From Collinsella aerofaciens (GTDB taxonomy: Bacteria; Actinomycetota; Coriobacteriia; Coriobacteriales; Coriobacteriaceae), in assembly GCF_028209885.1 (NCBI RefSeq), contig NZ_JAQLEM010000001.1, positions 50,475 to 114,474 on the forward strand: 64,000 bases of DNA, given 5' to 3'. Below are positions 1 through 64,000 of the stretch, piece after piece. The notes under the pieces were generated by a model that had not been told where the DNA came from, searched no databases, and saw nothing but the letters and a program-made list of their open reading frames with translations. The stretch's first letter is position 1. Each line of letters starts with the position of its first letter. A program made the position numbers and the translations under genes.

Positions 1-487
1 CGTTTTGGGCAGCGTTGCGCGCGGCCGACTCGACAAGCTTGGCTTCGTCATCTTTGCGTCCCAGCTGCGCACGCAAATTGTCGATCTCGCGCTGAAGCTC
101 GGCGTTTTCCTTTTGAGCGTCGGCACGGGCCTCAACCGCTGCGCGCTGACTTGCGCTCTCGCGCTCTGCGGCAGCGCCCTCGAGCTTGGCGCGCAGCTCG
201 GCAAGCTCAGCATCGCGCTTGGCAACCTCTTGTGCCATCTTCTGCTCCGCAGTGTTCTTCTGCTCGGCAAGCTGAGCATTGCGCTGAGACTCTGCCTTTT
301 GCAAGGCAGCCGTCGAACGCGAGCGCTCAAGCTCCAGCGCCTGCTCGCCCTCGCGCTGGACTGCCCTCACACGCTCATCCAGGTCGCGCGAAAACTCGGC
401 ATTGCGCACCTGCTTGACGATATCCGCATAGCCGGATGCGTCGACCTTAAAGACTTCGCCACAATGCGGGCACTTGATCTCGTTCAT
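1..487 (-). CDS. DUF2130 family coiled-coil protein (C-terminus outside window)
   Basis: Only the first 162 codons are present; the gene runs off the left edge, so its C-terminal domain cannot be seen. It starts with a Cys-rich segment (CPHCG at residues 6-10), a probable small zinc knuckle. From about residue 30 the sequence is rich in Ala, Glu, Gln and Arg with heptad spacing, typical of a long coiled coil. This order matches DUF2130 proteins, where a nuclease-like domain follows. Their function is not established. A GAGGAG ribosome site lies 5 nt before the ATG. Family assignment rests on the N-terminus alone. Confidence 0.75.
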   Translation of the reverse strand, partial: MNEIKCPHCGEVFKVDASGYADIVKQVRNAEFSRDLDERVRAVQREGEQALELERSRSTAALQKAESQRNAQLAEQKNTAEQKMAQEVAKRDAELAELRAKLEGAAAERESASQRAAVEARADAQKENAELQREIDNLRAQLGRKDDEAKLVESAARNAAQN

Positions 488-544
488 AGCAGCTCCTCAA
501 TGGACGTAAATTTCAACCGCCTACACTCTACCGCGCCGCACGGA

Positions 545-580
545 CAAAAAAGACGCCGCTGCCATAATGGCAACGGCGCC
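545..580 (-). terminator. Rho-independent terminator after metallophosphoesterase
   Basis: Read on the minus strand, a GCCGTTGCC/GGCAGCGGC stem (one G-T pair) with an ATTAT loop is followed by TTTTTT. It lies about 45 nt past the metallophosphoesterase stop codon. Confidence 0.75.
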
Positions 581-583
581 AGG

Positions 584-616
584 ACCACCACAAAGGTACC
601 TATCCTTTGTGGTGGT
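584..616. repeat. CCACCAC-GGTACC hairpin, perfect 13-bp stem
   Basis: ACCACCACAAAGG pairs perfectly with CCTTTGTGGTGGT around a 7-nt loop beginning TACC. A very similar hairpin (CCACCACGAAGG, loop TACC) is at 38448-38482, so this is a dispersed short hairpin family as well as a possible terminator stem. It sits between the metallophosphoesterase stop and the T-tract terminator. Confidence 0.6.
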
Positions 617-623
617 TCGAGAA

Positions 624-1169
624 TTACAGTCCAAAGAAGCCAAGGATTTGATCTCGGCTTACGGGCTTGTACTCGTTGGCGTCGAGGCCCACATCGTAGC
701 GGTAAATGGGGCGCTCGCGATCGCGGTTGCGCGCGTTGGTGCGGTCCCCCCTGCTGTGGATATGCCCGTGCAGCATGATGGCACCACGCGCCTTGCCATT
801 CCAGCTGAGCATGGGGTAGTGGCTCATAACCAGGCGATGTCCCTTGGCATAGCCGGGAGCAATCTCCAGGTAATCGCGCACGTCTTCCCAAATCTGCGGT
901 ACGTCGGAATCTTCCCAGTCGCTGTCATGGTTACCGCGGATGAGCGTCACATTCTTGCATTCGATACGCTCGCGCAGGCGCACCGCCTCAGCCAAGGGCA
1001 AACGATAGGTAAAATCTCCCAGGATGTAGAGACGGTCATCCGCAGCCACGCACTCATTGATGGCATCGATGACCTTGCGGTTCATCTCCTCGACCGAGCC
1101 AAACGGCCGATCCATATCGTGCAAGATATTCGTATCGCCCAGGTGCAAGTCGGCGGTAAACCACATCAT
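624..1169 (-). CDS. Calcineurin-like metallophosphoesterase
   Basis: A 181-residue single-domain phosphoesterase. Metal-ligand motifs appear in the expected order: DLH (residues 7-9), GDF (51-53), GNHD (79-82), an SHYP block and a C-terminal HGHIH. These support two-metal phosphodiester or phosphomonoester hydrolysis; the substrate is unknown. The frame opens 5 codons earlier (1184), but that ATG has no ribosome site, whereas AGGA lies 8 nt before the ATG at 1169. An adjacent ATG (1166) is equally possible. It appears monocistronic, with a terminator downstream. Confidence 0.85.
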   Translation of the reverse strand: MMWFTADLHLGDTNILHDMDRPFGSVEEMNRKVIDAINECVAADDRLYILGDFTYRLPLAEAVRLRERIECKNVTLIRGNHDSDWEDSDVPQIWEDVRDYLEIAPGYAKGHRLVMSHYPMLSWNGKARGAIMLHGHIHSRGDRTNARNRDRERPIYRYDVGLDANEYKPVSRDQILGFFGL

Positions 1170-1235
1170 CGTCTGTGTCCTCATTTCGCAACGCGTCTAA
1201 CACGTGCCTAGTATACAGACGCTTTGGCGCGTCGG

Positions 1236-1415
1236 TTAGCCAAAGAGCCCGCCGAACAGTCCGCGGCGGCGTTTGTCTTTCTTTTTCGACGCATCACCCT
1301 GGGCGTTCTTGTCCTGCCGCTTCTTACGGTCCTGCTCCAGCTCATCATCGTCGAGCAGCATATCCCACTCAAACGGGTCATCCGTCAGATCAAACAGATC
1401 ATTGTCATCAAACAT
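1236..1415 (-). CDS. 59-residue acidic/basic two-part small protein
   Basis: A short gene with a strong GGGAGG ribosome site 6 nt before its ATG, 18 nt downstream of the HIRAN gene on the same strand, so probably co-transcribed. The first 30 residues are very acidic (many Asp/Glu, with DDPFEWDML); the second half is strongly basic (KKKDKRRR) and ends GLFGGLFG. There is no membrane segment or known domain. A charge-split protein like this could bind a partner or nucleic acid, but nothing identifies its role. That it is real rests on the ribosome site, the operon spacing and the protein-like composition. Confidence 0.7.
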   Translation of the reverse strand: MFDDNDLFDLTDDPFEWDMLLDDDELEQDRKKRQDKNAQGDASKKKDKRRRGLFGGLFG

Positions 1416-1433
1416 GGCCGCCTCCCTTACCGA

Positions 1434-1760
1434 TTAACGGGCATCCACCACATAGAGGCCAACGCGCACCTGATGCCACGGGCTACGCTCGGGGGCAACC
1501 TGTTGCACGCGGGCCTCAAATACGTCCTCGTGGCCGTAATACATCATCACGGATAGCGAGCCGACCTCGTTTCCCGGAACATAGCCGAGCTTGGTCTTGC
1601 CGTAATAGATCGCAACCGCCTCGGGATCATGGGGGTTATCGCGCTCGGCACACAGCGTCAGCTTATCGCCCACTTTTAGATCACCCAGGACCAATGCGCC
1701 ATCGGCATACTGAAATCCTGCAATGTGAAATGACAGAAGAACACGCGAAGGCTCGTACAT
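1434..1760 (-). CDS. Stand-alone HIRAN domain protein
   Basis: 108 residues that look like a single HIRAN domain: an N-terminal beta strand (F.IAGFQYADG), a central DNPHDPEAVAIYY block and a following KLGYVPG segment, all diagnostic. In larger proteins HIRAN recognises DNA 3' ends or damaged and stalled DNA; small bacterial stand-alone versions have no defined role. GAGGAG precedes the ATG. The 59-residue gene follows after 18 nt. A DNA-binding role is inferred from the domain only. Confidence 0.8.
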   Translation of the reverse strand: MYEPSRVLLSFHIAGFQYADGALVLGDLKVGDKLTLCAERDNPHDPEAVAIYYGKTKLGYVPGNEVGSLSVMMYYGHEDVFEARVQQVAPERSPWHQVRVGLYVVDAR

Positions 1761-1883
1761 AGCAGCTCCTCTAACGGCCGGATAAACCGGTGTGTAACCT
1801 TATTGAGAAGTCTACGAACTCGCGCGGACACAAATTCGCCCCACCCGCGCCTTTTCGACCGTTTGTCGCTACACCATCTGATT

Positions 1884-3263
1884 CTAATGCACAAACATGC
1901 GCACGAACTTGTGCTTCCAGCTTGCGTAGGGCGCATACCGAAACGGCACGTCCGGCCACGTTGCCTTGTTCACGACGCTCTTCTTGTGGCTAAACGTATC
2001 GAAGCTCTCACGTCCATGGTACTGTCCCATACCGCTCGCCCCCATGCCGCCAAAGCCCATATGGCTCGTGGCCAAATGCATAATGGTGTCATTAACACAG
2101 CCACCACCAAAGGGCACGTAACGCACAAAGCGCTGCTGAACTGCGCGATCCTGACTAAAGATATACAGGGCCAGCGGCGTCGGACGATCCGCAATAAACG
2201 TCTCGGCCTCGTCTAGGCTCTCAAACGTCAGCACCGGCAAGATGGGGCCGAAAATCTCCTCCTGCATCACGGCGTCATCGGGGGACACGCCGTCCAAAAT
2301 CGTCGGCTCAATCTTGAGCGATGCCTCACGCGCGGCACCTCCAAGCACGACCCTATCGGGATTGATCAGCCCGCGCACGCGCGCAAAATGCTTGGCGTTG
2401 ACGATATGTCCGTAATCCTCATTGTCGAGTGGATGTTCGCCAAACATGCGGCGGACCTCCTCCTTGATAAGGCCCAACAGCTCATCGTGCACGCGCACGT
2501 CGACCAGCAGATAGTCGGGCGCTACACAGGTCTGGCCCACGTTGAGCCATTTACCAAAGGCGATACGCCGTGCCGCGACCTTCAAATTTGCCGTCGCATC
2601 CACGATGCAGGGGCTCTTTCCGCCCAGCTCAAGCGTCACAGGCGTGAGGTTTTTGCTCGCGCGCTCCATGACGAGCTTGCCGACCGGAACGCTACCGGTA
2701 AAGAAGATTTTGTCCCAGCACTCATCGAGCAACGCTTCGTTCTCGGCGCGCCCGCCCTCGACAACCGTCACCAGGCACGGATCAAATGCCTCTTCACAGA
2801 TTTGCTTGAGCACCGCGCTCGATGCCGGAGCATAGGCACTCGGCTTGATAACCACAGTATTGCCCGCGGCAAGGGCGCCGGCGAGCGGCTCGAGTGTTAG
2901 CAAAAACGGGTAGTTCCACGGAGCCATGATGAGCGTGACGCCATAGGGCACGGCTTGCGTTTTGCACACGCTCACGGCGTTAGCGAGATCGCACGGACGC
3001 AGGCGCGGACGACTCCATCGAGCCACGTGAGCGATCTGATGTCGAATCTCGGAAAGCGACGTGCCGATCTCGCACATATAGGCCTCGTCATGCGACTTCC
3101 CCAAATCGGTCTTGAGCGCATGGGCGATATCAGCCTCGTGGGCCCGTACTGCATCGCGTAAACCCACGAGCGCGCGACGTCGAGCATCGACATCAAACGT
3201 GGCGCGCGTCTTAAAGTAGGTGCGCTGATCGCCGACGATGCGCGCAATTTCCTCGGTGTTCAT
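1884..3263 (-). CDS. Aldehyde dehydrogenase (class 3-like)
   Basis: NAD(P)-dependent oxidation of an aldehyde to its acid. All catalytic markers are present: oxyanion Asn117 in PWNYPF, the FTGS cofactor loop (188-191), general base Glu212 in LELGGKSP and nucleophile Cys246 in GQTCVAPDY. At 459 residues with a C-terminal hydrophobic/basic tail it resembles class 3 and fatty-aldehyde dehydrogenases. AGGAGGTTGCC precedes the ATG. It follows the iron alcohol dehydrogenase by 9 nt, so the two probably run alcohol-aldehyde-acid conversion together. The substrate is not predictable. Confidence 0.93.
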   Translation of the reverse strand: MNTEEIARIVGDQRTYFKTRATFDVDARRRALVGLRDAVRAHEADIAHALKTDLGKSHDEAYMCEIGTSLSEIRHQIAHVARWSRPRLRPCDLANAVSVCKTQAVPYGVTLIMAPWNYPFLLTLEPLAGALAAGNTVVIKPSAYAPASSAVLKQICEEAFDPCLVTVVEGGRAENEALLDECWDKIFFTGSVPVGKLVMERASKNLTPVTLELGGKSPCIVDATANLKVAARRIAFGKWLNVGQTCVAPDYLLVDVRVHDELLGLIKEEVRRMFGEHPLDNEDYGHIVNAKHFARVRGLINPDRVVLGGAAREASLKIEPTILDGVSPDDAVMQEEIFGPILPVLTFESLDEAETFIADRPTPLALYIFSQDRAVQQRFVRYVPFGGGCVNDTIMHLATSHMGFGGMGASGMGQYHGRESFDTFSHKKSVVNKATWPDVPFRYAPYASWKHKFVRMFVH

Positions 3264-3272
3264 GGCAACCTC

Positions 3273-4493
3273 CTAGTTCTCGTCCTCAAACATACCACCT
3301 GCAACAACTTCGTACATATGCTCGAGCTCCAGGCGGTCCATCAAAAGCGGAACGGGGTACAGGGGATTGGCCTCGGCATCGGCATGCGCCGCCATCTGCG
3401 GAATGTCGCAGCGGCGAATACCCGAGACATATTTGGGGATTCCCAGGGCCTCGTTCATGCGGTCGACCCAATCGATAAAGGCCTCGGCCGCAAGACTGTC
3501 CTGCGCGGTAGCCGGCGCAATGCCCGCCATGCGAGCAAGATCGGCAAGCTTGGGGGCGGCGGCGTCACCATAAGCGCGAAGCATGTGCGGCAGGATGATA
3601 GCGTTGGCCAAACCGTGCGGAATTCCGTATCGGCCGCCCAGACTGTGCGCGATGGCATGCACATATCCGACATAGGAGCGGGTAAACGCAACGCCCGCCT
3701 TATACGCCGCCGAAAGCATATTGCGACGCGCACGCATGTCGTCGCCATGCTCATAGGCCTCGAGCAAATTGTCGTGGATGAGCTGCACCGCCTGTCGCGC
3801 CATCTTGCGCGTATAGGGCGTGGTGCTTCGCCCGATAAACGCCTCGACGGCATGCGTCAGGGCGTCCATGCCCGTCTGCCCCGTAATGGAGGCGGGCAGA
3901 CCGCGCGTAAACTCGGGGTCGTGCGCCGCAAAGCGCGGGATAAGCACAAAGTCGTTAATGGGATACTTGTAGTGCGTCTCGTCATCGGTAATTACCGCCG
4001 CAAGCGTGACCTCGCTTCCCGTGCCCGCCGTGGTGGGAACGGCGATGAGCAGCGGCAGGCGACGATGAATCCGCAGCAGGCCACGCATTTTGTTGATGGG
4101 TTTGTTTGGCTGCGCAATGCGCGCTCCCACACCCTTGGCGCAATCCATGGCCGAGCCACCGCCAAAGCCGATAATGGCCTGGCAGGCGCGCTCTCGATAC
4201 AGGGACGCCGCCTCCTCCACATTCGAGACCGTGGGGTTCGCACGCGTTTCGGCATAGACCGTAACGCCAATCCCCCTGGATGCGAGCGCCGCCTCGAGCG
4301 GTGCCGTGAGCCCCAGACGGGCAATGCCGGGATCCGTCACGATAAGGACCTTCTGGATCGAGCGCTTTTGAAGCACCGCGGGCACATCCTCGGCATGCTC
4401 TAAAATGCGCGGCTCGGTATAGGGCAGGATCGGCAATGCAATGCGAAAAACCGTCTGATATGTTCGGCACCAGGCACGACGGGCTAGATGCAT
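3273..4493 (-). CDS. Iron-containing alcohol dehydrogenase
   Basis: A 406-residue group III ADH. The N-terminal half carries the nucleotide-binding GFGGGSAMDCAKG and TAGTGSE motifs; the C-terminal half has the metal-ligand histidines in DALTHAVEAF and HSLGG...PHGLANA. It interconverts an alcohol or polyol and a carbonyl with NAD(P)H. The open frame extends 27 codons upstream, but AAGGAG lies 9 nt before the ATG at 4493, and family members start near there. It is first in an operon with the aldehyde dehydrogenase. A 6-bp dyad sits 19 nt upstream. Confidence 0.92.
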   Translation of the reverse strand: MHLARRAWCRTYQTVFRIALPILPYTEPRILEHAEDVPAVLQKRSIQKVLIVTDPGIARLGLTAPLEAALASRGIGVTVYAETRANPTVSNVEEAASLYRERACQAIIGFGGGSAMDCAKGVGARIAQPNKPINKMRGLLRIHRRLPLLIAVPTTAGTGSEVTLAAVITDDETHYKYPINDFVLIPRFAAHDPEFTRGLPASITGQTGMDALTHAVEAFIGRSTTPYTRKMARQAVQLIHDNLLEAYEHGDDMRARRNMLSAAYKAGVAFTRSYVGYVHAIAHSLGGRYGIPHGLANAIILPHMLRAYGDAAAPKLADLARMAGIAPATAQDSLAAEAFIDWVDRMNEALGIPKYVSGIRRCDIPQMAAHADAEANPLYPVPLLMDRLELEHMYEVVAGGMFEDEN

Positions 4494-4511
4494 AAAGGAA
4501 ACTCCTTCATT

Positions 4512-4527
4512 TGTTGATAGGTCAACA
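4512..4527. promoter_or_regulatory. Candidate operator upstream of ADH/ALDH operon
   Basis: TGTTGA-TAGG-TCAACA is a perfect 6+6 dyad 19 nt upstream of the ADH start. A related half-site (ATCAACA) recurs at about 4587. The regulator is unknown, and no regulator gene is adjacent. Confidence 0.4.
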
Positions 4528-4749
4528 TTTGCTCGCCCGATTGTACTCAGCAAAAATCGCAGACGGCCTCCCAATCGTTAATCAATCAACATCTTCATAT
4601 CTCGAAATTGTTTTATTAAAAATCATTCCTAATAGGCTTCACATTTGGTTGCATTTATGGATAATAGAACTCGTCAAGACGCACGTCCGGAGAGGGCCCT
4701 TACGGGACCGGACGAGCGCACAATCGCCATCGATCGAAAGGATCGAATC

Positions 4750-5310
4750 ATGAAGTTTGTTTGCCCCGTTTGCGGTTATGTGGAAGAGTTCGACGGCGAC
4801 CAGCTGCCCGAGGACTTCAAGTGCCCCCAGTGCGGCGTTCCCGGTTCTCGTTTCCTGAAGCAGGAGGAGGGCCAGCTCGAGTGGGCTGCCGAGCACGTCG
4901 TGGGCGTCGCCAAGATGGAGGGCGTCTCCGAGGACATCGTTGCCGACCTGCGCGCCAACTTTGAGGGCGAGTGCTCCGAGGTCGGTATGTACCTGGCCAT
5001 GGCTCGCGTCGCCCATCGCGAGGGTTATCCCGAGATCGGCCTGTACTGGGAGAAGGCTGCCCACGAGGAGGCCGAGCACGCCGCCAAGTTCGCTGAGCTC
5101 CTGGGCGAGGTCGTAACCGACTCCACCAAGAAGAACCTCGAGATGCGCGTTGAGGCCGAGAACGGCGCCACCGCCGGCAAGACCGATCTTGCTAAGCGCG
5201 CCAAGGCCGCTGGCCTCGATGCCATCCACGACACCGTGCACGAGATGGCTCGCGACGAGGCTCGCCACGGCAAGGCTTTCGCCGGCCTGCTCAAGCGCTA
5301 CTTCGGCTAA
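4750..5310 (+). CDS. Reverse rubrerythrin (rubredoxin-ferritin fold)
   Basis: 186 residues with the domain order reversed relative to classical rubrerythrin. An N-terminal rubredoxin-like Fe(Cys)4 site (Cys5, Cys8, Cys25, Cys28) precedes a four-helix ferritin-like di-iron domain with ligand blocks [14 protein letters not shown] and RDEARHG. Such proteins reduce hydrogen peroxide in anaerobes, taking electrons from NADH-linked rubredoxin reductases. The frame is open upstream to 4645, but AAAGGA before the ATG at 4750 and the immediate CPVCG motif fix the start. It is monocistronic with a strong terminator. A possible promoter (TTGTTT, 16 nt, TAATAG) lies near 4608-4635. Confidence 0.9.
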
Positions 5311-5344
5311 GCCAGCAACCTGAGACATAACCTCTAGCTCGATG

Positions 5345-5375
5345 AGGCCCGGACCGCATGGTTCGGGCCTTTTTC
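5345..5375 (+). terminator. Terminator after reverse rubrerythrin
   Basis: AGGCCCGGACC-GCAT-GGTTCGGGCCT, an 11-bp stem with one G-T pair, followed by TTTTT, 35 nt past the stop. Confidence 0.9.
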
Positions 5376-5442
5376 GTGCCTCACGAACTTGTTAACTACC
5401 TGAAATAGGGCCGCCTTCGGCATCGGCTTCTCGTCAAAAACT

Positions 5443-5561
5443 AAGTGAGTAGACTTTTTGGAACTTGCCGAGCAGACCATCCATATCACTTTATAAAGCC
5501 GCAGGTAAATGCCTTGTTGCAAAACGACCTAGTCGCCAAAGTGCCAAAAGTCTACTCACTT
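5443..5561. repeat. 120-bp inverted-ended repeat element, copy A
   Basis: The left end AAGTGAGTAGACTTTTTGG is mirrored at the right end by CCAAAAGTCTACTCACTT. The whole 119 bp is similar to 6863-6982 in the same orientation, including an internal CCGCAGGTA...CTTGTT...CAAAAC block. Conservation extends a few bases past the right end (TTAGATT.GCAG). The right end contains the stop codon of the nuclease-like gene (5552-5554). There is no coding capacity and no transposase. Confidence 0.85.
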
Positions 5562-6679
5562 AGATTCGCAGCCGTCCACAATCGAGCCATTTTGTGTCTA
5601 ACGGGCATCTTTCCGTCGATTACTCCCAATTTTGTCCAGTCAACGAATAGTTCAGACCTGAGTAATGTCTCAGCCCTTTGCTCATCTGAGCTTTTATCAC
5701 GATATTCAGCATCGAGCATCCTGCATACGGCCTTAACGATCGCGCGGAATCTATCCTCATCCGATATCTGTCTGTGTGTCAGGAGAAGCACATCGTAGCC
5801 CATGGCCTGAAGGGCCGTCATGCGGTCAGCGTCACGCAAGCCATCCCCTGCGCGTCCGTGCGAGGCCTTTCCCTGACATTCAATGGCCACCTGTCGCCTG
5901 CCGTCCGGCGAAGACAGAAGTATGTCGATATATACACGGGACTTTCCCACAATCGCTCGAGCACTTGTGCTTAGCATCACTTCAACATTAAGCTCTATGT
6001 CGCAAAAACCTTCGCCTCCCAGTGATCGCGGCAGTGCAAGTAGCAAATACGCCTCGACCTCAAAAGGCGACGCGGCACCCAATGGAACGAGTTGCGACAC
6101 CGTCCTAAATCTATTGCCGTAACGTATCCCGCAAACATCTGAACAAAAACGGTCAAGGTCTCCGCCCAAAACCAAAGCGTCTCGACGCCATAAATTTGAG
6201 GCGGTGCCGTCCTCGGACGGGCAGCGCACCCAACCGAACGTTGTCGAGATCGCGCCCGAATCAATTGCACGCGAAAACTCCGCCTCAAGTGCCGCAGGCA
6301 GAGCGCACACCGCAAACAAGCCACACATCTCCGCCAATACCAAAAGAAGCTGAAGATCCGTCAGATGCCGCGACATGATGAATACCGTCAGTAGAGGAGA
6401 CGTAATCAAAAACCCATGCTCCGTTTCCAGTACGGATTCCCTGGGAAGCTCACCAAGAAACAGCCGCTGCCTAATGCTGGCAGGACAAGTCCGTTTGTTT
6501 CTCGTCTGAACCAATGTATACAACGGAAAACCGAGCGCGACCGCAGCCGTCGGGTTGCGGGCGAGATCATATCGCTGCCGGTCTTCTTCCGGTCGTGGAA
6601 GCGGCGGACACAGAGCGCGGACCTGAGGGGGCAAACGCCAGTACCTAAAAGCCGATATGTCACAAAGTAGATCTTTCAT
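5552..6679 (-). CDS. Orphan protein with PD-(D/E)XK-like C-terminal region
   Basis: 375 residues without a confident family. The C-terminal third has a predicted beta-hairpin containing an Asp (YIDILL) followed about 15 residues later by IECQGK, then an amphipathic helix and a YDVLLLTH strand. That is the layout of DUF559/VSR-like PD-(D/E)XK nucleases, although the expected E-x-K triad is imperfect. The N-terminal part has a SAFRYWRLP block reminiscent of AbiEi-type proteins. No good ribosome site is visible; ATG 6679 was preferred to GTG 6685. The gene lies between two copies of a 120-bp repeat, and its last four residues (NLSE) and stop come from the repeat. Function unknown. Confidence 0.6.
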   Translation of the reverse strand: MKDLLCDISAFRYWRLPPQVRALCPPLPRPEEDRQRYDLARNPTAAVALGFPLYTLVQTRNKRTCPASIRQRLFLGELPRESVLETEHGFLITSPLLTVFIMSRHLTDLQLLLVLAEMCGLFAVCALPAALEAEFSRAIDSGAISTTFGWVRCPSEDGTASNLWRRDALVLGGDLDRFCSDVCGIRYGNRFRTVSQLVPLGAASPFEVEAYLLLALPRSLGGEGFCDIELNVEVMLSTSARAIVGKSRVYIDILLSSPDGRRQVAIECQGKASHGRAGDGLRDADRMTALQAMGYDVLLLTHRQISDEDRFRAIVKAVCRMLDAEYRDKSSDEQRAETLLRSELFVDWTKLGVIDGKMPVRHKMARLWTAANLSE

Positions 6680-6720
6680 AGGCACAGGAAAACACGAATT
6701 TCAACCCAGTCAGTCACGCA

Positions 6721-6738
6721 TTGGCGCGAACGCGCCAA
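6721..6738 (+). terminator. Small GC hairpin
   Basis: TTGGCGCG-AA-CGCGCCAA, a perfect 8-bp stem followed by AAA on the plus strand. It could be a weak terminator or part of the repeat-rich segment upstream of the orphan gene; no gene end clearly depends on it. Confidence 0.35.
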
Positions 6739-6762
6739 AAATGGTGCCGAACGGACTGCCAA

Positions 6763-6828
6763 GTTTTCAACAGCCCTCCCCAACTGGCCAAAAGCTTGCC
6801 GAGAGCTGGACGAAGTTCTGTTGAAAAC
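6763..6828. repeat. Long-loop inverted repeat GTTTTCAACAG/CTGTTGAAAAC
   Basis: A perfect 11-bp inverted repeat separated by 44 nt, between the orphan gene and repeat copy B. It has no T-tract of the expected kind and does not match an obvious operator. Confidence 0.5.
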
Positions 6829-6862
6829 CCCATTTTTTTCTCATGCAGAAGCTTTGCGCGAC

Positions 6863-6982
6863 AAGTGAGTAGACTTTTTTTGAACATCCCGAGCAGCCCG
6901 GTCATCCTGCTTTTCAAAACCGCAGGTAGATAGCTTGTTACAAAACTGCCTGGTCGCCAAAGTTCCAAAAGCCTACTCACTT
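6863..6982. repeat. 120-bp inverted-ended repeat element, copy B
   Basis: The direct-orientation partner of the element at 5443-5561, with ends AAGTGAGTAGACTTTTTTT and CCAAAAGCCTACTCACTT and the same internal blocks. The right end overlaps the last codons of pdxR and supplies its stop (6973-6975), giving the same C-terminal NLSE as in copy A. Confidence 0.85.
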
Positions 6983-8412
6983 AGATTGCAGAGCGCTCCC
7001 ATTAGCTGCGATTCCAAGGTATTTAGCGCTTTTGGACTCAAATCGTCATACTGAACAAGAATTTGACTTGAGTTTTCAGGGACAGATGCGCCATCGGCAC
7101 ACCAAAAACAGTCACCGATATCGATAAAAGAGATGCTCGAGCGCGTGAGGGCCCGTGCAAAAGTGCTTCCGCCCGTTCCACGCTCCGCAACCACGGTACA
7201 GTAAAGGCCCGCATCTGCCTGCTCGATCGAGACTTCCCCTGCCGGAAACGCTTTCCGCACAAGCGACGTCAGGCCATCACGCGCCTCGCGAGCACGAACG
7301 CGCACGCGGTTCACATGTCGCTCGTAATCACCCGATTCCAGCAAACGCGCCAAAGCGACCTGGTCAACAGAGCTCACCGACGAGGCGTAGAAACCAAGGT
7401 TGCGCCTAAACCGCTCCATTAGCTCATCGGGCAACACCATATACGCCAAACGCAACGCCGATGAAAGGCTCTTCGAAAACGTGTTGGTGTAGATAACCGA
7501 CTGGGCGGCATCGATCGATGCGAGCGCGGGAATCGGCTTCCCGGCAAGGCGAAACTCACAATCAAAGTCATCTTCGATGAGATACCGACCTGGTCGCTCG
7601 GCGGCCCAGCTCAGAAGCGCATAGCGACACGCAATGCTCGTCACAAGGCCGGTCGGATACTGATGGGACGGCATCAGGTGAAGGACATCGGTCCCGCTTT
7701 TCTGCAGAGTGCTCAAGTCCACGCCCTCGTCATCCAACGGGATATGTCGAACTTTGCAGCCCATAGCCTGATAGATACGCGTCAGACGCAAATAGCCCGG
7801 GTCCTCAACGGCATACACCTTGTCGGCTCCAAGCAACTGAACCAACATGGTATCGAGCAGCTGGGCGCCTGCACCGATAACAATGTTGTTGGGGTCGACA
7901 TTCATGCCCCTTGTCCCACGCAGATGGTGAGCAATTGCGCGTCGCAGCCGAGCGGTGCCCTGCGCCGGTGCGGGCGAAAAGATTTCGCGCTCATCTTCGG
8001 ATGCCAGCGTCGCCCGTAGTGCGCTTTGCCAAAGCCGCGCCGCCTCCAAAGCGGAAGGAGAAAGTGCATCGAACAGCTCGACCTGTCCGTTGACATCATG
8101 CGCGCTGAGGCCCACAGAGACGGTATCTCGGTCGATGCCCTGCGAAGCCAAAGGCAAAACCGGTGCATCCGGAAGCTTGCAAGCGTAGTAGCCACGACGC
8201 GGCATTGAGCAAATATAGCCCTCGGCAAGTAACTGGCTATATGCATTCTCGATGGTAATGACACTGATTCCCAGATGACTGGCAAAGGCGCGCTTAGACG
8301 GAAGATGCTCCCCCGCCACAATACGTCCAGCAACAATATCATCTCGAATTTGCTGGTAAACATACTCATAAAGCGATGCTTCGCCGCGTTTTTCCAAATT
8401 GTAGTCAAGCAT
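6973..8412 (-). CDS. pdxR: MocR/PdxR-type regulator of vitamin B6 synthesis
   Basis: 479 residues: an N-terminal GntR-type winged helix (about 10-75) fused to a fold-type I aminotransferase-like domain (about 110-470). The PLP-binding segment is intact, with DDFDCEFR (281-288) and Lys314 in NTFSKSL. PdxR proteins sense PLP and activate pdxST; the divergent pdxS start 146 bp away supports that role here. The frame opens at a TTG 11 codons upstream, but AGGTGG before ATG 8412 is the better start. The C-terminus (NLSE) and stop lie inside repeat copy B, so the native tail may have been replaced. Confidence 0.9.
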   Translation of the reverse strand: MLDYNLEKRGEASLYEYVYQQIRDDIVAGRIVAGEHLPSKRAFASHLGISVITIENAYSQLLAEGYICSMPRRGYYACKLPDAPVLPLASQGIDRDTVSVGLSAHDVNGQVELFDALSPSALEAARLWQSALRATLASEDEREIFSPAPAQGTARLRRAIAHHLRGTRGMNVDPNNIVIGAGAQLLDTMLVQLLGADKVYAVEDPGYLRLTRIYQAMGCKVRHIPLDDEGVDLSTLQKSGTDVLHLMPSHQYPTGLVTSIACRYALLSWAAERPGRYLIEDDFDCEFRLAGKPIPALASIDAAQSVIYTNTFSKSLSSALRLAYMVLPDELMERFRRNLGFYASSVSSVDQVALARLLESGDYERHVNRVRVRAREARDGLTSLVRKAFPAGEVSIEQADAGLYCTVVAERGTGGSTFARALTRSSISFIDIGDCFWCADGASVPENSSQILVQYDDLSPKALNTLESQLMGALCNLSE

Positions 8413-8446
8413 GAGTTTGCCACCTGACCTTATCGAGCTGTTCAAT

Positions 8447-8490
8447 CTGGTATTAGGCTGACATTATTATTATCTCGAAAACTGAGTATT
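8447..8490. promoter_or_regulatory. Candidate PdxR site in pdxR-pdxS divergent region
   Basis: Two similar direct half-sites, CTGGTATT (8447-8454) and CTGAGTATT (8482-8490), lie about 36 bp apart in the 145-bp region between the divergent genes. MocR regulators commonly bind direct repeats. The motif has not been matched to a known PdxR box. Confidence 0.35.
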
Positions 8491-8557
8491 TTGCCATACC
8501 CAGCTCCCCGATAGGATGTTCCGTCAAGCAATGCACATGCCAACCAAGGGAGCAACC

Positions 8558-9448
8558 ATGGCAGGACAGACCAGCAAGGCCGATCGCGTCAAACTCAATC
8601 GCGAACTCGCGCAGATGCTCAAGGGCGGCGTCATCATGGACGTCACCACGCCCGAGCAGGCACGCATCGCCGAGGAGGCAGGCGCCTGCGCCGTCATGGC
8701 ACTCGAGCGCATCCCGGCCGACATCCGCGCCGCAGGCGGCGTCTCGCGCATGAGCGACCCCAAGATGATCAAGGGCATCCAAGAGGCCGTCTCCATCCCC
8801 GTCATGGCCAAGTGCCGCATCGGTCACATTGTCGAGGCGCAGGTCCTGCAGGCCATCGAGATCGATTACATCGACGAGTCCGAGGTTCTCTCCCCCGCCG
8901 ATGACGTCTATCACATCGACAAGACCCAGTTTGACGTGCCGTTTGTCTGCGGCGCCCGCGATTTGGGCGAGGCGTTGCGCCGTGTTGCCGAGGGCGCCAC
9001 TATGATTCGCACCAAGGGTGAGCCGGGTACGGGCGACGTCGTTCAGGCCGTGCGTCACATGCGCAAGATCCAAAAGCAGATCCGCGACGTTGTTGCCCTG
9101 CGCGACGACGAGCTCTTTGAGGCAGCCAAGCAACTGCAGGTTCCGGTCGAGCTGGTACGCGAGGTCCATGCCACGGGCAAGCTTCCCGTCGTGAACTTTG
9201 CCGCCGGCGGCGTAGCGACCCCTGCCGACGCCGCGCTGATGATGCAACTGGGCGCCGAGGGCGTCTTTGTCGGCTCGGGCATCTTTAAGAGCGGCGACCC
9301 CGCCAAGCGCGCCGCCGCCATCGTCAAGGCCGTGGCAAACTTCACCGATGCCAAGCTCATCGCCGAGCTTTCGGAGGACCTGGGCGAGGCCATGGTGGGC
9401 ATCAACGCCGACGAGATCGAGATTATCATGGAAGAGCGCGGGCGCTAG
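8558..9448 (+). CDS. pdxS: Pyridoxal 5'-phosphate synthase subunit PdxS
   Basis: 296 residues; makes PLP from ribose 5-phosphate, glyceraldehyde 3-phosphate and ammonia, as the synthase core of the PdxS-PdxT complex. The (beta/alpha)8 barrel shows the two catalytic lysines: Lys85 in VMAKCRIGH and Lys153 in RTKGEPGTG. The frame is open 14 codons further upstream, but AAGGGAG 7 nt before ATG 8558 and the MAGQTS start fit the family. It is followed after 20 nt by pdxT and divergent from pdxR. Confidence 0.97.
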
Positions 9449-9468
9449 TCCAGCAGAAAGGATCGCAC

Positions 9469-10056
9469 ATGAGCGATTATGCAGACCAGACGGTCGCCGT
9501 GCTGGCGGTCCAAGGCGCTTTTGCCGAGCACGAGGCAAGACTAGCTGAGCTTGGCGCACACTGTATTGAGCTGAGGCAGGCGGCTGATTTGAAGCAGGAC
9601 TTTGACCGTCTGGTACTTCCCGGCGGCGAGTCCACCGTTCAGGGCAAGCTACTTGCCGAGCTCGGCATGCTCGATGAGCTTCGCACCCACATTGTTGAAG
9701 GCATGCCCGTCCTGGGCACCTGCGCCGGCCTGATTCTACTGGCTCACGACCTTGCCGCCCATGACGATAAGGGCACGCCGCGTTTGGCAACCATGGATGT
9801 ACTTGTCGAGCGCAATGCCTACGGCAGGCAGCTCGGCAGCTTTCGAACCAAGGGGCAGGTAGCTGGCATCGACGGTGAAGTGCCGCTGACGTTTATCCGC
9901 GCGCCCCGCATCGTCGAGGTCCACGGCGACGCAAAGGCCTTAGCGAAAGTCGACGGCCGTATCGTCGCCGCGCGCCAGGGCAACCAGCTCGGCGTAACCT
10001 TCCACCCCGAACTCGACGACGACGTCCGCCTCCACGAGCTCTTCCTCCAAATGTAG
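9469..10056 (+). CDS. pdxT: PLP synthase glutaminase subunit PdxT
   Basis: 195-residue class I glutamine amidotransferase that delivers ammonia to PdxS. The catalytic triad is visible: Cys85 in LGTCAGL and His179/Glu181 in TFHPEL, with the oxyanion PGGES at 51-55. AAAGGA precedes the ATG. It is second in the pdxST operon. Confidence 0.97.
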   Translation: MSDYADQTVAVLAVQGAFAEHEARLAELGAHCIELRQAADLKQDFDRLVLPGGESTVQGKLLAELGMLDELRTHIVEGMPVLGTCAGLILLAHDLAAHDDKGTPRLATMDVLVERNAYGRQLGSFRTKGQVAGIDGEVPLTFIRAPRIVEVHGDAKALAKVDGRIVAARQGNQLGVTFHPELDDDVRLHELFLQM

Positions 10057-10091
10057 GCAGAGTAGAAACGAGCGTGGATTTTCGGACACGC

Positions 10092-10165
10092 AACAAATGA
10101 GAGTGGATAATCTCCCACTTTGAGCTTGAATGCAGGCTCAAACCGGGAGATCATCCACTCTTGTT
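10092..10165. repeat. 74-bp near-perfect palindrome
   Basis: The arms AGAGTGGAT.ATCTCCC and GGGAGAT.ATCCACTCT are continued inward by TTTGAGC/GCTCAAA and outward by AACAA/TTGTT, around a roughly 10-nt centre. It starts 36 nt past pdxT, which it might terminate, but there is no T-tract. A single copy is seen here. Confidence 0.7.
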
Positions 10166-10170
10166 CTATG

Positions 10171-10248
10171 TAGTCGTTTAAGAACGTCCCCAATGACTAC
10201 AAGGAGTGTCCCAAGCTGCCGGCAGAAAAGGAACGTCCCTAACTGCCG
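10171..10248. repeat. TAGTC...GACTA / GGAACGTCCCTAA dispersed repeat, copy 1
   Basis: An imperfect TAGTCGTT...AATGACTA hairpin containing GAACGTCCCC, followed by AAGGAGTGTCCC.AGCTGCC and GGCAGAAAAGGAACGTCCC. The same two-part arrangement is at 49868-49984, and the first hairpin recurs at 63886-63918. Noncoding. Confidence 0.75.
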
Positions 10249-10283
10249 CATCCGGAGCAAGACAACGCCGCAGGCAGAGGACG

Positions 10284-10431
10284 GACAGCGAGCGGGTCGC
10301 ATTTGAGGCAAGGTGACGTGAAACGAAAGGGCGCTGACCTTCTGGTCGCGCCCTTGAAGTTGAACGTCAGATTGTCCAAATGCGGCCCGCGCAGCGTCGG
10401 CCCGTTACGGCGTTTGGTAAAACGCCGTAAC
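10284..10431 (-). repeat. ~148-bp compound palindromic 3' element, copy C
   Basis: Read on the minus strand from the stop of the RGG-protein gene: a hairpin (GTTACGGCGTTT...AAACGCCGTAAC), then a large quasi-palindrome centred on GGGCGCGACC-AGAA-GGTCAGCGCCC, flanked by TGACGT/ACGTCA and CGCATTTG/CAAATGCG arms. A second copy in the same orientation relative to its upstream gene lies at 13527-13673. The central stem followed by TTTCG could terminate transcription. Confidence 0.8.
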
Positions 10432-11342
10432 TAAAAACGGTTACCGCGGAAGCCGCCACCGTTGCGGCCGCCACGATCGCCACCGCGACCGCCGCGGTCG
10501 TTACCGCGGTTGCCGCCGAAGCCGCCACGGTTGCCGCCGCGGTCGCCATAGCCACCACGGTTGCCGCCGAAGCCGCCGCGACCGCCACGGTCGCCGCCAC
10601 GGTCACCAAAGCCGCCACGGCCGCCGCGATCGCCACCGCGACCGCCACGATCGCCGCCACGGCCGCCGCGGTCGCCAAAGCCGCCGCGACCGCCGCGGTC
10701 GCCGCCGCGGCCGCCGCGGTCGTCACGGCCGCCACGAGGACCGCGGTCCTCGTCCAGGCCCATGGCGACGAGCGGAGCGATAACCTTATCGAGAGCGGCC
10801 ATCAGCTCGGTGGCCTCCTCATAAGAAAGCTCGGGCAGGAGCTTCTCCTTCTTGTTGGCAAGCTCGACCAGGCCCTCAGCGGCATCCTCGGCAGCGAAGA
10901 CGACGATCTTGCGCATATCGCCCTCGGCGTCGTCGATGCGGCCGACCAGATCGGCAGCCTCGGCCTCGGCCATCAGGCCATCGAGCTCACGGAGGCGCAT
11001 GCCCAGCAGGTCGGACATTTCCTTCTGCTCCATCTTGGGCTTGAGGTCAAGAAGCTTGATGGCGCGCTCGATGTTCGCCATGCGCTCGGCCTTGGCCTCC
11101 TCCTCCTTGGAAATAGCAAAGCGACGGCTACGCAGCAGGCGGGCGGCCTTCTGCATCTTGTCCATCAGCTCTTCGTCATCGAAATCAGCGGCGGCCTCGA
11201 CAACCTCGGCCTCCTCCTCGGCGGAAACCTCGTCAGCAGCCTCAACCTCGGCAGCTTCGGTCTCCACGGTCTCGACTGCCTCGACCTCGGCAGCCATGGT
11301 CTCGTTCTCGGTCTCGTTCATGATCTCTTCGTTCTCGGACAT
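10431..11342 (-). CDS. Acidic-N/RGG-repeat-C low-complexity protein
   Basis: 303 residues in three parts. Residues 1-56 are nearly all Glu/Ala/Val/Thr/Asp. Residues 57-195 look helical and soluble, with mixed charge. Residues 200-303 are an RGG/DRGG/FGG/NRGG repeat tract of the kind that binds RNA or drives condensation in DEAD-box helicases and eukaryotic RGG proteins. No helicase or RRM domain is present. AAGGAG lies 5 nt before the ATG. It is monocistronic, ending at a compound palindrome. An RNA-binding role is inferred from composition only; the middle domain is unrecognised. Confidence 0.85.
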   Translation of the reverse strand: MSENEEIMNETENETMAAEVEAVETVETEAAEVEAADEVSAEEEAEVVEAAADFDDEELMDKMQKAARLLRSRRFAISKEEEAKAERMANIERAIKLLDLKPKMEQKEMSDLLGMRLRELDGLMAEAEAADLVGRIDDAEGDMRKIVVFAAEDAAEGLVELANKKEKLLPELSYEEATELMAALDKVIAPLVAMGLDEDRGPRGGRDDRGGRGGDRGGRGGFGDRGGRGGDRGGRGGDRGGRGGFGDRGGDRGGRGGFGGNRGGYGDRGGNRGGFGGNRGNDRGGRGGDRGGRNGGGFRGNRF

Positions 11343-11494
11343 GAGACTCCTTCTTGGCCCTCTCGGGCATCATCGCCCCATTCGCGGGGCCCGTCGCGCA
11401 CTCTTTGCGCTTTAAACATTCATGCCTCTCGGCAAAACGTCCATTAGTTTATGGTGTCGCCATCCAATCTAGCTGCAGAATCTATGTGCACACA

Positions 11495-12910
11495 TTAATG
11501 CGACATGTGCGACTCGCGACGAGCGTACACCAGCGACGTCGCGAACCCGACCACGGCAATCACAGCCGCCACACGCACGGCAGTTGCAAATCCAATCGCC
11601 TGGGCAACGTCGGTCGCAGCGCCAGCCGCGCCGGCAGTCGCGGCAGAACTCGAGAGCAGGCCGATAAACAGCGACGGGCCAAACGATGCGGCAATCATGT
11701 TCCACGTGTTGAGCAATGCCGTTCCGTGAGGATGCTCAGCGGCAGGCAGCGTCTCCAAGCCGGCCGTCTGCGAGGGACTCAGCACCAAACCGACTCCGGC
11801 ATACACCACAACGGTCAGCGCCACGACGACGCCGATGTTCATACTTGCCGCCGTCATCGAGATGGCAGTCTGCCCCACGGCAATCAGGGCAAAGCCGACC
11901 GGCAGCAGCGGCCATGCGCCACGGGTGTCCATCACGCGTCCGCCCACAATCGAGGTCACGGCGTTGCAGGCAATCGCCGGCAAAATGAGCAAGCCCGCAA
12001 TAAGTGCGGTCATGCCGTATGCGCCCTCAAAATAGAGCGGCAACAAAACGCTCATCGAGAACGTCGTCATCATCGACACCACCACAAGCAGGCACGCGGG
12101 CCAAAAACGAACGCTCGCCATGGGACGCACGTTAAGCACCGGATGCTCGAGCTTGAGCTGACGGGCCGCAAACAGGCCGAGCAGCACAATGGCGGCGAAA
12201 AGCGCCACGATGCCGGCAATCGGATTGGTCGAGAACTCGCCTACGGAATACACGAATGCCGTAATGCCGGCGGCGAGCAAAACAACCGACAGAATATCAA
12301 GCGTGGTGCTCGAGCGCTCTCCGACATTCTGAACAAGCTTAACGCCCGCCGCAGCGACCACAATGCCGCCCACCAGTGGCACTACGAACACCGCCCTCCA
12401 GCCGAACAACGTGCACATAAGACCGCTGATTACGGGTCCAAACGCCGGCCCTAGCGTAATGCAGGCACCGCCCAGGCTAAGATACAGACCGAGCTTCTCG
12501 CGCGGGGCGCAAGACAGCACCACGTTCATCATGAGCGGGAACAAGATGCCCGATCCCGCAGCCTGCAAAATACGACTTGGTAGCAAAACGCTAAACGACG
12601 GAGCGATCAGACACAGGACTTCGCCGGCGACCATACATCCGCATGCGAAAAACAACAGCTTGCGCGTCGAGAAACGGCCGGACAGGAAGGCCATGATGGC
12701 CGTAAAGATCGACGTCACGATCATGTAGCCCGAAACGAGCCACTGCGCCGTGGTGGCACTCACCGAAAAGGCTGCCATAATGTCGTGCAACGCCACGTTA
12801 ATGATGTTCTCGTTAAACGCGGCAACAAAGGCTGCAATATACATAACGACGAGAAGTGCCGCAGTGGCCGATGGCGTTGCTTGAACTTGTTGCTGAGATT
12901 TGCTCCCCAT
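11495..12910 (-). CDS. MFS drug exporter, DHA2/EmrB-QacA type
   Basis: 471 residues, hydrophobic throughout, with motif A-like GRFSTRK (after TM2), the motif C-like GPAFGPVISG in TM5 and many further helices, consistent with the 14-TM DHA2 family. It probably couples proton entry to export of a hydrophobic compound; the substrate is unknown. The open frame reaches 13021, but GGAAGG before ATG 12910 and the hydrophilic MGSKSQQQ start fit better. It is monocistronic, divergent from the deformylase-like gene about 205 bp away. Confidence 0.88.
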   Translation of the reverse strand: MGSKSQQQVQATPSATAALLVVMYIAAFVAAFNENIINVALHDIMAAFSVSATTAQWLVSGYMIVTSIFTAIMAFLSGRFSTRKLLFFACGCMVAGEVLCLIAPSFSVLLPSRILQAAGSGILFPLMMNVVLSCAPREKLGLYLSLGGACITLGPAFGPVISGLMCTLFGWRAVFVVPLVGGIVVAAAGVKLVQNVGERSSTTLDILSVVLLAAGITAFVYSVGEFSTNPIAGIVALFAAIVLLGLFAARQLKLEHPVLNVRPMASVRFWPACLLVVVSMMTTFSMSVLLPLYFEGAYGMTALIAGLLILPAIACNAVTSIVGGRVMDTRGAWPLLPVGFALIAVGQTAISMTAASMNIGVVVALTVVVYAGVGLVLSPSQTAGLETLPAAEHPHGTALLNTWNMIAASFGPSLFIGLLSSSAATAGAAGAATDVAQAIGFATAVRVAAVIAVVGFATSLVYARRESHMSH

Positions 12911-13115
12911 GCATTTCCTTCCTCTTGGAACGACAGTCGCATCGCCCCAGAGGAACAGTCCAGGGCGAAAAATGAGCCCTAGACTTACGCCAGACGCCGT
13001 ACACGACGAATCTGGCAACATGGTCCAACGTCAAAAGATTGTAACGCGGACGCGCAGCTTTCCTTCCGCGCTATTATTAAAAGTCCACGAAAGCATAAGA
13101 CATGAGGAGCCCGCC

Positions 13116-13526
13116 ATGATTAAGCCCATCATGAAATCCGAGTTCTTTTTGCGCCTGCCTTCCGAAGACGCGGGGCCCGACGATGCCGCGACCGGGCAGG
13201 ACCTCCTGGATACACTCCACGAGCATGAGCACGAGTGCGTGGGGCTCGCCGCCAACATGATCGGTGTGCGCAAACGCATCATCTGCGTAAAGGACGGCAA
13301 CAGGGCGCTCCTGATGTACAACCCTCAAATTCTTGAACAGGTCAATGCCTATCAGACGAGCGAAGGATGCCTCTCGCTGATCGGCGAGCGTCCCTGCACC
13401 CGCTATCGCCGCATTAAGGTTGAGTATTTGGACGAGAACTTCGTTCACCGCATCAAAAACTTCTCGGGCTACACCGCCGAGATCATCCAGCACGAAATCG
13501 ACCACTGCAACGGGATTGTTATTTAG
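13116..13526 (+). CDS. Peptide deformylase-like protein (Gln-less motif 1)
   Basis: 136 residues with the three deformylase motifs: GLAANMIG (43-50), EGCLS (83-87) and HEIDH (126-130). The metal Cys and both His are kept, as is the catalytic Glu127, but the motif 1 Gln (GxGLAAxQ) is Met48. It is shorter than typical deformylases (about 165-190 residues). GAGGAG precedes ATG 13116; the upstream open frame has no ribosome site. It might remove N-formyl groups or act on another substrate. A diverged paralogue is at 20979-21398. Confidence 0.85.
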   Translation: MIKPIMKSEFFLRLPSEDAGPDDAATGQDLLDTLHEHEHECVGLAANMIGVRKRIICVKDGNRALLMYNPQILEQVNAYQTSEGCLSLIGERPCTRYRRIKVEYLDENFVHRIKNFSGYTAEIIQHEIDHCNGIVI

Positions 13527-13673
13527 TTCCGCCGTTCTACCGAACGGCGGGCCACTTGACGCTGCGCGAGCCGCATTCACGCCAATCTGACGTTCAATTT
13601 CGAGGGCGCGACCAGAAGGTCAGCGCCCTCTCATTTCACGTCACCTTGGCGCAAATGCGGCTCGCTCGCTGTC
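13527..13673 (+). repeat. ~147-bp compound palindromic 3' element, copy D
   Basis: It begins at the first base after the deformylase-like stop codon. A hairpin CCGCCGTTC-TACC-GAACGGCGG is followed by the same quasi-palindrome as copy C, with GGGCGCGACC-AGAA-GGTCAGCGCCC at the centre, then TCTCATTTCACGTCACCTTG. It aligns to copy C over almost its whole length in the same orientation relative to the upstream gene. Confidence 0.8.
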
Positions 13674-13725
13674 GTATGTCTATCCTGCGACGCCTCGATT
13701 CTTGCGGCGGCAGGCACCTAATCCC

Positions 13726-15246
13726 CTACGATTGGCGGTAATGGTCAAAGAAGTCGGCGAGGTCTTCGAGGGACTCTTTGAGTACTTCCATGCGCGGCAG
13801 GTACACGATGCGGAAGTGATCGGGCTCGGCCCAGTTAAAGCCGCCGCCGCGCGTGATCAGAATCTTCTTCTCGTGCAGCAGGTCGAGGGCAAACTGCTCG
13901 TCATCGGTGATGTTGAACTTCTTAACATCCATCTTGGGGAAGATGTAGAACGCCGCGCGCGGCTTGACCACCGAGATGCCGTCGATCTTGTTGAGCGCCT
14001 CATACACAAAGTTGCGCTGCTCGTAGACACGACCGCCGGGACGGATGTAGTCGTTGACCGACTGATGGCCGCCGAGCGCCGTCTGGACAATCGACTGAGC
14101 CGGCACGTTGGAGCACAGGCGCATGTTGGAGAGCATGTTAATGCCCATGATGAAGTCGCTCATGCAGCGCTGGTTGCCCGAAAGCACCATCCAGCCAATA
14201 CGATAGCCCGCGATCATGTGCGACTTGGAAAGGCCGCTAAAGGTGACGCAGGGCAGGTCGGGGGCGAGCGAGGCAATCGAGACGTGCTCGTAGCCGTCCA
14301 TGCACAGGCGGTCGTAGATCTCATCGGCAAAGATCATCAGCTGATGCCTACGTGCAACCTCGACGATGCCCTCGAGCACCTCGCGCGGATAGACGGAACC
14401 CGTGGGGTTGTTGGGGTTGATGATGACGAGAGCTTTGGTCGCGCTCGTAATCTTGGACTCCATATCCTCCAAGTCGGGATACCAATCCGCCTGCTCATCA
14501 CACAGATAATGTACGGGATGACCGCCGGCAAGGGTTGCGCACGCCGTCCAGAGCGGATAGTCGGGGCTGGGGATCAGAATCTCGTCGCCGTTGTCGAGCA
14601 GCGCGTTCATCGAAAGCTGAATGAGCTCGGACACGCCGTTGCCCGTGTAGATATGCTCCATCTGAACGTTGGGCAGGCCCTTGATCTGCGAATACTGCAT
14701 GATTGCCTTGCGCGCGGAGAACAGGCCACGCGAGTTGGAATAGCCTTCGCAGTCGGGCAGCTGCTGGCGCATGTCCTTGATGACCTCATCGGGCGTGCGG
14801 AAACCGAAGGGCGCCGGGTTGCCGATATTGAGCTTGAGGATGCGCTCACCCTCGTCCTCCATACGGGCGGCCTCGTCGACGACGGGACCGCGCACGTCAT
14901 ACAGGACGTTATCGAGCTTGGTGGATTTAGAAAAAGTACGCATGGTGGTGCTCCTTGCAATTTGAGCTGAGGGATGGGGTTCGGGTTTGGAATCGTTGCG
15001 GGGTGATGATGCCTCGCCTTGATCGGCGTCACCGGTAAGCAGCCAGGTAACATCGACCTCCAAAATACGGGCGAGCAGCTCAGCCACATCGCGCCGCGGG
15101 ATCGTCTTGCCGCTCACATATTGGCTCATCTGACTCTTGCCGAGTTTTTTGCCGAGCATCTCCGATGCGCGGATTACGTCCGACTGGCGAACGTCGCGAT
15201 CGGACATAGTCTGTCGCAGGCGATCGCTAAACGTCTCTTGGGCCAC
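13726..15246 (-). CDS. XRE-type HTH fused to alanine/aspartate-type aminotransferase
   Basis: 506 residues. Residues 1-75 form a helix-turn-helix of the Cro/XRE type (RQSDVIRASEM...SQMSQYVSGKTIP), a Ser/Pro linker covers 76-100, and 102-506 is a complete fold-type I aminotransferase closely resembling AlaA (MRTFSKSTKLDNV start, NPNNPTG, PLP lysine in FSGLSKSH). The GTG start at 15246 has a perfect AAGGAGG. A second AAGGAG lies 7 nt before the internal ATG at 14943, so a free enzyme may also be made. GTTCAATT half-sites just upstream suggest autoregulation. Likely role: alanine or aspartate/pyruvate transamination linked to gene control. Confidence 0.9.
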   Translation of the reverse strand: MAQETFSDRLRQTMSDRDVRQSDVIRASEMLGKKLGKSQMSQYVSGKTIPRRDVAELLARILEVDVTWLLTGDADQGEASSPRNDSKPEPHPSAQIARSTTMRTFSKSTKLDNVLYDVRGPVVDEAARMEDEGERILKLNIGNPAPFGFRTPDEVIKDMRQQLPDCEGYSNSRGLFSARKAIMQYSQIKGLPNVQMEHIYTGNGVSELIQLSMNALLDNGDEILIPSPDYPLWTACATLAGGHPVHYLCDEQADWYPDLEDMESKITSATKALVIINPNNPTGSVYPREVLEGIVEVARRHQLMIFADEIYDRLCMDGYEHVSIASLAPDLPCVTFSGLSKSHMIAGYRIGWMVLSGNQRCMSDFIMGINMLSNMRLCSNVPAQSIVQTALGGHQSVNDYIRPGGRVYEQRNFVYEALNKIDGISVVKPRAAFYIFPKMDVKKFNITDDEQFALDLLHEKKILITRGGGFNWAEPDHFRIVYLPRMEVLKESLEDLADFFDHYRQS

Positions 15247-15267
15247 TAGAACCTCCTTGCTGGCAAA

Positions 15268-15349
15268 GTTCAATTTATAGAACACGAATTGAACCAAGGT
15301 TCAATTTAGGCAGCAGTATAACGCGGTACCTCATTCGAAAGTTCAATTT
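15268..15349. promoter_or_regulatory. Operator cluster upstream of HTH-aminotransferase
   Basis: Four GTTCAATT/AATTGAAC half-sites at 15268, 15287, 15299 and 15342. The middle two form a perfect 16-bp palindrome TTGAACC-AA-GGTTCAA (15289-15304). They lie 22-105 nt upstream of the GTG start, the expected position for the gene's own XRE domain to bind. Confidence 0.65.
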
Positions 15350-15408
15350 CATAAGAAAATGCACCAGACTCTGAGATTTGCCCAAAGCGGACAATAACAT
15401 GCACGCGT

Positions 15409-16266
15409 TTAGAGGTATTCAAGGAATCGAGCAGCGGCAAGCGAAACGTCGGTCGTTCGATATATGGCGTTGATCTGCCGATGAGGATGTCCCTCGAGTG
15501 GGCGCACGGCAACATCGAACTGACAGCGGCGCAAGATGAGCGCGGGAAGAATGCTCACGCCCAAGCCGTCCTCGACCATAGCCATAATCGCATAGTCATC
15601 CCAAGTCGACAGTTTTGAGCGCACTGTCAGTCCCGCCCGACGAAACAGCGGCGTAATCTCGTCATCGGTGCCGCGTTCTAGCAGAATAAACTGCTCGTTG
15701 GCTAAATCGGCAAGAGAAACGACCTCCGCCGTGGCAAGCAAAGAATCTGCCGGCACTACCGCCATCAACTCGTCGCGCACCAAAGACCGCGATGCCATGC
15801 CGTTTTCTCGAGGCTCATACGGGATAAAGCCCAGATCGCAGCGGCCCTCTGCCACCCATTGTTCGATCTCTGAATAGTCGCCCATCAGCAACTCATAATC
15901 GACGTCCGGGTGATCGGCGCGAAAGCGCGCAATCACCGGCGGCAGCACGTGGGTCGCCACGCTCGAAAACGTACCGATGCAGATTTTGCCGCGCATGAGC
16001 CCACGCATCTCATCCACCCGTCGCTGCAAACGAACAAATTCCTCGCATAACGCCTCGACCGCCGGCATGACTTGCCGCCCATCGGCAGAAAGTACTACGC
16101 CCTCGCGGCTTCTATCGAGCACTTTAAAGCCCCAGTCTGTCTCAAGATCGGCCACCATACGGCTCACGCCCGACTGCGAATAGCTCAGCCGCTCGGCGGC
16201 GCGCGTAAAACTGCCGGCGCGCACGGTCTCGAGCAGCACCTGCATCTTTTGAATATTCGTTTCCAC
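15409..16266 (-). CDS. LysR-family regulator (divergent from DMT transporter)
   Basis: 285 residues: an N-terminal winged helix (SFTRAAERLSYSQSGVSRMVADLE) and a C-terminal periplasmic-binding-like effector domain. The GTG start at 16266 follows GGAGGGG; the upstream ATG has no ribosome site. It is divergent from the DMT gene at 16385 with 118 bp between, so it probably controls that transporter. The effector is unknown. The same LysR/DMT arrangement recurs at 51465-53392. Confidence 0.9.
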   Translation of the reverse strand: METNIQKMQVLLETVRAGSFTRAAERLSYSQSGVSRMVADLETDWGFKVLDRSREGVVLSADGRQVMPAVEALCEEFVRLQRRVDEMRGLMRGKICIGTFSSVATHVLPPVIARFRADHPDVDYELLMGDYSEIEQWVAEGRCDLGFIPYEPRENGMASRSLVRDELMAVVPADSLLATAEVVSLADLANEQFILLERGTDDEITPLFRRAGLTVRSKLSTWDDYAIMAMVEDGLGVSILPALILRRCQFDVAVRPLEGHPHRQINAIYRTTDVSLAAARFLEYL

Positions 16267-16384
16267 GGCACCCCTCCACCTTTGCATGAGTTTTTGTCAT
16301 GTTATCCATGCATTATATTCGCTTTTCTTCTAAAGCCAGTTCACCCATAGTGAACATGCTCGGATATAGAAGGGATGTCAGCGC

Positions 16385-17296
16385 ATGAACAACGGACTGT
16401 TTACGTACTTAGCAGCATTGCTATTGTTTGGCTCCAACGGCATCATCGCCGCCGCCATCGCGCTGCCGAGCTCCGATATCGTGCTACTACGCACGTTTTT
16501 GGGTGCACTCTCGCTTGTCACCATCCTCGCCATCACCCAACGCCATAAGTTGCAGGCGCCATCTCGCCCCCGCGAAGCCGCAGCCCTCCTCCTCTCGGGA
16601 GCCGCGCTGGGCGCCAGCTGGATTTTTCTGTTCCGCGCCTACCAGACGATCGGCGTCGGCGTATCCTCGCTGCTGTACTACTGCGGCCCCATCATTGTCA
16701 TGGCCCTCTCGCCATTTATCTTTGGCGAAAAACTGACCGGCGGCAAAATCGCCGGGTTTATCGCCGTCGCCTGCGGTGCTTTTCTCATTGCAGCACAAGG
16801 TCTAGGCGGCAATATGCCCATTGCGGGTATCGTCTGCGGTATCGCCTCGGCATTTTGCTATGCGCTGATGGTCATCGCTAGCAAGGGTGCGCCACACATC
16901 GAAGGCCTCGAGAACTCCACGCTCCAGGTGAGCGCCGCCTTTGTGACCGCGCTGGTCCTCACGCTCATCACGCAGGGCGCTCCCTCATTCCTGTCCGCCA
17001 GCGTCGCCGCCAGTATTGATTGGCACGCCGTTGCCATGCTCGGCATTGTCAACACCGGACTCGGTTGCCTGCTCTACTTTAGCGCCGTCGCCAAACTGCC
17101 CGTGCAGACCGTCGCCGTCGTCGGCTACCTTGAGCCGCTTTCGGCCGTCGTGTTCTCGGCCGTCCTTTTGGGCGAAGCCATAACACCGGTCCGCCTGATG
17201 GGTGCCGCGCTTATCATCGGCGGCGCGATTTTTTGCGAACTCGCCGGCAAACGCGCAAGCGCCAAGGCTGGCATAGCCCAGACAGCACGTGCTTAA
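16385..17296 (+). CDS. EamA/DMT-family transporter
   Basis: 303 residues with about ten hydrophobic helices in two EamA halves (first half ending in the SPFIFGEKLTGGK block, second in SAVLLGEAITPVRL). Members export or import amino acids, nucleosides or other metabolites; the substrate is not predictable. Probably regulated by the divergent LysR gene. An A+T-bordered palindrome after the stop is the likely terminator. Confidence 0.88.
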   Translation: MNNGLFTYLAALLLFGSNGIIAAAIALPSSDIVLLRTFLGALSLVTILAITQRHKLQAPSRPREAAALLLSGAALGASWIFLFRAYQTIGVGVSSLLYYCGPIIVMALSPFIFGEKLTGGKIAGFIAVACGAFLIAAQGLGGNMPIAGIVCGIASAFCYALMVIASKGAPHIEGLENSTLQVSAAFVTALVLTLITQGAPSFLSASVAASIDWHAVAMLGIVNTGLGCLLYFSAVAKLPVQTVAVVGYLEPLSAVVFSAVLLGEAITPVRLMGAALIIGGAIFCELAGKRASAKAGIAQTARA

Positions 17297-17330
17297 AAGC
17301 CCCTGTTTTGAAATGCTACCTACGTACATA

Positions 17331-17354
17331 AATAATCCCCAGCTGGGGATTATT
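17331..17354 (+). terminator. Perfect 24-bp palindrome after DMT gene
   Basis: AATAATCCCC-AGCT-GGGGATTATT followed by GT, 34 nt past the DMT stop. It may serve as a terminator, or as an operator for kup. Confidence 0.55.
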
Positions 17355-17454
17355 GTCTAAAATAACCTGATGTGCCAAACTGCTCTTGTATGTATAAAGA
17401 CGGCATAAAGATTATCTGTCCTAGACAGACAACCGGATGTCTAAGGGAGTCCAC

Positions 17455-19686
17455 GTGGCACACAACAAACTGGAGGCAAGCCCCCAAGACCAGCGTGGTC
17501 AAGGCGGGCACGGAGCCATCCCCCTCTCCGCTGGCATGCTGCTCGTAACGCTCGGCGTCGTCTATGGCGACATCGGCACGAGCCCCATGTACACCATGAA
17601 ATCAATCGTCGCCAACAACGGCGGCATCGGTACCGTCAGCGAGGACATGATCCTGGGCGCGCTTTCACTCGTCATCTGGACCATGACGCTCGTGACCACG
17701 GTCAAGTACGTGGTAATCGCCATGAAGGCCGATAACCACAACGAAGGCGGCATCTTCGCCCTGTTTAGCCTGGTGCGCAAAGTAGCACCATGGCTGATCC
17801 TACCTGCCATGATCGGCGGCGCGGCACTGCTCGCCGACGGCATCCTCACCCCCGCGGTCACGGTCACCACAGCCATTGAGGGCCTGCGCACCATCGAGTG
17901 GGGCCACGCGCTATTGGGTGACGGACAAACCAACGTCATCATTATTACCATCATCATTATCTGCGGCCTGTTTGCCATGCAGCGCGCCGGCACCTCGTCA
18001 ATCGGCAAGCTGTTCGGCCCGCTCATGACGCTGTGGTTCTTGTTCCTAGCAGGCGCCGGCCTGTTCAACATGCTCGGCAACCTGTCCATCCTGCGCGCAC
18101 TCAACCCCATCCGCGGCATCATGTTCCTGTTCTCGCCCATCAACCACTCGGGCATCATGGTGCTCGGCTTCGTCTTCCTGTCGACGACCGGCGCCGAGGC
18201 GCTCTATTCAGACATGGGCCACGTGGGCAAGGCCAACATCTACGCATCCTGGCCGTTTGTTAAAGCGGCGCTTATCCTTAACTACCTGGGTCAGGGAGCT
18301 TGGCTGCTCGCCAATAACTCCAACCCCCAGATGCTCGCGATGGATATCGTCAACCCGTTCTATATGATGCTTCCCGAGCCCCTGCGCCCCTTTGCCATCG
18401 TGCTTTCGGCCGTGGCGGCCATCATCGCCTCGCAGGCGCTCATCACCGGCTCGTTCTCGCTGGTATCCGAGGCCACGCGCCTCAACCTTATGCCGCATCT
18501 GCGCATCCACTACCCCAGCGACACCAAGGGCCAGCTCTATATTCCGCTCGTCAACAACATCATGTGGGTCGGCTGCGTCTTCATCGTGCTGCTGTTCCAA
18601 AACTCCGAGCGCATGGAGAGCGCCTACGGCCTCGCCATTACCGTGACCATGCTCATGACCACGACGCTTTTGACGAGCTACATCGCCGGCGTCCTCAAGC
18701 ACAAGCTGGGTGCCTGCGTCTTCGCCCTGCTCTTTGGTGCCATTGAGCTGTGCTTCTTCGCTTCGTGCCTCACCATGTTCTTTGACGGCGGCTACGTCAT
18801 GATCTTCCTGGCCGCACTGCTGTTTGGCCTTATGTATGTGTGGCGCCGCGGTACTGCCATCGAACGCACGCAGACGATTCTGCTGCCCGTCTCCAAGTAC
18901 ATCGACCAGCTCAACCGCCTGCGCAATGACGAGACCTATCCCGTGCTCGCTGACAATCTAGTATTTCTCACCAACAGCCCCGACCCGCTCACGCTCGACC
19001 GCGACGTGCTCTATTCCATCCTGGACAAGCACCCCAAGCGCGCCAAGGCATATTGGTTCATTAACGTGCATGTCACCGATGAGCCCTATACGCACGAGTA
19101 TTCCGTTGAGACCTTTGGCACAGACTTCCTGTTCCGCGTGCGCTTGGACCTGGGCTTTAAGGTCAACCAGCGCGTTAATGCCTACCTGCGCCAGATCGTT
19201 GGCGACCTGATGGCATCGGGTGAGTTGCCGCCGCAGCATCACACCTACTCCATCTACGAGACACGCGGCAACGTGGGCGACTTCCGTTTTTGCATGCTGC
19301 GCAAGATGCTTGCCCCCGAAACGGACATCAACCGCAACGACCACCGCGTGATGGCCATCAAGTACGCCGTCCGCCGCGCCTGCGGAAGCCCGGCACGTTG
19401 GTATGGTCTCGAGAACTCGGCCATCATCATTGAGTACGTACCGCTCTTTGCCCGCATGCGTCCGGCAGTCAAGCTCGTACGCACCCAGGTGCCGCTCGAA
19501 GTTCAGATTGAAGAGGCCGAGGAAATGGAAGTCGACATCTTCTCGGACGACTTGGTCAACGGCAACGAGGCCGGTAGGGACATGAACGTCGATCCCACCG
19601 AGCTGCTCGAGAGCGTCGCCGATACGCCCGAGCAACAGCAACTCGGCGGACTCGAAAGCACCCAGCTCAACGACGCCAACTTCTAA
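17455..19686 (+). CDS. kup: Potassium uptake protein Kup
   Basis: 743 residues. The signature GVVYGDIGTSPMY opens the first helix; about 12 helices follow to residue 470, then a cytoplasmic C-terminal domain, and finally an acidic Glu/Asp-rich tail of about 60 residues. It carries K+/H+ symport into the cell. GTG 17455 is chosen because AAGGGAG lies 5 nt upstream; the ATG at 17437 has none. A TCTGTC/GACAGA dyad lies at 17415-17429. I see no c-di-AMP riboswitch upstream. Confidence 0.95.
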   Translation: MAHNKLEASPQDQRGQGGHGAIPLSAGMLLVTLGVVYGDIGTSPMYTMKSIVANNGGIGTVSEDMILGALSLVIWTMTLVTTVKYVVIAMKADNHNEGGIFALFSLVRKVAPWLILPAMIGGAALLADGILTPAVTVTTAIEGLRTIEWGHALLGDGQTNVIIITIIIICGLFAMQRAGTSSIGKLFGPLMTLWFLFLAGAGLFNMLGNLSILRALNPIRGIMFLFSPINHSGIMVLGFVFLSTTGAEALYSDMGHVGKANIYASWPFVKAALILNYLGQGAWLLANNSNPQMLAMDIVNPFYMMLPEPLRPFAIVLSAVAAIIASQALITGSFSLVSEATRLNLMPHLRIHYPSDTKGQLYIPLVNNIMWVGCVFIVLLFQNSERMESAYGLAITVTMLMTTTLLTSYIAGVLKHKLGACVFALLFGAIELCFFASCLTMFFDGGYVMIFLAALLFGLMYVWRRGTAIERTQTILLPVSKYIDQLNRLRNDETYPVLADNLVFLTNSPDPLTLDRDVLYSILDKHPKRAKAYWFINVHVTDEPYTHEYSVETFGTDFLFRVRLDLGFKVNQRVNAYLRQIVGDLMASGELPPQHHTYSIYETRGNVGDFRFCMLRKMLAPETDINRNDHRVMAIKYAVRRACGSPARWYGLENSAIIIEYVPLFARMRPAVKLVRTQVPLEVQIEEAEEMEVDIFSDDLVNGNEAGRDMNVDPTELLESVADTPEQQQLGGLESTQLNDANF

Positions 19687-19709
19687 CACGCCACCAGCCA
19701 TTGACGACA

Positions 19710-19743
19710 GCGGCCCTGCACCTCACGAGAGACGCAGGGCCGC
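19710..19743 (+). terminator. Hairpin after kup
   Basis: GCGGCCCTGC/GCAGGGCCGC, a perfect 10-bp stem with a 14-nt loop, 24 nt past the kup stop; only a weak T-rich tail (CTTG). Confidence 0.55.
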
Positions 19744-19767
19744 CTTGCATTGCAGTAAAGCTATCGG

Positions 19768-20733
19768 CTACGAACGACGCGGCTCGGGAACCACGAGCTT
19801 ATCGGGGCTCGCGCCCTCGGCATCCATCAGGCTCACGTAGCGAATCGACGGATCCCCATACATCGCGTAGTAATAATTGCCCGTGCGCGCGCTAAAGCAT
19901 CCGGTGTAGATAGTCTTCTCGAACTTGCCATCGCCCATCCTAGACGCACCCTCAATCATCACCACGCCCTCGAGCGATCGGAACATGCGGACGACGTTTT
20001 CGGTCTCGCTCTCCTTTTGCGGGTAATTGGCATTGAGGTACGCCGCCTTTACAAAACGGCTCGGCGAATAGCAGTCACCCGGAATACCGCGCATGCCGGC
20101 ACCCGCGCCATAGGGTTTGAGCTCGACGCCACGCCATGTCGCCGTCTGCGGAAAATCGCTTGTGGCCGTGATATAGGTGCGCAGGTTTTCCATGTGCCAC
20201 GGGAAGGTGGGCTGATTGGCAAGGGTGTCGACCGGATCGTCGTATACATGCAGGCCGTCAGCCATCATCTCGACCACGATGCTGCGCTGGCTGTCGCCGA
20301 TAACCCAATGGAGCAGCGACACGCCCAGCCCCTCTCCTGCAGATTTGGCAACAATCACCGTATCGCGCAGCGCAGCCTCGACCTCGTCGACCGTCGAGAA
20401 CGTCGCTGCCACCCACAGGGGAAACTCATAGGCCGCGATATTGGTCTTGCCATCAACCGGACCCTCGGCATACTCGGCATAACCCGGGAAATTGAGACCC
20501 GCCACGGCGAGGCCCGCATCGTTGCCGCAGTCGAAGAACATAGGGTAGTTCTTGTAATCGATGCACATACCGATCACCGCGTGTGCCGCTGTCACGTCGT
20601 CGATAAACGAATACGGAATGTGAAACCCGCGCGGCATCACGCGAACCTGTTGGCCGTAGTCAAAGCTCCAGTCGAGGTTGCGGCCCAGATACATGTGGCC
20701 AGAATTATCGGTAAATCGAATGCTCGTGCACAT
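19768..20733 (-). CDS. bsh: Bile salt hydrolase (choloylglycine hydrolase)
   Basis: 321 residues, an N-terminal nucleophile hydrolase. Removal of Met exposes Cys2 (MCTSIRF). Arg18 and Asp21 in GRNLDW, the Asn of ANQPTF and the Arg of SPSRF complete the conserved active site. The sequence closely follows bifidobacterial bile salt hydrolases along its length, rather than penicillin V acylases. It deconjugates glycine- or taurine-bile acids and is expected to be cytoplasmic (no signal peptide). AGGAGG precedes ATG 20733. Monocistronic. The gut-host link is strong. Confidence 0.93.
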   Translation of the reverse strand: MCTSIRFTDNSGHMYLGRNLDWSFDYGQQVRVMPRGFHIPYSFIDDVTAAHAVIGMCIDYKNYPMFFDCGNDAGLAVAGLNFPGYAEYAEGPVDGKTNIAAYEFPLWVAATFSTVDEVEAALRDTVIVAKSAGEGLGVSLLHWVIGDSQRSIVVEMMADGLHVYDDPVDTLANQPTFPWHMENLRTYITATSDFPQTATWRGVELKPYGAGAGMRGIPGDCYSPSRFVKAAYLNANYPQKESETENVVRMFRSLEGVVMIEGASRMGDGKFEKTIYTGCFSARTGNYYYAMYGDPSIRYVSLMDAEGASPDKLVVPEPRRS

Positions 20734-20875
20734 AGCGCCTCCTAGCCTTACGTTCTTGCTAAGGTTATTGTCTCCAAACAAAAAGGCGCTAAACACAAAA
20801 GCCCGGACATGACAACAATGCCACGCCCGGACTTACACAAGCAAGATAAACTCAACCAATTCAACCCCGCAGGTC

Positions 20876-20984
20876 GTCTAAGGGGTCAAAGTGCCGCAGA
20901 TTGCCACGAAAGAGGAGCGAAGCGTACTTAAGGTACGCGAGCGACGATTGAGCGGCAAGGTGCGGTGCTTTGGTCCCCTTAGAC
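20876..20984. repeat. 109-bp palindromic element at the end of the deformylase-like gene
   Basis: GTCTAAGGGG.CAAAG..CCGCA on the left is mirrored by TGCGG..CTTTG..CCCCTTAGAC on the right, with an internal palindrome GCGTACTTAAGGTACGC and a GCGA/GCGAC block. The outer right arm contains the TAA stop (20979-20981) of the deformylase-like gene. Noncoding. Confidence 0.75.
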
Positions 20985-21398
20985 CAACTTTCCAAGACAG
21001 TGATCGATCATATGCTGGATCATCTGTGCCTCAAAGCCCGCGTAGTCGCGGCGGCACTCCTTCATCTTGCCGTCGACGATCTGGTCAAAGGCAACCTTGC
21101 ACTTGATATAGCGCGTGGACTTGGTGACCTCCTCGTGCGTCAGGCAGCTCTCTTCCATCTTGCTGGCGCCCAGGCCAAACACCAGACGGGGGTTGTAGAG
21201 TACGTGGGGCTCGCCGGCGTCGTCCAGGTAGACGCAGACCTTCTTGGTGACGCCAATCTGGTTAGCGGCAAGGCAGCCGGCATCGTCGAGCGACTTGATG
21301 GTATCGATCAGGTCCTGAGCAACCGACTCGTCCTCGACGGTCGCAACCTCGCAACGCTGGGACAAGATAGCCTCGTCGTGGCAAAGCTCTTTAATCAT
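20979..21398 (-). CDS. Deformylase-like protein lacking the catalytic Glu
   Basis: 139 residues, paralogous to 13116-13526. Motif 1 is intact (LAANQIG, 43-49) and motif 2 reads EESCLT (82-87), but motif 3 is HMIDH (129-133): the catalytic glutamate of HExDH is Met130. Both metal histidines and the Cys remain, so a metal site may persist without normal deformylase chemistry. AGGA precedes the ATG at 21398; an ATG 4 codons upstream is possible. The stop codon lies inside a palindromic element. Role unknown. Confidence 0.82.
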   Translation of the reverse strand: MIKELCHDEAILSQRCEVATVEDESVAQDLIDTIKSLDDAGCLAANQIGVTKKVCVYLDDAGEPHVLYNPRLVFGLGASKMEESCLTHEEVTKSTRYIKCKVAFDQIVDGKMKECRRDYAGFEAQMIQHMIDHCLGKLV

Positions 21399-21591
21399 AC
21401 GTTCCTCCATAGGGGTCGTTGTAACCGCTTAAGTATACGGTACCCACACGTTTTCATGCGAAAAATACCGTCCGTCTGCCACAAAGCGCCGAACATCAAC
21501 ATGCGAGGAACAACAGCGTCGTAAAGGGGCTATAGTGGGAGCGTTCGTGTCAATCGGCCTAAACTCGGGGCCGAACAAGGAAAGGGTATGC

Positions 21592-22902
21592 ATGGACGAA
21601 CTTTTTCACGTCAGTGAGCGCAAGTCCACAATCGGGACCGAACTCCGCGCTGGACTGACAACATTCCTGGCGATGGCCTACATCATCGCCGTCAACCCCG
21701 CGGTGCTCTCGGGCGCTGGCATCGATGCGGGAGCGCTCGCCTGCGCCACCTGCCTGGGCGCCGGCATCATGACCATCTGCATGGGCATCTTCGCCAACCG
21801 CCCGCTCGCCTGCGCGTCGGGCTTAGGCGTCAACGCGATGATCGCTGGAATCGCCACCACCGTCTGCGGCGGTGACTGGCACGTGGCCATGAGCGTTATC
21901 TTCCTTGAGGGCGTCGTCATCTTGCTGCTCGTGCTTTGTGGCCTGCGCGAGGCCATCATGGACGCCATCCCGGTTGTCCTGCGTCACGCCATCTCGGTGG
22001 GTCTGGGCCTGTTCATCGCCATGATTGGCCTGTGCGATGCCGGCATTATCACCGCTGGCGCCGGTACACTCGTCGGTCTGGGCGACATCACCTCCCCCAC
22101 CTTCATCGTCGGCATCATCTCCATCCTGGTGACAGTCGCCCTCGCCTGCCGCAACGTCCCCGGCTCGCTGCTCATCGGCATCGTCGTCGCCGTCATCGCC
22201 GGTATCCCCCTAGGTGCGACCCAGGCCCCGACCGGTATCATCGCCCCGCTCGACTTCTCGAGCATCGGTGGCCCCATCGCCGACGCCGGCGGCGTGCCCG
22301 CCATCGTCAAGGTTCTTACCGACCCCACGCTCCTCGTCATCTCGTTCTCGCTGCTCATGAGTGACTTCTTCGACACCATGGGCACCGCGATGGCCGTGGC
22401 CAAGCAGGGCGAGTTCCTCACCGACGACGGCAACGTCGAGAATATCAAGGAGATCCTGATCGTCGACTCCGCCGCCGCTGCTGTGGGCGGTTTCATGGGC
22501 GTCTCCTCCATCACCACCTTCGTCGAGTCCACCTCTGGCGCTGCCGACGGTGGCCGCACGGGCCTCACCTCCGTCACCACCGGCGTGCTGTTCATTCTCG
22601 CCGCGTTCTTCTCCCCCATCGTCACCATCGTTTCCAGCGCCGCCACTTGTGGTGCTCTGGTCTACGTCGGCTACCTCATGATGAGCGAGGCCTCCGAGAT
22701 CGACTGGTCCGACGTGTCGCAGGGTTTCCCGGCGTTCATGATTGTCGCCGGCGTGCCCTTCACCTATTCCATCTCTGCCGGCATTGGCCTGGGCTTTATC
22801 GCCTACGTGATCGTCGCGCTCTTTAAGGGCGAGGCCTCCAAGATCAAGCCGCTCATGTGGATCGCAGCCCTCGCCTTTCTCGTCTACTTCTTCGTAGCGT
22901 AG
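21592..22902 (+). CDS. NCS2 purine permease (AzgA-like)
   Basis: 436 residues, about 13-14 helices, starting with the AzgA-type LRAGLTTFLAMAYIIAVNP and containing the SDFFDTMGT and GVSSITTFVESTSGAADGGRTGL blocks in separate helices. This subfamily carries hypoxanthine, guanine or adenine with protons. ATG 21592 follows AAAGGG; the upstream open frame has no better site. Monocistronic with a strong terminator. I see no purine riboswitch in the 193-bp upstream region. Confidence 0.9.
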   Translation: MDELFHVSERKSTIGTELRAGLTTFLAMAYIIAVNPAVLSGAGIDAGALACATCLGAGIMTICMGIFANRPLACASGLGVNAMIAGIATTVCGGDWHVAMSVIFLEGVVILLLVLCGLREAIMDAIPVVLRHAISVGLGLFIAMIGLCDAGIITAGAGTLVGLGDITSPTFIVGIISILVTVALACRNVPGSLLIGIVVAVIAGIPLGATQAPTGIIAPLDFSSIGGPIADAGGVPAIVKVLTDPTLLVISFSLLMSDFFDTMGTAMAVAKQGEFLTDDGNVENIKEILIVDSAAAAVGGFMGVSSITTFVESTSGAADGGRTGLTSVTTGVLFILAAFFSPIVTIVSSAATCGALVYVGYLMMSEASEIDWSDVSQGFPAFMIVAGVPFTYSISAGIGLGFIAYVIVALFKGEASKIKPLMWIAALAFLVYFFVA

Positions 22903-22929
22903 CGGCAAAGCTGCCAAAGCAGAACACCA

Positions 22930-22970
22930 AAGCGCGGAGTCGCATCGAGCGGCTCCGCGCTTTTCTTTTC
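22930..22970 (+). terminator. Terminator after purine permease
   Basis: AGCGCGGAGTCGC-ATCGA-GCGGCTCCGCGCT followed by TTTCTTTT, a 13-bp near-perfect stem. Confidence 0.9.
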
Positions 22971-23038
22971 GGCAGAGCGGATGCATCGGCGTGCGACAAT
23001 TGGGACTGCCGATATCACAACGTCAAGGGAAGCCCGTC

Positions 23039-23704
23039 ATGGAAGCGTGCCAAAAGCAGATAACCGTTTATCCGAATCATACGGAAAGCGCACCTGTCAT
23101 CTACCTCCCCGTGGTCATGGGAGACGGCAGTGAAGTCTACGAGTGCTGCCAAGAGCTCGACTGCCCACCGCTTACCCTTGTCGCCATTGGCGGGCTCGAT
23201 TGGAATCGCGAGCTGAGCCCCTGGGCATGCGACGGGACCGTACGCGATGCCGAGCCTTTCGGCGGCCAAGCTGCCGGTTTTCTTGATGAGCTGCTGAATC
23301 AGATAATCCCCCAGGTCGAGTCGTCGCTTCCTCAGCCGCCCACCTGGCGCGGCATTGCTGGCTACTCGCTGGCGGGCCTCTTTTCGCTTTGGGCCCTCTG
23401 GCAAACCGATGCCTTTGACCGCGCCGCAAGCGCATCGGGGTCCCTGTGGTTTCCTGGCTTTATCGACTATGCGCACGAGCACACGATGCCGAGCACGCCC
23501 GACGCCGCCTACCTGTCACTCGGCAAAAAAGAAACCAAGACGCCCAACCGCATGATGCGACACGTCCTCGAAGACACGCGCGCCATGGAAAAACTGCTCG
23601 GCGAACGTGGTATTCCCACGACGCTGGAGCTCAACCCCGGCAATCACTTTGCCCAAACCGACTTGCGCATGGCCCGCGGCATCCGCTGGATACTGACGTA
23701 TTAA
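23039..23704 (+). CDS. Esterase-D-like alpha/beta hydrolase
   Basis: 221 residues. The nucleophile elbow is GYSLAG (Ser at about 108), with oxyanion region GGLDWNRELSPW near 50 and a C-terminal GNHF likely carrying the catalytic His. The pattern matches the IroE/Fes/esterase D-like family, which cleaves esters including siderophore esters; the real substrate is unknown. No signal peptide, so cytoplasmic. AAGGGA precedes ATG 23039. A strong terminator follows the stop within 2 nt. Confidence 0.82.
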   Translation: MEACQKQITVYPNHTESAPVIYLPVVMGDGSEVYECCQELDCPPLTLVAIGGLDWNRELSPWACDGTVRDAEPFGGQAAGFLDELLNQIIPQVESSLPQPPTWRGIAGYSLAGLFSLWALWQTDAFDRAASASGSLWFPGFIDYAHEHTMPSTPDAAYLSLGKKETKTPNRMMRHVLEDTRAMEKLLGERGIPTTLELNPGNHFAQTDLRMARGIRWILTY

Positions 23705-23705
23705 T

Positions 23706-23741
23706 AATGGCGCCCACGCGTACGCACGGGCGCCATTTTTT
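23706..23741 (+). terminator. Terminator between convergent esterase and uraA genes
   Basis: AATGGCGCCC/GGGCGCCATT, a 10-bp stem with a 12-nt loop, followed by TTTT. It probably acts for the esterase and possibly in both directions, since uraA converges 20 bp away. Confidence 0.85.
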
Positions 23742-23761
23742 GATTTAGCTGAACACAACCG

Positions 23762-25096
23762 CTATTCGACAGTCTCCTCGAGTTCCGAGACATCGAACTC
23801 AAAATCATTACCGGGCAGAATCGCATTGAGCACGATACCGACCAGCGAGCCCACGGCAAGACCGGAAAGCGAAATCGTCACGCCGCCCAGCTCCAGCACG
23901 ATAGCACCGGCGGTGCTATACGCAATACCGAGCGAAAGCACGAGCACCAGAGCCGCCACCAGCACGTTACGGTTGTTCTGGAAATCGACCTGGTTTTCGA
24001 TAAGGTTGCGAACGCCCACGGCACTGATCATGCCATAGAGTACGAGCGACACGCCGCCGATTACACACGCCGGCATGGCCGCAATGACAGCCGCGAACTT
24101 GGGGCAGAACGAAAGCACGATGGCGCAGCACGCGGCAATGCGAATCACGCGCGGGTCAAACACACGCGTCAGGGCAAGCACGCCGGTGTTCTCACCATAC
24201 GTGGTGTTGGCCGGAGCGCCAAAGAGCGAAGCCAGAATCGTGGCAAGACCATCGCCGAGCAGCGTGCGATGCAGACCGGGATCGGCAATGTAGTTGCGCT
24301 CGCAAGTCGAACCGATAGCAGAGATGTCACCGATATGCTCGATCATGGTCGCAAAGGCCAGCGGCATGATGGTAATGATGGCCGTCGTGGCGAGGCCGCT
24401 ATCGAGCTGCGGCCCAAAGAGCGCAAACACGGTGTTGTCCCACACGACGGGCAAGCCAACCCAGGGAGCGGCTGCGACGCCCGAAAAATCGACCTCGCCC
24501 AGCGCAGTCGCAACGGCATAGCTCACCACAACGCCCAGCAGAATCGGCACGATCTTGACCATGCCGCGGCCCCAGATGTTGCAGATGACGATCACGGCCA
24601 CAGCGATAACGGCGACAAGCCAGTTGGTCTGGCAGTTGGCAATGGCAGAGCTCGCCAGGATCAGGCCGATGGAAATGACAATGGGACCGGTCACCACCGG
24701 CGGAAAGAAGCGCATGACACGCTTGGCGCCAAATGCGCGGAACAGCGCTGCCAGCACCGGATAGAGCAGGCCGGCGCAGGCAACGCCCAAGCAAGCGTAG
24801 GGCAAAAGCTCGGCCTCGCCGTTGGGTGCAATGGCGGCATAGCCCGCGATAAAGGCAAACGACGAGCCCAGGAACGCGGGCACCTTACCGCGCGACAGGA
24901 AGTGGAACAGCAGGGTGCCCAAGCCGGCAAACAATAGTGTTGCCGAAACCGAGAGACCGGTGAGCACGGGCACCAGCACGGTGGCGCCAAACATGGCAAA
25001 CAGGTGCTGCAGGCCGAGCAAAAACATGCGCGGGTGGCCGAGCGATGACGCATCGTAGATGGCATCGGTGACGGCGGGCATCGAAGACTGGGACAT
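23762..25096 (-). CDS. uraA: Uracil permease (NCS2 family)
   Basis: 444 residues with 14 predicted helices. It opens with GLQHLFAMFGATVLVP, the UraA-type TM1, and has the TM8/TM10 half-helix substrate motifs AFATMIEHIGD and GAPANTTYGENTG. Proton-coupled uracil uptake is the family role; xanthine/uracil specificity cannot be fully separated by eye. AAAGGA precedes the ATG. Monocistronic. Confidence 0.9.
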   Translation of the reverse strand: MSQSSMPAVTDAIYDASSLGHPRMFLLGLQHLFAMFGATVLVPVLTGLSVSATLLFAGLGTLLFHFLSRGKVPAFLGSSFAFIAGYAAIAPNGEAELLPYACLGVACAGLLYPVLAALFRAFGAKRVMRFFPPVVTGPIVISIGLILASSAIANCQTNWLVAVIAVAVIVICNIWGRGMVKIVPILLGVVVSYAVATALGEVDFSGVAAAPWVGLPVVWDNTVFALFGPQLDSGLATTAIITIMPLAFATMIEHIGDISAIGSTCERNYIADPGLHRTLLGDGLATILASLFGAPANTTYGENTGVLALTRVFDPRVIRIAACCAIVLSFCPKFAAVIAAMPACVIGGVSLVLYGMISAVGVRNLIENQVDFQNNRNVLVAALVLVLSLGIAYSTAGAIVLELGGVTISLSGLAVGSLVGIVLNAILPGNDFEFDVSELEETVE

Positions 25097-25218
25097 GGAT
25101 GTCCTTTCGAATGGAAGGGCGATCGGACATATCGGATAACCTGCCCGAACGATACGATCCGAACCATTGTACGCGATACGCTATGTCTCGCACGCGCCGT
25201 CACCTGCAAACGGTAGCG

Positions 25219-26352
25219 TTACTTCCAAACGCGCTCGGCAATGCTCCTGACCAGCGCGATCTTTGCCCACTGCTCGTCCTCGGTCAGCTTGTTGCCAATC
25301 TCGCAGCTGGCAAAGCCACACTGCGGAGACAGATACAGGTTCTCGAGCGGCACGTACTTTGCCGCCTCGCGGATGCGCTCGACAATAGCGTCCTCGTTCT
25401 CGAGCTCTGCCGCCTTGGTAGTCACCAAACCCAGCACGACCTTCTTGCCGGGAGCAACGTACTTGAGCGGCTCAAAACCACCGGCGCGCGGCGTGTCGAA
25501 CTCCAAATAGAACGCATCGACATCCTCATGCGCAAACAGGTACGGCGCGATGGGGTCGTAGCCGCCCTCAAAAGCGTAGGTGGAGTGGTAGTTGCCGCGG
25601 CATACATGCGTGTTGATGACCAGATCGTCGGGCTTGTCCGCGATGGCGGCATTGTTGAGCGCCACGCCCAGCTCGCTCACCTTTTGCAGGTCAACCGGGC
25701 TCATGCCAGTCTTGGACACAAAGTCGGTATCGCAATAGATGCCCCAGGTGCAGTCATCAAATTGGATGTTGCGGCAGCCTGCGGCATACAGGTCGGCAAT
25801 CACGGTGCGATATGCTGCAGCGATGGCATCGGCAAGTTCTTCGTCGGTCTTATAAACGGCACGTAGACTCTCCTGCTGGCCGTCGCAGCGGTCGAGCGTA
25901 ACTTCGGAGAACGTCTGGATCGGCGCCGGAATGGTTTGCCGCGCGACCTGGCCCTCTCCCTCAAGCGCCTTGACAAACTTAAAGTGCTCGACGAAGGGGT
26001 GGCTCTCGCCGCTGATGGAGCCGGTCACCACGGCGGTATCGGCCGTCGTCTCCTCATCATGGAACATATAACCCGTACGCGAGGTACGGCGCTCAATGCC
26101 ATTGAGGCCCCACATAAAGTCGAGGTGCCAGTAACTACGGCGGAACTCGCCATCGGTGATGACCTGCAGGCCGGCGGCCTTCTGCTTGGCCACCAAATCG
26201 CGAATGGCATCGTCCTCGACGGCCTTAAGCCCCTCGGCATCAAGCGTGCCTGCCGCATAGGCAGCGCGGGCGTCTTTTACGGTCTGTGGACGAAGAAAGC
26301 TGCCGACGATATCGGCGCGAAACGGTGCGTTCAGCGTGGTTAAAGCACTCAT
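25219..26352 (-). CDS. MetE C-terminal-like methyltransferase (YxjG/YxjH type)
   Basis: 377 residues matching the cobalamin-independent methionine synthase catalytic half only: FRADIVGSFLRP start, DGEFRR, IQFDDCTWG, INTHVCRGNY (zinc His and Cys) and a final Cys in PQCGFASCEIG. Proteins of this length transfer a methyl group to homocysteine or a related thiol. ATG 26352 follows AAGGGAG; the ATG 6 codons upstream overlaps that site. A LysR gene and a 7+7 dyad lie just upstream, suggesting regulation. No S-box riboswitch is visible. Confidence 0.88.
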   Translation of the reverse strand: MSALTTLNAPFRADIVGSFLRPQTVKDARAAYAAGTLDAEGLKAVEDDAIRDLVAKQKAAGLQVITDGEFRRSYWHLDFMWGLNGIERRTSRTGYMFHDEETTADTAVVTGSISGESHPFVEHFKFVKALEGEGQVARQTIPAPIQTFSEVTLDRCDGQQESLRAVYKTDEELADAIAAAYRTVIADLYAAGCRNIQFDDCTWGIYCDTDFVSKTGMSPVDLQKVSELGVALNNAAIADKPDDLVINTHVCRGNYHSTYAFEGGYDPIAPYLFAHEDVDAFYLEFDTPRAGGFEPLKYVAPGKKVVLGLVTTKAAELENEDAIVERIREAAKYVPLENLYLSPQCGFASCEIGNKLTEDEQWAKIALVRSIAERVWK

Positions 26353-26439
26353 AGATATCTCCCTTTGCATTGGTTGCTTTGCTGGGACAGAGTATGAGCG
26401 CTCATGTGGTCATCGTAAAATATATGTTTATAACAGTTT

Positions 26440-26460
26440 GATATAGATGATTCCTATATC
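26440..26460. promoter_or_regulatory. Candidate LysR operator upstream of MetE-like gene
   Basis: GATATAG-ATGATTC-CTATATC, a perfect 7-bp dyad within an A+T-rich segment, 88 nt before the MetE-like start and between it and the LysR gene. The T-N11-A spacing suits a LysR-type box. Confidence 0.5.
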
Positions 26461-26507
26461 AGTTTGGACTGCCGTAAAGAGATTTGACCCGTGCAGAACG
26501 CAGCAGT

Positions 26508-27404
26508 CTAGATATGCTGACGAATCGCGTCGATATAGGCCTGCCCATAGCGCGTAAGTGTCGTGTTCTTGCGCGTGATGATGCCAATCTCCATGTACTC
26601 GTCCACGTCGAGCGGAATCGAGATAATGCCGGGGCCGTTGAGCTCGTGGCTGATCACGCCCGAGCATACCGTGTAGCCGTTGAGGCCCATGGCCAAATTG
26701 AACAACGTCGCACGGTCGCGCACGCGGATATTTTTGCGACGCTCGAACGTCGAAGTCAGCTCCTCGGAATAGTAGAACGAGTTATAACTGCCCTGCTCAT
26801 AGGACAAGAACGGGTAGTCTTCCAAGTCCTCGAGCGTCACGCTGGCGCAGTCCGCCAGTGGATGGTCGGCGCATACAAAGACATGCGGCGCGGCGCAGAA
26901 GAGTCCCTCGAATACGAGCTCGTTGGCGGCGAGCATGCGCTCGATAACCTCGCGGTTATGCTCGGATAAGTACAGGATGCCCAGTTCGCTTTTCATATGC
27001 GCGACGTCCTCGATAATCTCGTGAGTCTGTTCCTCGCGCAGGGTGAAGTCGTAACGCGCGGCATCGAACTCGCGGATCACGTCAACAAACGCGTTAACGG
27101 CAAAGGAATAATGCTGGCAGCTCACACTAAAGTGCGGCACCTGCTCGGATGCGCCCTTGTATTTGCCCTCGAGCAGGTCGGCCTGGTCGAGTACCTGGCG
27201 CGCGTAGCCCAAGAAGGTCTCGCCTTCCTCGGACACAATGACGCCCTTGTTGGTGCGCTCAAAGATGTGCACGCCCATCTCGTTTTCGAGATCGCGGATC
27301 GACGCGGTAATCGAAGGCTGCGACACAAAGAGCCGGCGCGAGGCCTCGGTGATGCTGCCGCATTCGGCAACTTTGACGACATACCTGAGCTGCTGGAGCT
27401 TCAT
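26508..27404 (-). CDS. LysR-family regulator (likely sulfur/methionine related)
   Basis: 298 residues: a winged helix with SITEASRRLFVSQPSITASIRDLE and a C-terminal effector domain. It lies immediately upstream of the MetE-like gene on the same strand and 10 nt after the HAD gene, so it is probably transcribed with HAD. AGGGAG precedes ATG 27404; the frame is open 69 codons upstream inside the HAD gene without a start site. Control of the MetE-like gene is inferred from position and the dyad at 26440. Confidence 0.9.
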   Translation of the reverse strand: MKLQQLRYVVKVAECGSITEASRRLFVSQPSITASIRDLENEMGVHIFERTNKGVIVSEEGETFLGYARQVLDQADLLEGKYKGASEQVPHFSVSCQHYSFAVNAFVDVIREFDAARYDFTLREEQTHEIIEDVAHMKSELGILYLSEHNREVIERMLAANELVFEGLFCAAPHVFVCADHPLADCASVTLEDLEDYPFLSYEQGSYNSFYYSEELTSTFERRKNIRVRDRATLFNLAMGLNGYTVCSGVISHELNGPGIISIPLDVDEYMEIGIITRKNTTLTRYGQAYIDAIRQHI

Positions 27405-27414
27405 AGCTTTCTCC

Positions 27415-28323
27415 CTAGACGTTCGTGACGTCGAAACCCGTCGTATCCATCTGACGCATAAACGGCGGCATCTCCCCCGTCGCGGCGCAGGCGGCAATCT
27501 GATGCAGGACTCCGGCGACCGCATCATCCACCGCGGCGCCGATATGCCAGCGCGCGGCAGCCGTGACGGCCTCGTTGGCATTGGCGACTGCAACGGAGTT
27601 GGGAACGGCATCGATCATGGGCAGATCGTTATCGGAATCGCCAAATACGGCCACCTCGTCGGGCGTCAGGCTCAAGGCGCGCGCCAGCTCCAGCGCAGCG
27701 CAGCCCTTGTCCCAACCATCCGGAAGGATGTCGAACAGGCGCACTCGGTTGTTGGGAAACACAAGCGAGAGTTCCGGCACCTCAACGGCAACGCGCTCGC
27801 GTAGCTCCGCGAGCTCCTCACGCGAACGGGCACTCCAGATATTCGCCTTAAACACCGGCGCGCCATCGACGACGGGACGACACGGGGCCTCTTCGCCTTT
27901 GAGCCACGCATTGCCGCCCGACTCCATAGCGCGACGCACACGCTCGGGATTGCTCGTCACGCAATAGGCATCGTTGCCCCAAAAGTCATCGCCCAGGCTG
28001 TAGACTTTTAGAAATGTATCGTCGGTCTCTTGCTCCAGATAGTCAGCCAAACGCATCAGAGCATCGTTGTCGATTGCGCGCGAAGCGACTACTTCGCCGT
28101 CGACAAACATCACCTGGCCGTTACAGAACGCACCGGTCGAAAAACACTCGGAACGGTTTTTGAACATCCAGCCCATCGCGGACGGCTGACGACCCGAAAC
28201 CGGCCCAAAGTGCAGACCCGCCGCCTGCATGGCATGAATACCCTCAATGGCGTAGTCGCTGGCGCCGTCATGCCCGGCTGGAATCAGCGTATCGTCCATA
28301 TCGGTCAGCACAAGTTTAATCAT
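27415..28323 (-). CDS. Cof-type HAD-IIB phosphatase
   Basis: 302 residues with all HAD motifs: DMDDT near residue 8, SGRQ (motif II), a Lys in LPDGWDKG and the acidic GDSDND motif. A C2-type cap lies between motifs II and III. It probably dephosphorylates sugar phosphates or a cofactor phosphate; the substrate is unknown. The ribosome site is a weak GGGGG. It is followed by the LysR gene and preceded by the TPP-riboswitch operon in the opposite direction. Confidence 0.9.
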   Translation of the reverse strand: MIKLVLTDMDDTLIPAGHDGASDYAIEGIHAMQAAGLHFGPVSGRQPSAMGWMFKNRSECFSTGAFCNGQVMFVDGEVVASRAIDNDALMRLADYLEQETDDTFLKVYSLGDDFWGNDAYCVTSNPERVRRAMESGGNAWLKGEEAPCRPVVDGAPVFKANIWSARSREELAELRERVAVEVPELSLVFPNNRVRLFDILPDGWDKGCAALELARALSLTPDEVAVFGDSDNDLPMIDAVPNSVAVANANEAVTAAARWHIGAAVDDAVAGVLHQIAACAATGEMPPFMRQMDTTGFDVTNV

Positions 28324-28360
28324 AAGGCCCCCATTCGTATCGGTCCTACCTATTGTAACG

Positions 28361-28395
28361 ACCTGCCAAAATAAACCTGTCCCTTTTTGGCAGGT
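28361..28395. repeat. AAATAAACCTGTCCCTTTTT hairpin, copy 1
   Basis: ACCTGCCAAAA and TTTTTGGCAGGT form an 11-bp stem around TAAACCTGTCCC. A second copy with the same loop is at 48959-48993. It lies between the divergent HAD gene and thi operon. Confidence 0.65.
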
Positions 28396-28419
28396 GCGCT
28401 AGTATAGGGAACAACAGAT

Positions 28420-28516
28420 TCGATGCGGGAGTGCCGGCGGTGCAAACCACAAGGCTGAGAGGGCATGGGGCCCAATCCTTTGAACCTGTCAGTTAATGCT
28501 GGCGTAGGGAGCATGC
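28420..28516 (+). promoter_or_regulatory. TPP (THI-box) riboswitch
   Basis: The conserved thiamine pyrophosphate aptamer core is present: CGGGAGTGCC, GGCTGAGA, CCTTTGAACCTG and a 3' GGCGTAGGGA. An intrinsic terminator starts 10 nt downstream, so TPP binding should stop transcription before thiM. Controls thiM, the thiamine-binding gene and thiE. Confidence 0.95.
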
Positions 28517-28526
28517 CGCCTTTACA

Positions 28527-28556
28527 GGGGCGCTGTCTATGCACAGCGCCCCTTTT
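28527..28556 (+). terminator. Riboswitch expression-platform terminator
   Basis: GGGGCGCTGT-CTATGC-ACAGCGCCCC followed by TTTT, a perfect 10-bp stem directly after the TPP aptamer and 22 nt before the thiM start. Confidence 0.9.
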
Positions 28557-28578
28557 CTATGCCAAGGAGGCATGTGCA

Positions 28579-29418
28579 GTGATTGATTCGGAACAGCTTA
28601 AGCAACATATGGTCAAGGCCGTAGAGGAAATTCGCGCCACCAATCCGATGGCCGGCTCCATCACCAACACGGTGACGATCGACTTTGTCGCCAACGCGCA
28701 GCTCGCCGTGGGCGGATCGGCCGCCATGGTCTATCTGCCCGACGAGGGCGAAGCGCTCGTTGCCGGCGGCGGCGCCATCTATCTCAACATGGGCACGCTC
28801 TTCCCCATCTACGAGCAGACGATTCCCCGCGCGGCCAAGGCGGCACACGACGCCGGCAAGCCCTGGGTGCTCGATCCGGTGGGCCTGGGCATCGGTAGCC
28901 TGCGCACCCAGCTGGTAAACGAGCTCAAGCAGTACAAGCCCGCCATCGTGCGCGGCAACGCCTCCGAGATTATCGCGCTCGCCGGCCTGTGGGGTCTTGA
29001 GGGCGAGGCGGCCGATCTGAGCCGCGTGCGCGGTGTCGATACCACCGACACGGTCGACGCCGCCCGTGGTGCCGCCGTGGCGCTCGCCCGCTACACCGGC
29101 GGCGCCGTAGTGGTCTCGGGCGAAGTCGACCTGATTACCGACGGCACGACCGTAGCCAAGTCCCACGGCGGCAGCCCGCTCATGTCCAAGATCACCGGCT
29201 GCGGCTGCTCGCAGGGCGGCGTGCTGGCCGTGTACGCCTGCGCCGCCGACCCGTTTACGGCAGCCGTCTGCGGCACCGCGGTCTACAACGTTGCCGGCAC
29301 CCGTGCCGCCGCTGTCGCCGATGCCCCGGCAAGCTTTAAGGTCACCTTTATCGACGAGCTCTACCGCGCGACCGCCCAAGACATCGCCGATAACCGACTC
29401 GAGCTCGAGGAGGCATAA
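28579..29418 (+). CDS. thiM: Hydroxyethylthiazole kinase
   Basis: 279 residues; phosphorylates the thiazole alcohol in thiamine salvage. Recognisable blocks include SITNTVTIDFVANAQLAVGG (substrate), the central VRGNASEI and the TGCGCSQGG anion-hole motif with its catalytic Cys. GTG start at 28579 with AAGGAGG 9 nt upstream. First gene behind the TPP riboswitch, 3 nt before the next gene. Confidence 0.95.
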   Translation: MIDSEQLKQHMVKAVEEIRATNPMAGSITNTVTIDFVANAQLAVGGSAAMVYLPDEGEALVAGGGAIYLNMGTLFPIYEQTIPRAAKAAHDAGKPWVLDPVGLGIGSLRTQLVNELKQYKPAIVRGNASEIIALAGLWGLEGEAADLSRVRGVDTTDTVDAARGAAVALARYTGGAVVVSGEVDLITDGTTVAKSHGGSPLMSKITGCGCSQGGVLAVYACAADPFTAAVCGTAVYNVAGTRAAAVADAPASFKVTFIDELYRATAQDIADNRLELEEA

Positions 29419-29421
29419 GCC

Positions 29422-29763
29422 ATGTCCGAGCCCGCAACCAATGCCGGCATGAACACGCTCGTCGCCGTGGCTATCGCCCCATGCGGCACCGGCGACGAGC
29501 TATCCGCCGAGGTCGCCGAAGTCGTGCGCGTCATTCGCGAGAGCGGCCTTCCCAACCGCACCACCTCGATGTTCACCGAGATCGAGGGCGACTGGGACGA
29601 GGTCATGCAGGTCGTGCGCGACGCAACCTTTGTGTTGGCGAGCAAGGGCATCCGCACCGAAGTCGTGCTCAAAGCCGATATTCGACCCGGATTTACCGAC
29701 ACCATGACCGGCAAACTCGAGCGCATGGAAGCACAGATCAGGAAACAGGAGGAAGCACGATGA
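29422..29763 (+). CDS. Thiamine-binding MTH1187/YkoF-like protein (UPF0045)
   Basis: 113 residues with the MTH1187 ferredoxin-like fold signature (VAVAIAPCGTG, AEVVRVIRESGL, FTEIEGDWDEVM). Proteins of this family bind thiamine or hydroxymethylpyrimidine compounds, and its place between thiM and thiE under a TPP riboswitch fits. The stop overlaps the thiE start (ATGA). It could act as a soluble thiamine-precursor carrier. Confidence 0.9.
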   Translation: MSEPATNAGMNTLVAVAIAPCGTGDELSAEVAEVVRVIRESGLPNRTTSMFTEIEGDWDEVMQVVRDATFVLASKGIRTEVVLKADIRPGFTDTMTGKLERMEAQIRKQEEAR

Positions 29764-30455
29764 GCATCCGCGACAACCTTGATATCTCGGCCTATCTGGT
29801 ACTCGGTCCCGAAAACACCCTCGGGCGCCCCGTGGGCGATGTGGTGGCCCAGGCGCTCGACGCCGGCTTTACCTGCATCCAGGTGCGCTCCAAGGTGGCA
29901 AGCGCCCGCGAGATCATTGCGCTGACCGGCGACGCCGCGCAGGCAATCGCACAGGCCGGCAAGACCGGTCAGGTCGCCCTGTTAATCGATGACCGCCTTG
30001 ACTGCGTACTCGCCGCGCGCGAGCAGGGCATCGCCGTCGACGGCGTGCACGTGGGCCAGAGCGATATTCCCGTCGAGGTCTGCCGCAAGCTGCTGGGCCC
30101 CGATGCCATCGTGGGCCTTTCGGCCCGCTGCGAGGAGATGCTCGAGTACGTCAAGACCGCCGACATGAGCCTGGTCGACTACCTGGGAATCGGCCCGCTC
30201 CACGAGACCGAGACCAAGCGCGATTGCGGACGCGCGGCCGACGGCTCAATCATTACCAAAAGCTTTGAGGACCTGGCCGCCCTCCACGCGGCAAGCCCCG
30301 TGCCCATCGTGGTGGGCGGCGGCGTCAAGACGGCCGACCTGCCGCAGCTCAAGGCCACCGGCGTCGATGGCTTCTTTGTGGTGAGCGCCGTCTGCAGCGC
30401 CGATGACCCCTACGCCGCGGCCAAGGAGCTCGTCGACACCTGGCAGCAGGCATAA
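29760..30455 (+). CDS. thiE: Thiamine-phosphate synthase
   Basis: 231-residue TIM-barrel enzyme joining HMP-PP and thiazole phosphate. Motifs seen: IQVRSK, LLIDDRLD, GVHVGQSDIP and the C-terminal phosphate loop GGGVK. It overlaps the upstream gene by 4 nt, so translation is coupled. A thiD kinase is not in this operon. Confidence 0.95.
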   Translation: MSIRDNLDISAYLVLGPENTLGRPVGDVVAQALDAGFTCIQVRSKVASAREIIALTGDAAQAIAQAGKTGQVALLIDDRLDCVLAAREQGIAVDGVHVGQSDIPVEVCRKLLGPDAIVGLSARCEEMLEYVKTADMSLVDYLGIGPLHETETKRDCGRAADGSIITKSFEDLAALHAASPVPIVVGGGVKTADLPQLKATGVDGFFVVSAVCSADDPYAAAKELVDTWQQA

Positions 30456-30497
30456 GTCTAGGCCGAGCAGCTGATTCGCAGCCTCATATCTTCAATA

Positions 30498-30547
30498 GCG
30501 GAAAGCGCATCCCAGTTTGGACCTCCATTCCGGGATGCGCTTTCCGC
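30498..30547 (+). terminator. Long-stem terminator after thi operon
   Basis: GCGGAAAGCGCATCCC/GGGATGCGCTTTCCGC, a perfect 16-bp stem with an 18-nt loop, 42 nt past thiE. There is no T-run, so it could also be a convergent-gene spacer. Confidence 0.7.
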
Positions 30548-30566
30548 CGAGCCGGCAGCCGATGCC

Positions 30567-31436
30567 TTACCCCGCCAGATACGCTTCCAGCGCGGGCAAG
30601 GTCGTCTCCGCATCGCGACGACCGATCTGGTAGATGCGCTCGAGTTCATCGGGCTCGCGGCACAGCGACGGCACCTTCACCGATTCGCTCGGACGCACCA
30701 CAAAGATATCGCCGGCGGCCTCGCGACGCGCCAGGTCATCGAGCGTGGCATTGTAGACCTCATGCCGATGCTCAAGCGCTGCGACAAACTCCGGGTAGTG
30801 ACGGAACACGCGCCGCAGCATGGGCATCACGCTGTTGGGTTGCTTCACAAAACCCGCTGGCTGCGTGAGTACCACGATATTGCGGTCATATCCCTGCGCA
30901 AACAGCCATGCGCTGGGAATGGAATCAGCCACGCCGCCATCCAGATACTTATGCCCGTCAATAGCAACGGGACGCGTCGCCACGGGAATTGCCGATGACG
31001 CCCGAATCCACTCGATATCCCGCTCGTCGCCATAGGGCAGATCGTGGTAGACGGCCTTGCCCGTCTCGATATCGGTACACACGCACGTAAATCGCATGGG
31101 GCAGGCACGGTACGCCTCCAAATCGATGGGATCGCGCTCGATAGGCACCTCGTGATAAGCAAAGTCGGCATTGTACATATCGCCGGTTCGCAGCCAGCTG
31201 GTCACGCTCGCATAGCGCTTGTCGGCGCAATAGGCCTTGTTATAGCGAATGGCGCGGCCGATCTGGCGCGATTTAAAGTTGTAGCCAAACGCCGCGCCCG
31301 CCGAGACGCCCACCATATGGTCGCAGGTCAAACCGTGCTCCATCCAAACGTCGAGCACGCCCGCCGTATACATACCGCGGTAGCCGCCTCCCTCGAGCGC
31401 CAGCCCCACCGTGCGCGTCATATTTGACTGTGCCAT
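30567..31436 (-). CDS. Patatin-like phospholipase
   Basis: 289 residues. The glycine-rich oxyanion motif EGGGYRGMY, nucleophile GVSAGA and catalytic Asp in LDGGVAD are all present. It probably hydrolyses lipid acyl esters. There is no signal peptide, so it is cytoplasmic or peripheral at the inner membrane face. ATG 31436 has GGAG 9 nt upstream; the 28-codon upstream open extension has none. Monocistronic and divergent from the large cyclic-di-GMP gene. Confidence 0.88.
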   Translation of the reverse strand: MAQSNMTRTVGLALEGGGYRGMYTAGVLDVWMEHGLTCDHMVGVSAGAAFGYNFKSRQIGRAIRYNKAYCADKRYASVTSWLRTGDMYNADFAYHEVPIERDPIDLEAYRACPMRFTCVCTDIETGKAVYHDLPYGDERDIEWIRASSAIPVATRPVAIDGHKYLDGGVADSIPSAWLFAQGYDRNIVVLTQPAGFVKQPNSVMPMLRRVFRHYPEFVAALEHRHEVYNATLDDLARREAAGDIFVVRPSESVKVPSLCREPDELERIYQIGRRDAETTLPALEAYLAG

Positions 31437-31760
31437 GCGACCATCTCCGTTCCTGCGTTTTAAAACGGGACAAGTATACCCGTCAACATATATCGTCCCA
31501 GTCGCATTTTTATCGAACATCGCATCGTCGCGCTACCGCTTGTCGAATAATAGCCGCCCACAGCATGTGCACCCATATATAATTGTGCACTATTGTTTAC
31601 ACTACTCAGCTGTTATCAACAGCGAACATTAGCCGACAAATTAACTCAACAACGCGGCAAGGCGGGGGCCTGGATACATGCAAAGCGCTGGGCAACGACG
31701 CGTGTACACAACGAGCTCGCCCGACGCAATCCGCCCCGACCTCAGAAAGCCGCTTAGAAC
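31437..31760. promoter_or_regulatory. 324-bp divergent promoter region
   Basis: No gene. On the plus strand TATAAT (31578-31583) sits between two GTGCAC hexamers (31568-31573 and 31585-31590), and TTGTTTACAC follows, so transcription of the GGDEF/EAL gene may start near 31590. No c-di-GMP riboswitch core is visible. Confidence 0.4.
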
Positions 31761-34529
31761 ATGGATACTGTCAGCAATTACACCGAAACGCTCGAAAAGA
31801 CCGTCCGTGACCTTCTCGAGCGTCAGGAGGATCTGATCAGGACGGCCTTTACCGACCAGCTTACCGGGCTTGGCAACCGTGGCGGCTTTGCCCGTTCCCT
31901 CGAGGAGCTCTGGGAGCAGGACGCCCCCGTTACCATGGCGTTCATCGATATCGACAATCTCAAGCACTGCAACGACGTCTTTGGGCATGACGAGGGCAAC
32001 CGCTATATCTTGCAGGTAAGTCTCTATCTTAAGCTGTATATGAAGGTGGGCGAAGCGGCGTTTCGCATAGGCGGCGACGAGTTTGCCATCCTATCTACGA
32101 TTGCAACCGAGGACGACCTCGCCGAACGTCTGAAACACTGCCGAACGGTTCTGCTCAAAAACAACGATTCCGAGATGCCCCACTCGTTTAGCTACGGAGT
32201 GTCACATGCCGACCCCGCCCTGGGCGAAGCTTCCAATCGCATGACGCTCGATGCCGACCATCGCATGTACGACTACAAGCTACGTCACGCCATGCACCTC
32301 GATCGACGCAATATCACGCAAGTTCACGCCGACGACTTCGAAATAAGCGATCGAATTTTTGACGCCTTTTCGATGCTCAACGAGGGCCGTTATTTCTTTA
32401 TCGAGAACTTGGACAAACATCGCACCCTTTGGTCACAAGGCGCCTTGCGCGATCTTGGCCTTCCCTCGGAGCACATAGACAACTGTCGCGATTACTGGAA
32501 AACGCGCGTCCATCCCGACGACCTTGAGGCCTGCATCAACGACATCGACCAAGTCTACAACGGCACCAAGCACCGTCGCGTCATGCAGTATCGTGTGCGC
32601 AACGCCGTCGGCGACTACGTCCTTTGCCGCGCTCGCGGGTTTCGTATCGACGGCGACGGAAATGTCCCCTCGCTCTATGTCGGCGAGCTCGTCAACCACT
32701 CACTTGCCGAAACCGTCGACGCCGCCACAGGCCTCGGAACGCAGCGCATGCTGGCCAACGCCATCGACGCCTGCCGCCGCGATCGTTGCGAGACAGGGCT
32801 TATAGCGGTGCGCGTTCGTGGCACGACAAAGCTCAACGAGCTCTACGGGGCCGAGGCTGTCGACAACATGCTTGCCGAATACGCTGGCCGCATGCTGTCG
32901 ATCACCCGCGGCAGGAGCCGGGTCTACCGTTCACGAAGCGTCCAGTTCGTCGTGCTCAGCAACGACCTAGACCACAAGGCATTCGAGCAACTGACCCGCC
33001 ACCTTAAAGAGGCCGTTTTCGCTCCTGTTCGAATCGCAGGCGACACCATTACTCCCGTCTGCCTTGTCGTCCCGGCCTTTTACGAGCACTTAACCCATCA
33101 AGCGACCGCCGTTTTAGGCGAACTCGATCGTCGCCTTCGCACAGCTGGCGGGCTTGTCCCCAACGACAGCCTCCCTATACCCGAGGTCGAACGCAAAAGC
33201 GCAATCGCCGAACGCATCGATATGCTCACGGGCCTCTATCGACCCAGCGAGTTTATGCGGCGCGCCAACGCATTTCTCGAGGCAAGGCGCGACGGCACCT
33301 GGTGCATCGCCACGGTCGACATGGGCCACATGCGCCTGTTTAATGAATGGCACGGCCAGGCCGAGGGCGACCGCGTACTCGCCGATGTGGGCACGGTCCT
33401 CAAGGACATCGAGAATGCCGATATGGGCGTCGCAGGGTACTGGGGCCAAGATGACTTTTGCGTACTCATCCCTTTTAAGCACATCACCGTCCATCAAATC
33501 TACAACCGCGTTCGCGAGGCCGTAGCCAGACATGATGATGGCGTAGGCTTCTGGCCGTCCATGGGCGTTTACCCCATCGACTCCAATGAGGAAATCACTA
33601 TCGACGCGCAGGCCAAGGCCATGTTTACCAATCGACGCGCCAAAAACGACTTTAAGGAGCGCATTGCCGTTTTCCGCCCCGAGGAATATGAGCATGAGGT
33701 TGCGTTCCACCACACGCTAACCGAGTTCCAGTATGCGCTCTCAAACGGCCGCATCACGTACTACCTGCAGCCCCAGGTCGACATGGAAACCGGCGAGATC
33801 ATTGGCGCCGAGGCACTCACGCGCTGGATTGACAAGGACGGTTCTCTCATTTCGCCCGCAACGTTTATCCCCGCACTCGAGGAAAGCGGCTTTGTGGTGA
33901 CGCTCGACAAGTACATTTGGCAGGGTGTCGCCTCGTGGCTGCGCGAACGCATCAATCGAGGACTTCGCGTGGTTCCGGTTTCGCTTAATGTGTCACGCGT
34001 GGATATCCTTGCCTGCGACGTTGCCGAACATATGGGGGCGCTTGCCGCCCAATACAACCTACCGCCCGAGCTCATGCGTATCGAAATCACCGAGACGGCT
34101 TATACGGGAGAGTCCGAGGCCGTGGACAAGCTGACGGCTGACCTGCACACCCGCGGCTTCTCGACCTATATGGACGATTTTGGCACCGGCCAGTCCACGC
34201 TCGCGATGCTCAAGAACGTCAACGTCGACGTCATCAAGCTCGACCGCACCTTTGTGCCCACCGACCGCGATCAAGGCCGCAGCACGCGGATCATTTCATC
34301 GATGCTCGAAATGGCGCAGTCGCTCCATCTGCCCGTCGTGGTCGAAGGCGTCGAGACAAATGAGCAGGCGAGCATGCTACGCCACATGGGCGCCCGCTAC
34401 GCTCAGGGCTTCCTCTACTACCGCCCCATGCCGGCGAAGGATTTTGAGGCATTGTTCGATGGTGGCAATAACAACTGGTACGCTCGCGAGCAAAACGCCA
34501 CCGCCGAAGGGGGCATTTGTCTCCATTAG
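31761..34529 (+). CDS. Cytoplasmic GGDEF-PAS-GGDEF-GGDEF-EAL cyclic-di-GMP protein
   Basis: 922 residues with no membrane segment. GGDEF1 (about 27-175) is canonical, with RIGGDEF at 102-108. A PAS-like fold covers about 205-315. GGDEF2 (about 320-460) is degenerate: the active-site loop reads SRSVQF. GGDEF3 (about 485-640) is degenerate with GQDDF at 562-566. EAL (about 650-905) is intact, with EALTRW at 684, DDFGTG at 805-810 and EGVE at 862. It can therefore both make and hydrolyse c-di-GMP in principle. The ribosome site is weak. A paralogue follows in the same direction. Confidence 0.92.
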   Translation: MDTVSNYTETLEKTVRDLLERQEDLIRTAFTDQLTGLGNRGGFARSLEELWEQDAPVTMAFIDIDNLKHCNDVFGHDEGNRYILQVSLYLKLYMKVGEAAFRIGGDEFAILSTIATEDDLAERLKHCRTVLLKNNDSEMPHSFSYGVSHADPALGEASNRMTLDADHRMYDYKLRHAMHLDRRNITQVHADDFEISDRIFDAFSMLNEGRYFFIENLDKHRTLWSQGALRDLGLPSEHIDNCRDYWKTRVHPDDLEACINDIDQVYNGTKHRRVMQYRVRNAVGDYVLCRARGFRIDGDGNVPSLYVGELVNHSLAETVDAATGLGTQRMLANAIDACRRDRCETGLIAVRVRGTTKLNELYGAEAVDNMLAEYAGRMLSITRGRSRVYRSRSVQFVVLSNDLDHKAFEQLTRHLKEAVFAPVRIAGDTITPVCLVVPAFYEHLTHQATAVLGELDRRLRTAGGLVPNDSLPIPEVERKSAIAERIDMLTGLYRPSEFMRRANAFLEARRDGTWCIATVDMGHMRLFNEWHGQAEGDRVLADVGTVLKDIENADMGVAGYWGQDDFCVLIPFKHITVHQIYNRVREAVARHDDGVGFWPSMGVYPIDSNEEITIDAQAKAMFTNRRAKNDFKERIAVFRPEEYEHEVAFHHTLTEFQYALSNGRITYYLQPQVDMETGEIIGAEALTRWIDKDGSLISPATFIPALEESGFVVTLDKYIWQGVASWLRERINRGLRVVPVSLNVSRVDILACDVAEHMGALAAQYNLPPELMRIEITETAYTGESEAVDKLTADLHTRGFSTYMDDFGTGQSTLAMLKNVNVDVIKLDRTFVPTDRDQGRSTRIISSMLEMAQSLHLPVVVEGVETNEQASMLRHMGARYAQGFLYYRPMPAKDFEALFDGGNNNWYAREQNATAEGGICLH

Positions 34530-34536
34530 CTAACTT

Positions 34537-34567
34537 ATATCCCCAATTCAAACCGAATTGGGGATAT
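34537..34567 (+). terminator. Palindrome between cyclic-di-GMP genes
   Basis: ATATCCCCAATTC-AAACC-GAATTGGGGATAT, a perfect 13-bp stem, 7 nt past the first stop. There is no T-run, so it may attenuate rather than stop transcription, or help position the second gene's site. Confidence 0.6.
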
Positions 34568-34605
34568 GATACAAACCATTGTTCCGCCCAAGGAGGTTAT
34601 TCATC

Positions 34606-36135
34606 ATGAACGAGCCATATCGCCTGGGCGAGCAATCGATTATTGCCTATCTCCAGCGACTTGCGAATGGCGTCTCGACCGCCGAGCTTGACGTTGCCGC
34701 CCTGCCCGTAGAGTTGCGCGGCATTGGCGAGCAGTTGAAAAAGACGCATGCCATCCTGCAACAAGAGCGCCGGCTGCTTGAGAGCAACGCCTATATCGAC
34801 CCGCTCACCAACTTGGGCAACCGCAGCGGACTCGACCGTCACGTCGAGCAACTCTGGCGCAAAGGCGGCCCCTTCACCTGCGCCTATATTGACATCGACC
34901 ATCTCAAGCATTGCAATGATAGGTTTGGCCACGCCGAAGGCAATCGCTATATTCTGAGCATCTGCCGCACGCTCTCCGAAACCATGGAGCACGATGAGAT
35001 GCTGTTCCGTATCGGTGGAGACGAGTTTGTGCTCATCTCGCTCTCCGCAAACGAGACTGAACTCGAGCAGCGCTTGGAGCAGGTACGTGCCGGGCTGATC
35101 GAGGCGAGCTCAGGTGGCAAGGCGCCCATGATCGGCAGCTTTAGCTTTGGCTGCTCGCGCGTCGATCCACTTGCCGGCGACACGCGTCGCCAGATGACGA
35201 TGGATGCCGATCGCAAGATGTATCGCTATAAGCTTATGCATCGTGTGCAGCAACCGAAAGACGATGACGCGCCGCAACGCCCAATCGTCGATCAGCTTCC
35301 CTGCAACGACCGGGTGTTCCAAGCGATCTCCATGAGCTCCGAGACGCGCTATCCGTTTATCCTCAATCTCGATACGGGAGAATCGCAATGGTCGGTTAAC
35401 GCCGTGCGCGATTTTGACCTGCCCTCCCAGCACCCTTTTAACTCACTCGACATGTGGCTCGCCCGCGTTCATCCCGAGGACCGCGACAACGTACGTGTCG
35501 AGCTCGACATGGTGATAAACGGCACGTGGCACTTCCACTACATGCAGTATCGCGTAATGGATGCCACCGGAAAATACGTGCTTTGCGACTGCACGGGCTA
35601 CCGCTTGGACGGCACCGATACCGAGCCCGGCATGTATGTGGGCATTATCATCAACCGAAGCTTGGCAGATACGACCGATTCCGTGACCGGCTTGGGCGAT
35701 ATTCACGCCCTGGTCAACGCCATTGGCGAAATGCGTCGCGTGGCGCGCAAGGCTGGTTTGATCGCCATCAAAATCGACGATATCGCTCAGGTCAATGCCC
35801 GCTTTGGCTTTGATGCGGGCGACCGCGTTTTGGCAGAATGTGCCGCCTGTCTGGTGGAATGCTCGCGCGGTAAGGGTCGTATGTTCCGCTCGACGGGACC
35901 GATGTTCGTGGCTCTTTTCGACGACTTTGATCCCGAAGAAACCGATGCGATTGCAGAGGAAATCGAGCGGTTCCTGGGTTCGCCCGTGCTCTTTGGCCCA
36001 TTTGAATATCAGCCGCCCATTCGCGTGGCCACGCTCCATCTGGACGGCGTCGACCGTCAGCCCGTTTCGATTTTGAACGAGCTCAAAGCGTTGCTCGGGA
36101 AAGCCGTGCAGGTGCCAGGTACCAAACTGGATTAG
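34606..36135 (+). CDS. GGDEF-PAS-degenerate GGDEF diguanylate cyclase
   Basis: 509 residues. A 60-residue HAMP-like or coiled-coil leader (no TM) precedes GGDEF1 with RIGGDEF at 135-141, a PAS-like middle (about 225-355) and a degenerate second GGDEF (about 365-495, loop STGPMF). The order and sequence repeat the first half of the upstream gene, so the pair arose by duplication; this copy lacks the third GGDEF and EAL. It probably makes c-di-GMP. AAGGAGG precedes ATG 34606. Confidence 0.9.
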   Translation: MNEPYRLGEQSIIAYLQRLANGVSTAELDVAALPVELRGIGEQLKKTHAILQQERRLLESNAYIDPLTNLGNRSGLDRHVEQLWRKGGPFTCAYIDIDHLKHCNDRFGHAEGNRYILSICRTLSETMEHDEMLFRIGGDEFVLISLSANETELEQRLEQVRAGLIEASSGGKAPMIGSFSFGCSRVDPLAGDTRRQMTMDADRKMYRYKLMHRVQQPKDDDAPQRPIVDQLPCNDRVFQAISMSSETRYPFILNLDTGESQWSVNAVRDFDLPSQHPFNSLDMWLARVHPEDRDNVRVELDMVINGTWHFHYMQYRVMDATGKYVLCDCTGYRLDGTDTEPGMYVGIIINRSLADTTDSVTGLGDIHALVNAIGEMRRVARKAGLIAIKIDDIAQVNARFGFDAGDRVLAECAACLVECSRGKGRMFRSTGPMFVALFDDFDPEETDAIAEEIERFLGSPVLFGPFEYQPPIRVATLHLDGVDRQPVSILNELKALLGKAVQVPGTKLD

Positions 36136-36209
36136 CGCCGCGCCCGCGCCGCCTCCCCCATCGTGCGATAATCCTCTGCAGAAGTCACCAAAAGCAGAGG
36201 GAGTTTGTG

Positions 36210-36833
36210 ATGAAGGTTCTTTTGGTCAATGGCAGCCCCAAGGCAAACGGCAACACCGCCCGCGCACTCGCCGAGGTCGCCGAGCAGCTCAACGCCGAAG
36301 GCATTGATACCGAGGTGTTTCAGCTGGGCGCCAAGCCCATTCGCGACTGCATCGGCTGTGGTCAGTGCGGCAAGCTTGGCGGGCGCTGCACCTTTGACGA
36401 TGACGTGGTGAACGAGCTCATCGCTGCCGCCGAGCAGGCAGACGGCTTTATCTTTGGCTCGCCCGTCTACTATGCGCACCCCAGCGGACGCATCCTTTCG
36501 GCCCTCGATCGCGCCTTCTACGCGGGCGGGCATGCCTTTGAGCACAAACCCGGCGCCGCAGTCGCCGTCGCCCGCCGCGGCGGCACGTCGACCACCTTCG
36601 ATGTGCTCAACAAGTACTTCACCATTAAGCAAATGCCCGTAGTTGCCTCCACCTACTGGAACAACGTATTTGGCCGCGTGCCCGGCGACGCCGATGGGGA
36701 TGCCGAGGGCCTTGCCACCATGCGAAACATCGGCAAAAACATGGCCTGGCTCCTGCGCTGCATCGAGGCAGGACAGGCCGCCGGTATCAACGCACCCGAG
36801 GCAGATCGCGCAACGACCAACTTCATCAGGTAG
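36210..36833 (+). CDS. NADPH-dependent FMN reductase / flavodoxin-like protein
   Basis: 208 residues with the flavodoxin-fold start MKVLLVNGSPKANGNT (FMN phosphate loop), the CIGCGQC cluster-like segment (about 49-55) and GSPVYYAHPS (FMN ring contact). Related proteins pass electrons from NAD(P)H through FMN to iron, quinones or nitro compounds. The Cys-rich segment resembles iron-sulfur flavoproteins but has fewer cysteines than a 4Fe-4S site needs. AGGGAG precedes ATG 36210; followed 16 nt later by the ArsC-like gene. Confidence 0.88.
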   Translation: MKVLLVNGSPKANGNTARALAEVAEQLNAEGIDTEVFQLGAKPIRDCIGCGQCGKLGGRCTFDDDVVNELIAAAEQADGFIFGSPVYYAHPSGRILSALDRAFYAGGHAFEHKPGAAVAVARRGGTSTTFDVLNKYFTIKQMPVVASTYWNNVFGRVPGDADGDAEGLATMRNIGKNMAWLLRCIEAGQAAGINAPEADRATTNFIR

Positions 36834-36849
36834 AACGGCGGAACATACT

Positions 36850-37191
36850 ATGAACGTGCAAATCTTCGGCACCAAAAAGTCGTTCGACACCAAGAAGGCC
36901 CAGCGCTATTTTAAGGAGCGCCGCATTAAGGTGCAGTTTATTGACCTTAAGGAAAAGGAGATGAGCAAGGGCGAGCTCACGAGCGTGATGCAGGCGGTCG
37001 GCGGCATCGACAAGTTGCTCAACCCCAAAGCCAAGGACGAGGAGACGCTCGCACTCATCCAGCACCTCACCCCTAGCCAGCGCTTCGACAAGCTGCTCGA
37101 GAACCAGCAGGTCTTGGCCGAGCCCATCGTGCGCAACGGCAAAAAGGCCACCGTCGGTTATTGCCCCGATGTATGGGGAGCCTGGGAGTAG
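36850..37191 (+). CDS. ArsC/Spx-fold protein with Cys replaced by Ser
   Basis: 113 residues of the ArsC/Spx/YffB thioredoxin-like fold (IFGTKKSFDTKKAQRYF start; later LNPKAKDEET; GYCPDVW end). At the place where ArsC and Spx have their catalytic Cys (family pattern KKC.DTKKA) this protein has Ser11, so thiol redox chemistry is unlikely unless the Cys near the C-terminus takes over. It follows the FMN reductase by 16 nt. Possibly a regulator or remnant enzyme; function not assigned. Confidence 0.85.
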   Translation: MNVQIFGTKKSFDTKKAQRYFKERRIKVQFIDLKEKEMSKGELTSVMQAVGGIDKLLNPKAKDEETLALIQHLTPSQRFDKLLENQQVLAEPIVRNGKKATVGYCPDVWGAWE

Positions 37192-37277
37192 CCTGTGTTA
37201 TTTGCCGGCGCGTGGGTATAAGAGCAGGCGTTTGGCATATGATTCAACTGTAAGCCATGTCTAACAAAGGAGGGCAC

Positions 37278-38408
37278 ATGCCCAACAAACCCGTGAAAAT
37301 CATCATGCTTACCGGATACCTCGGTGCCGGCAAGACCACGCTGCTCAACCACATCCTCGCTAACGACGGCGGTATCCGCGCCGCCGTGATCGTCAACGAT
37401 ATTGGCGAGATCAATGTGGACGCCAGCCTCATCGCCGACGGCGGCCTTTCCGAGACCGACGACCTCATCCCGCTCACCAACGGCTGCATTTGCTGCACGC
37501 TTTCGGACGACCTTGCTAACCAGCTGCAGGGCATCGCCGATTCGGGCAACTTCGATTACATCATCATCGAGGCCTCGGGCATTTGCGAGCCCATCCCCAT
37601 CGCTTACACCATCTCGAGCTTCTGTGACGAGGCCAAGGTGGGCGGCGAGCCCAAGCTCGCGCTCGACAACATCGTGGCCGTAGTCGATTGCGCCCGCATG
37701 TATGACGAGTTCAACGGCGGCCGCGACCTGCTGGCAGAGGATATCGACGAGGACGACATCGAAAGCCTGCTCATCCAGCAGATCGAGTTCTGCTCCACGC
37801 TGATCCTCAACAAGACCGATACCGTGAGCCCTGAGCAGATCGCCGAGCTCAAGGCCATCGTGCGTAGCCTGCAGAAAGACGCCGTGATTGTCGAGGCCCA
37901 AAACGGCGAGGTCCCCATGGAGGAGCTGCTCGACACCGACCGCTTCGACTTTATGCGCGCCTACAACTCCGCCGCCTGGATCGAGGCCATGGAGCATCCC
38001 GAAGAGCACGACGACCCCGAGGTGCTCGAGTACGACATCGAGACCTTTGTGTACTCGCGCCGCAAGCCGTTTGACCTGCAAAAGTTCACCAATTTTGTTG
38101 AGCAGGAGTGGCCCGACGAGGTCATCCGCGTCAAGGGTCCGCTGTGGCAGGCCGGCGATCCGGACATGTGCTACATGTTTGAGCAGGCCGGCCACCAGAT
38201 GCGCCTGATGGAGAACGGCCTGTTCGTTGACTCAGCGCCCGAGGGCGAGAAGCAGAAGATCATCGACGAGAACCCCGAGATCATGCAGATTTGGGACGAC
38301 GAGACGGGCGACCGCATGACGAGCCTGTGCATCATCGGCCGTCACATGGACAAGGATGCGCTCATCGCCTCCCTCGATGCCTGCCTGACCGACTGGCACC
38401 GCGCCTAG
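37278..38408 (+). CDS. CobW/COG0523 family GTPase (metal chaperone)
   Basis: 376 residues. Walker A GYLGAGKTT, the metal-binding NGCICCTL and the guanine-specificity NKTD mark the G3E CobW family, which delivers zinc, cobalt or iron to target proteins. The C-terminal CobW domain includes an acidic EEHDD stretch. There is no Zur-type site upstream that I can see. GGAGGG precedes ATG 37278; the ATG 7 codons upstream is weaker. Specific metal unknown. Confidence 0.92.
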   Translation: MPNKPVKIIMLTGYLGAGKTTLLNHILANDGGIRAAVIVNDIGEINVDASLIADGGLSETDDLIPLTNGCICCTLSDDLANQLQGIADSGNFDYIIIEASGICEPIPIAYTISSFCDEAKVGGEPKLALDNIVAVVDCARMYDEFNGGRDLLAEDIDEDDIESLLIQQIEFCSTLILNKTDTVSPEQIAELKAIVRSLQKDAVIVEAQNGEVPMEELLDTDRFDFMRAYNSAAWIEAMEHPEEHDDPEVLEYDIETFVYSRRKPFDLQKFTNFVEQEWPDEVIRVKGPLWQAGDPDMCYMFEQAGHQMRLMENGLFVDSAPEGEKQKIIDENPEIMQIWDDETGDRMTSLCIIGRHMDKDALIASLDACLTDWHRA

Positions 38409-38447
38409 GTTTATCCAAGCGGATATTTTTCCGCCTACGTAACCGCC

Positions 38448-38482
38448 AAGCCACCACGAAGGTACCCTTCGTGGTGGCTTTT
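38448..38482 (+). terminator. Terminator after CobW gene (CCACCAC-GGTACC hairpin)
   Basis: AAGCCACCACGAAGG-TACC-CTTCGTGGTGGCTTTT; 14-bp stem and T-run, 40 nt past the CobW stop. It resembles the hairpin at 584-616. Confidence 0.85.
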
Positions 38483-38503
38483 CGTTCTGAGCCAAGGAGA
38501 TTC

Positions 38504-39103
38504 ATGTTTAATATCGTGCTGTACGCGCCCGAGATTCCGGCCAATACGGGCAATATCGGCCGTACCTGCGTGGTCACCGGCACTCGCCTGCATCTGGTGG
38601 AGCCGCTGGGCTTTTCGCTCGACGACAAGACGGTGCGTCGCGCCGGCCTGGGCTACTGGCAAAACTTGGACGTGACGACCTATGCCGGCTGGGAGGATTT
38701 CCTTGCGCGCAACGGCCTCTCCCCTGCCGACGAGCGCCTGCATCTGCTGACCAAAAAGGCACGCCGCACCTATGCGCAGAGTACCTACCGCGATGGAGAC
38801 TACTTGGTCTTTGGCAGCGAGAGCTCGGGCATTCCCGAGGAGCTACTCGCTGCAACGCCCACGTGCTGCGAGCGCATCCCGATGCTGCGCGATTGTGACT
38901 CACTCGATAACGCCGAGGCCTGGGAAGCCCACGAGGAATCGCTGGGACATACCGAGGACAGCCACGAGGCCATCCTGCAGCAGGATATCTGCGGCAACTT
39001 CGTTAACCCCGACGACTACCGCATCAGCGCGCTCAACCTCTCCAACAGCGCCGCCATCGTCCTCTACGAGGCCCTACGCCAGGCAGGCTTTCCGGGAATG
39101 TGA
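38504..39103 (+). CDS. trmL: tRNA (cytidine34-2'-O)-methyltransferase TrmL with insertion
   Basis: 199 residues. The SPOUT features of TrmL are clear: NIVLYAPEIPANTGNIGRTC start, LVFGSESSGIP and ALNLSNSAAIVLYEALRQ. It methylates the wobble ribose of tRNA-Leu using SAM. An additional block of about 40 residues, rich in Glu/His/Asp, lies between RIPML and SALNLSNS, within the knot region; typical TrmL is about 155 residues. AAGGAG precedes ATG 38504. The stop TGA lies inside a TGTGACAAAG hairpin. Confidence 0.92.
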   Translation: MFNIVLYAPEIPANTGNIGRTCVVTGTRLHLVEPLGFSLDDKTVRRAGLGYWQNLDVTTYAGWEDFLARNGLSPADERLHLLTKKARRTYAQSTYRDGDYLVFGSESSGIPEELLAATPTCCERIPMLRDCDSLDNAEAWEAHEESLGHTEDSHEAILQQDICGNFVNPDDYRISALNLSNSAAIVLYEALRQAGFPGM

Positions 39104-39129
39104 CAAAGGGACTATCCTTTTGCCACATT
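39097..39129. repeat. TGTGACAAAGGGAC hairpin, copy 1
   Basis: AATGTGACAAAGG..(A)..CCTTTTGCCACATT, an imperfect 33-bp palindrome. The TGA in TGTGAC is the trmL stop codon. Copies 2 and 3 are at 40353 and 44081. Confidence 0.8.
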
Positions 39130-39198
39130 CGAGCGCCACGTCGATGGCACACACGCCTAATTGATGCTCTAGATAAAGGCCCTCACTTTTAATCAGAA

Positions 39199-39222
39199 TT
39201 AACTAAAGTAAAATGAAGTTAA
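39199..39222. promoter_or_regulatory. Candidate operator/promoter of AAA ATPase gene
   Basis: TTAACT-N12-AGTTAA dyad, with TAAAAT inside it as a possible -10, 25 nt before the GTG start. Confidence 0.4.
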
Positions 39223-39246
39223 ACGGCGGTGTGAAAGGAGAGCCGT

Positions 39247-40347
39247 GTGAAATATCTCGAGAACCCGTTTACCCCCAGTTTTGGTGAGGTTCCTGCCCAT
39301 CTCGCTGGCAGACAGCAGATTATTCGGGATTTGGACCGTGCCTTCTTGAGCCAGCGCAGGCGCCCAGAATTGACCTCGATCTTCTCAGGCGCGCGTGGAA
39401 CCGGTAAAACCGCTCTCATGTCGTCGCTCGCGACAAGGGCGGAATCCCACGGCTGGATAGCCGTAAAGACGACCGCGCTCCCGGGAATGCTTGAGGAAAT
39501 CGAGTTCGGGACGAAACGCGCCGCAGCCCATCTCATCGAATCGTCCAACCACTTCGAAGTCACCGGTCTCGGAATTGCACCGCTCGGCAGCATCGAGGTC
39601 AATCGCGTTCACGATGCCTCAACCTGGCGTTATCGCATGAGCGACATCATCGACCAGCTCAACGAGGCGGGCACCGGTCTGCTCGTCACGGTTGACGAGG
39701 TGGACCCGACACTCGACGAGATGATTCAGCTCGCAGCGACGTATCAGCACTTTGTGACCGATGGGAAACGCGTCGCCCTGCTCATGGCGGGACTTCCCAA
39801 CAATGTCTCGACGTTGCTGAACCACAAGACGGTCTCGTTCCTTCGCCGCGCCCAACAATATCATCTGGGTCGCATTGCCGACTATGACGTACGCGAGGCC
39901 TTGATTCGCACAATCCAGGAAAACGATCGCCTGGCAGATGCTGAGGGAATCGATAGAGCCGTTCGCTCGATCTCTGGTTTTCCCTTCCTATTGCAACTCG
40001 TAGGCTACCGTGCCTGGGATCTCACAAGCGATTCGAAGGAAATCTCGTCACGCGACTTTGACCTGGGAATCAAAATCGCGCGCGACGAGATGGACGACCG
40101 AATCCTCGCGGCAACCTATCGGGAACTCACTGCAGAGGACAAGCGATTCGTCATCGCCATGCTCGATGACGAAGAAGAGTCCACCACCGCCGACCTTATC
40201 GAGCGCCTTAAGCGTTCGCCGCAGCAGGTCTCCCGCTACCGACGCCGCATGATAGATGCCGGCATCATCGGAGAACGAGGACGAGGGCTCGTCGCATTTG
40301 AATTGCCATTCTTCCGCGACTATCTCGCGGCTCAATGCGTGAAATAG
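39247..40347 (+). CDS. AAA/archaeal-type ATPase with C-terminal winged helix (A)
   Basis: 366 residues. Walker A GARGTGKT (48-55), Walker B LLVTVDEVD (about 144-152), an arginine-rich sensor region (SFLRRAQQYHLG) and a C-terminal winged-helix-like block (SPQQVSRYRRRMIDAGII). The start NPFTPSFGEVP is typical of orphan bacterial ATPases related to ORC/Cdc6-type STAND proteins. It is a paralogue of 42894-44012. GTG start with AAAGGAG 8 nt upstream. Function unknown; possibly DNA- or stress-related. Confidence 0.85.
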   Translation: MKYLENPFTPSFGEVPAHLAGRQQIIRDLDRAFLSQRRRPELTSIFSGARGTGKTALMSSLATRAESHGWIAVKTTALPGMLEEIEFGTKRAAAHLIESSNHFEVTGLGIAPLGSIEVNRVHDASTWRYRMSDIIDQLNEAGTGLLVTVDEVDPTLDEMIQLAATYQHFVTDGKRVALLMAGLPNNVSTLLNHKTVSFLRRAQQYHLGRIADYDVREALIRTIQENDRLADAEGIDRAVRSISGFPFLLQLVGYRAWDLTSDSKEISSRDFDLGIKIARDEMDDRILAATYRELTAEDKRFVIAMLDDEEESTTADLIERLKRSPQQVSRYRRRMIDAGIIGERGRGLVAFELPFFRDYLAAQCVK

Positions 40348-40352
40348 AAATC

Positions 40353-40385
40353 AATGTGACAAAGAGGCAGTCCCTTTGTCACATT
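40353..40385. repeat. TGTGACAAAGGGAC hairpin, copy 2
   Basis: AATGTGACAAAG.GGCAGTCC.CTTTGTCACATT, lying between the convergent AAA-A and UvrA-II genes; 5 nt past one stop and 2 nt past the other, so it may terminate both. Confidence 0.85.
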
Positions 40386-40387
40386 GC

Positions 40388-42901
40388 CTATAGGTAGCGA
40401 CCGGTAATGCTCTTGGAGCAGGCCGCGATGTCGCCCGGCGTGCCGGCGCAGACGATTTGCCCGCCGGCGTCGCCACCGCCTGGGCCCATGTCGATTACGT
40501 AATCGGCGTTACGGATAAGGTCGAGATCGTGTTCGATCACGATAACCGTGGCGCCCTTGGCAACGAGGCCGTCGAACACACTCAGCAACACCTGAACATC
40601 GAGCGGATGCAGGCCGATCGTGGGTTCGTCGAACACGAATACAGCATCATCCTGCACGCGGCCCATCTCGCTCGCAAGCTTTAGACGCTGTGCCTCACCG
40701 CCCGAAAGCGCCGGTGTGGGCTCGCCAAGCGTGAGATAACCCAGGCCCAGATCGTGCAAGGTCTGCAAACGCGTCTGAACTTTCTTGAGCCCCACCGTGG
40801 CGTCGATAGCCTCGTCCACACTCATATCCATGAGCTGCGGCAACGTAAGCAGGCTCCCGTCCTTGCCCTCACGATGGATATGCGAAGCCGCGTCTGCATA
40901 ACGTGAGCCGCGGCATGCCGGGCAGACGATCTCGACATCGGGCAAAAACTGCACGTCGAGCGATATCGATCCCGTGCCGTCGCACGTAGGGCACCGCAAG
41001 GCGCCAGTGTTGTAGCTAAAGGCACCCGCCTTGTAGCCGGCTGCCTTGGCCTCGGGCGTACGGGCGAAGGCGCGGCGCAGCTCATCATGGATGTCGACAT
41101 AGGTTGCCACCGTCGAGCGAACATTGGCGCCGATGGGCGTGGCGTCAATCAGGTTGGCACGCGCAATGCCCTCGGCATCGACCCAACGCACGTGCCCCGG
41201 CAGGCGCTCGCCAGCTGCCTGCGCCTTGAGTGCCGGGATGAGCGTCTCAAGCACCAACGTCGTCTTACCCGAACCCGAAACACCCGTCACCGCGACGAGA
41301 CGGCCACGCGGGATATCGACTTCGAGCGGCTTGACGGTATGGATGGCATCGGTCGCCATGCGGATATGGCCCTGGTCGAACATTTCGTCGTCAATCACCT
41401 GCGGACGCAAGCGCTTGGGCTCGGCGCGCAAAAACGGCGCGATACGGCTGTCCTGCGATTGCTCAACCTCGTCTACCGTACCAGCGGCGATTACATTGCC
41501 GCCGCCTGCTCCGGCAACGGGGCCCATCTCAACCAGATAGTCGGCTTCCGCCAGTACGCGCGTATCGTGGTCGACAACAACCACGGTGTTGCCGTCATCC
41601 ACCAGATCGCGCATCACGCCCACCAGGCCGTCGACATTGGCAGGATGCAGGCCGATCGAAGGCTCGTCCAGCACATAAAGCACGCCCGTCGATCGGTTGC
41701 GCACCACGCGAGCAAGCTGTACGCGCTGGCGCTCACCCGTGGAGAGCGTGGCACCGGCGCGATCGAGTGAAAGGTAATCGAGACCCAGGTCGACCAGACG
41801 ACGGGCCGCGCTCAAAAACGAATCGCAGATATCCGTCGCCATGGGCCGCATCTCGGGCGGCAAGGATGCGGGCACCCCGCGCACCCACTCAATCGCCCCG
41901 CCCAGCGTCATGGCCGCCGCTTGCGCCAGATTGATACCGCGCACCTGGGGCTGGCGCGCAGCCTCGGAGAGACGCGTGCCGCCGCAATCGCGGCATGCTC
42001 CCTCGCGCAAAAAGCGCGCAACGCGTTTTAAACCCTTATCGTCCTTGACCTTGGCGAGCGCATTCTCGACGGTATAGACGGCGTTGTAATAGGTGAAGTC
42101 GAGCGGCGTGCTGCCCTCACCGTTTTTGGGAACGTAGAGAATGTGCTTCTTAACCGCCGGACCATGAAACACGATGTCGCGCTCTTGAGGCGTGAGCTGG
42201 TTAAACGGCACGTCGGTGCGTACGCCCATCTCACCTGCCACCTGCTTCATCAGATCCCACATGAGCGTACCCCAGGGAAGCACCGCGCCCTCGTTGATAG
42301 TCTTTGACTCGTCGGGCACCAGGCTCGCTTCGTCCACCTCGCGCATGACACCGGTGCCGCCACATGTGGGGCATGCACCGCCGCTATTGAAAGCCAAATC
42401 CTCGGCACTCGGCGCGTAGAACTCGCGGCCGCATGTCGGACACGTGAGCGACAGGCCAGCCGCTACGTTAAGGCTCGGCTCCACACGCGCCCCGCAATGC
42501 GGGCACACGTGATGGGCACAGCGGCTAAAGAGTAGGCGCAGGCTGTTGTTGAGCTCGGTCATGGTGCCAAAGGTAGAGCGCACGCCCGGCACGCTCGGAC
42601 GCTGGTGTAGCGCGAGCGCTGCCGGCACGTGCAGCACCTCGTCCACCTGGGCGTGTTCGGCCTGCGTTAGGCGACGTCGAGTATAGGTGCTGAGTGCTTC
42701 CAAGTAGCGACGCGAGCCCTCGGCATAAAGAACCCCCAGCGCCAGCGAACTCTTGCCCGAACCCGACACGCCGGCAATGCCCACGAGCTTTCCCAGCGGA
42801 ATATCGATATCGATGTCTTTAAGGTTATGAACGCGCGCGCCACGCACCTCGATAGCCTGCGGGCTCATCTTCTGTTCCGTCACCTTTATCACCCTACTCA
42901 T
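40388..42901 (-). CDS. Class II UvrA-like ABC ATPase (UvrA2/DrrC type)
   Basis: 837 residues with two ABC modules: Walker A GVSGSGKSS (N-terminal) and GVSGSGKTT (about 546-554), signatures STGERQ and LSGGEAQ, and Cys-pair zinc modules (CPHCG, CPTCG, CPTCDGTG, CPAC). It is shorter than canonical UvrA (about 950) because the UvrB-binding region is missing. Class II UvrAs are linked to drug or DNA-damage tolerance. The start overlaps the AAA-B stop (ATGAGTAG), so translation is coupled; ATG 42868 is an alternative. Confidence 0.92.
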   Translation of the reverse strand: MSRVIKVTEQKMSPQAIEVRGARVHNLKDIDIDIPLGKLVGIAGVSGSGKSSLALGVLYAEGSRRYLEALSTYTRRRLTQAEHAQVDEVLHVPAALALHQRPSVPGVRSTFGTMTELNNSLRLLFSRCAHHVCPHCGARVEPSLNVAAGLSLTCPTCGREFYAPSAEDLAFNSGGACPTCGGTGVMREVDEASLVPDESKTINEGAVLPWGTLMWDLMKQVAGEMGVRTDVPFNQLTPQERDIVFHGPAVKKHILYVPKNGEGSTPLDFTYYNAVYTVENALAKVKDDKGLKRVARFLREGACRDCGGTRLSEAARQPQVRGINLAQAAAMTLGGAIEWVRGVPASLPPEMRPMATDICDSFLSAARRLVDLGLDYLSLDRAGATLSTGERQRVQLARVVRNRSTGVLYVLDEPSIGLHPANVDGLVGVMRDLVDDGNTVVVVDHDTRVLAEADYLVEMGPVAGAGGGNVIAAGTVDEVEQSQDSRIAPFLRAEPKRLRPQVIDDEMFDQGHIRMATDAIHTVKPLEVDIPRGRLVAVTGVSGSGKTTLVLETLIPALKAQAAGERLPGHVRWVDAEGIARANLIDATPIGANVRSTVATYVDIHDELRRAFARTPEAKAAGYKAGAFSYNTGALRCPTCDGTGSISLDVQFLPDVEIVCPACRGSRYADAASHIHREGKDGSLLTLPQLMDMSVDEAIDATVGLKKVQTRLQTLHDLGLGYLTLGEPTPALSGGEAQRLKLASEMGRVQDDAVFVFDEPTIGLHPLDVQVLLSVFDGLVAKGATVIVIEHDLDLIRNADYVIDMGPGGGDAGGQIVCAGTPGDIAACSKSITGRYL

Positions 42902-44012
42902 GCCATAAAACTCGATCGCGAACGTACGCGCCCAGCATGGGCACGGTAAACCGGACGAGGCCGTATCCGGCAGCCTCGATGACGCGCTCGCGAATCAGGC
43001 TTGCGCGATATTTACTCGCCCAGCTCTGGGTACGATCACAACGCTCAATGATATCCGCCATGCGCGTCGGTTTGTTCTCGTCAACCGCCATAGCCTCGAT
43101 AAAAAGGCGCTGTGGACTGCGCAGCCCGTAATACAGGGGCGCGTCAACCGCTTCGTAGAACTCGGAGACGGCATCCGCATGGCCATCCTCGACATCGCGC
43201 CTTTCGATGACCTGCGAGCCACGCCGGACAGCAGACCGCCACATGTAATATCCCACCAGCTGAACCATGTAGGGATGCCCCATGCTCTTGCGCGCCGCAA
43301 GGTCCGCCGTCTCCGCGTCAACGTAAAGACCAGCGTCTTTGACCGTCTGGATATACGAATCGCGCACCTTGGGCAAAGATATCGCCCCCAACGTACGCTG
43401 CTGGGCACGCCGCAAAAACGTCACGCTCGGCTCTTCGAGCAAGTCATCAACCATACTGGGCAAGCCGGCGAACGCCAGCGCAAGACCGCGCTGGTCGCTA
43501 TCGGGCAAGCCCGTGGCATCTTGATCTCCGAGCACCTGCTGATAGAGAACGGCAAGAGCCGCCAGTTCCTCGATAGACGCCGATTGCGCCTCGTCAATCG
43601 CAAACAGTATGCCCTTGCCTGGACCGAGCCTCTTGAGGCGCTCGTTAACCAGCCCTCGCAACGTCTCGCCCTTTGCTCGCGCCGCCTCGACCGACATCCG
43701 GCCAAACGACGGACCGAACTCCATTGACGTCACAACGGGTTTATTCGAACGAAGCGCGTCGGCCAAGCGGTCGCATAAGCCAAGCGAAGCGGAATCGGAG
43801 ACAACCGCCCATCCACGCTCATTGGCTAGACGTTGCAGCTCCCGTAGGAGAACCGTCTTGCCACAGCCGCGGTTTCCCGTAATGAGCATGAGCCTGCCCG
43901 GCGCTCCAGCGCCGTTGTCGAGTCCTTCCTCAAAATCTTCGATGACCGACTCGCGGCCGATGAGCATCGGGGGCCGCTTGCCGGCAGTGGGCTTAAAGGG
44001 ATTTGGATTCAT
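42894..44012 (-). CDS. AAA/archaeal-type ATPase with C-terminal winged helix (B)
   Basis: 372 residues, a paralogue of 39247-40347: Walker A GNRGCGKT (46-53), Walker B ILFAIDEAQ, FLRRAQQRTLG and a winged-helix-like C-terminus (ASKYRASLIRERVIEAAGYG). AGGAG precedes ATG 44012. It overlaps the UvrA-II start, so the two are one operon and may work together. Direct repeats upstream suggest its own regulator. Function unknown. Confidence 0.87.
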   Translation of the reverse strand: MNPNPFKPTAGKRPPMLIGRESVIEDFEEGLDNGAGAPGRLMLITGNRGCGKTVLLRELQRLANERGWAVVSDSASLGLCDRLADALRSNKPVVTSMEFGPSFGRMSVEAARAKGETLRGLVNERLKRLGPGKGILFAIDEAQSASIEELAALAVLYQQVLGDQDATGLPDSDQRGLALAFAGLPSMVDDLLEEPSVTFLRRAQQRTLGAISLPKVRDSYIQTVKDAGLYVDAETADLAARKSMGHPYMVQLVGYYMWRSAVRRGSQVIERRDVEDGHADAVSEFYEAVDAPLYYGLRSPQRLFIEAMAVDENKPTRMADIIERCDRTQSWASKYRASLIRERVIEAAGYGLVRFTVPMLGAYVRDRVLWHE

Positions 44013-44046
44013 GTCGGACTCCTCGGATTGGCAAACCCTGGCAATA

Positions 44047-44076
44047 GTTATACCAACTTGTACCGAGTTATACCAA
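44047..44076 (-). promoter_or_regulatory. GTTATACCAA direct repeats upstream of AAA-B
   Basis: Two perfect GTTATACCAA copies 20 bp apart (44047, 44067), with a third partial CTTGTACC between, 35-65 nt upstream of the AAA-B start. The two-turn spacing fits a dimer/tandem regulator site; the regulator is unknown. Confidence 0.55.
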
Positions 44077-44080
44077 TAGC

Positions 44081-44111
44081 ATGTGACAAAGGAACTGTCC
44101 CTTTGTCACAT
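44081..44111. repeat. TGTGACAAAGGGAC hairpin, copy 3
   Basis: ATGTGACAAAGG.AACTGTCC.CTTTGTCACAT, a near-perfect palindrome. Read on the minus strand its end gives ATG-TGA, the last codon and stop of the TetM-like gene. Confidence 0.85.
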
Positions 44112-46109
44112 GTGGCCGAAAAACTCGGCGTCTGCTGCTCGCCAGGGGCGGAAGGTGGAGGGATCGACCTTTACGTGCGCCGCGGCGGGTACGTCGTACC
44201 ATTTGACCGTGTAACCGGCACCGTGAGAGCAAAAGACCGAATCAGGCGTGTTGGGCAGATCGGCCTCGGGCTCATAGGCGGCAGTCTCGATTACACGCTC
44301 GGCATCATGGCAAGCCGCATAACCGGCGAACTCCAGGTACAGATGACCGCGGCCGCTTGTGTAGGCAGCTACCTCCAGGGCATAGTCCTGCACCTCGGAT
44401 GCCGGCACGCGACCCACAAGCTTCGCCCGGTCCCCCGCCATCGTCGGCGGCTCGTACTCGGCACCCATGCGCGTGGCATCTGAAAGCGCCCGGCCCACGC
44501 ACTCTCCCGGCACCTCGAGCTCAAAGCGATACCACGGCTCCAGCAGCACCGCCGCGCCGGCCTCACGCGCCTGCATCAAACCCTGGCGAATCGCGCGGTA
44601 CGTGGCCTGGCGAAAATCGCCGCCCTCGGTATGTTTGGCATGCGCACGGCCGCCCGTGAGCGTAATGCGCACATCGGTGATGGGCGAGCCGGTCAGCACG
44701 CCCAGATGATCGCGCTCCATGGCGTTGGTGAGCGCCAGACGCTGCCAGTTAAGATCGAGCTCGTCGGTCGAGGTCACGGTGCCAAACTGTACGCCCGAGC
44801 CCGCCGGCAACGGCTCCAGGCGCAGATGCACCTCGGCATAGTGACGCAGTGGCTCAAAGTGGCCCACGCCCTCGACCGGCTGCGAAATGGTCTCCTTATA
44901 GAGGATGCCGCCGGGCTCAAACTCGACCGCAAGGCCAAAACGATCGGCCAACACCCGCTGCACGACTTCGAGTTGCACGGCGCCCATCAACTGCAAATGA
45001 ATCTGCTCAAGATGCGTATTCCAGCTTACGCCGAGCATGGGATCTTCGTCCGCCAACTCAGTCAACGCTTTGAACACCGTATGGACATCGTGTTCGCCCG
45101 GAAGCACCGTATAGGTGAGGACTGGCGCAATGACGGGCGCATCGCCCGCGGTCTCCGCGCCCAGGGCGTCCCCCGGGCGAACGTGCGCAAGACCCGTCAC
45201 GGCACAAATACCGCCAGCAGCAACTTCTTGGGCAAGCTCATACTTCTCGCCGTTATAGATGCGTACCTGATCGACCTTCTGCTCCCATGCCTCGGCACCG
45301 GAACGTCCGCCAATCATCTGCTTGGCATGCAGTGTGCCGCCCGTCACCTTGACCCAGGTAAGACGCTCGCCACGGTCTCCACGACTCACGCGGTAGACAC
45401 GCGCGGCGAACTCCTGGGGCCATGTTCGCTCGCGCATCAGAGCGCATATGCCGTCGAGTAGCTCTGCCACACGCTGGTCCTTGAGCGCCGAGCCCGCAAA
45501 GCAGGGAAACAACTTTCGTTCTGCGACCAGCCGCGAAAGCGTGGCAGTCGAAAGCTCCCCTGCGTCGAGAAACTCGTCGAGAGCCGCTTCATCCAACGCA
45601 GCAGCGTCCTCCTGAACGGCACCGCCCGCCAACAGTTCGTTGGCATCCAGGCAGCCTTCGGAAAGATGTTGCCCAAGTTGTGCCAGCAAAACATCGCGAC
45701 CGGGATTCTCCAAATCGATTTTGTTGATAAAGATGAACGTCGGGATGTCATAGCGCGCAAGCAGGCGCCACAGGGTTTCGGTGTGCCCCTGCACGCCGTC
45801 GTTGGCGCCCACCACCAGAATCGCGTAGTCCAGCGCGCGCAACGTGCGCTCCGCCTCGGCAGAAAAATCGACATGGCCGGGAGCATCCACAAGCATGACG
45901 TGGGTATCGCCATGGTCGAGCACAGCCTGCGACGAGAAAATCGTAATACCGCGCTCGCGCTCGATCGCATTAGTGTCCAGATGCGAATTGCCATCGTCCA
46001 CGCGTCCGCGCTTGCGAATGCGACCCGCGTTAAACAGCATGGCCTCGGCCAGCGTGGTCTTGCCGGCATCGACATGCGCCAAGATTCCAACGACCGCTTG
46101 TTTCGACAT
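44106..46109 (-). CDS. TetM/EF-G-like translational GTPase, not a proven resistance gene
   Basis: 667 residues; the G1 AHVDAGKT at 11-18, then RERGIT, DAPGH and NKID give a complete G domain, followed by EF-G domains II-V in TetM order. It lacks the tetracycline-displacing domain IV loop motif (YSPVST in Tet(M)); the equivalent place reads HAKHTEGGDF. It is therefore probably a housekeeping TetM-like factor, not a ribosomal protection protein. ATG 46109 has AGAGGAG upstream. The stop codon lies in the TGTGACAAAG hairpin. Confidence 0.87.
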   Translation of the reverse strand: MSKQAVVGILAHVDAGKTTLAEAMLFNAGRIRKRGRVDDGNSHLDTNAIERERGITIFSSQAVLDHGDTHVMLVDAPGHVDFSAEAERTLRALDYAILVVGANDGVQGHTETLWRLLARYDIPTFIFINKIDLENPGRDVLLAQLGQHLSEGCLDANELLAGGAVQEDAAALDEAALDEFLDAGELSTATLSRLVAERKLFPCFAGSALKDQRVAELLDGICALMRERTWPQEFAARVYRVSRGDRGERLTWVKVTGGTLHAKQMIGGRSGAEAWEQKVDQVRIYNGEKYELAQEVAAGGICAVTGLAHVRPGDALGAETAGDAPVIAPVLTYTVLPGEHDVHTVFKALTELADEDPMLGVSWNTHLEQIHLQLMGAVQLEVVQRVLADRFGLAVEFEPGGILYKETISQPVEGVGHFEPLRHYAEVHLRLEPLPAGSGVQFGTVTSTDELDLNWQRLALTNAMERDHLGVLTGSPITDVRITLTGGRAHAKHTEGGDFRQATYRAIRQGLMQAREAGAAVLLEPWYRFELEVPGECVGRALSDATRMGAEYEPPTMAGDRAKLVGRVPASEVQDYALEVAAYTSGRGHLYLEFAGYAACHDAERVIETAAYEPEADLPNTPDSVFCSHGAGYTVKWYDVPAAAHVKVDPSTFRPWRAADAEFFGHM

Positions 46110-46414
46110 GCTTCTCCTCTTATTGCAAGCCCATCGCACGCGGCAACGGGCACCCTCGTTCCACACTGGATGATACAATTTACGGGCCGGCGGGCGAAGC
46201 GGGCCCTATCCCCCGACCGAGCTCATCGCCCCGCGTTGCCGCGCGGCGATTTTCGTAGGTTCGCGCCTTGCGAAAGCCGGCACCTCCCCTTTTTGTCTGC
46301 CCGGGTTCATCTGGGGCAGTAACAACGCGAGCCCCACAACAACGCGTTTTACCAAAAATGGCCCCACTCGGGGCCATTTTCATTTCGGTGAAACGCTGGT
46401 ATGTGACTCGGCCT
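46110..46414. other. Noncoding 305-bp gap with extended -10 and hairpin
   Basis: No convincing reading frame. TGATACAAT (46171-46179) is an extended -10 on the plus strand. A G+C-rich, hairpin-prone stretch follows, and a terminator stem closes the region. It could encode a structured RNA of about 200 nt, or hold a promoter for the minus-strand TetM-like gene. No 4.5S, 6S, RNase P or tmRNA signature is visible. Confidence 0.3.
46354..46380. terminator. Bidirectional terminator
   Basis: AAAATGGCCCC-ACTC-GGGGCCATTTT, a perfect 11-bp stem. On the minus strand it follows the GNAT stop (46415) and is succeeded by TTTTTGG. Confidence 0.85.
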
Positions 46415-46903
46415 TTATGCCTCGCGCAGCCAATCAAACGCGACGCGCGGCGTACCGTCCGACACATATACGATACCGGCGCGCTTAAACCCGGCCTTGG
46501 CAATGGCTCCCTGCATGGGCAGGTTGTCCTGATGTGTGTCGATGCGCAGGTGATCGGCACGCTCCTTGGCAAAGGCAAACATCGCGGCCGCGATACCGTG
46601 CACGGTGCCGTCGGATGCCACACGGTGCAGCACGGCGTACGGAGTGTCGCTACGCCATTGACCGTCCTCAATTACGTCATAGCACTCGTCCGGGCCCGGT
46701 AAAAAGGCAAACGTCGCCACCACGCGACCATCGACTTCGCACACATAGCTGCCACCGGCGGCGATATCGGCAGCCAGCTGCTCGGCAGAAGGCGTGCCCT
46801 CGGGCCACTGCGTGGCGTTGCCATGCGCGCGCATAAAGGCGCGGGCCGCGTCATAGATAGCCATGACGGCGGGAATGTCGGTATCGAGGGTTTTTCTGAT
46901 CAT
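46415..46903 (-). CDS. GNAT-family N-acetyltransferase
   Basis: 162 residues. The GNAT fold is clear: helix alpha-1 (DIPAVMAIYDAAR), beta-4 (VCEVDGRVVATFAF), the acetyl-CoA loop region (VASDGTVHGIAAAMF) and an LRIDTHQDN strand typical of small-molecule acetyltransferases. The substrate is unknown. ATG 46903 or the preceding GTG 46906 could be the start; GAGG lies 7-10 nt upstream. A terminator follows. Confidence 0.85.
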   Translation of the reverse strand: MIRKTLDTDIPAVMAIYDAARAFMRAHGNATQWPEGTPSAEQLAADIAAGGSYVCEVDGRVVATFAFLPGPDECYDVIEDGQWRSDTPYAVLHRVASDGTVHGIAAAMFAFAKERADHLRIDTHQDNLPMQGAIAKAGFKRAGIVYVSDGTPRVAFDWLREA

Positions 46904-46924
46904 CACGCGGCGACCTCACGTTTA

Positions 46925-46956
46925 TTGGTATCACTTTGATTGAGCAATGATACCAA
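46925..46956. promoter_or_regulatory. TTGGTATCA/TGATACCAA dyad between divergent genes
   Basis: A perfect 9-bp inverted repeat with a 14-nt centre between GNAT (minus) and the zinc-ribbon gene (plus). The half-site GGTAT is shared with the repeats at 44047-44076 (GTTATACCAA, reverse TTGGTATAA), so one regulator might bind both. Confidence 0.5.
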
Positions 46957-46974
46957 CGTTTGGAGAGGGGCGCG

Positions 46975-47277
46975 ATGCAGATGGGAAGCAAAAAGCGAGC
47001 CGCCTGGTCAAAGGCCAAAAGCGAGTTTTTGGGCGCTGCCACCGGCGGCGATATGAGCGACCTGTTTGCGCGCGAAGACGAGCGCCGCGACGCCCTGAAC
47101 GCCGAGCGCAATGAAGCCTGGCGCTACAAGTCGTGCGAACGCAAAAACCGTTACGACACGCGCGCCGAGGCCGAGGCAGTTATGGCCGACTGCGAAAACC
47201 GCGGGCGGCGTGGTTTGGCCTGCTACAAATGCGAATACTGCGGTGGATGGCACCTGACGTCGCACCCATGGAAATAG
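46975..47277 (+). CDS. Small basic protein with C-terminal CxxC zinc-ribbon end
   Basis: About 100 residues, rich in Arg/Lys/Glu. The C-terminus reads CYKCEYCGGWHLTSH, a zinc-knuckle-like segment seen at the end of many actinobacterial and phage small proteins that bind nucleic acid. The rest is helical and charged. GAGAGGGG precedes ATG 46975 (ATG 46981 is also possible). It begins 72 bp from the divergent GNAT gene. Function unknown. Confidence 0.72.
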   Translation: MQMGSKKRAAWSKAKSEFLGAATGGDMSDLFAREDERRDALNAERNEAWRYKSCERKNRYDTRAEAEAVMADCENRGRRGLACYKCEYCGGWHLTSHPWK

Positions 47278-47325
47278 ACGCCGCATCGGCACGGCGCTAG
47301 CGAAGCGCCGGTAATCGCACGCAAG

Positions 47326-48030
47326 TTACGGGCGCGGCGGCACTAACACATCGTAGCGAACGGCCTTGCCCGCAAGCTGATAGCTCGGCTTAACGCCGGC
47401 AAGCAGCGGGCCCTTTACCGGCCGCTTGATAACGACCTTGCGCGGATGCACAGCAAGCGCCGCCTCGACCAGCGTCTCCTCATCGGCACACGGCTGTTCC
47501 AGATGATGCAAGAGCTGGAACTTCTTTTTCACCGCCGCGCTCTTGGTGCGCTCGGGAAACATGGGATCCAGATACACCACGTCGGGAGCTGCAAGCTCGT
47601 CCCGCTCGATCAGCCCAGCTGTATGGCGAAGGCCGGCAATGCTGTCCTCGCCCGCATGTAAGCGCATGCGCGCCACGGCTGTCGCAAGCGCCGGATCATC
47701 TACCGCGCGATCCAAGGCATCCTTGAGGAGCGCCGCGATCACGCAATCCTGCTCATACAGATCGACGGTAAAGCCCGCGGCCGCCAGCAGCAGCGAATCC
47801 TCGCCAAAGCCTGCCGTAGCGTCAATCGCCCATGGTCGCTCGATGCCCTTTGTGCGCGCAGCCTTCACCAACAGCTCTTGCTGCAGACGGCCCTGCTTGA
47901 GTCGCGGCAGCATGCGGCCAAAATCGGCACGCAGCTCCATCGTGCCGTCGGTGAGCGTGAGGCCCTCGGGCTTCCCGGTCAGCTCAAGCCCCGCGGCCCG
48001 AGCAACAGAAAAGGGATCGACGACGCCCAT
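47326..48030 (-). CDS. rsmJ: RsmJ-like 16S rRNA methyltransferase
   Basis: 234 residues. IDATAGFGEDSLLLA (SAM motif I), VVYLDPMFPERTKSAAVKKK (motif IV and flanking) and HPRKVVIKRPVKG are the family blocks of RsmJ, which methylates G1516 of 16S rRNA. AAGGAG precedes the ATG. Preceded on the same strand by the 47-residue membrane-protein gene. Confidence 0.9.
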   Translation of the reverse strand: MGVVDPFSVARAAGLELTGKPEGLTLTDGTMELRADFGRMLPRLKQGRLQQELLVKAARTKGIERPWAIDATAGFGEDSLLLAAAGFTVDLYEQDCVIAALLKDALDRAVDDPALATAVARMRLHAGEDSIAGLRHTAGLIERDELAAPDVVYLDPMFPERTKSAAVKKKFQLLHHLEQPCADEETLVEAALAVHPRKVVIKRPVKGPLLAGVKPSYQLAGKAVRYDVLVPPRP

Positions 48031-48093
48031 GGGTACTCCTTAGCAAGCAAAACGAATACGTGGGCGCCGTTCATGACGACACCCAACCGTCCG

Positions 48094-48237
48094 CTATTGT
48101 CCCACATGTGACATGGCCCACAGCATCCCAATGCAAAGCACCGCCATCAATCCCGTGCACACGGCAGCGATCACGGAATCACTCATGCGCCTTCCCAACG
48201 ACCGCGGCTCACGCACTTGCCCTGCTCCGTACATCAT
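48094..48237 (-). CDS. 47-residue single-TM small membrane protein
   Basis: A tiny reading frame with AAGGAG 6 nt before an ATGATG start. The N-terminal 20 residues are basic (VREPRSLGRRM); residues 22-43 (VIAAVCTGLM...) are a continuous hydrophobic helix; it ends SHVGQ. This fits a small inner-membrane protein. It lies upstream of rsmJ on the same strand, but 63 nt separate them. No known family is recognised. Confidence 0.65.
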   Translation of the reverse strand: MMYGAGQVREPRSLGRRMSDSVIAAVCTGLMAVLCIGMLWAMSHVGQ

Positions 48238-48464
48238 GGCTTCTCCTTCGGTCCAGCTCTTACCATGGCCCCATCATCGCAGCGCCGCGCATACGCTGCC
48301 ATCGATTTGACTTACGCCCAGCTTTCTTTTTTGAAAGGTTGGACCGTGCGGGCAAGAGACGCTTTCAAACGCATGCATCGCCGCGTTGAACTACAATGTG
48401 CTTCACCATATGTGCAGTACATTGGGTGCGCCAAGTTGGCGTACTCGTATCGAAAGGACCAGCC

Positions 48465-48866
48465 ATGAGCTTCACTCGCAAGACTCTCAAAATCCTTGCT
48501 CTCATCTACTTTGTTTTGGGCATCGCCAGCCTCGTCACCGCCGGCGTCGGTATCGCCACGGGCGGTCTCGATTCCACGTACGGTTCGTACGCCACGCTCG
48601 CAGCGGTCGTGCTTATCGCCAAGGGTCTCGTCGACCTTGCCGCAGGCGTCGCCGGTATCAAGGGCGCCAACAAGCCTTCGCAGGTGGACGGCGCGTTTAA
48701 GCTCGGTATTGTTGCCGCGGTCGCCACGCTTGCCCAAGCGGTGCTCACGCTTCCCGCGTTTGGCGGCGACGCCATCAACTTTGGCGCCTTTGTCATCGTG
48801 GTGTACGACCTGTTCTTTGTTCAGCAGGCACACGCCGTTAAGGCCGAGAACAAGGACCGCCTATAA
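48465..48866 (+). CDS. Four-TM small membrane protein
   Basis: 133 residues with four predicted helices (about 8-28, 41-61, 73-95, 100-120) and a charged tail, KAENKDRL. The pattern LIYFVLGIASLVTAG and small-residue-rich helices are common in uncharacterised Coriobacteriia membrane proteins. AAAGGA precedes ATG 48465. Followed by a terminator; function unknown. Confidence 0.8.
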   Translation: MSFTRKTLKILALIYFVLGIASLVTAGVGIATGGLDSTYGSYATLAAVVLIAKGLVDLAAGVAGIKGANKPSQVDGAFKLGIVAAVATLAQAVLTLPAFGGDAINFGAFVIVVYDLFFVQQAHAVKAENKDRL

Positions 48867-48903
48867 GCGCTCGCTTCTCATAACCTCTGCAGCCAAGCAA
48901 CTA

Positions 48904-48943
48904 AAAAGGGCCGATCGCGCATCTCCGCGGTCGGCCCTTTACG
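48904..48943 (+). terminator. Terminator after four-TM protein gene
   Basis: AAAGGGCCGATCGCG/CGCGGTCGGCCCTTT, a near-perfect 15-bp stem followed by ACGTTT. Confidence 0.8.
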
Positions 48944-48958
48944 TTTGCCTAGATAAAA

Positions 48959-48993
48959 CCCACCAAAATAAACCTGTCCCTTTTTTGGCTGGT
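48959..48993. repeat. AAATAAACCTGTCCCTTTTT hairpin, copy 2
   Basis: The same loop as 28361-28395 (AAAATAAACCTGTCCC), with CCACCAAAA paired to TTTTTTGGCTGG. It lies 2 nt past the RlmA-like stop codon on the minus strand. Confidence 0.6.
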
Positions 48994-48995
48994 TG

Positions 48996-49811
48996 TTAGC
49001 TGTGGCGGTACTCGGCGATGATGAAGTCGATATCGGTTTGGAGCGTGTCCAGGTTTGCCAGGCGCTCTTTGTCGGCAGGGCGCGTGCGATAGTAGTACGG
49101 CGTCATCTGGAACACCGCCTCGATATCGGCCTGGGTCTGAAGCGTAATATTCGCGGACACCCGCTGCGTTCCAACCAGCTTGAGCTCCGTTGTTTGTGGC
49201 AGCTTCTCATCGTTAAGGTACGGCGTGTCGTAGAGTACCTCCTTGAGCCCAAAGAGGTGACGAGCACCCGGCACCACGGTGTAGAGCGAACCCTCCGGCG
49301 CCAGCACGCGGGCAAACTCGCGCTCGTTAAAGGGGGCAAAGAGCTCGGTCACCATATCGAAGGCGCCATCGGCCACGGGGATGTCCTTCATGTTGGCCAC
49401 GAAGTAGGTCGCATCGCCGCGCTTGGCGGCCAGGCGCACCATCTCCTTGCCCAGGTCAAAACCGTAAGCATCTACGCCCGGCACCGCGCCCATGGCACTG
49501 GTGTAATAGCCCTCGCCACAGCAAATATCGAGCAGCGTCATGGGGCCGTTCGCAGACGTGGCGCGCCCAGACACCTGCTTGCGCACCAGCTCGACCATCG
49601 CATCGCGCAACGGCGCGTAGTATCCACGGTTCAAAAAGTCACGACGGCTGCGCGCCTGCGACTTGGGATCGCCCATGGAGTCGCCGCTCTTGGACGAGCG
49701 CAGTAGATATAGATAACCCTCGCGCGCACGGTCAAACCGGTGTCCGCCCGCGCATGCGGCCCCACGCTCATCGTCCACCAACGGTTCATGGCAAACGGGA
49801 CACAACAACAT
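48996..49811 (-). CDS. RlmA-like 23S rRNA (guanine745-N1)-methyltransferase
   Basis: 271 residues: an N-terminal zinc site (CPVC at 4-7, then Cys and His near 20-25), then a SAM domain with LLDICCGEGYYTSAM (motif I) and FDMVTELFAPF (motif IV area). The layout matches RlmA(I)/RrmA. AAGGAG precedes the ATG. Confidence 0.85.
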   Translation of the reverse strand: MLLCPVCHEPLVDDERGAACAGGHRFDRAREGYLYLLRSSKSGDSMGDPKSQARSRRDFLNRGYYAPLRDAMVELVRKQVSGRATSANGPMTLLDICCGEGYYTSAMGAVPGVDAYGFDLGKEMVRLAAKRGDATYFVANMKDIPVADGAFDMVTELFAPFNEREFARVLAPEGSLYTVVPGARHLFGLKEVLYDTPYLNDEKLPQTTELKLVGTQRVSANITLQTQADIEAVFQMTPYYYRTRPADKERLANLDTLQTDIDFIIAEYRHS

Positions 49812-49867
49812 GGCAACTCCTTAGCGCGAACAACACAACGCCCACCATTGTCGCACGCCTTCCCCAC

Positions 49868-49984
49868 CTAGTCATTGGGGACGTTCTTGAATGACTAGTT
49901 AGAAGAGACGTTCTTGAATGACTAGTTAGAAGAGATAAGGAGTGTCCCCAGCTGCCGGCAGAAAAGGAACGTCCCTAAGTGCCG
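49868..49984. repeat. TAGTCATT...AATGACTA / GGAACGTCCCTAA repeat, copy 2
   Basis: CTAGTCATT.GGGGACGTTCTTG.AATGACTAG hairpin, then a second ACGTTCTTGAATGACTAG unit, then AAGGAGTGTCCC.AGCTGCC and GGCAGAAAAGGAACGTCCC as at 10171-10248. Noncoding, 57-173 nt downstream of the RlmA-like start region and before the MATE gene. Confidence 0.75.
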
Positions 49985-50054
49985 ACTGGTTGCATTAGGA
50001 GTATCATCATCTGCGCAAATAAGCACGAAAGAGCATATTAGAGATTGAGAGCAT

Positions 50055-51437
50055 ATGGCTGACACCGTATCTAAGCACATTGACATGACCACCGGCTCGC
50101 TGTGGCGCAATATCCCCCTGTTCGCCTTCCCCGTGGCCGCCACGAGCATCTTGGAGCAGCTGTCGAACCTCATCGCCACGGTCATCATCGGTAATTTCTC
50201 GGGCGACCAGGGAACCCTCGCCATGGCGGCGGTCGGCTCCAATGTTCCGCTTACCAGTCTTATGCTCAACCTGTTTATTGGCATGTCGCTTGGCTCCAAC
50301 GTGGTCATCGCCAACGCTATCGGCCGCAACGATCAGAACATGGTCAAACGCGCCGTCCATACCTCGATTTTAATGGCGCTCGTGGGCTTTGTCGTCATCG
50401 CCCTGGGCGAGATCTTTGCCGAGCCCATGCTCGCCGCGCTCAGCGTTCCTGCCGAAACCATGCCGCTCGCTTCGCTCTACCTGCGCGTCTTTTTGCTGAG
50501 CATGCCCTCGATCTTGCTCTACAACTTTGAGGCCGCGATCTTCCGCTCCGTCGGCATCACCCGCATGCCGCTGCAGGCGCTTGCCGTGTCCACCGTCCTC
50601 AACATTGGCCTGGATCTCATCTTTGTCCCCGTACTCCACTGGGGTGTCGCGGGCGTCGCCATCGCCACCGCCATCGCCTACACCGTCAGCGCCGCCACGC
50701 TCTTTATCCGCCTGCTCAAGACCGACTCCGTCGTCCGCGTCACCCCATGCGACCTGGCTATCGACCCCGTCGCCCTCAAGCGCATCGTCAAGATCGGCCT
50801 GCCCGCCGGCATCCAAAGCGCCGTCTTTGCCGTCGCCAACATCATCATCCAGTCCGCCATTAACAGCCTGGGCACCGAGGTCATGGCGGCATCGAGCGCC
50901 GCCATGAGCCTGGAGTACGTGTGCTACAACCTGCTCAACAGCTTTAGCCAGGCGTGCACCACCTTTGTGGGACAAAACCACGGTGCCCGCCAGATTGATC
51001 GCTGCACCAAAACGCTTAAGGTCTGCCTAGTCGAAGGCGGTATCGTTGCGCTCACTACGATCATCGTTATTGTCGGCCTGGGGCGCGAGATCTTGTCGCT
51101 CTTTAACAGCGATCCCAACATCGTCTCGATCGGCTATATCCGCGTGTGTTCGATCTTCCCGGCGTACGCCTTTAGCATGTTCTACGAAAACATGTCAGGC
51201 TACCTGCGCGGCTTTGGTATCTCGCTCACGCCCGCCCTCATCACCATGATCTGCGTCTGCGGCATCCGCTTCTATTGGGTGTTCTGCGTGTTCCCGCACT
51301 TCCGCACCTTTGCGAACATCATGATGGTCTACCCCATCAGCCTGGGCACCACGGCGTTCTTTATGGTCGTAGCGGTACTACTTTGCCACCCGGCACGCAC
51401 CTATCGCGCCACCCAAGCCAAAGCGACAGCCCGCTAA
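50055..51437 (+). CDS. MATE-family multidrug/Na+ antiporter
   Basis: 460 residues, 12 hydrophobic helices in two halves, opening SLWRNIPLFAFPVAATSILEQ and carrying VIIGNFSGDQGTLAMAAVG in TM1-2. The family exports cationic drugs or metabolites with Na+ or H+. The substrate is unknown. The ribosome site is weak (GAGAGC). The upstream 243 nt hold the dispersed repeat; no clear promoter. Confidence 0.92.
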   Translation: MADTVSKHIDMTTGSLWRNIPLFAFPVAATSILEQLSNLIATVIIGNFSGDQGTLAMAAVGSNVPLTSLMLNLFIGMSLGSNVVIANAIGRNDQNMVKRAVHTSILMALVGFVVIALGEIFAEPMLAALSVPAETMPLASLYLRVFLLSMPSILLYNFEAAIFRSVGITRMPLQALAVSTVLNIGLDLIFVPVLHWGVAGVAIATAIAYTVSAATLFIRLLKTDSVVRVTPCDLAIDPVALKRIVKIGLPAGIQSAVFAVANIIIQSAINSLGTEVMAASSAAMSLEYVCYNLLNSFSQACTTFVGQNHGARQIDRCTKTLKVCLVEGGIVALTTIIVIVGLGREILSLFNSDPNIVSIGYIRVCSIFPAYAFSMFYENMSGYLRGFGISLTPALITMICVCGIRFYWVFCVFPHFRTFANIMMVYPISLGTTAFFMVVAVLLCHPARTYRATQAKATAR

Positions 51438-51464
51438 ACACCGCACCCAACGCTACGCCAGTCA

Positions 51465-52331
51465 TTAATTGACAATATGCGAGCTCATATAGTCGATAAA
51501 GCGCCTCGTGGCGATAGGCATGGTGTCCCAGCTGCGCCAGGCGGCCACCACGTCGCGCGAGGGGGCATGCACGATGGGCCGCACACGAATATCGGCTCGC
51601 ATGCCCTCCACAGTACGACGGTAGAGCATGCTCACGCCTAGGCCCTCCTCCACCATCGCCATGATGGTGTAGTCGTCGGTGACCTCGCTCGTCACGTGCG
51701 GCGACAGGCCATGCGCCGCGAATGCATCGAGCACCAGGCTCTGTTCGCCCTCATCCAGAAGCACAAACGGCTCGGAAGCCAGGTCGGCGAGCGTCACCTT
51801 TTCCTTTGCCGCCAGCGGATGCGCGGCCGGCAACAATGCCACCAACTCGTCGTGATAGACCACGCGCTTCTCGAGCCCAGCGGTAAATCCGCGTGCCGTA
51901 AAGCAAAAATCAACCACGCCATCGTGCACCCACTGGGCGTTGCGCGTGTAATCGCCCTGCTTGAGGGTAAAGCGTACGCCCGGGTGCAGGGCTCCAAAAT
52001 CGCGGATCACGCGCGGCAATACGGTTCGACTCACGTTGGTAAACGTCGCGATGCGAATATCAGTCGACGAAAGTCCCAGCAGCTCCTGGCGCTTGCCCTC
52101 GAGCTCGGCCTCGGCAGTCACAATCTGGCGCAGGTACGGCAGATACTGTTTACCGTCGCGCGTAAGCGAGACGCCCTGCTTTCCGCGCTCGATAAGCGTG
52201 GTGCCCAGCTCGCGCTCGAGTGCCTTGACGGCCTGGCTCACCGCGCTTTGCGTATAGCCCAGCTCGTCGGCCGCACGTTTCAGGCTGCCGCAATCGACCA
52301 CCATACAAACAATCTGATACCGCGATGCCAT
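51465..52331 (-). CDS. LysR-family regulator (divergent from second DMT transporter)
   Basis: 288 residues; helix-turn-helix SLKRAADELGYTQSAVSQAVKALE and a LysR effector domain. GGAGG precedes the ATG. The divergent DMT gene begins 159 bp away. This pair repeats the arrangement at 15409-17296, and the regulators are similar in their effector domains (VMAMVE.GLGVS-type block). Confidence 0.9.
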   Translation of the reverse strand: MASRYQIVCMVVDCGSLKRAADELGYTQSAVSQAVKALERELGTTLIERGKQGVSLTRDGKQYLPYLRQIVTAEAELEGKRQELLGLSSTDIRIATFTNVSRTVLPRVIRDFGALHPGVRFTLKQGDYTRNAQWVHDGVVDFCFTARGFTAGLEKRVVYHDELVALLPAAHPLAAKEKVTLADLASEPFVLLDEGEQSLVLDAFAAHGLSPHVTSEVTDDYTIMAMVEEGLGVSMLYRRTVEGMRADIRVRPIVHAPSRDVVAAWRSWDTMPIATRRFIDYMSSHIVN

Positions 52332-52489
52332 CGTGCCTCCACATCAATGCAGCCGTAAAACGTTTTGTCAGGGCTTTTCGCACCAACTTTAGCATTTCTT
52401 AATCATACTGAAGATACATTCGCTTTACTACATCAACATCTGGGAGCAGAATCCTTTTTGCGAAACCGTTCTGTAACAAAAGGAGTCCC

Positions 52490-53392
52490 ATGGATCGCAA
52501 AAAAGCAATCGCGCTCTCATTTTCCGTTCCCGTCGCATGGGGCTTTTCGTATCCCCTCATGAAGATCGGCATGGACAGCATGAACGCCACGAGCATCGTC
52601 GCGCTACGCTGCATCATCGCCTTTGTGGTCTGCCTGCTGCTCTTCCACAAGCACGCGTTGCGCATTAACCGCGACCTTATGGTCCGTGCCGCCATCATCG
52701 GCGCCATTATGGCAACCGAGCTCACCTGCATGTGCCTGGGCTCCAGCCTCACCTCTGCCTCCACTGCCGGCTTTTTGCAGAGCCTGACGGTCGTGATCGT
52801 GCCGTTTGCCAACGCAGCTCTGCTGCGTCGCGCCCCCGAGCGCAAGGTGCTCATCGGCACGGCTATCGTCACCTGCGGCATGCTGCTGCTCTCGGGCGCC
52901 GACTTTACCAGCCTGAATCCCGGCGCAATCATCATGCTGCTCTCGGCCTTTATCTATGCCAGCCACATTATCGTGGCCAAGCGCTTTGTCGAAGAAGTCG
53001 ATCCGCTGGCTCTGGGCGTTTGGCAGCTAGGCTTTGGCGGTTTGTTCTCGGGCGTCGCGGCATTCACCTTTGGCGGCTTCACGCTTCCCAGCACGCCCAG
53101 CGAGATCGTCGTTGTCGTCGCGCTCGCACTCATCTGCTCTGCCTACGGCTTTATCACCCAGACGCTCGTGCAGCCCCACGTGCCCGCCGAGACCACCGGC
53201 TTTGCCTTCTCGCTCGAGCCGGTCTGCTCCGCTGTCTTCTCGTTCTTCCTAGTCGGCGAGGTCCTGAGCCCCATCGCCTTCCTGGGTGCAGCTCTCATCC
53301 TCACCGGCGTCATGGCGGCAACCGTCGAGCTTCCGCGCCTCCGCGCACATGGACGCGCTCGTATGGCAGGAGCGCCCGAGCGCGCCTCGTAG
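52490..53392 (+). CDS. EamA/DMT-family transporter
   Basis: 300 residues, ten helices in two halves, opening VAWGFSYPLMKIGMD; the second half ends with SLEPVCSAVFSFFLVGEVLSP. Likely substrate: an amino acid or related metabolite, inferred from family only. AAAAGGAG precedes the ATG. Probably under control of the divergent LysR gene. Confidence 0.88.
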   Translation: MDRKKAIALSFSVPVAWGFSYPLMKIGMDSMNATSIVALRCIIAFVVCLLLFHKHALRINRDLMVRAAIIGAIMATELTCMCLGSSLTSASTAGFLQSLTVVIVPFANAALLRRAPERKVLIGTAIVTCGMLLLSGADFTSLNPGAIIMLLSAFIYASHIIVAKRFVEEVDPLALGVWQLGFGGLFSGVAAFTFGGFTLPSTPSEIVVVVALALICSAYGFITQTLVQPHVPAETTGFAFSLEPVCSAVFSFFLVGEVLSPIAFLGAALILTGVMAATVELPRLRAHGRARMAGAPERAS

Positions 53393-53480
53393 ACCCCGCT
53401 CTTCATGCAGCCGCGGCATAAAGGCAACCGGTGCGCCTTTACAATAGATGCCAACAGAGCATCTGACGTAAAGGAGCCCC

Positions 53481-54206
53481 ATGGACACCGCAACCCGCGA
53501 CCGCAACATAGCAACTTGGTTGGGCAATGCGCCGCAGCCGGTACGTGACACTACGAACCAGCTGCTCGAGCGCATCGCCCTTTTGCGTGCCGAGCAGACT
53601 ATCTACCCGGCACAAGACGACATCCTCAATGCCCTCGCCTACACCCCGGCCGACCAGGTCAAAGTTGTCATCTTGGGTCAAGACCCCTATCACGGACCCA
53701 ACCAGGCCATGGGACTGTCGTTCTCGGTCCCCGCGACGCAAACCAAGTTGCCGCCGAGCCTGCGCAACATTTACAAGGAACTCAATGCCGATCTTGACTG
53801 CCCTATTCCCGCCACGGGAGATCTAACACCATGGGCACAACAGGGCGTCCTGCTCCTCAACACTACGCTCACCGTGCGCGAACACGCCGCGAACTCGCAC
53901 GCCAAGCTGGGCTGGAGCATTCTGACCGACTATGTTACCGAACGCTGCTGTCAGCTGCCCCAAACTGTAGTCTTTTTGGCTTGGGGCCGCTTTGCCCAAC
54001 AGATGGTCGAAGGCAAGCTCGCCGCGACCGGTGCGGGCAAGGCAACCAGCAAGTTCTGTCTGGCCTCTACGCACCCCTCGCCGCTTTCGGCCAACCGTGC
54101 CACGGCAGAACTCCCTGCTTTTATGGGGTCGCGTCCCTTCTCGGCAGCCAATCGGCTACTCGAACAGCACGGCTCGACCCCTGTCAACTGGACTTGCCTC
54201 GGCTAA
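53481..54206 (+). CDS. ung: Uracil-DNA glycosylase (family 1)
   Basis: 241 residues. Motifs GQDPYHGP (66-73), the GVLLLN uracil-binding strand and HPSPLSANR identify family 1 UNG, which removes uracil from DNA in base excision repair. AAAGGAG precedes the ATG. Terminator follows the stop. Confidence 0.96.
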   Translation: MDTATRDRNIATWLGNAPQPVRDTTNQLLERIALLRAEQTIYPAQDDILNALAYTPADQVKVVILGQDPYHGPNQAMGLSFSVPATQTKLPPSLRNIYKELNADLDCPIPATGDLTPWAQQGVLLLNTTLTVREHAANSHAKLGWSILTDYVTERCCQLPQTVVFLAWGRFAQQMVEGKLAATGAGKATSKFCLASTHPSPLSANRATAELPAFMGSRPFSAANRLLEQHGSTPVNWTCLG

Positions 54207-54221
54207 AAACCGATACATCAA

Positions 54222-54255
54222 AAACGCGCCCGACGGCTTTCCATCGGGCGCGTTT
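54222..54255. terminator. Terminator between convergent ung and SDR genes
   Basis: AAACGCGCCCGA/TCGGGCGCGTTT, a 12-bp stem with a 10-nt loop; T- and A-tracts on both sides allow bidirectional use. Confidence 0.85.
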
Positions 54256-54256
54256 C

Positions 54257-54937
54257 CTATTCGGGCCAAATAAATTGTGTGCGGCCGGCCTCGCCGCCAT
54301 CGATCAGCAGGCTCTGCCCGGTCATAAACCGGTTGGTCACGCCCACAAAGTAGATCCACTCGGCGATCTCTTGGGCGGTGGCCCAGCGCTTAAGCGGCGT
54401 GAGCTCCATAATTTGGTTCCACAGGTGCTCGTCTTCCATCACGCAACGGTTGAGCGGCGTGATAACGCCACCCGGGTCCACACTGTTGGCGATAGCCTGC
54501 GGCGCCAGACGGTTTGCAAGGTTCTTGGTGTAGGCGATAACGCCGCCTTTGCTGGCGGCATAGGCGGGAAACTCCGACCCCGTATGCCCGCTCGCCGACC
54601 CCACATTGACCACGGATCTGATAGCCGGCGCCGGCTTGGCGGCAAGCCCCTCCCCCACAAAGGCGTAGCACTCGGTCACGTTGATGGTGCCACACAGGTT
54701 GGCGGCGATGTCGTCGGCCGAATCCTGCGTACCGGCAACGTTCACGATTACCTGAGGCTCAAGGTCGCCCGGAAACGAGTCCGGCTCGCGGACATCAACG
54801 ATCAGATGGCGGTAGCGCTCGTGTTCGATCGCCGCCGGCAAAAGATCAAAGCCCACGACCTCGTGGCCCTCGTCCAAAAAGCGCTGCACGCACGCGGCTC
54901 CGATACCGCCCGAAGCGCCCGTAATCAAAACCCGCAT
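54257..54937 (-). CDS. Short-chain dehydrogenase/reductase
   Basis: 226 residues. The NAD(P)-binding TGASGGIGAA and the catalytic pair with the serine in GSASGH, Y.A.K in FPAYAASKGG, and a final DGGEAG are present. It oxidises or reduces an alcohol/ketone; gut actinobacterial relatives act on steroids and bile acids, but nothing here fixes the substrate. AAGGAG precedes the ATG; 9 nt downstream of the VUT transporter, so co-transcribed with it. Confidence 0.9.
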   Translation of the reverse strand: MRVLITGASGGIGAACVQRFLDEGHEVVGFDLLPAAIEHERYRHLIVDVREPDSFPGDLEPQVIVNVAGTQDSADDIAANLCGTINVTECYAFVGEGLAAKPAPAIRSVVNVGSASGHTGSEFPAYAASKGGVIAYTKNLANRLAPQAIANSVDPGGVITPLNRCVMEDEHLWNQIMELTPLKRWATAQEIAEWIYFVGVTNRFMTGQSLLIDGGEAGRTQFIWPE

Positions 54938-54946
54938 ACTTGCTCC

Positions 54947-55669
54947 TTAGGCGGTTGCGTGGCGCTCGAGGTACTCGGAGCCCACATTCTCGCGCTCCCA
55001 GCCGCGCACGACCTTGTAGCCCACGGGGCTCAGGAAGACCTCGCACAGCAGCTCGGCAACAGCGCCGGTCAGCGAGCACATAAGAACCTGCACCCAGGTC
55101 CAACCAAAGAACGTGTGGCTCACCACGATGGCAAAGACCAGGTTGTCGATAAACTGGCCAACACCCGTAGACACATAGGAACGGAAGGCAAAGCTCGCAA
55201 AGTTATTCTTTTTGAGCATACGGCCGAGCGACTGGTTAAGCGTGGAGTTAACCACGGCAGAAACGAGCATTGCCAGCGAAGAGCCCAGCACCACGTACCA
55301 GGTGCCGCCGATGGTGGCGTTAAGGGCAGTGTTGACCTCGATCATGCCCGTGTCGTAGTAGGCGCCCCACATGCCGGGCGTGAGCGAGCATGCCCAAAAG
55401 CACAGGCTCACGGCCAGGTTGACCAGCAGCGCGAGGATAGAGATTTTGATGGATGCCTTGGCGCCAAAGCGCTTGCAGATCATGTCCTGGCACAAAAACG
55501 AAACCCAGCTCACCACAAAGCCGCAATCGAGCGCCAGATACGGCAGGCTGATAAGCTCCTTGTTGGCCAGCAGGTTCATCATGATGACACTCACGAAAAA
55601 CAGCGAAACCGTTGCCGCGGGAATGCTCCGCAACAGGACCTTATAGTCCTCCATGACCTTCTTGATCAT
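54947..55669 (-). CDS. VUT/YhhQ family queuosine-precursor transporter
   Basis: 240 residues, about six to seven helices. DUF165 features: NLLANKELISLPYLALDCG, an FLCQDMICKRFGAKAS loop and the SQGLGQFIDN-like STGVGQFIDNLVF motif. Family members import queuosine precursors (preQ0/preQ1) for tRNA modification. AAAGGAG precedes the ATG. A hairpin with an A-rich tail lies in the leader. Confidence 0.87.
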   Translation of the reverse strand: MIKKVMEDYKVLLRSIPAATVSLFFVSVIMMNLLANKELISLPYLALDCGFVVSWVSFLCQDMICKRFGAKASIKISILALLVNLAVSLCFWACSLTPGMWGAYYDTGMIEVNTALNATIGGTWYVVLGSSLAMLVSAVVNSTLNQSLGRMLKKNNFASFAFRSYVSTGVGQFIDNLVFAIVVSHTFFGWTWVQVLMCSLTGAVAELLCEVFLSPVGYKVVRGWERENVGSEYLERHATA

Positions 55670-55689
55670 TATGTACTCCTTTGGTTTTA

Positions 55690-55730
55690 GGTTTAACGAG
55701 CAGGATATCGGACCCGAACTGCTCGGACGC
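55690..55730 (-). promoter_or_regulatory. Leader hairpin upstream of VUT gene
   Basis: CGAGCAG/CTGCTCG, a perfect 7-bp stem (15-nt loop) followed on the minus strand by TTAAACCTAAAACC and then the ribosome site. This hairpin plus A-rich tail next to a ribosome site resembles preQ1 riboswitch layout, but the conserved preQ1 core is not present. Confidence 0.3.
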
Positions 55731-55825
55731 CCCGGTCTTGAGACGACGGTGGGTATGATAGCCGCTCACACGGCATCAGGCAAGCAAGCGGCGCGGCAGC
55801 CCCGCAGGGCCACCGCGCCGATGCG

Positions 55826-57439
<1,614 letters not shown>

Positions 57440-57582
57440 GCGGATCCTTTCTTGCATTAAGTGCATTACGTCGATGTAACCGTACTATTGTAGCCGCGAA
57501 ATCTCGTCATAGGGCACCTATCAGGACAAATTCATCAGTCAGAACGTGAGCGGCTAGTTATCGAAAGTATTCTGCAGCAGAC

Positions 57583-57880
57583 TGTCTCAATCTGTAACAG
57601 CAGGCGACCCAAAACGGACCCAGATGTTACAGATTGAGACAAACAAACCTGCCCGCCGACACAATCTCAATCTGTAACACCTGACCGCCCAAATTGGGTC
57701 TAGCTGTTACAAATCGAGATAAACGGAAAGGCAGGCAGCCAATGTCTCGTTCTGTAACATCTAGCCGCGCAAATCGACTCTTACTGTTACAGATTGAGAC
57801 AAATAGGCAGGCGGGAAAATAACATCTCAATCTGTAACAGCTGGCGACCAAAAACGGATCCAGATGTTACAGATTGAGAT
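57583..57880. repeat. Array of four palindromic units with ~80-bp period
   Basis: Units at 57583-57641, 57664-57720, 57743-57801 and 57824-57880. Each has the arms TCTCAATCTGTAACA and TGTTACAGATTGAGA (variants in units 2 and 3) around a 24-27-nt G+C-rich centre with related sequence (e.g. GCGACC.AAAACGGA.CCAGA in units 1 and 4). Spacers of about 22 nt also share GCAGGC/CCTGCCCGCC. Noncoding; not CRISPR-like because the 'repeat' is a 57-nt palindrome and the spacers are similar. Confidence 0.85.
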
Positions 57881-57944
57881 TGTTTTGGAGCAAGCGCGGC
57901 GCCGATGGTCTATTCCACATTTAGCTCTTGCATTACTGTGCATA

Positions 57945-57978
57945 GTGTATATATACTGTGCTTACCGGTTATATACAC
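57945..57978. promoter_or_regulatory. GntR(YtrA-type) operator and promoter
   Basis: GTGTATATA-N16-TATATACAC, a perfect 9-bp inverted repeat 28 nt before the GntR start, overlapping A+T-rich -10-like sequence. YtrA-subfamily regulators bind such TATA-rich dyads. Confidence 0.7.
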
Positions 57979-58005
57979 ATGTAGCCCAACAGCTAAGGAG
58001 CCGCT

Positions 58006-58385
58006 GTGGACATCATCCTATCCAATTCGAGCGATAAGCCCATCTACGAGCAGATAACCTCGCAGGTCAAAGCTCAGATCTTATCGGGCACGCTCGCTGC
58101 GGGAGCCAAACTCCCAGCATTCGTGCACTCGCGAGCGACCTGGGCGTGAGCGTAATCACCACCAAGCGTGCCTACGCCGACTTGGAGCAGCTTGGCTTTA
58201 TCTGCACCGTGCAGGGCAAGGGCTGTTTTGTCGCCGAGGGCAACCAGGAGCTTTTGCGCGAAAACCAGCTCTGCCATATCGAAGAGCTGCTTGCGAAAGC
58301 GGCGAGCCAAGCCGAAACCCTGGGCGTCACGCGCGACAAACTGCACGAGATGCTCGACCTGGTAGCCCCCGAAACCATGCAGTAG
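58006..58385 (+). pseudogene. GntR (YtrA-type) regulator with a 1-nt deletion
   Basis: GTG start at 58006 with AAGGAG upstream. The frame encodes the N-terminal winged-helix start (SDKPIYEQITSQVKAQIL) up to KLP, then meets a stop (58148-58150) after entering a wrong frame. If one C is restored in CTCCC (58111-58115) the product reads KLPSIRALASDLGVSV and continues to a 126-residue YtrA-type protein ending PETMQ (58383-58385 stop). So either a real frameshift mutation or a homopolymer sequencing error. It heads an ABC operon. Confidence 0.85.
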
Positions 58386-58408
58386 CCATCTGCAAGAAAC
58401 GCTATACC

Positions 58409-59290
58409 ATGCAAAACTTGCTTGAACTCAAAGGCATCTCACACGCTGTAAGCGACCGCTTTTCGCTGCGCGACGTCACGCTTGCCGTGGAGCCTGGCCA
58501 GATCATCGGCTTTGTTGGTGCCAACGGTGCTGGCAAAACAACGACGATTCGAGCTGCTCTCGGGCTTATAAAGCTCGATGCCGGCGAAGTGCACCTGTTT
58601 GGGCAGCGCTGTGGCGCCGACGCGCCCGATGAGTCGCAACGCCATCTACGCTCCCGCGTCGGTCTTGTCCTGGACACGTGCCCCTTCCCCTCCACGCTCA
58701 AGGTGGGCCAGATCGAGTCGCTCGTAGGCCCAGCGTACCCCACGTGGGACCGCGAAACGTTCGCCGGATTCATCAACCGATTTGGCCTCGATCCCAAGAC
58801 AAAGGTCAAGGACCTCTCCCGCGGCATGGGCATGAAACTGCAGCTTGCCTGTGCGCTCAGTCACAAGGCCAAGCTGCTCGTTTTGGACGAAGCCACCGCG
58901 GGCCTCGATCCCATGGCACGCGAGGAACTGCTCGATGAGCTGCTTGCCTTTGTCGCCGACGGCCAGCACAGTGTGCTGCTCTCGAGCCACATTACGTCCG
59001 ACCTCGATCGCACCGCTGATCGCGTCATCTGCATCGATAATGGCTCGATTATTTTTGACCTGCCGCGCGAGGACATTACCGACCGCGCCGGCATCGCCCA
59101 CTGCACCCAATCGCAGGCTGCCGAGCTTATGGCTTGCGTCGAAGGCGCCCGTGCCGCCCGTCACGCCTACAGCGTGGACGTACTCGTACCCAACCGTCGC
59201 GAAACGCTCGAGGCCTTTCCCGAGATTCCCTGCGATCGGGCAACCATTGATGACTATCTGCGCCTCATACTGAAAGGGGCTTCGGAATGA
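58409..59290 (+). CDS. ABC transporter ATP-binding protein (YtrB-like)
   Basis: 293 residues: Walker A GANGAGKTTT, signature LSRGMGMK (the LSRGM variant seen with GntR-linked ABC systems), Walker B LLVLDEATAGLD and H-loop SSHITSD. C-terminal 70 residues are non-catalytic. The membrane partner overlaps by 4 nt. No good ribosome site; translation may depend on coupling to the preceding GntR frame. Substrate unknown (peptide, lipid or antibiotic stress). Confidence 0.92.
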   Translation: MQNLLELKGISHAVSDRFSLRDVTLAVEPGQIIGFVGANGAGKTTTIRAALGLIKLDAGEVHLFGQRCGADAPDESQRHLRSRVGLVLDTCPFPSTLKVGQIESLVGPAYPTWDRETFAGFINRFGLDPKTKVKDLSRGMGMKLQLACALSHKAKLLVLDEATAGLDPMAREELLDELLAFVADGQHSVLLSSHITSDLDRTADRVICIDNGSIIFDLPREDITDRAGIAHCTQSQAAELMACVEGARAARHAYSVDVLVPNRRETLEAFPEIPCDRATIDDYLRLILKGASE

Positions 59291-59985
59291 AACGCGCCTT
59301 TATGTCCGAACTCGCCATCGTTCGCACGCTCATCCCGAGCATTGCGGGCGTCGGCTTGTTCATCTTCGTTGTGCTGACGCTCGTCAACGCGTCGGATGGC
59401 GATTCCGGTATGAGCGCCGGCGCCTGCGCCGTCAGTGCCATGTCGCCCATCATAGTCATGAACTCACTGGCCGGTTTCGACAATCAAAACGGTTGGGAGC
59501 GCTACCGGGCAACGCTGCCCTTCTCGCGCAAAGACATCATCCGCGCACGCTACCTGAGCGTTATTGTCTTCTCCGCCGTCATGGCATGTGCAGCTACGCT
59601 TTTGAGCATCGCCTCCATCCCGCTCTTCAACAGCGCGGGCATTCCTTCGACGGGACAGACGGTCTTTGAAATCGCAATCGCCTCGGCAGCATCGATGCTC
59701 ATCTCCCTCATGATGGTGTTTTTGGCGCAGCCGCTGTTCTTTCGATTTGGTCACATGGAGGCGCTGCGCCTATCCGTTGGCCTGTTTGCCCTGCTTGGTT
59801 GCGGCACCATGGCCACGCTGAGCTCCTCCAACCCCATCAGCAACTGGCTCATGTCGATTGCCGGAGCGAATCCCGATCCTGCCGTCCTTGGCGGTCTGTG
59901 CGCAGGAATTGCCGTACTGGCCCTCGCGCTATGTGCAATCAGCTGCGCTGTCAGCACCAAGGTCTATCGAGCGCGCGACCTGTAA
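59287..59985 (+). CDS. ABC-2 type permease
   Basis: 232 residues, six hydrophobic helices with ABC-2 style hydrophilic loop (NGWERYRATLPFSRKDIIRARY) after TM2. Start overlaps the ATPase stop (ATGA). Partner of the ATPase in a GntR-controlled exporter. Confidence 0.88.
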   Translation: MKRAFMSELAIVRTLIPSIAGVGLFIFVVLTLVNASDGDSGMSAGACAVSAMSPIIVMNSLAGFDNQNGWERYRATLPFSRKDIIRARYLSVIVFSAVMACAATLLSIASIPLFNSAGIPSTGQTVFEIAIASAASMLISLMMVFLAQPLFFRFGHMEALRLSVGLFALLGCGTMATLSSSNPISNWLMSIAGANPDPAVLGGLCAGIAVLALALCAISCAVSTKVYRARDL

Positions 59986-60119
59986 TCGACAGCCAAAGGG
60001 CTTGGGCTGCACGCCACCTCATTTACTAGATAAGACGAAGCAGCAACAACGTCGCTACCGCCCTTCACGGCATGCCGTTTAAATCTTGGCAACCAAAGAG
60101 AAGCCGACAGCATATCGAG
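59986..60119. other. 134-bp gap before the 174-bp repeat
   Basis: No gene, promoter or terminator I can support; a GCCGTTT/GGCATGCC palindrome at about 60069-60076 is the only local feature. Confidence 0.3.
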
Positions 60120-60293
60120 GGTGAATGTTTTTCCGAGAAGTGAACGAGTAAAATCAGCACCCCGTATCATCGACATTTTTATGGGCTTAATTCCTGCGGT
60201 TTTTGCCTAGGAATCCTGCGGTTTTATTCGAAAAAAGTGTGCATGCTCCAGGGGTCCATATTTACTCGTTCACTTCTCGGAAAAACACTCACC
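60120..60293. repeat. 174-bp element with 33-bp inverted ends
   Basis: The left end 60120-60152 and right end 60261-60293 are inverted copies (TTTACTCGTTCACTTCTCGG on the right) with one mismatch over 33 bp. The centre is A+T-richer, with two TCCTGCGGTTTT copies at about 60193 and 60214. MITE-like; no transposase, no obvious target duplication. The end motif AAGTGAACGAGTA resembles the AAGTGAGTAGA ends of the 120-bp element. Confidence 0.75.
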
Positions 60294-60436
60294 TTCAATT
60301 CGAGCCTTCACCAAATGGCTCCCCGGAACATAACCCCCGTCTCGCCGCGGCCATATCAAACCTTCATGGTGGGGCGGTATCCTCATGTCCATAAAACTCG
60401 CAGGATAAACCCATTATCCAAGGAGGCACCGCACCC

Positions 60437-61312
60437 GTGTCGTGGGTTGTCGCAGCATTTGCGTCAGCATTCTTTGCCGGCATCACATCCATCTTGGCCA
60501 AATGCGGCATCAAGCAGACCGACTCCGATGTCGCGACGGCCATTCGCACCTGCGTGGTGCTCGTTTTCGCCTGGGCAATGGCGGGCATTTCTGGATCCAT
60601 TGGAACCATTGGCAGCATCGAACCCAGATCCTGGCTCTTTCTCGTCCTCTCGGGACTCGCTACCGGTGCTTCGTGGATCTGTTACTTTAAGGCGTTGAGC
60701 ATCGGAAATGTCAATAAGGTCGTACCGGTCGACAAGATGAGCACCGTGCTCGCCGCGCTGGTCGCCATCGCGCTTTTTGACGAGACGAGCAACCTTGCGG
60801 TTAAGCTCGTGGGAACCGCTGTCATCACCCTCGGCACGTTTTTAATGATCGAGAAGAAGCAGTCCGCCGAACCCGAGCAGCAGCAAGACCGAACCTGGCT
60901 CGCTTACGCCCTCGGCGCCGCCGTGTTCGCGGCACTCACCTCCGTCCTCGCCAAGATCGGCATCGAAGGCATCGAGTCAAACCTGGCCACGGCAATCCGC
61001 ACCTGCGTGGTACTGGTTATGGCATGGGCAATCGTGGCAGCCAAGGGAAAACTGGAGCAGGTCGCGCACGCTGACCGGCGCGAACTCACATTTCTCGCAA
61101 CATCGGGCATCGCGACTGGAGCATCGTGGCTGCTCTATTACTATGCCATCGCTGCAGGCCAGGTGAGTGTCGTGGTGCAGATCGACAAACTATCGATTGT
61201 CGTATCGGTGCTATTTGCGCGCCTGGCATTCAACGAAAAACTCTCCCGCCGCAGCGCCATCGGTCTCGCCCTCATCGTACTGGGCACCGCCGCGCTTGCA
61301 ATTTGGAAGTAG
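60437..61312 (+). CDS. EamA/DMT transporter with near-identical halves
   Basis: 291 residues. Two homologous EamA halves (about 5-140 and 150-290) are unusually similar: SILAKCGI/SVLAKIGI and DVATAIRTCVVLVFAWAM/NLATAIRTCVVLVMAWAI. About ten helices. Likely drug/metabolite exporter, substrate unknown. GTG start with AAGGAGG 11 nt upstream. Confidence 0.87.
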   Translation: MSWVVAAFASAFFAGITSILAKCGIKQTDSDVATAIRTCVVLVFAWAMAGISGSIGTIGSIEPRSWLFLVLSGLATGASWICYFKALSIGNVNKVVPVDKMSTVLAALVAIALFDETSNLAVKLVGTAVITLGTFLMIEKKQSAEPEQQQDRTWLAYALGAAVFAALTSVLAKIGIEGIESNLATAIRTCVVLVMAWAIVAAKGKLEQVAHADRRELTFLATSGIATGASWLLYYYAIAAGQVSVVVQIDKLSIVVSVLFARLAFNEKLSRRSAIGLALIVLGTAALAIWK

Positions 61313-61406
61313 CGCCGATACCGAACGAAATCCAGTCCACCCGCAAATCCGTGACACAGCGCCCGCACCGGACTTGAGATGTTTGTACTGACTGCGCGCT
61401 ACCGTG

Positions 61407-62696
61407 CTACTTGCGCAGCGGCTTGGGCAGCGGAATGCCGGCGGCGATGACAGCCGCGATGATCATGCAAACGATGCCCTTGAGCGGGAAACACATAAGC
61501 AGCAGGCCCACAACCATGACAGGCTGGCGCATGACCGCACCCATCGTCGATGCCGTGCAGACGGCGACGCAAAAGACCGGATCTGCGCCGGTGAGGATGG
61601 CAAGGCCATAGCCCAGGCTTACGCCTGAGAAGATAACGGGGAAGAAGTGACCGCCGCGCCAACCAAGGTTGATGAGGGCGGGGGTCAGCATGGCCTTGAC
61701 CAGACCGGTCGCGATAAGCACGCCAGCGGGAATGGTCAGGTAGGTTTCCATGAGCACGTCGGCCTGAGTCTCGCCGGCAAACATGGTGTAGGGCAGGACC
61801 GTGCCGCAGATGGCGAGCGCCAGACCGGCTAGCATGGCCTTGACGACAGGACGCTCCCCTATTGCATGGGCAAGCGCCTCGCTGGCGTGCTCGGAGACAA
61901 AGTACAGCCAGCCGCAGATTGTTCCGATCAGCGACAGAGGAATGAGCCAGGTAAGCTCCAGGTTGCCCACCTCGGCGGCCTCGAACCTGGGCATGCCCAT
62001 GCCGCCGCCCATGAGCTGGCCGAGCAGCAGGTAGGTGCCCAGACCGCCGGCAATCGCAATACCGTAGACCACCGTCTTTTGCGCCTTGGGCAGCTTGATG
62101 GTGATCTCGCCGGACGCAGAGCCCTCGTCGCCGTCGGCGCTACCGGCAAGCGGTGCCACAAAACCAAAGACGGGCGCGGTAAAGAGCGCCGTCAGCGCGG
62201 CCTGGGTGCCCAGCAGCGTGAGCTCCCTAAACTCGGCGCCAAAGCGGCGCATACGGTCGCCGACCCAGCTGCACAGTCCCGCAATGACGCCGGTCAGACC
62301 GGCTTCCGGTCCAATACTTCCGCCAAACAGCAGCGGTAGCAGCGCGGCAAGCGACAGCTTGCCCAGATTGTCGTAGGGGTAGCACCCATCCTGTTTGACC
62401 TTGGCCATCACCTGGTTGAGGTCATCGGTCTTGGTGCCCGTCACCTTTTCATACAGACCGATCAGCAGGCCGCCCAGCAGGCAGACAAAAAACGGGTACG
62501 GCAGAAAGCCAAACGGGCCGCTGGCAAGCTCGGGCGAAGCGACGCCCAGCGCGTGCGGAATCTCGGTCCATAGATAGTCGATACCGTGCTCCATCGCGAA
62601 AAAGAACAGCCAGACCGCGGCACCTGCGAACGCACCGGTCACGGCAACGCTAACTAAAAACAGCGCGCGGTTTGTGGGTTTGGCAAGGTTATCCAT
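61407..62696 (-). CDS. ClC-family voltage-gated chloride channel/antiporter
   Basis: 429 residues, multiple helices with the ClC selectivity motif GSIGPEAG (about 126-133), a second-half GWRGGHFFP and a short C-terminus. The glutamate of GPEA is the gating residue. GGAGG precedes the ATG. Carries chloride or fluoride/nitrate; specificity not resolved by sequence alone. Confidence 0.9.
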   Translation of the reverse strand: MDNLAKPTNRALFLVSVAVTGAFAGAAVWLFFFAMEHGIDYLWTEIPHALGVASPELASGPFGFLPYPFFVCLLGGLLIGLYEKVTGTKTDDLNQVMAKVKQDGCYPYDNLGKLSLAALLPLLFGGSIGPEAGLTGVIAGLCSWVGDRMRRFGAEFRELTLLGTQAALTALFTAPVFGFVAPLAGSADGDEGSASGEITIKLPKAQKTVVYGIAIAGGLGTYLLLGQLMGGGMGMPRFEAAEVGNLELTWLIPLSLIGTICGWLYFVSEHASEALAHAIGERPVVKAMLAGLALAICGTVLPYTMFAGETQADVLMETYLTIPAGVLIATGLVKAMLTPALINLGWRGGHFFPVIFSGVSLGYGLAILTGADPVFCVAVCTASTMGAVMRQPVMVVGLLLMCFPLKGIVCMIIAAVIAAGIPLPKPLRK

Positions 62697-62821
62697 CGGG
62701 TCCTCCCGCGGTCAAAGTCGACATAGTTACGTTTTATTGTAGAGCGAGCGTTGCCCGAACGAGCCAACCGTCTGCGCCGCAAACGGCACCATTGGGAGCC
62801 ATAGTGGGGCAGGCTCAAGGC

Positions 62822-63355
62822 TTATCCGTTGATAATCGAGGCAATCTCGCGCAAATCGTCGGCAAAGTAGATGCCCTGCTGACGCCTCGGGCTCGAAAGT
62901 CCTTTATCAATCATGTGCCCGAGCAGCGCCTTGAGGTCGTTGTAGTAACCGTCCAGGTTATACAGGATGCACGGAGCACTCAGGTGCCCCAACGACACCG
63001 CGGACATGACCTCGGCAATCTCCTCGAGCGTGCCCGTCCCACCGGGAAAGGCGATGAACGCATCGCCGAGCTCAATCATCTTGGCTTTGCGCTCGGCCAT
63101 ATCGCTCGTCACGATAAGGTCGTCGATGCCGTCATGTTGAAACTCGGCCTCGATAAAAAAGCTCGGCTCAACACCCGTCACGTGTCCGCCGGCATCGAGT
63201 ACGCTATCGGCGAGCGCACCCATCAGACCCGATTTGGACCCGCCGTATACCAGCGCGTGCCCGTTGGCGCCAATCCAGTTGCCCAGCTCCTGCACCGCGG
63301 GCAGAAACGCCGGGTCATTGCCAGTGTTGGCACCCAGGTACACGGTGATGTTCAT
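62822..63355 (-). CDS. LOG-family nucleotide-sugar hydrolase
   Basis: 177 residues with GGSKSGLMG and the diagnostic PGGTGTLEE (nucleotide 5'-monophosphate phosphoribohydrolase). Bacterial relatives cleave purine nucleotide monophosphates; a physiological role is unknown. AGGGGG precedes the ATG. About 36 nt downstream of the K+ channel gene, same strand. Confidence 0.92.
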   Translation of the reverse strand: MNITVYLGANTGNDPAFLPAVQELGNWIGANGHALVYGGSKSGLMGALADSVLDAGGHVTGVEPSFFIEAEFQHDGIDDLIVTSDMAERKAKMIELGDAFIAFPGGTGTLEEIAEVMSAVSLGHLSAPCILYNLDGYYNDLKALLGHMIDKGLSSPRRQQGIYFADDLREIASIING

Positions 63356-63391
63356 ATTCAGTCCCCCTTATCGTGACGCGCGGCGCCCGTT

Positions 63392-63817
63392 CTAGCGCTG
63401 GCGTCGACGATACTCGCGCACGCGACGCGAAAGATCGGCAAGCTCGTCGCGATCGAGCTCTTCCAAATGCTCCAGATCGTCCATAAAGCGCGCCATGGTG
63501 TCCTTTTGACGCATCTTGATAAGCGTATTGCAGTAGTTCACCGCCACGCCCGTGAGCATAGCGATGTAGAAGATGCTGATGACGCTCAAGACGACGGTAA
63601 TGGCGCGGGCAACCGGCGTCTCGGCCGGAATGTCACCAAAGCCGATGGTCGAGACCGTCTCAAAGCTAAACCACAGGCCATCGCCAAAGGTGAGGGTCGT
63701 GGGCTCGGACAGCCAAACGGCCGTCGAGCATAGCAGGTAGAAGACGAGGAACAGCTCCGTAATGCGCACGAAGCCCGCCTGGCGCAACACGTCAGCAAGC
63801 GTCTTGAGCTTTTTCAT
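63392..63817 (-). CDS. Two-TM potassium channel
   Basis: 141 residues. Two hydrophobic helices (about 15-35 and 65-88) flank a pore with selectivity filter TIGFGD. A C-terminal charged tail rich in Glu/Arg (HLEELDRDELADLSRR) may be cytoplasmic and coiled. ATG 63817 has AAAGGG upstream. Upstream gene of the LOG gene. Confidence 0.9.
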   Translation of the reverse strand: MKKLKTLADVLRQAGFVRITELFLVFYLLCSTAVWLSEPTTLTFGDGLWFSFETVSTIGFGDIPAETPVARAITVVLSVISIFYIAMLTGVAVNYCNTLIKMRQKDTMARFMDDLEHLEELDRDELADLSRRVREYRRRQR

Positions 63818-63885
63818 CGCGACCCTTTCCACGGACAACCAATCACGTTCGCTCGGTATTGTCCCACGCCTCCCCAGCAAACGGA

Positions 63886-63918
63886 ACTAGTCATTGGGGA
63901 CGTTCTTAAATGACTAGT
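63886..63918. repeat. ACTAGTCATT...AATGACTAGT hairpin, copy 3
   Basis: ACTAGTCATT-GGGGACGTTCTTA-AATGACTAGT, the hairpin also at 49868 and, diverged, at 10171; followed by AAGAACGTCC. It lies 69 nt upstream of the K+ channel start. Confidence 0.75.
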
Positions 63919-64000
63919 CAAACAAGAACGTCCATTACAGTCGAAATTGTCAGCCCGGGACCGTCTCGGGCTACGATTGAGGCGCGCCCAGAACGGGCCG

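What the first reader, a model, noticed from the sequence alone, without database searches (positions are those of the whole stretch)
5443..6982. Twin 120-bp elements bound an orphan nuclease-like gene and each supplies a gene's last four codons and stop
Seen: copies A (5443-5561) and B (6863-6982) lie in the same orientation, each with ~18-bp inverted ends (AAGTGAGTAG...CTACTCACTT). The upstream genes (nuclease-like and pdxR) are unrelated, yet both end NLSE-stop because AATCTAAGTGAGTAG is part of the element. Inference: the element is mobile or amplified, inserts or persists in a set frame at gene ends, and replaced native C-termini. Direct copies flanking 1.3 kb could also delete or move that gene. 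I do not recognise the family.
Basis: partly seen in the sequence, partly recalled or inferred. Interest (0 to 1): 0.8.

Follow-up and report, generated by a model that had tools for sequence, protein, structure and literature searches.

The report
Nuclease genes with matching long palindromes
The twin 120-base repeats belong to a large, apparently undescribed set of long palindromes in Collinsella and related gut bacteria, in which most nuclease genes of one family sit beside a palindrome of their own, suggesting that the nuclease recognises and perhaps spreads these DNA elements.

Summary
Copies A and B belong to a 119-bp dyad element (f1) found in 22 of 43 genomes of the genus, with near-invariant ends and no indels within four orthologous groups. 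Its ends read TAAGTGAGTAG, a stop in all three frames, so the shared NLSE tail is no set frame: 16 pdxR orthologues with the element use all three (8/5/3), and G007, without element and nuclease, shows a native end. Central finding: the nuclease-like gene (Vsr-type C-terminal domain, AbiEi-like N-terminal part) and its paralogues have long dyads beside them, 87 of 103 loci against 24 of 366 control ORFs, also in other genera and families of Coriobacteriia. Arms are private to each nuclease lineage (two elements beside one nuclease share arms in 18 of 19 loci; pairs of nucleases under 60% identity in 0 of 3,695), while a core like AACCNCAGG often lies on the axis. Best reading: a nuclease with its cognate palindrome, working like a REP/RAYT pair but with an unrelated enzyme. 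Recognition, cutting and mobility are inferred, not shown.

The parts
5443..5561 (+). Copy A of the f1 dyad element (119 bp), 3' of the nuclease-like gene; the strand given is the one on which the core reads AAAGCCGCAGGT
5495..5506 (+). Axial core of copy A (AAAGCCGCAGGT), dyad axis at about 5502
6863..6982 (+). Copy B of the f1 dyad element (120 bp), between the pdxR 3' end and the nuclease 5' end
6916..6927 (+). Axial core of copy B (AAAACCGCAGGT)
5552..6685 (-). Nuclease-like gene, 377 aa; last codons and stop lie in copy A; predicted Vsr-like nuclease domain at about 205-325 and AbiEi-like N-terminal part
6973..8445 (-). pdxR-like gene (GntR + aminotransferase domains), last codons and stop lie in copy B
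4750..5310 (+). Rubrerythrin gene, the other neighbour; in G007 its 3' end is 82 bp from the pdxR 3' end with no element or nuclease between
60117..60296 (-). Second long dyad in the window with other arms (36 bp) and two core copies AAAACCGCAGGA on the - strand at 60192 and 60214

Best explanation
The repeats are the cognate DNA elements of the nuclease-like gene between them. The gene belongs to a family widespread in Coriobacteriia: an AbiEi-like N-terminal part, probably DNA-binding, joined to a Vsr-type nuclease domain. I propose that the N-terminal part reads the private arms and the nuclease domain cuts at or near the axial core, perhaps when the dyad is extruded or single-stranded, and that repair or strand transfer after cutting is what duplicated the element beside the gene and, in some lineages, at a few other places. 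Shown: the elements, their constraint, the association with the nuclease and the co-diversification. Inferred from fold: a nuclease. Not shown: binding, cutting, movement, any benefit to the host.
Confidence: 0.62

Rival explanations
1. Autoregulatory operator: the AbiEi-like part represses its own gene by binding the flanking dyad, and the dispersed copies are a small regulon or stray sites. No mobility is involved.
For: N-terminal part resembles AbiEi, a repressor that, as I recall, binds inverted repeats in its own operator; 16 of 37 position-orientation classes at lineage level lie 5' of the gene.
Against: 21 of those 37 classes lie 3' of the gene; spans of 116-177 bp with an axial core are long for an operator; putative catalytic residues are invariant; elements on both sides are common (19 loci).
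Confidence: 0.15
2. Homing-endonuclease cassette: the nuclease cuts lone elements and is copied into them with one element on either side; recombination between the two copies deletes it again.
For: Nuclease domain closest in sequence and fold to I-Bth0305I; nuclease flanked on both sides by its element in 19 loci.
Against: The close nuclease was found once in each of 16 genomes, at the A-B place, never at another f1 element; the empty pdxR site in G007 has no element, while this model expects one; flanking copies are intact, so the cassette would be cut again; some pairs (L280, L295) are not in the same orientation.
Confidence: 0.1
3. Hairpin RNA: the dyad is transcribed and its RNA guides or restrains the nuclease.
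For: Strong outer stem (z -5.9 and -5.1 for the strands of copy A, -3.3 and -2.9 for copy B); in arms 47 A-C against 23 G-T mismatches on the core strand, the sense expected if the other strand were RNA, though the rows are related.
Against: Inside the outer arms complementarity is close to the expectation from column make-up at most positions (clear excess only at 20 and 33, smaller at 22, 38 and 42), with a conserved G-G mismatch at position 19; no Rfam family at its gathering score; orientation to the gene not fixed.
Confidence: 0.08
4. Ordinary MITE of a DDE transposon, with the nuclease nearby by chance.
For: Terminal inverted repeats, small size, several copies per genome.
Against: Association with the nuclease far above control; in G001 no BLAST match at E 10 or less looks like the end of a longer transposon; no target duplication seen; arms private to each nuclease lineage.
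Confidence: 0.03

Closest known systems
REPtron: TnpAREP (RAYT) transposase with its REP/BIME palindromes
   Same: An enzyme gene beside its cognate palindromes, copies elsewhere in the genome, enzyme and palindrome co-evolved (abstract and introduction of PMC8266576 read).
   Different: Enzyme is Vsr/REase fold, not HuH; element 116-177 bp in nearly all lineages, not 20-50 nt; few copies per genome, not hundreds; no activity shown.
EDxHD homing endonuclease I-Bth0305I / Vsr
   Different: The window gene is not in an intron or intein and is flanked by intact copies of its element; extra AbiEi-like N-terminal part.
MTES_1575 and DUF559 Vsr-like domain families (Pfam)
   Same: PF18741 matches 8 of 20 members and PF04480 2 of 20 at E 0.01 or less; the window protein is below the curated cut-off.
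   Different: Domain names without a known role; no linked DNA element is mentioned in the two passages read (PMC3710099).
Ssn GIY-YIG nucleases with dispersed NTS repeats in Neisseria (recalled, no call)
   Same: A site-specific nuclease with dispersed cognate repeats.
   Different: Unrelated nuclease fold; repeats of another kind; from memory only.
AbiE type IV toxin-antitoxin (AbiEi)
   Different: The genes beside the window nuclease are pdxR and rubrerythrin, not a toxin partner.

Membership tests
REPtron (RAYT/REP) | HuH (Y1) transposase | tested here: not met
   Pfam gives only PF18741/PF04480; the model matches Vsr-type nucleases
REPtron (RAYT/REP) | Palindromes of 20-50 nt preceded by GTAG | tested here: not met
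   119-bp element; GTAG occurs inside the arms but not as a tag before a short hairpin
REPtron (RAYT/REP) | Cognate palindromes beside the enzyme gene | tested here: met
   87 of 103 loci
REPtron (RAYT/REP) | Dispersed copies elsewhere in the genome | tested here: inconclusive
   Yes for f1 and G014 (seven places); three copies in G018, none beyond the flanking two in G183
REPtron (RAYT/REP) | Enzyme and palindrome co-evolve | tested here: met
Homing endonuclease (EDxHD) | Vsr-like catalytic domain with conserved acidic and histidine residues | tested here: met
   (by sequence and predicted fold only)
Homing endonuclease (EDxHD) | Gene interrupts its own target site (intron, intein or free-standing insertion) | tested here: not met
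   Window gene flanked by intact copies; empty site in G007 carries no element
MITE | Terminal inverted repeats | tested here: met
MITE | Target site duplication | tested here: inconclusive
   D2 sites and the G007 site are not clean insertions
MITE | Autonomous transposon with the same ends | tested here: inconclusive
   None in G001 by BLAST; other genomes not examined for it
Integron attC | R boxes RYYYAAC / GTTRRRY at the ends | tested here: not met
   Ends are AAGTGAGTAG..CTACTCACTT; box sequences recalled
AbiE type IV toxin-antitoxin | Adjacent AbiEii toxin gene | tested here: not met
   Window locus only: neighbours pdxR and rubrerythrin
Known structured RNA (Rfam) | Match to a covariance model at its gathering score | tested here: not met
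   Whole window and ten loci; below the gathering score only chance-like matches, one of them over an element in L214 (25 bits, gathering 245)

The most novel reading that the evidence does not exclude
Coriobacteriia carry a class-wide, undescribed kind of nuclease-repeat pair: each Vsr/AbiEi-like nuclease lineage has its own long dyad target built from private arms around a shared axial core, changes the arms as it diverges, and cuts and disperses the element; an independent counterpart of REP/RAYT with an unrelated enzyme, and a function for a large orphan nuclease family.
Probability: 0.5. Interest if true: 0.9.

Novelty: categorically new. Interest (0 to 1): 0.82.

Why it matters
It gives a testable role to a common nuclease family without known function (matches at E 1e-10 or less, many to the nuclease domain only, in 106 of 197 Coriobacteriia genomes) and may account for many of the 2 to 46 core sites per genome in the genus. 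The many natural nuclease-arm pairs with a similar core would let specificity be decoded by arm swaps. If the nuclease does not act on its dyad, the conservation of arms and length across species becomes an odder puzzle still.

Tried and rejected
Set frame at gene ends: rejected by pdxR orthologues in all three frames. RNA structure: outer stem strong, little covariation inside, no Rfam family at its gathering score (one search gave one chance-like match outside the element). Clean empty sites: the D2 locus differs by a larger block, E2 likewise by coordinates. F and F2: in two genomes (G020, G005) two f1 copies bound a 14-kb gene block; beside the single F copy the block is missing in L061, L068, L075, L081 and L098, but present at least in part in L047, L052, L056, L084 and L095, whose stretches end before F2 could be seen; I draw no mechanism from it. 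An apparent solo end near copy D is a chance match beside a terminator. A 1,785-bp circular plasmid record (NZ_OY725722.1) with a truncated nuclease looked like an excised circle; the rest reads like part of an insertion-sequence gene and the element piece stops short of the core, so I take it for an assembly product. No relative in phage records or viral contigs. A family missing from the 'pdb_via' list is not excluded. Literature: nothing on this pairing in the listings of ten searches of the held library; most subscription journals and all preprints are not held. Mismatch asymmetry in arms is not independent evidence because rows are related. f1 copy number with and without the close nuclease: Mann-Whitney p 0.0006, and 0.10 after taking off the two copies beside the gene (counts typed). 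In G014 only one of seven places lies at an f1 place; the other six share no flanking genes with the 14 f1 reference loci compared.

Full report
What was checked. Copies A and B are real. An exact pattern found the element in 22 of 43 genomes of the genus and in none of 22 genomes of other genera of the family, in 83 stretches of the species-representative collection, all titled Collinsella, and in no IMG/VR contig. I call this family f1.

Anatomy of f1. From the loci fetched I took 97 matches, a few of them fetched twice, 78 distinct. Lengths are 119 (92), 120 (3) and 118 (2). In the 73 distinct 119-bp sequences the ten outermost positions of both arms show 2 changes in 1,460 cells (counted from the table). 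The parts are: outer arms AAGTGAGTAG[A/G]CTTTT, an inner CGA[G/C]CA motif at about 27-33 from each end, and a core AAACC-GCA-GGT on the axis. At position 30 the left arm keeps G while the right arm varies, and inside the outer arms complementarity is close to the expectation from column make-up at most positions, with a clear excess only at 20 and 33 and a smaller one at 22, 38 and 42; this speaks for motifs read by a protein rather than for an RNA helix. In four orthologous groups (A, C, D, E; 11-15 sequences each) the 16-bp arms are 96-100% identical and the element has no gaps; flanks show up to 0.17 gaps per base in D and E, but few in C and on one side of A.

Gene ends. Each end reads TAAGTGAGTAG, which holds TAA, TGA and TAG in the three frames, so a gene entering the element stops within about ten bases. 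In 18 loci with pdxR, 16 have the element, with tails NLSE* (8), LQPK* (5) and HSAT*/HSVT* (3); G007 has no element and ends LQEQLQ*; G014 has no copy B and ends LRTIL*. In G007 the rubrerythrin and pdxR ends are 82 bp apart with neither element nor nuclease: the whole A-nuclease-B unit is absent.

From element to nuclease. G014 is the one genome of 21 without f1 in which pdxR was found at E 1e-60 or less. It has a nuclease of 40% identity at the same place and beside it a different long dyad (ends TTCGAAATAGGTACCC), with matches at seven places in that genome. The f1 core turned up, by eye, at the centre of other unrelated palindromes. AAAACCGCAGG occurs in 43 of 43 genus genomes and outnumbers the reversed pattern in 42 of them, for example 46 to 1 in G022, but 2 to 2 in G014. 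Printing the surroundings in 50 loci showed, by eye, several families with other outer arms, while some sites (for example L182, L183, L204, L206) show no palindrome. Nuclease paralogues lay next to some of these families, which led to the test below.

Test of the association. I located the nuclease with a profile of 20 paralogues in 131 loci, 104 of them unique. With one poly-C artefact dropped, 87 of 103 have a dyad beside the gene, 61 of 68 in the genus and 26 of 35 outside it. Controls: 24 of 366 other ORFs of 300 or more codons, or 90 of 366 if the f1 elements that chose those loci are counted; and, in the nuclease loci themselves, 106 dyads in 122 kb near the gene against 8 in 171 kb far from it. 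At 60% identity there are 64 lineages, 55 with a dyad. Limits: the control ORFs come from f1-species loci and six G014 loci or neighbouring stretches only, and the nuclease loci are not a random sample of the class; they came from best matches and from 40 stretches that I chose.

Cognate arms. Two elements beside one nuclease share arms at score 15 or more in 18 of 19 loci, the 19th scoring 14; nuclease pairs below 60% identity do so in 0 of 3,695 (pairs without a BLAST match counted as low), pairs of 60-80% in 20% of 15, pairs of 80% or more in 89% of 118. One element per lineage scored for the core gives 19 of 55 at 8 of 9 or better against 2.2 in mononucleotide shuffles; 14 of these 19, and 28 of all 55 best matches, lie within two bases of the axis. 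The inner motif GAGTAGAC is found at 7 of 8 or better in 34 of 110 arms against about 1% in shuffles. In 30 lineages with a scorable core the orientation of the element to the gene is not fixed, and paired elements are in the same orientation in some loci (f1, L128, L229, L249) and not in others (L280, L295).

Phyletic pattern and dispersal. All 16 genus genomes with the close nuclease have f1; 6 have f1 without it; 21 have neither. Arms are as intact in three of the nuclease-less genomes (10 copies, mean 0.50 mismatches in 32 bp) as in the others (79 copies, 0.58). Dispersal differs: f1 and the G014 family are dispersed, the G018 family has three copies, the G183 family only the flanking two.

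Reading. The strongest statement is genetic: this nuclease family and these long dyads belong together and diversify together. A recognition pair is the simplest cause. That the enzyme cuts the core, and that cutting spreads the element, is my inference from the fold and from the parallel with REP/RAYT (abstract and introduction of PMC8266576). It is not a member of that family: the HuH enzyme and the short GTAG-tagged palindrome are not met. I rate it categorically new because I know of no system that shares both parts and found none in the ten searches; the principle of an enzyme with cognate dispersed palindromes is known.

Noticed in passing
window 60117-60296: A second long dyad with two core copies and other arms (..GAAGTGAACGAGTAAA), between ORFs that read to me like a membrane protein (59287-59985) and an EamA-type transporter (60437-61312), names not from a search; no second nuclease of the family in the window.
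   Followed up: partly
L089 15396-16803 and L059 15254: In G019 the C copy of f1 is split at its axial core (ACCTGC/GG) by an insertion sequence with an IS110-like transposase (name from my reading of the translation); G005 shows the same left junction at a contig end.
   Followed up: partly
L100 605-2223: In G025 the B copy carries an off-centre insertion sequence, IS256-like by my reading, with an apparent 9-base duplication AGCAGGATG.
   Followed up: partly
window 48942-48985; L053, L055, L093, L098, L099: A frequent short REP-like repeat, ACCTGCCAAAAATAAACCTGTCCCTTTTTGGCAGGT, close to several of the f1 loci.
   Followed up: no
L093 2173-16383 against L098, L061, L075: A 14-kb gene block lies between two f1 copies in two genomes and is missing beside the single copy in five loci, present beside it in five others.
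   Followed up: partly
window 57622-57762: Degenerate copies of TGTTACAGATTGAGA in direct and inverted order, a dyad without the core.
   Followed up: no
window 28417-28527: TPP riboswitch, above Rfam's gathering score.
   Followed up: no
NZ_OY725722.1 (L327): A 1,785-bp circular plasmid record of Collinsella aerofaciens holding a truncated nuclease of this family and part of an element; probably an assembly product.
   Followed up: partly
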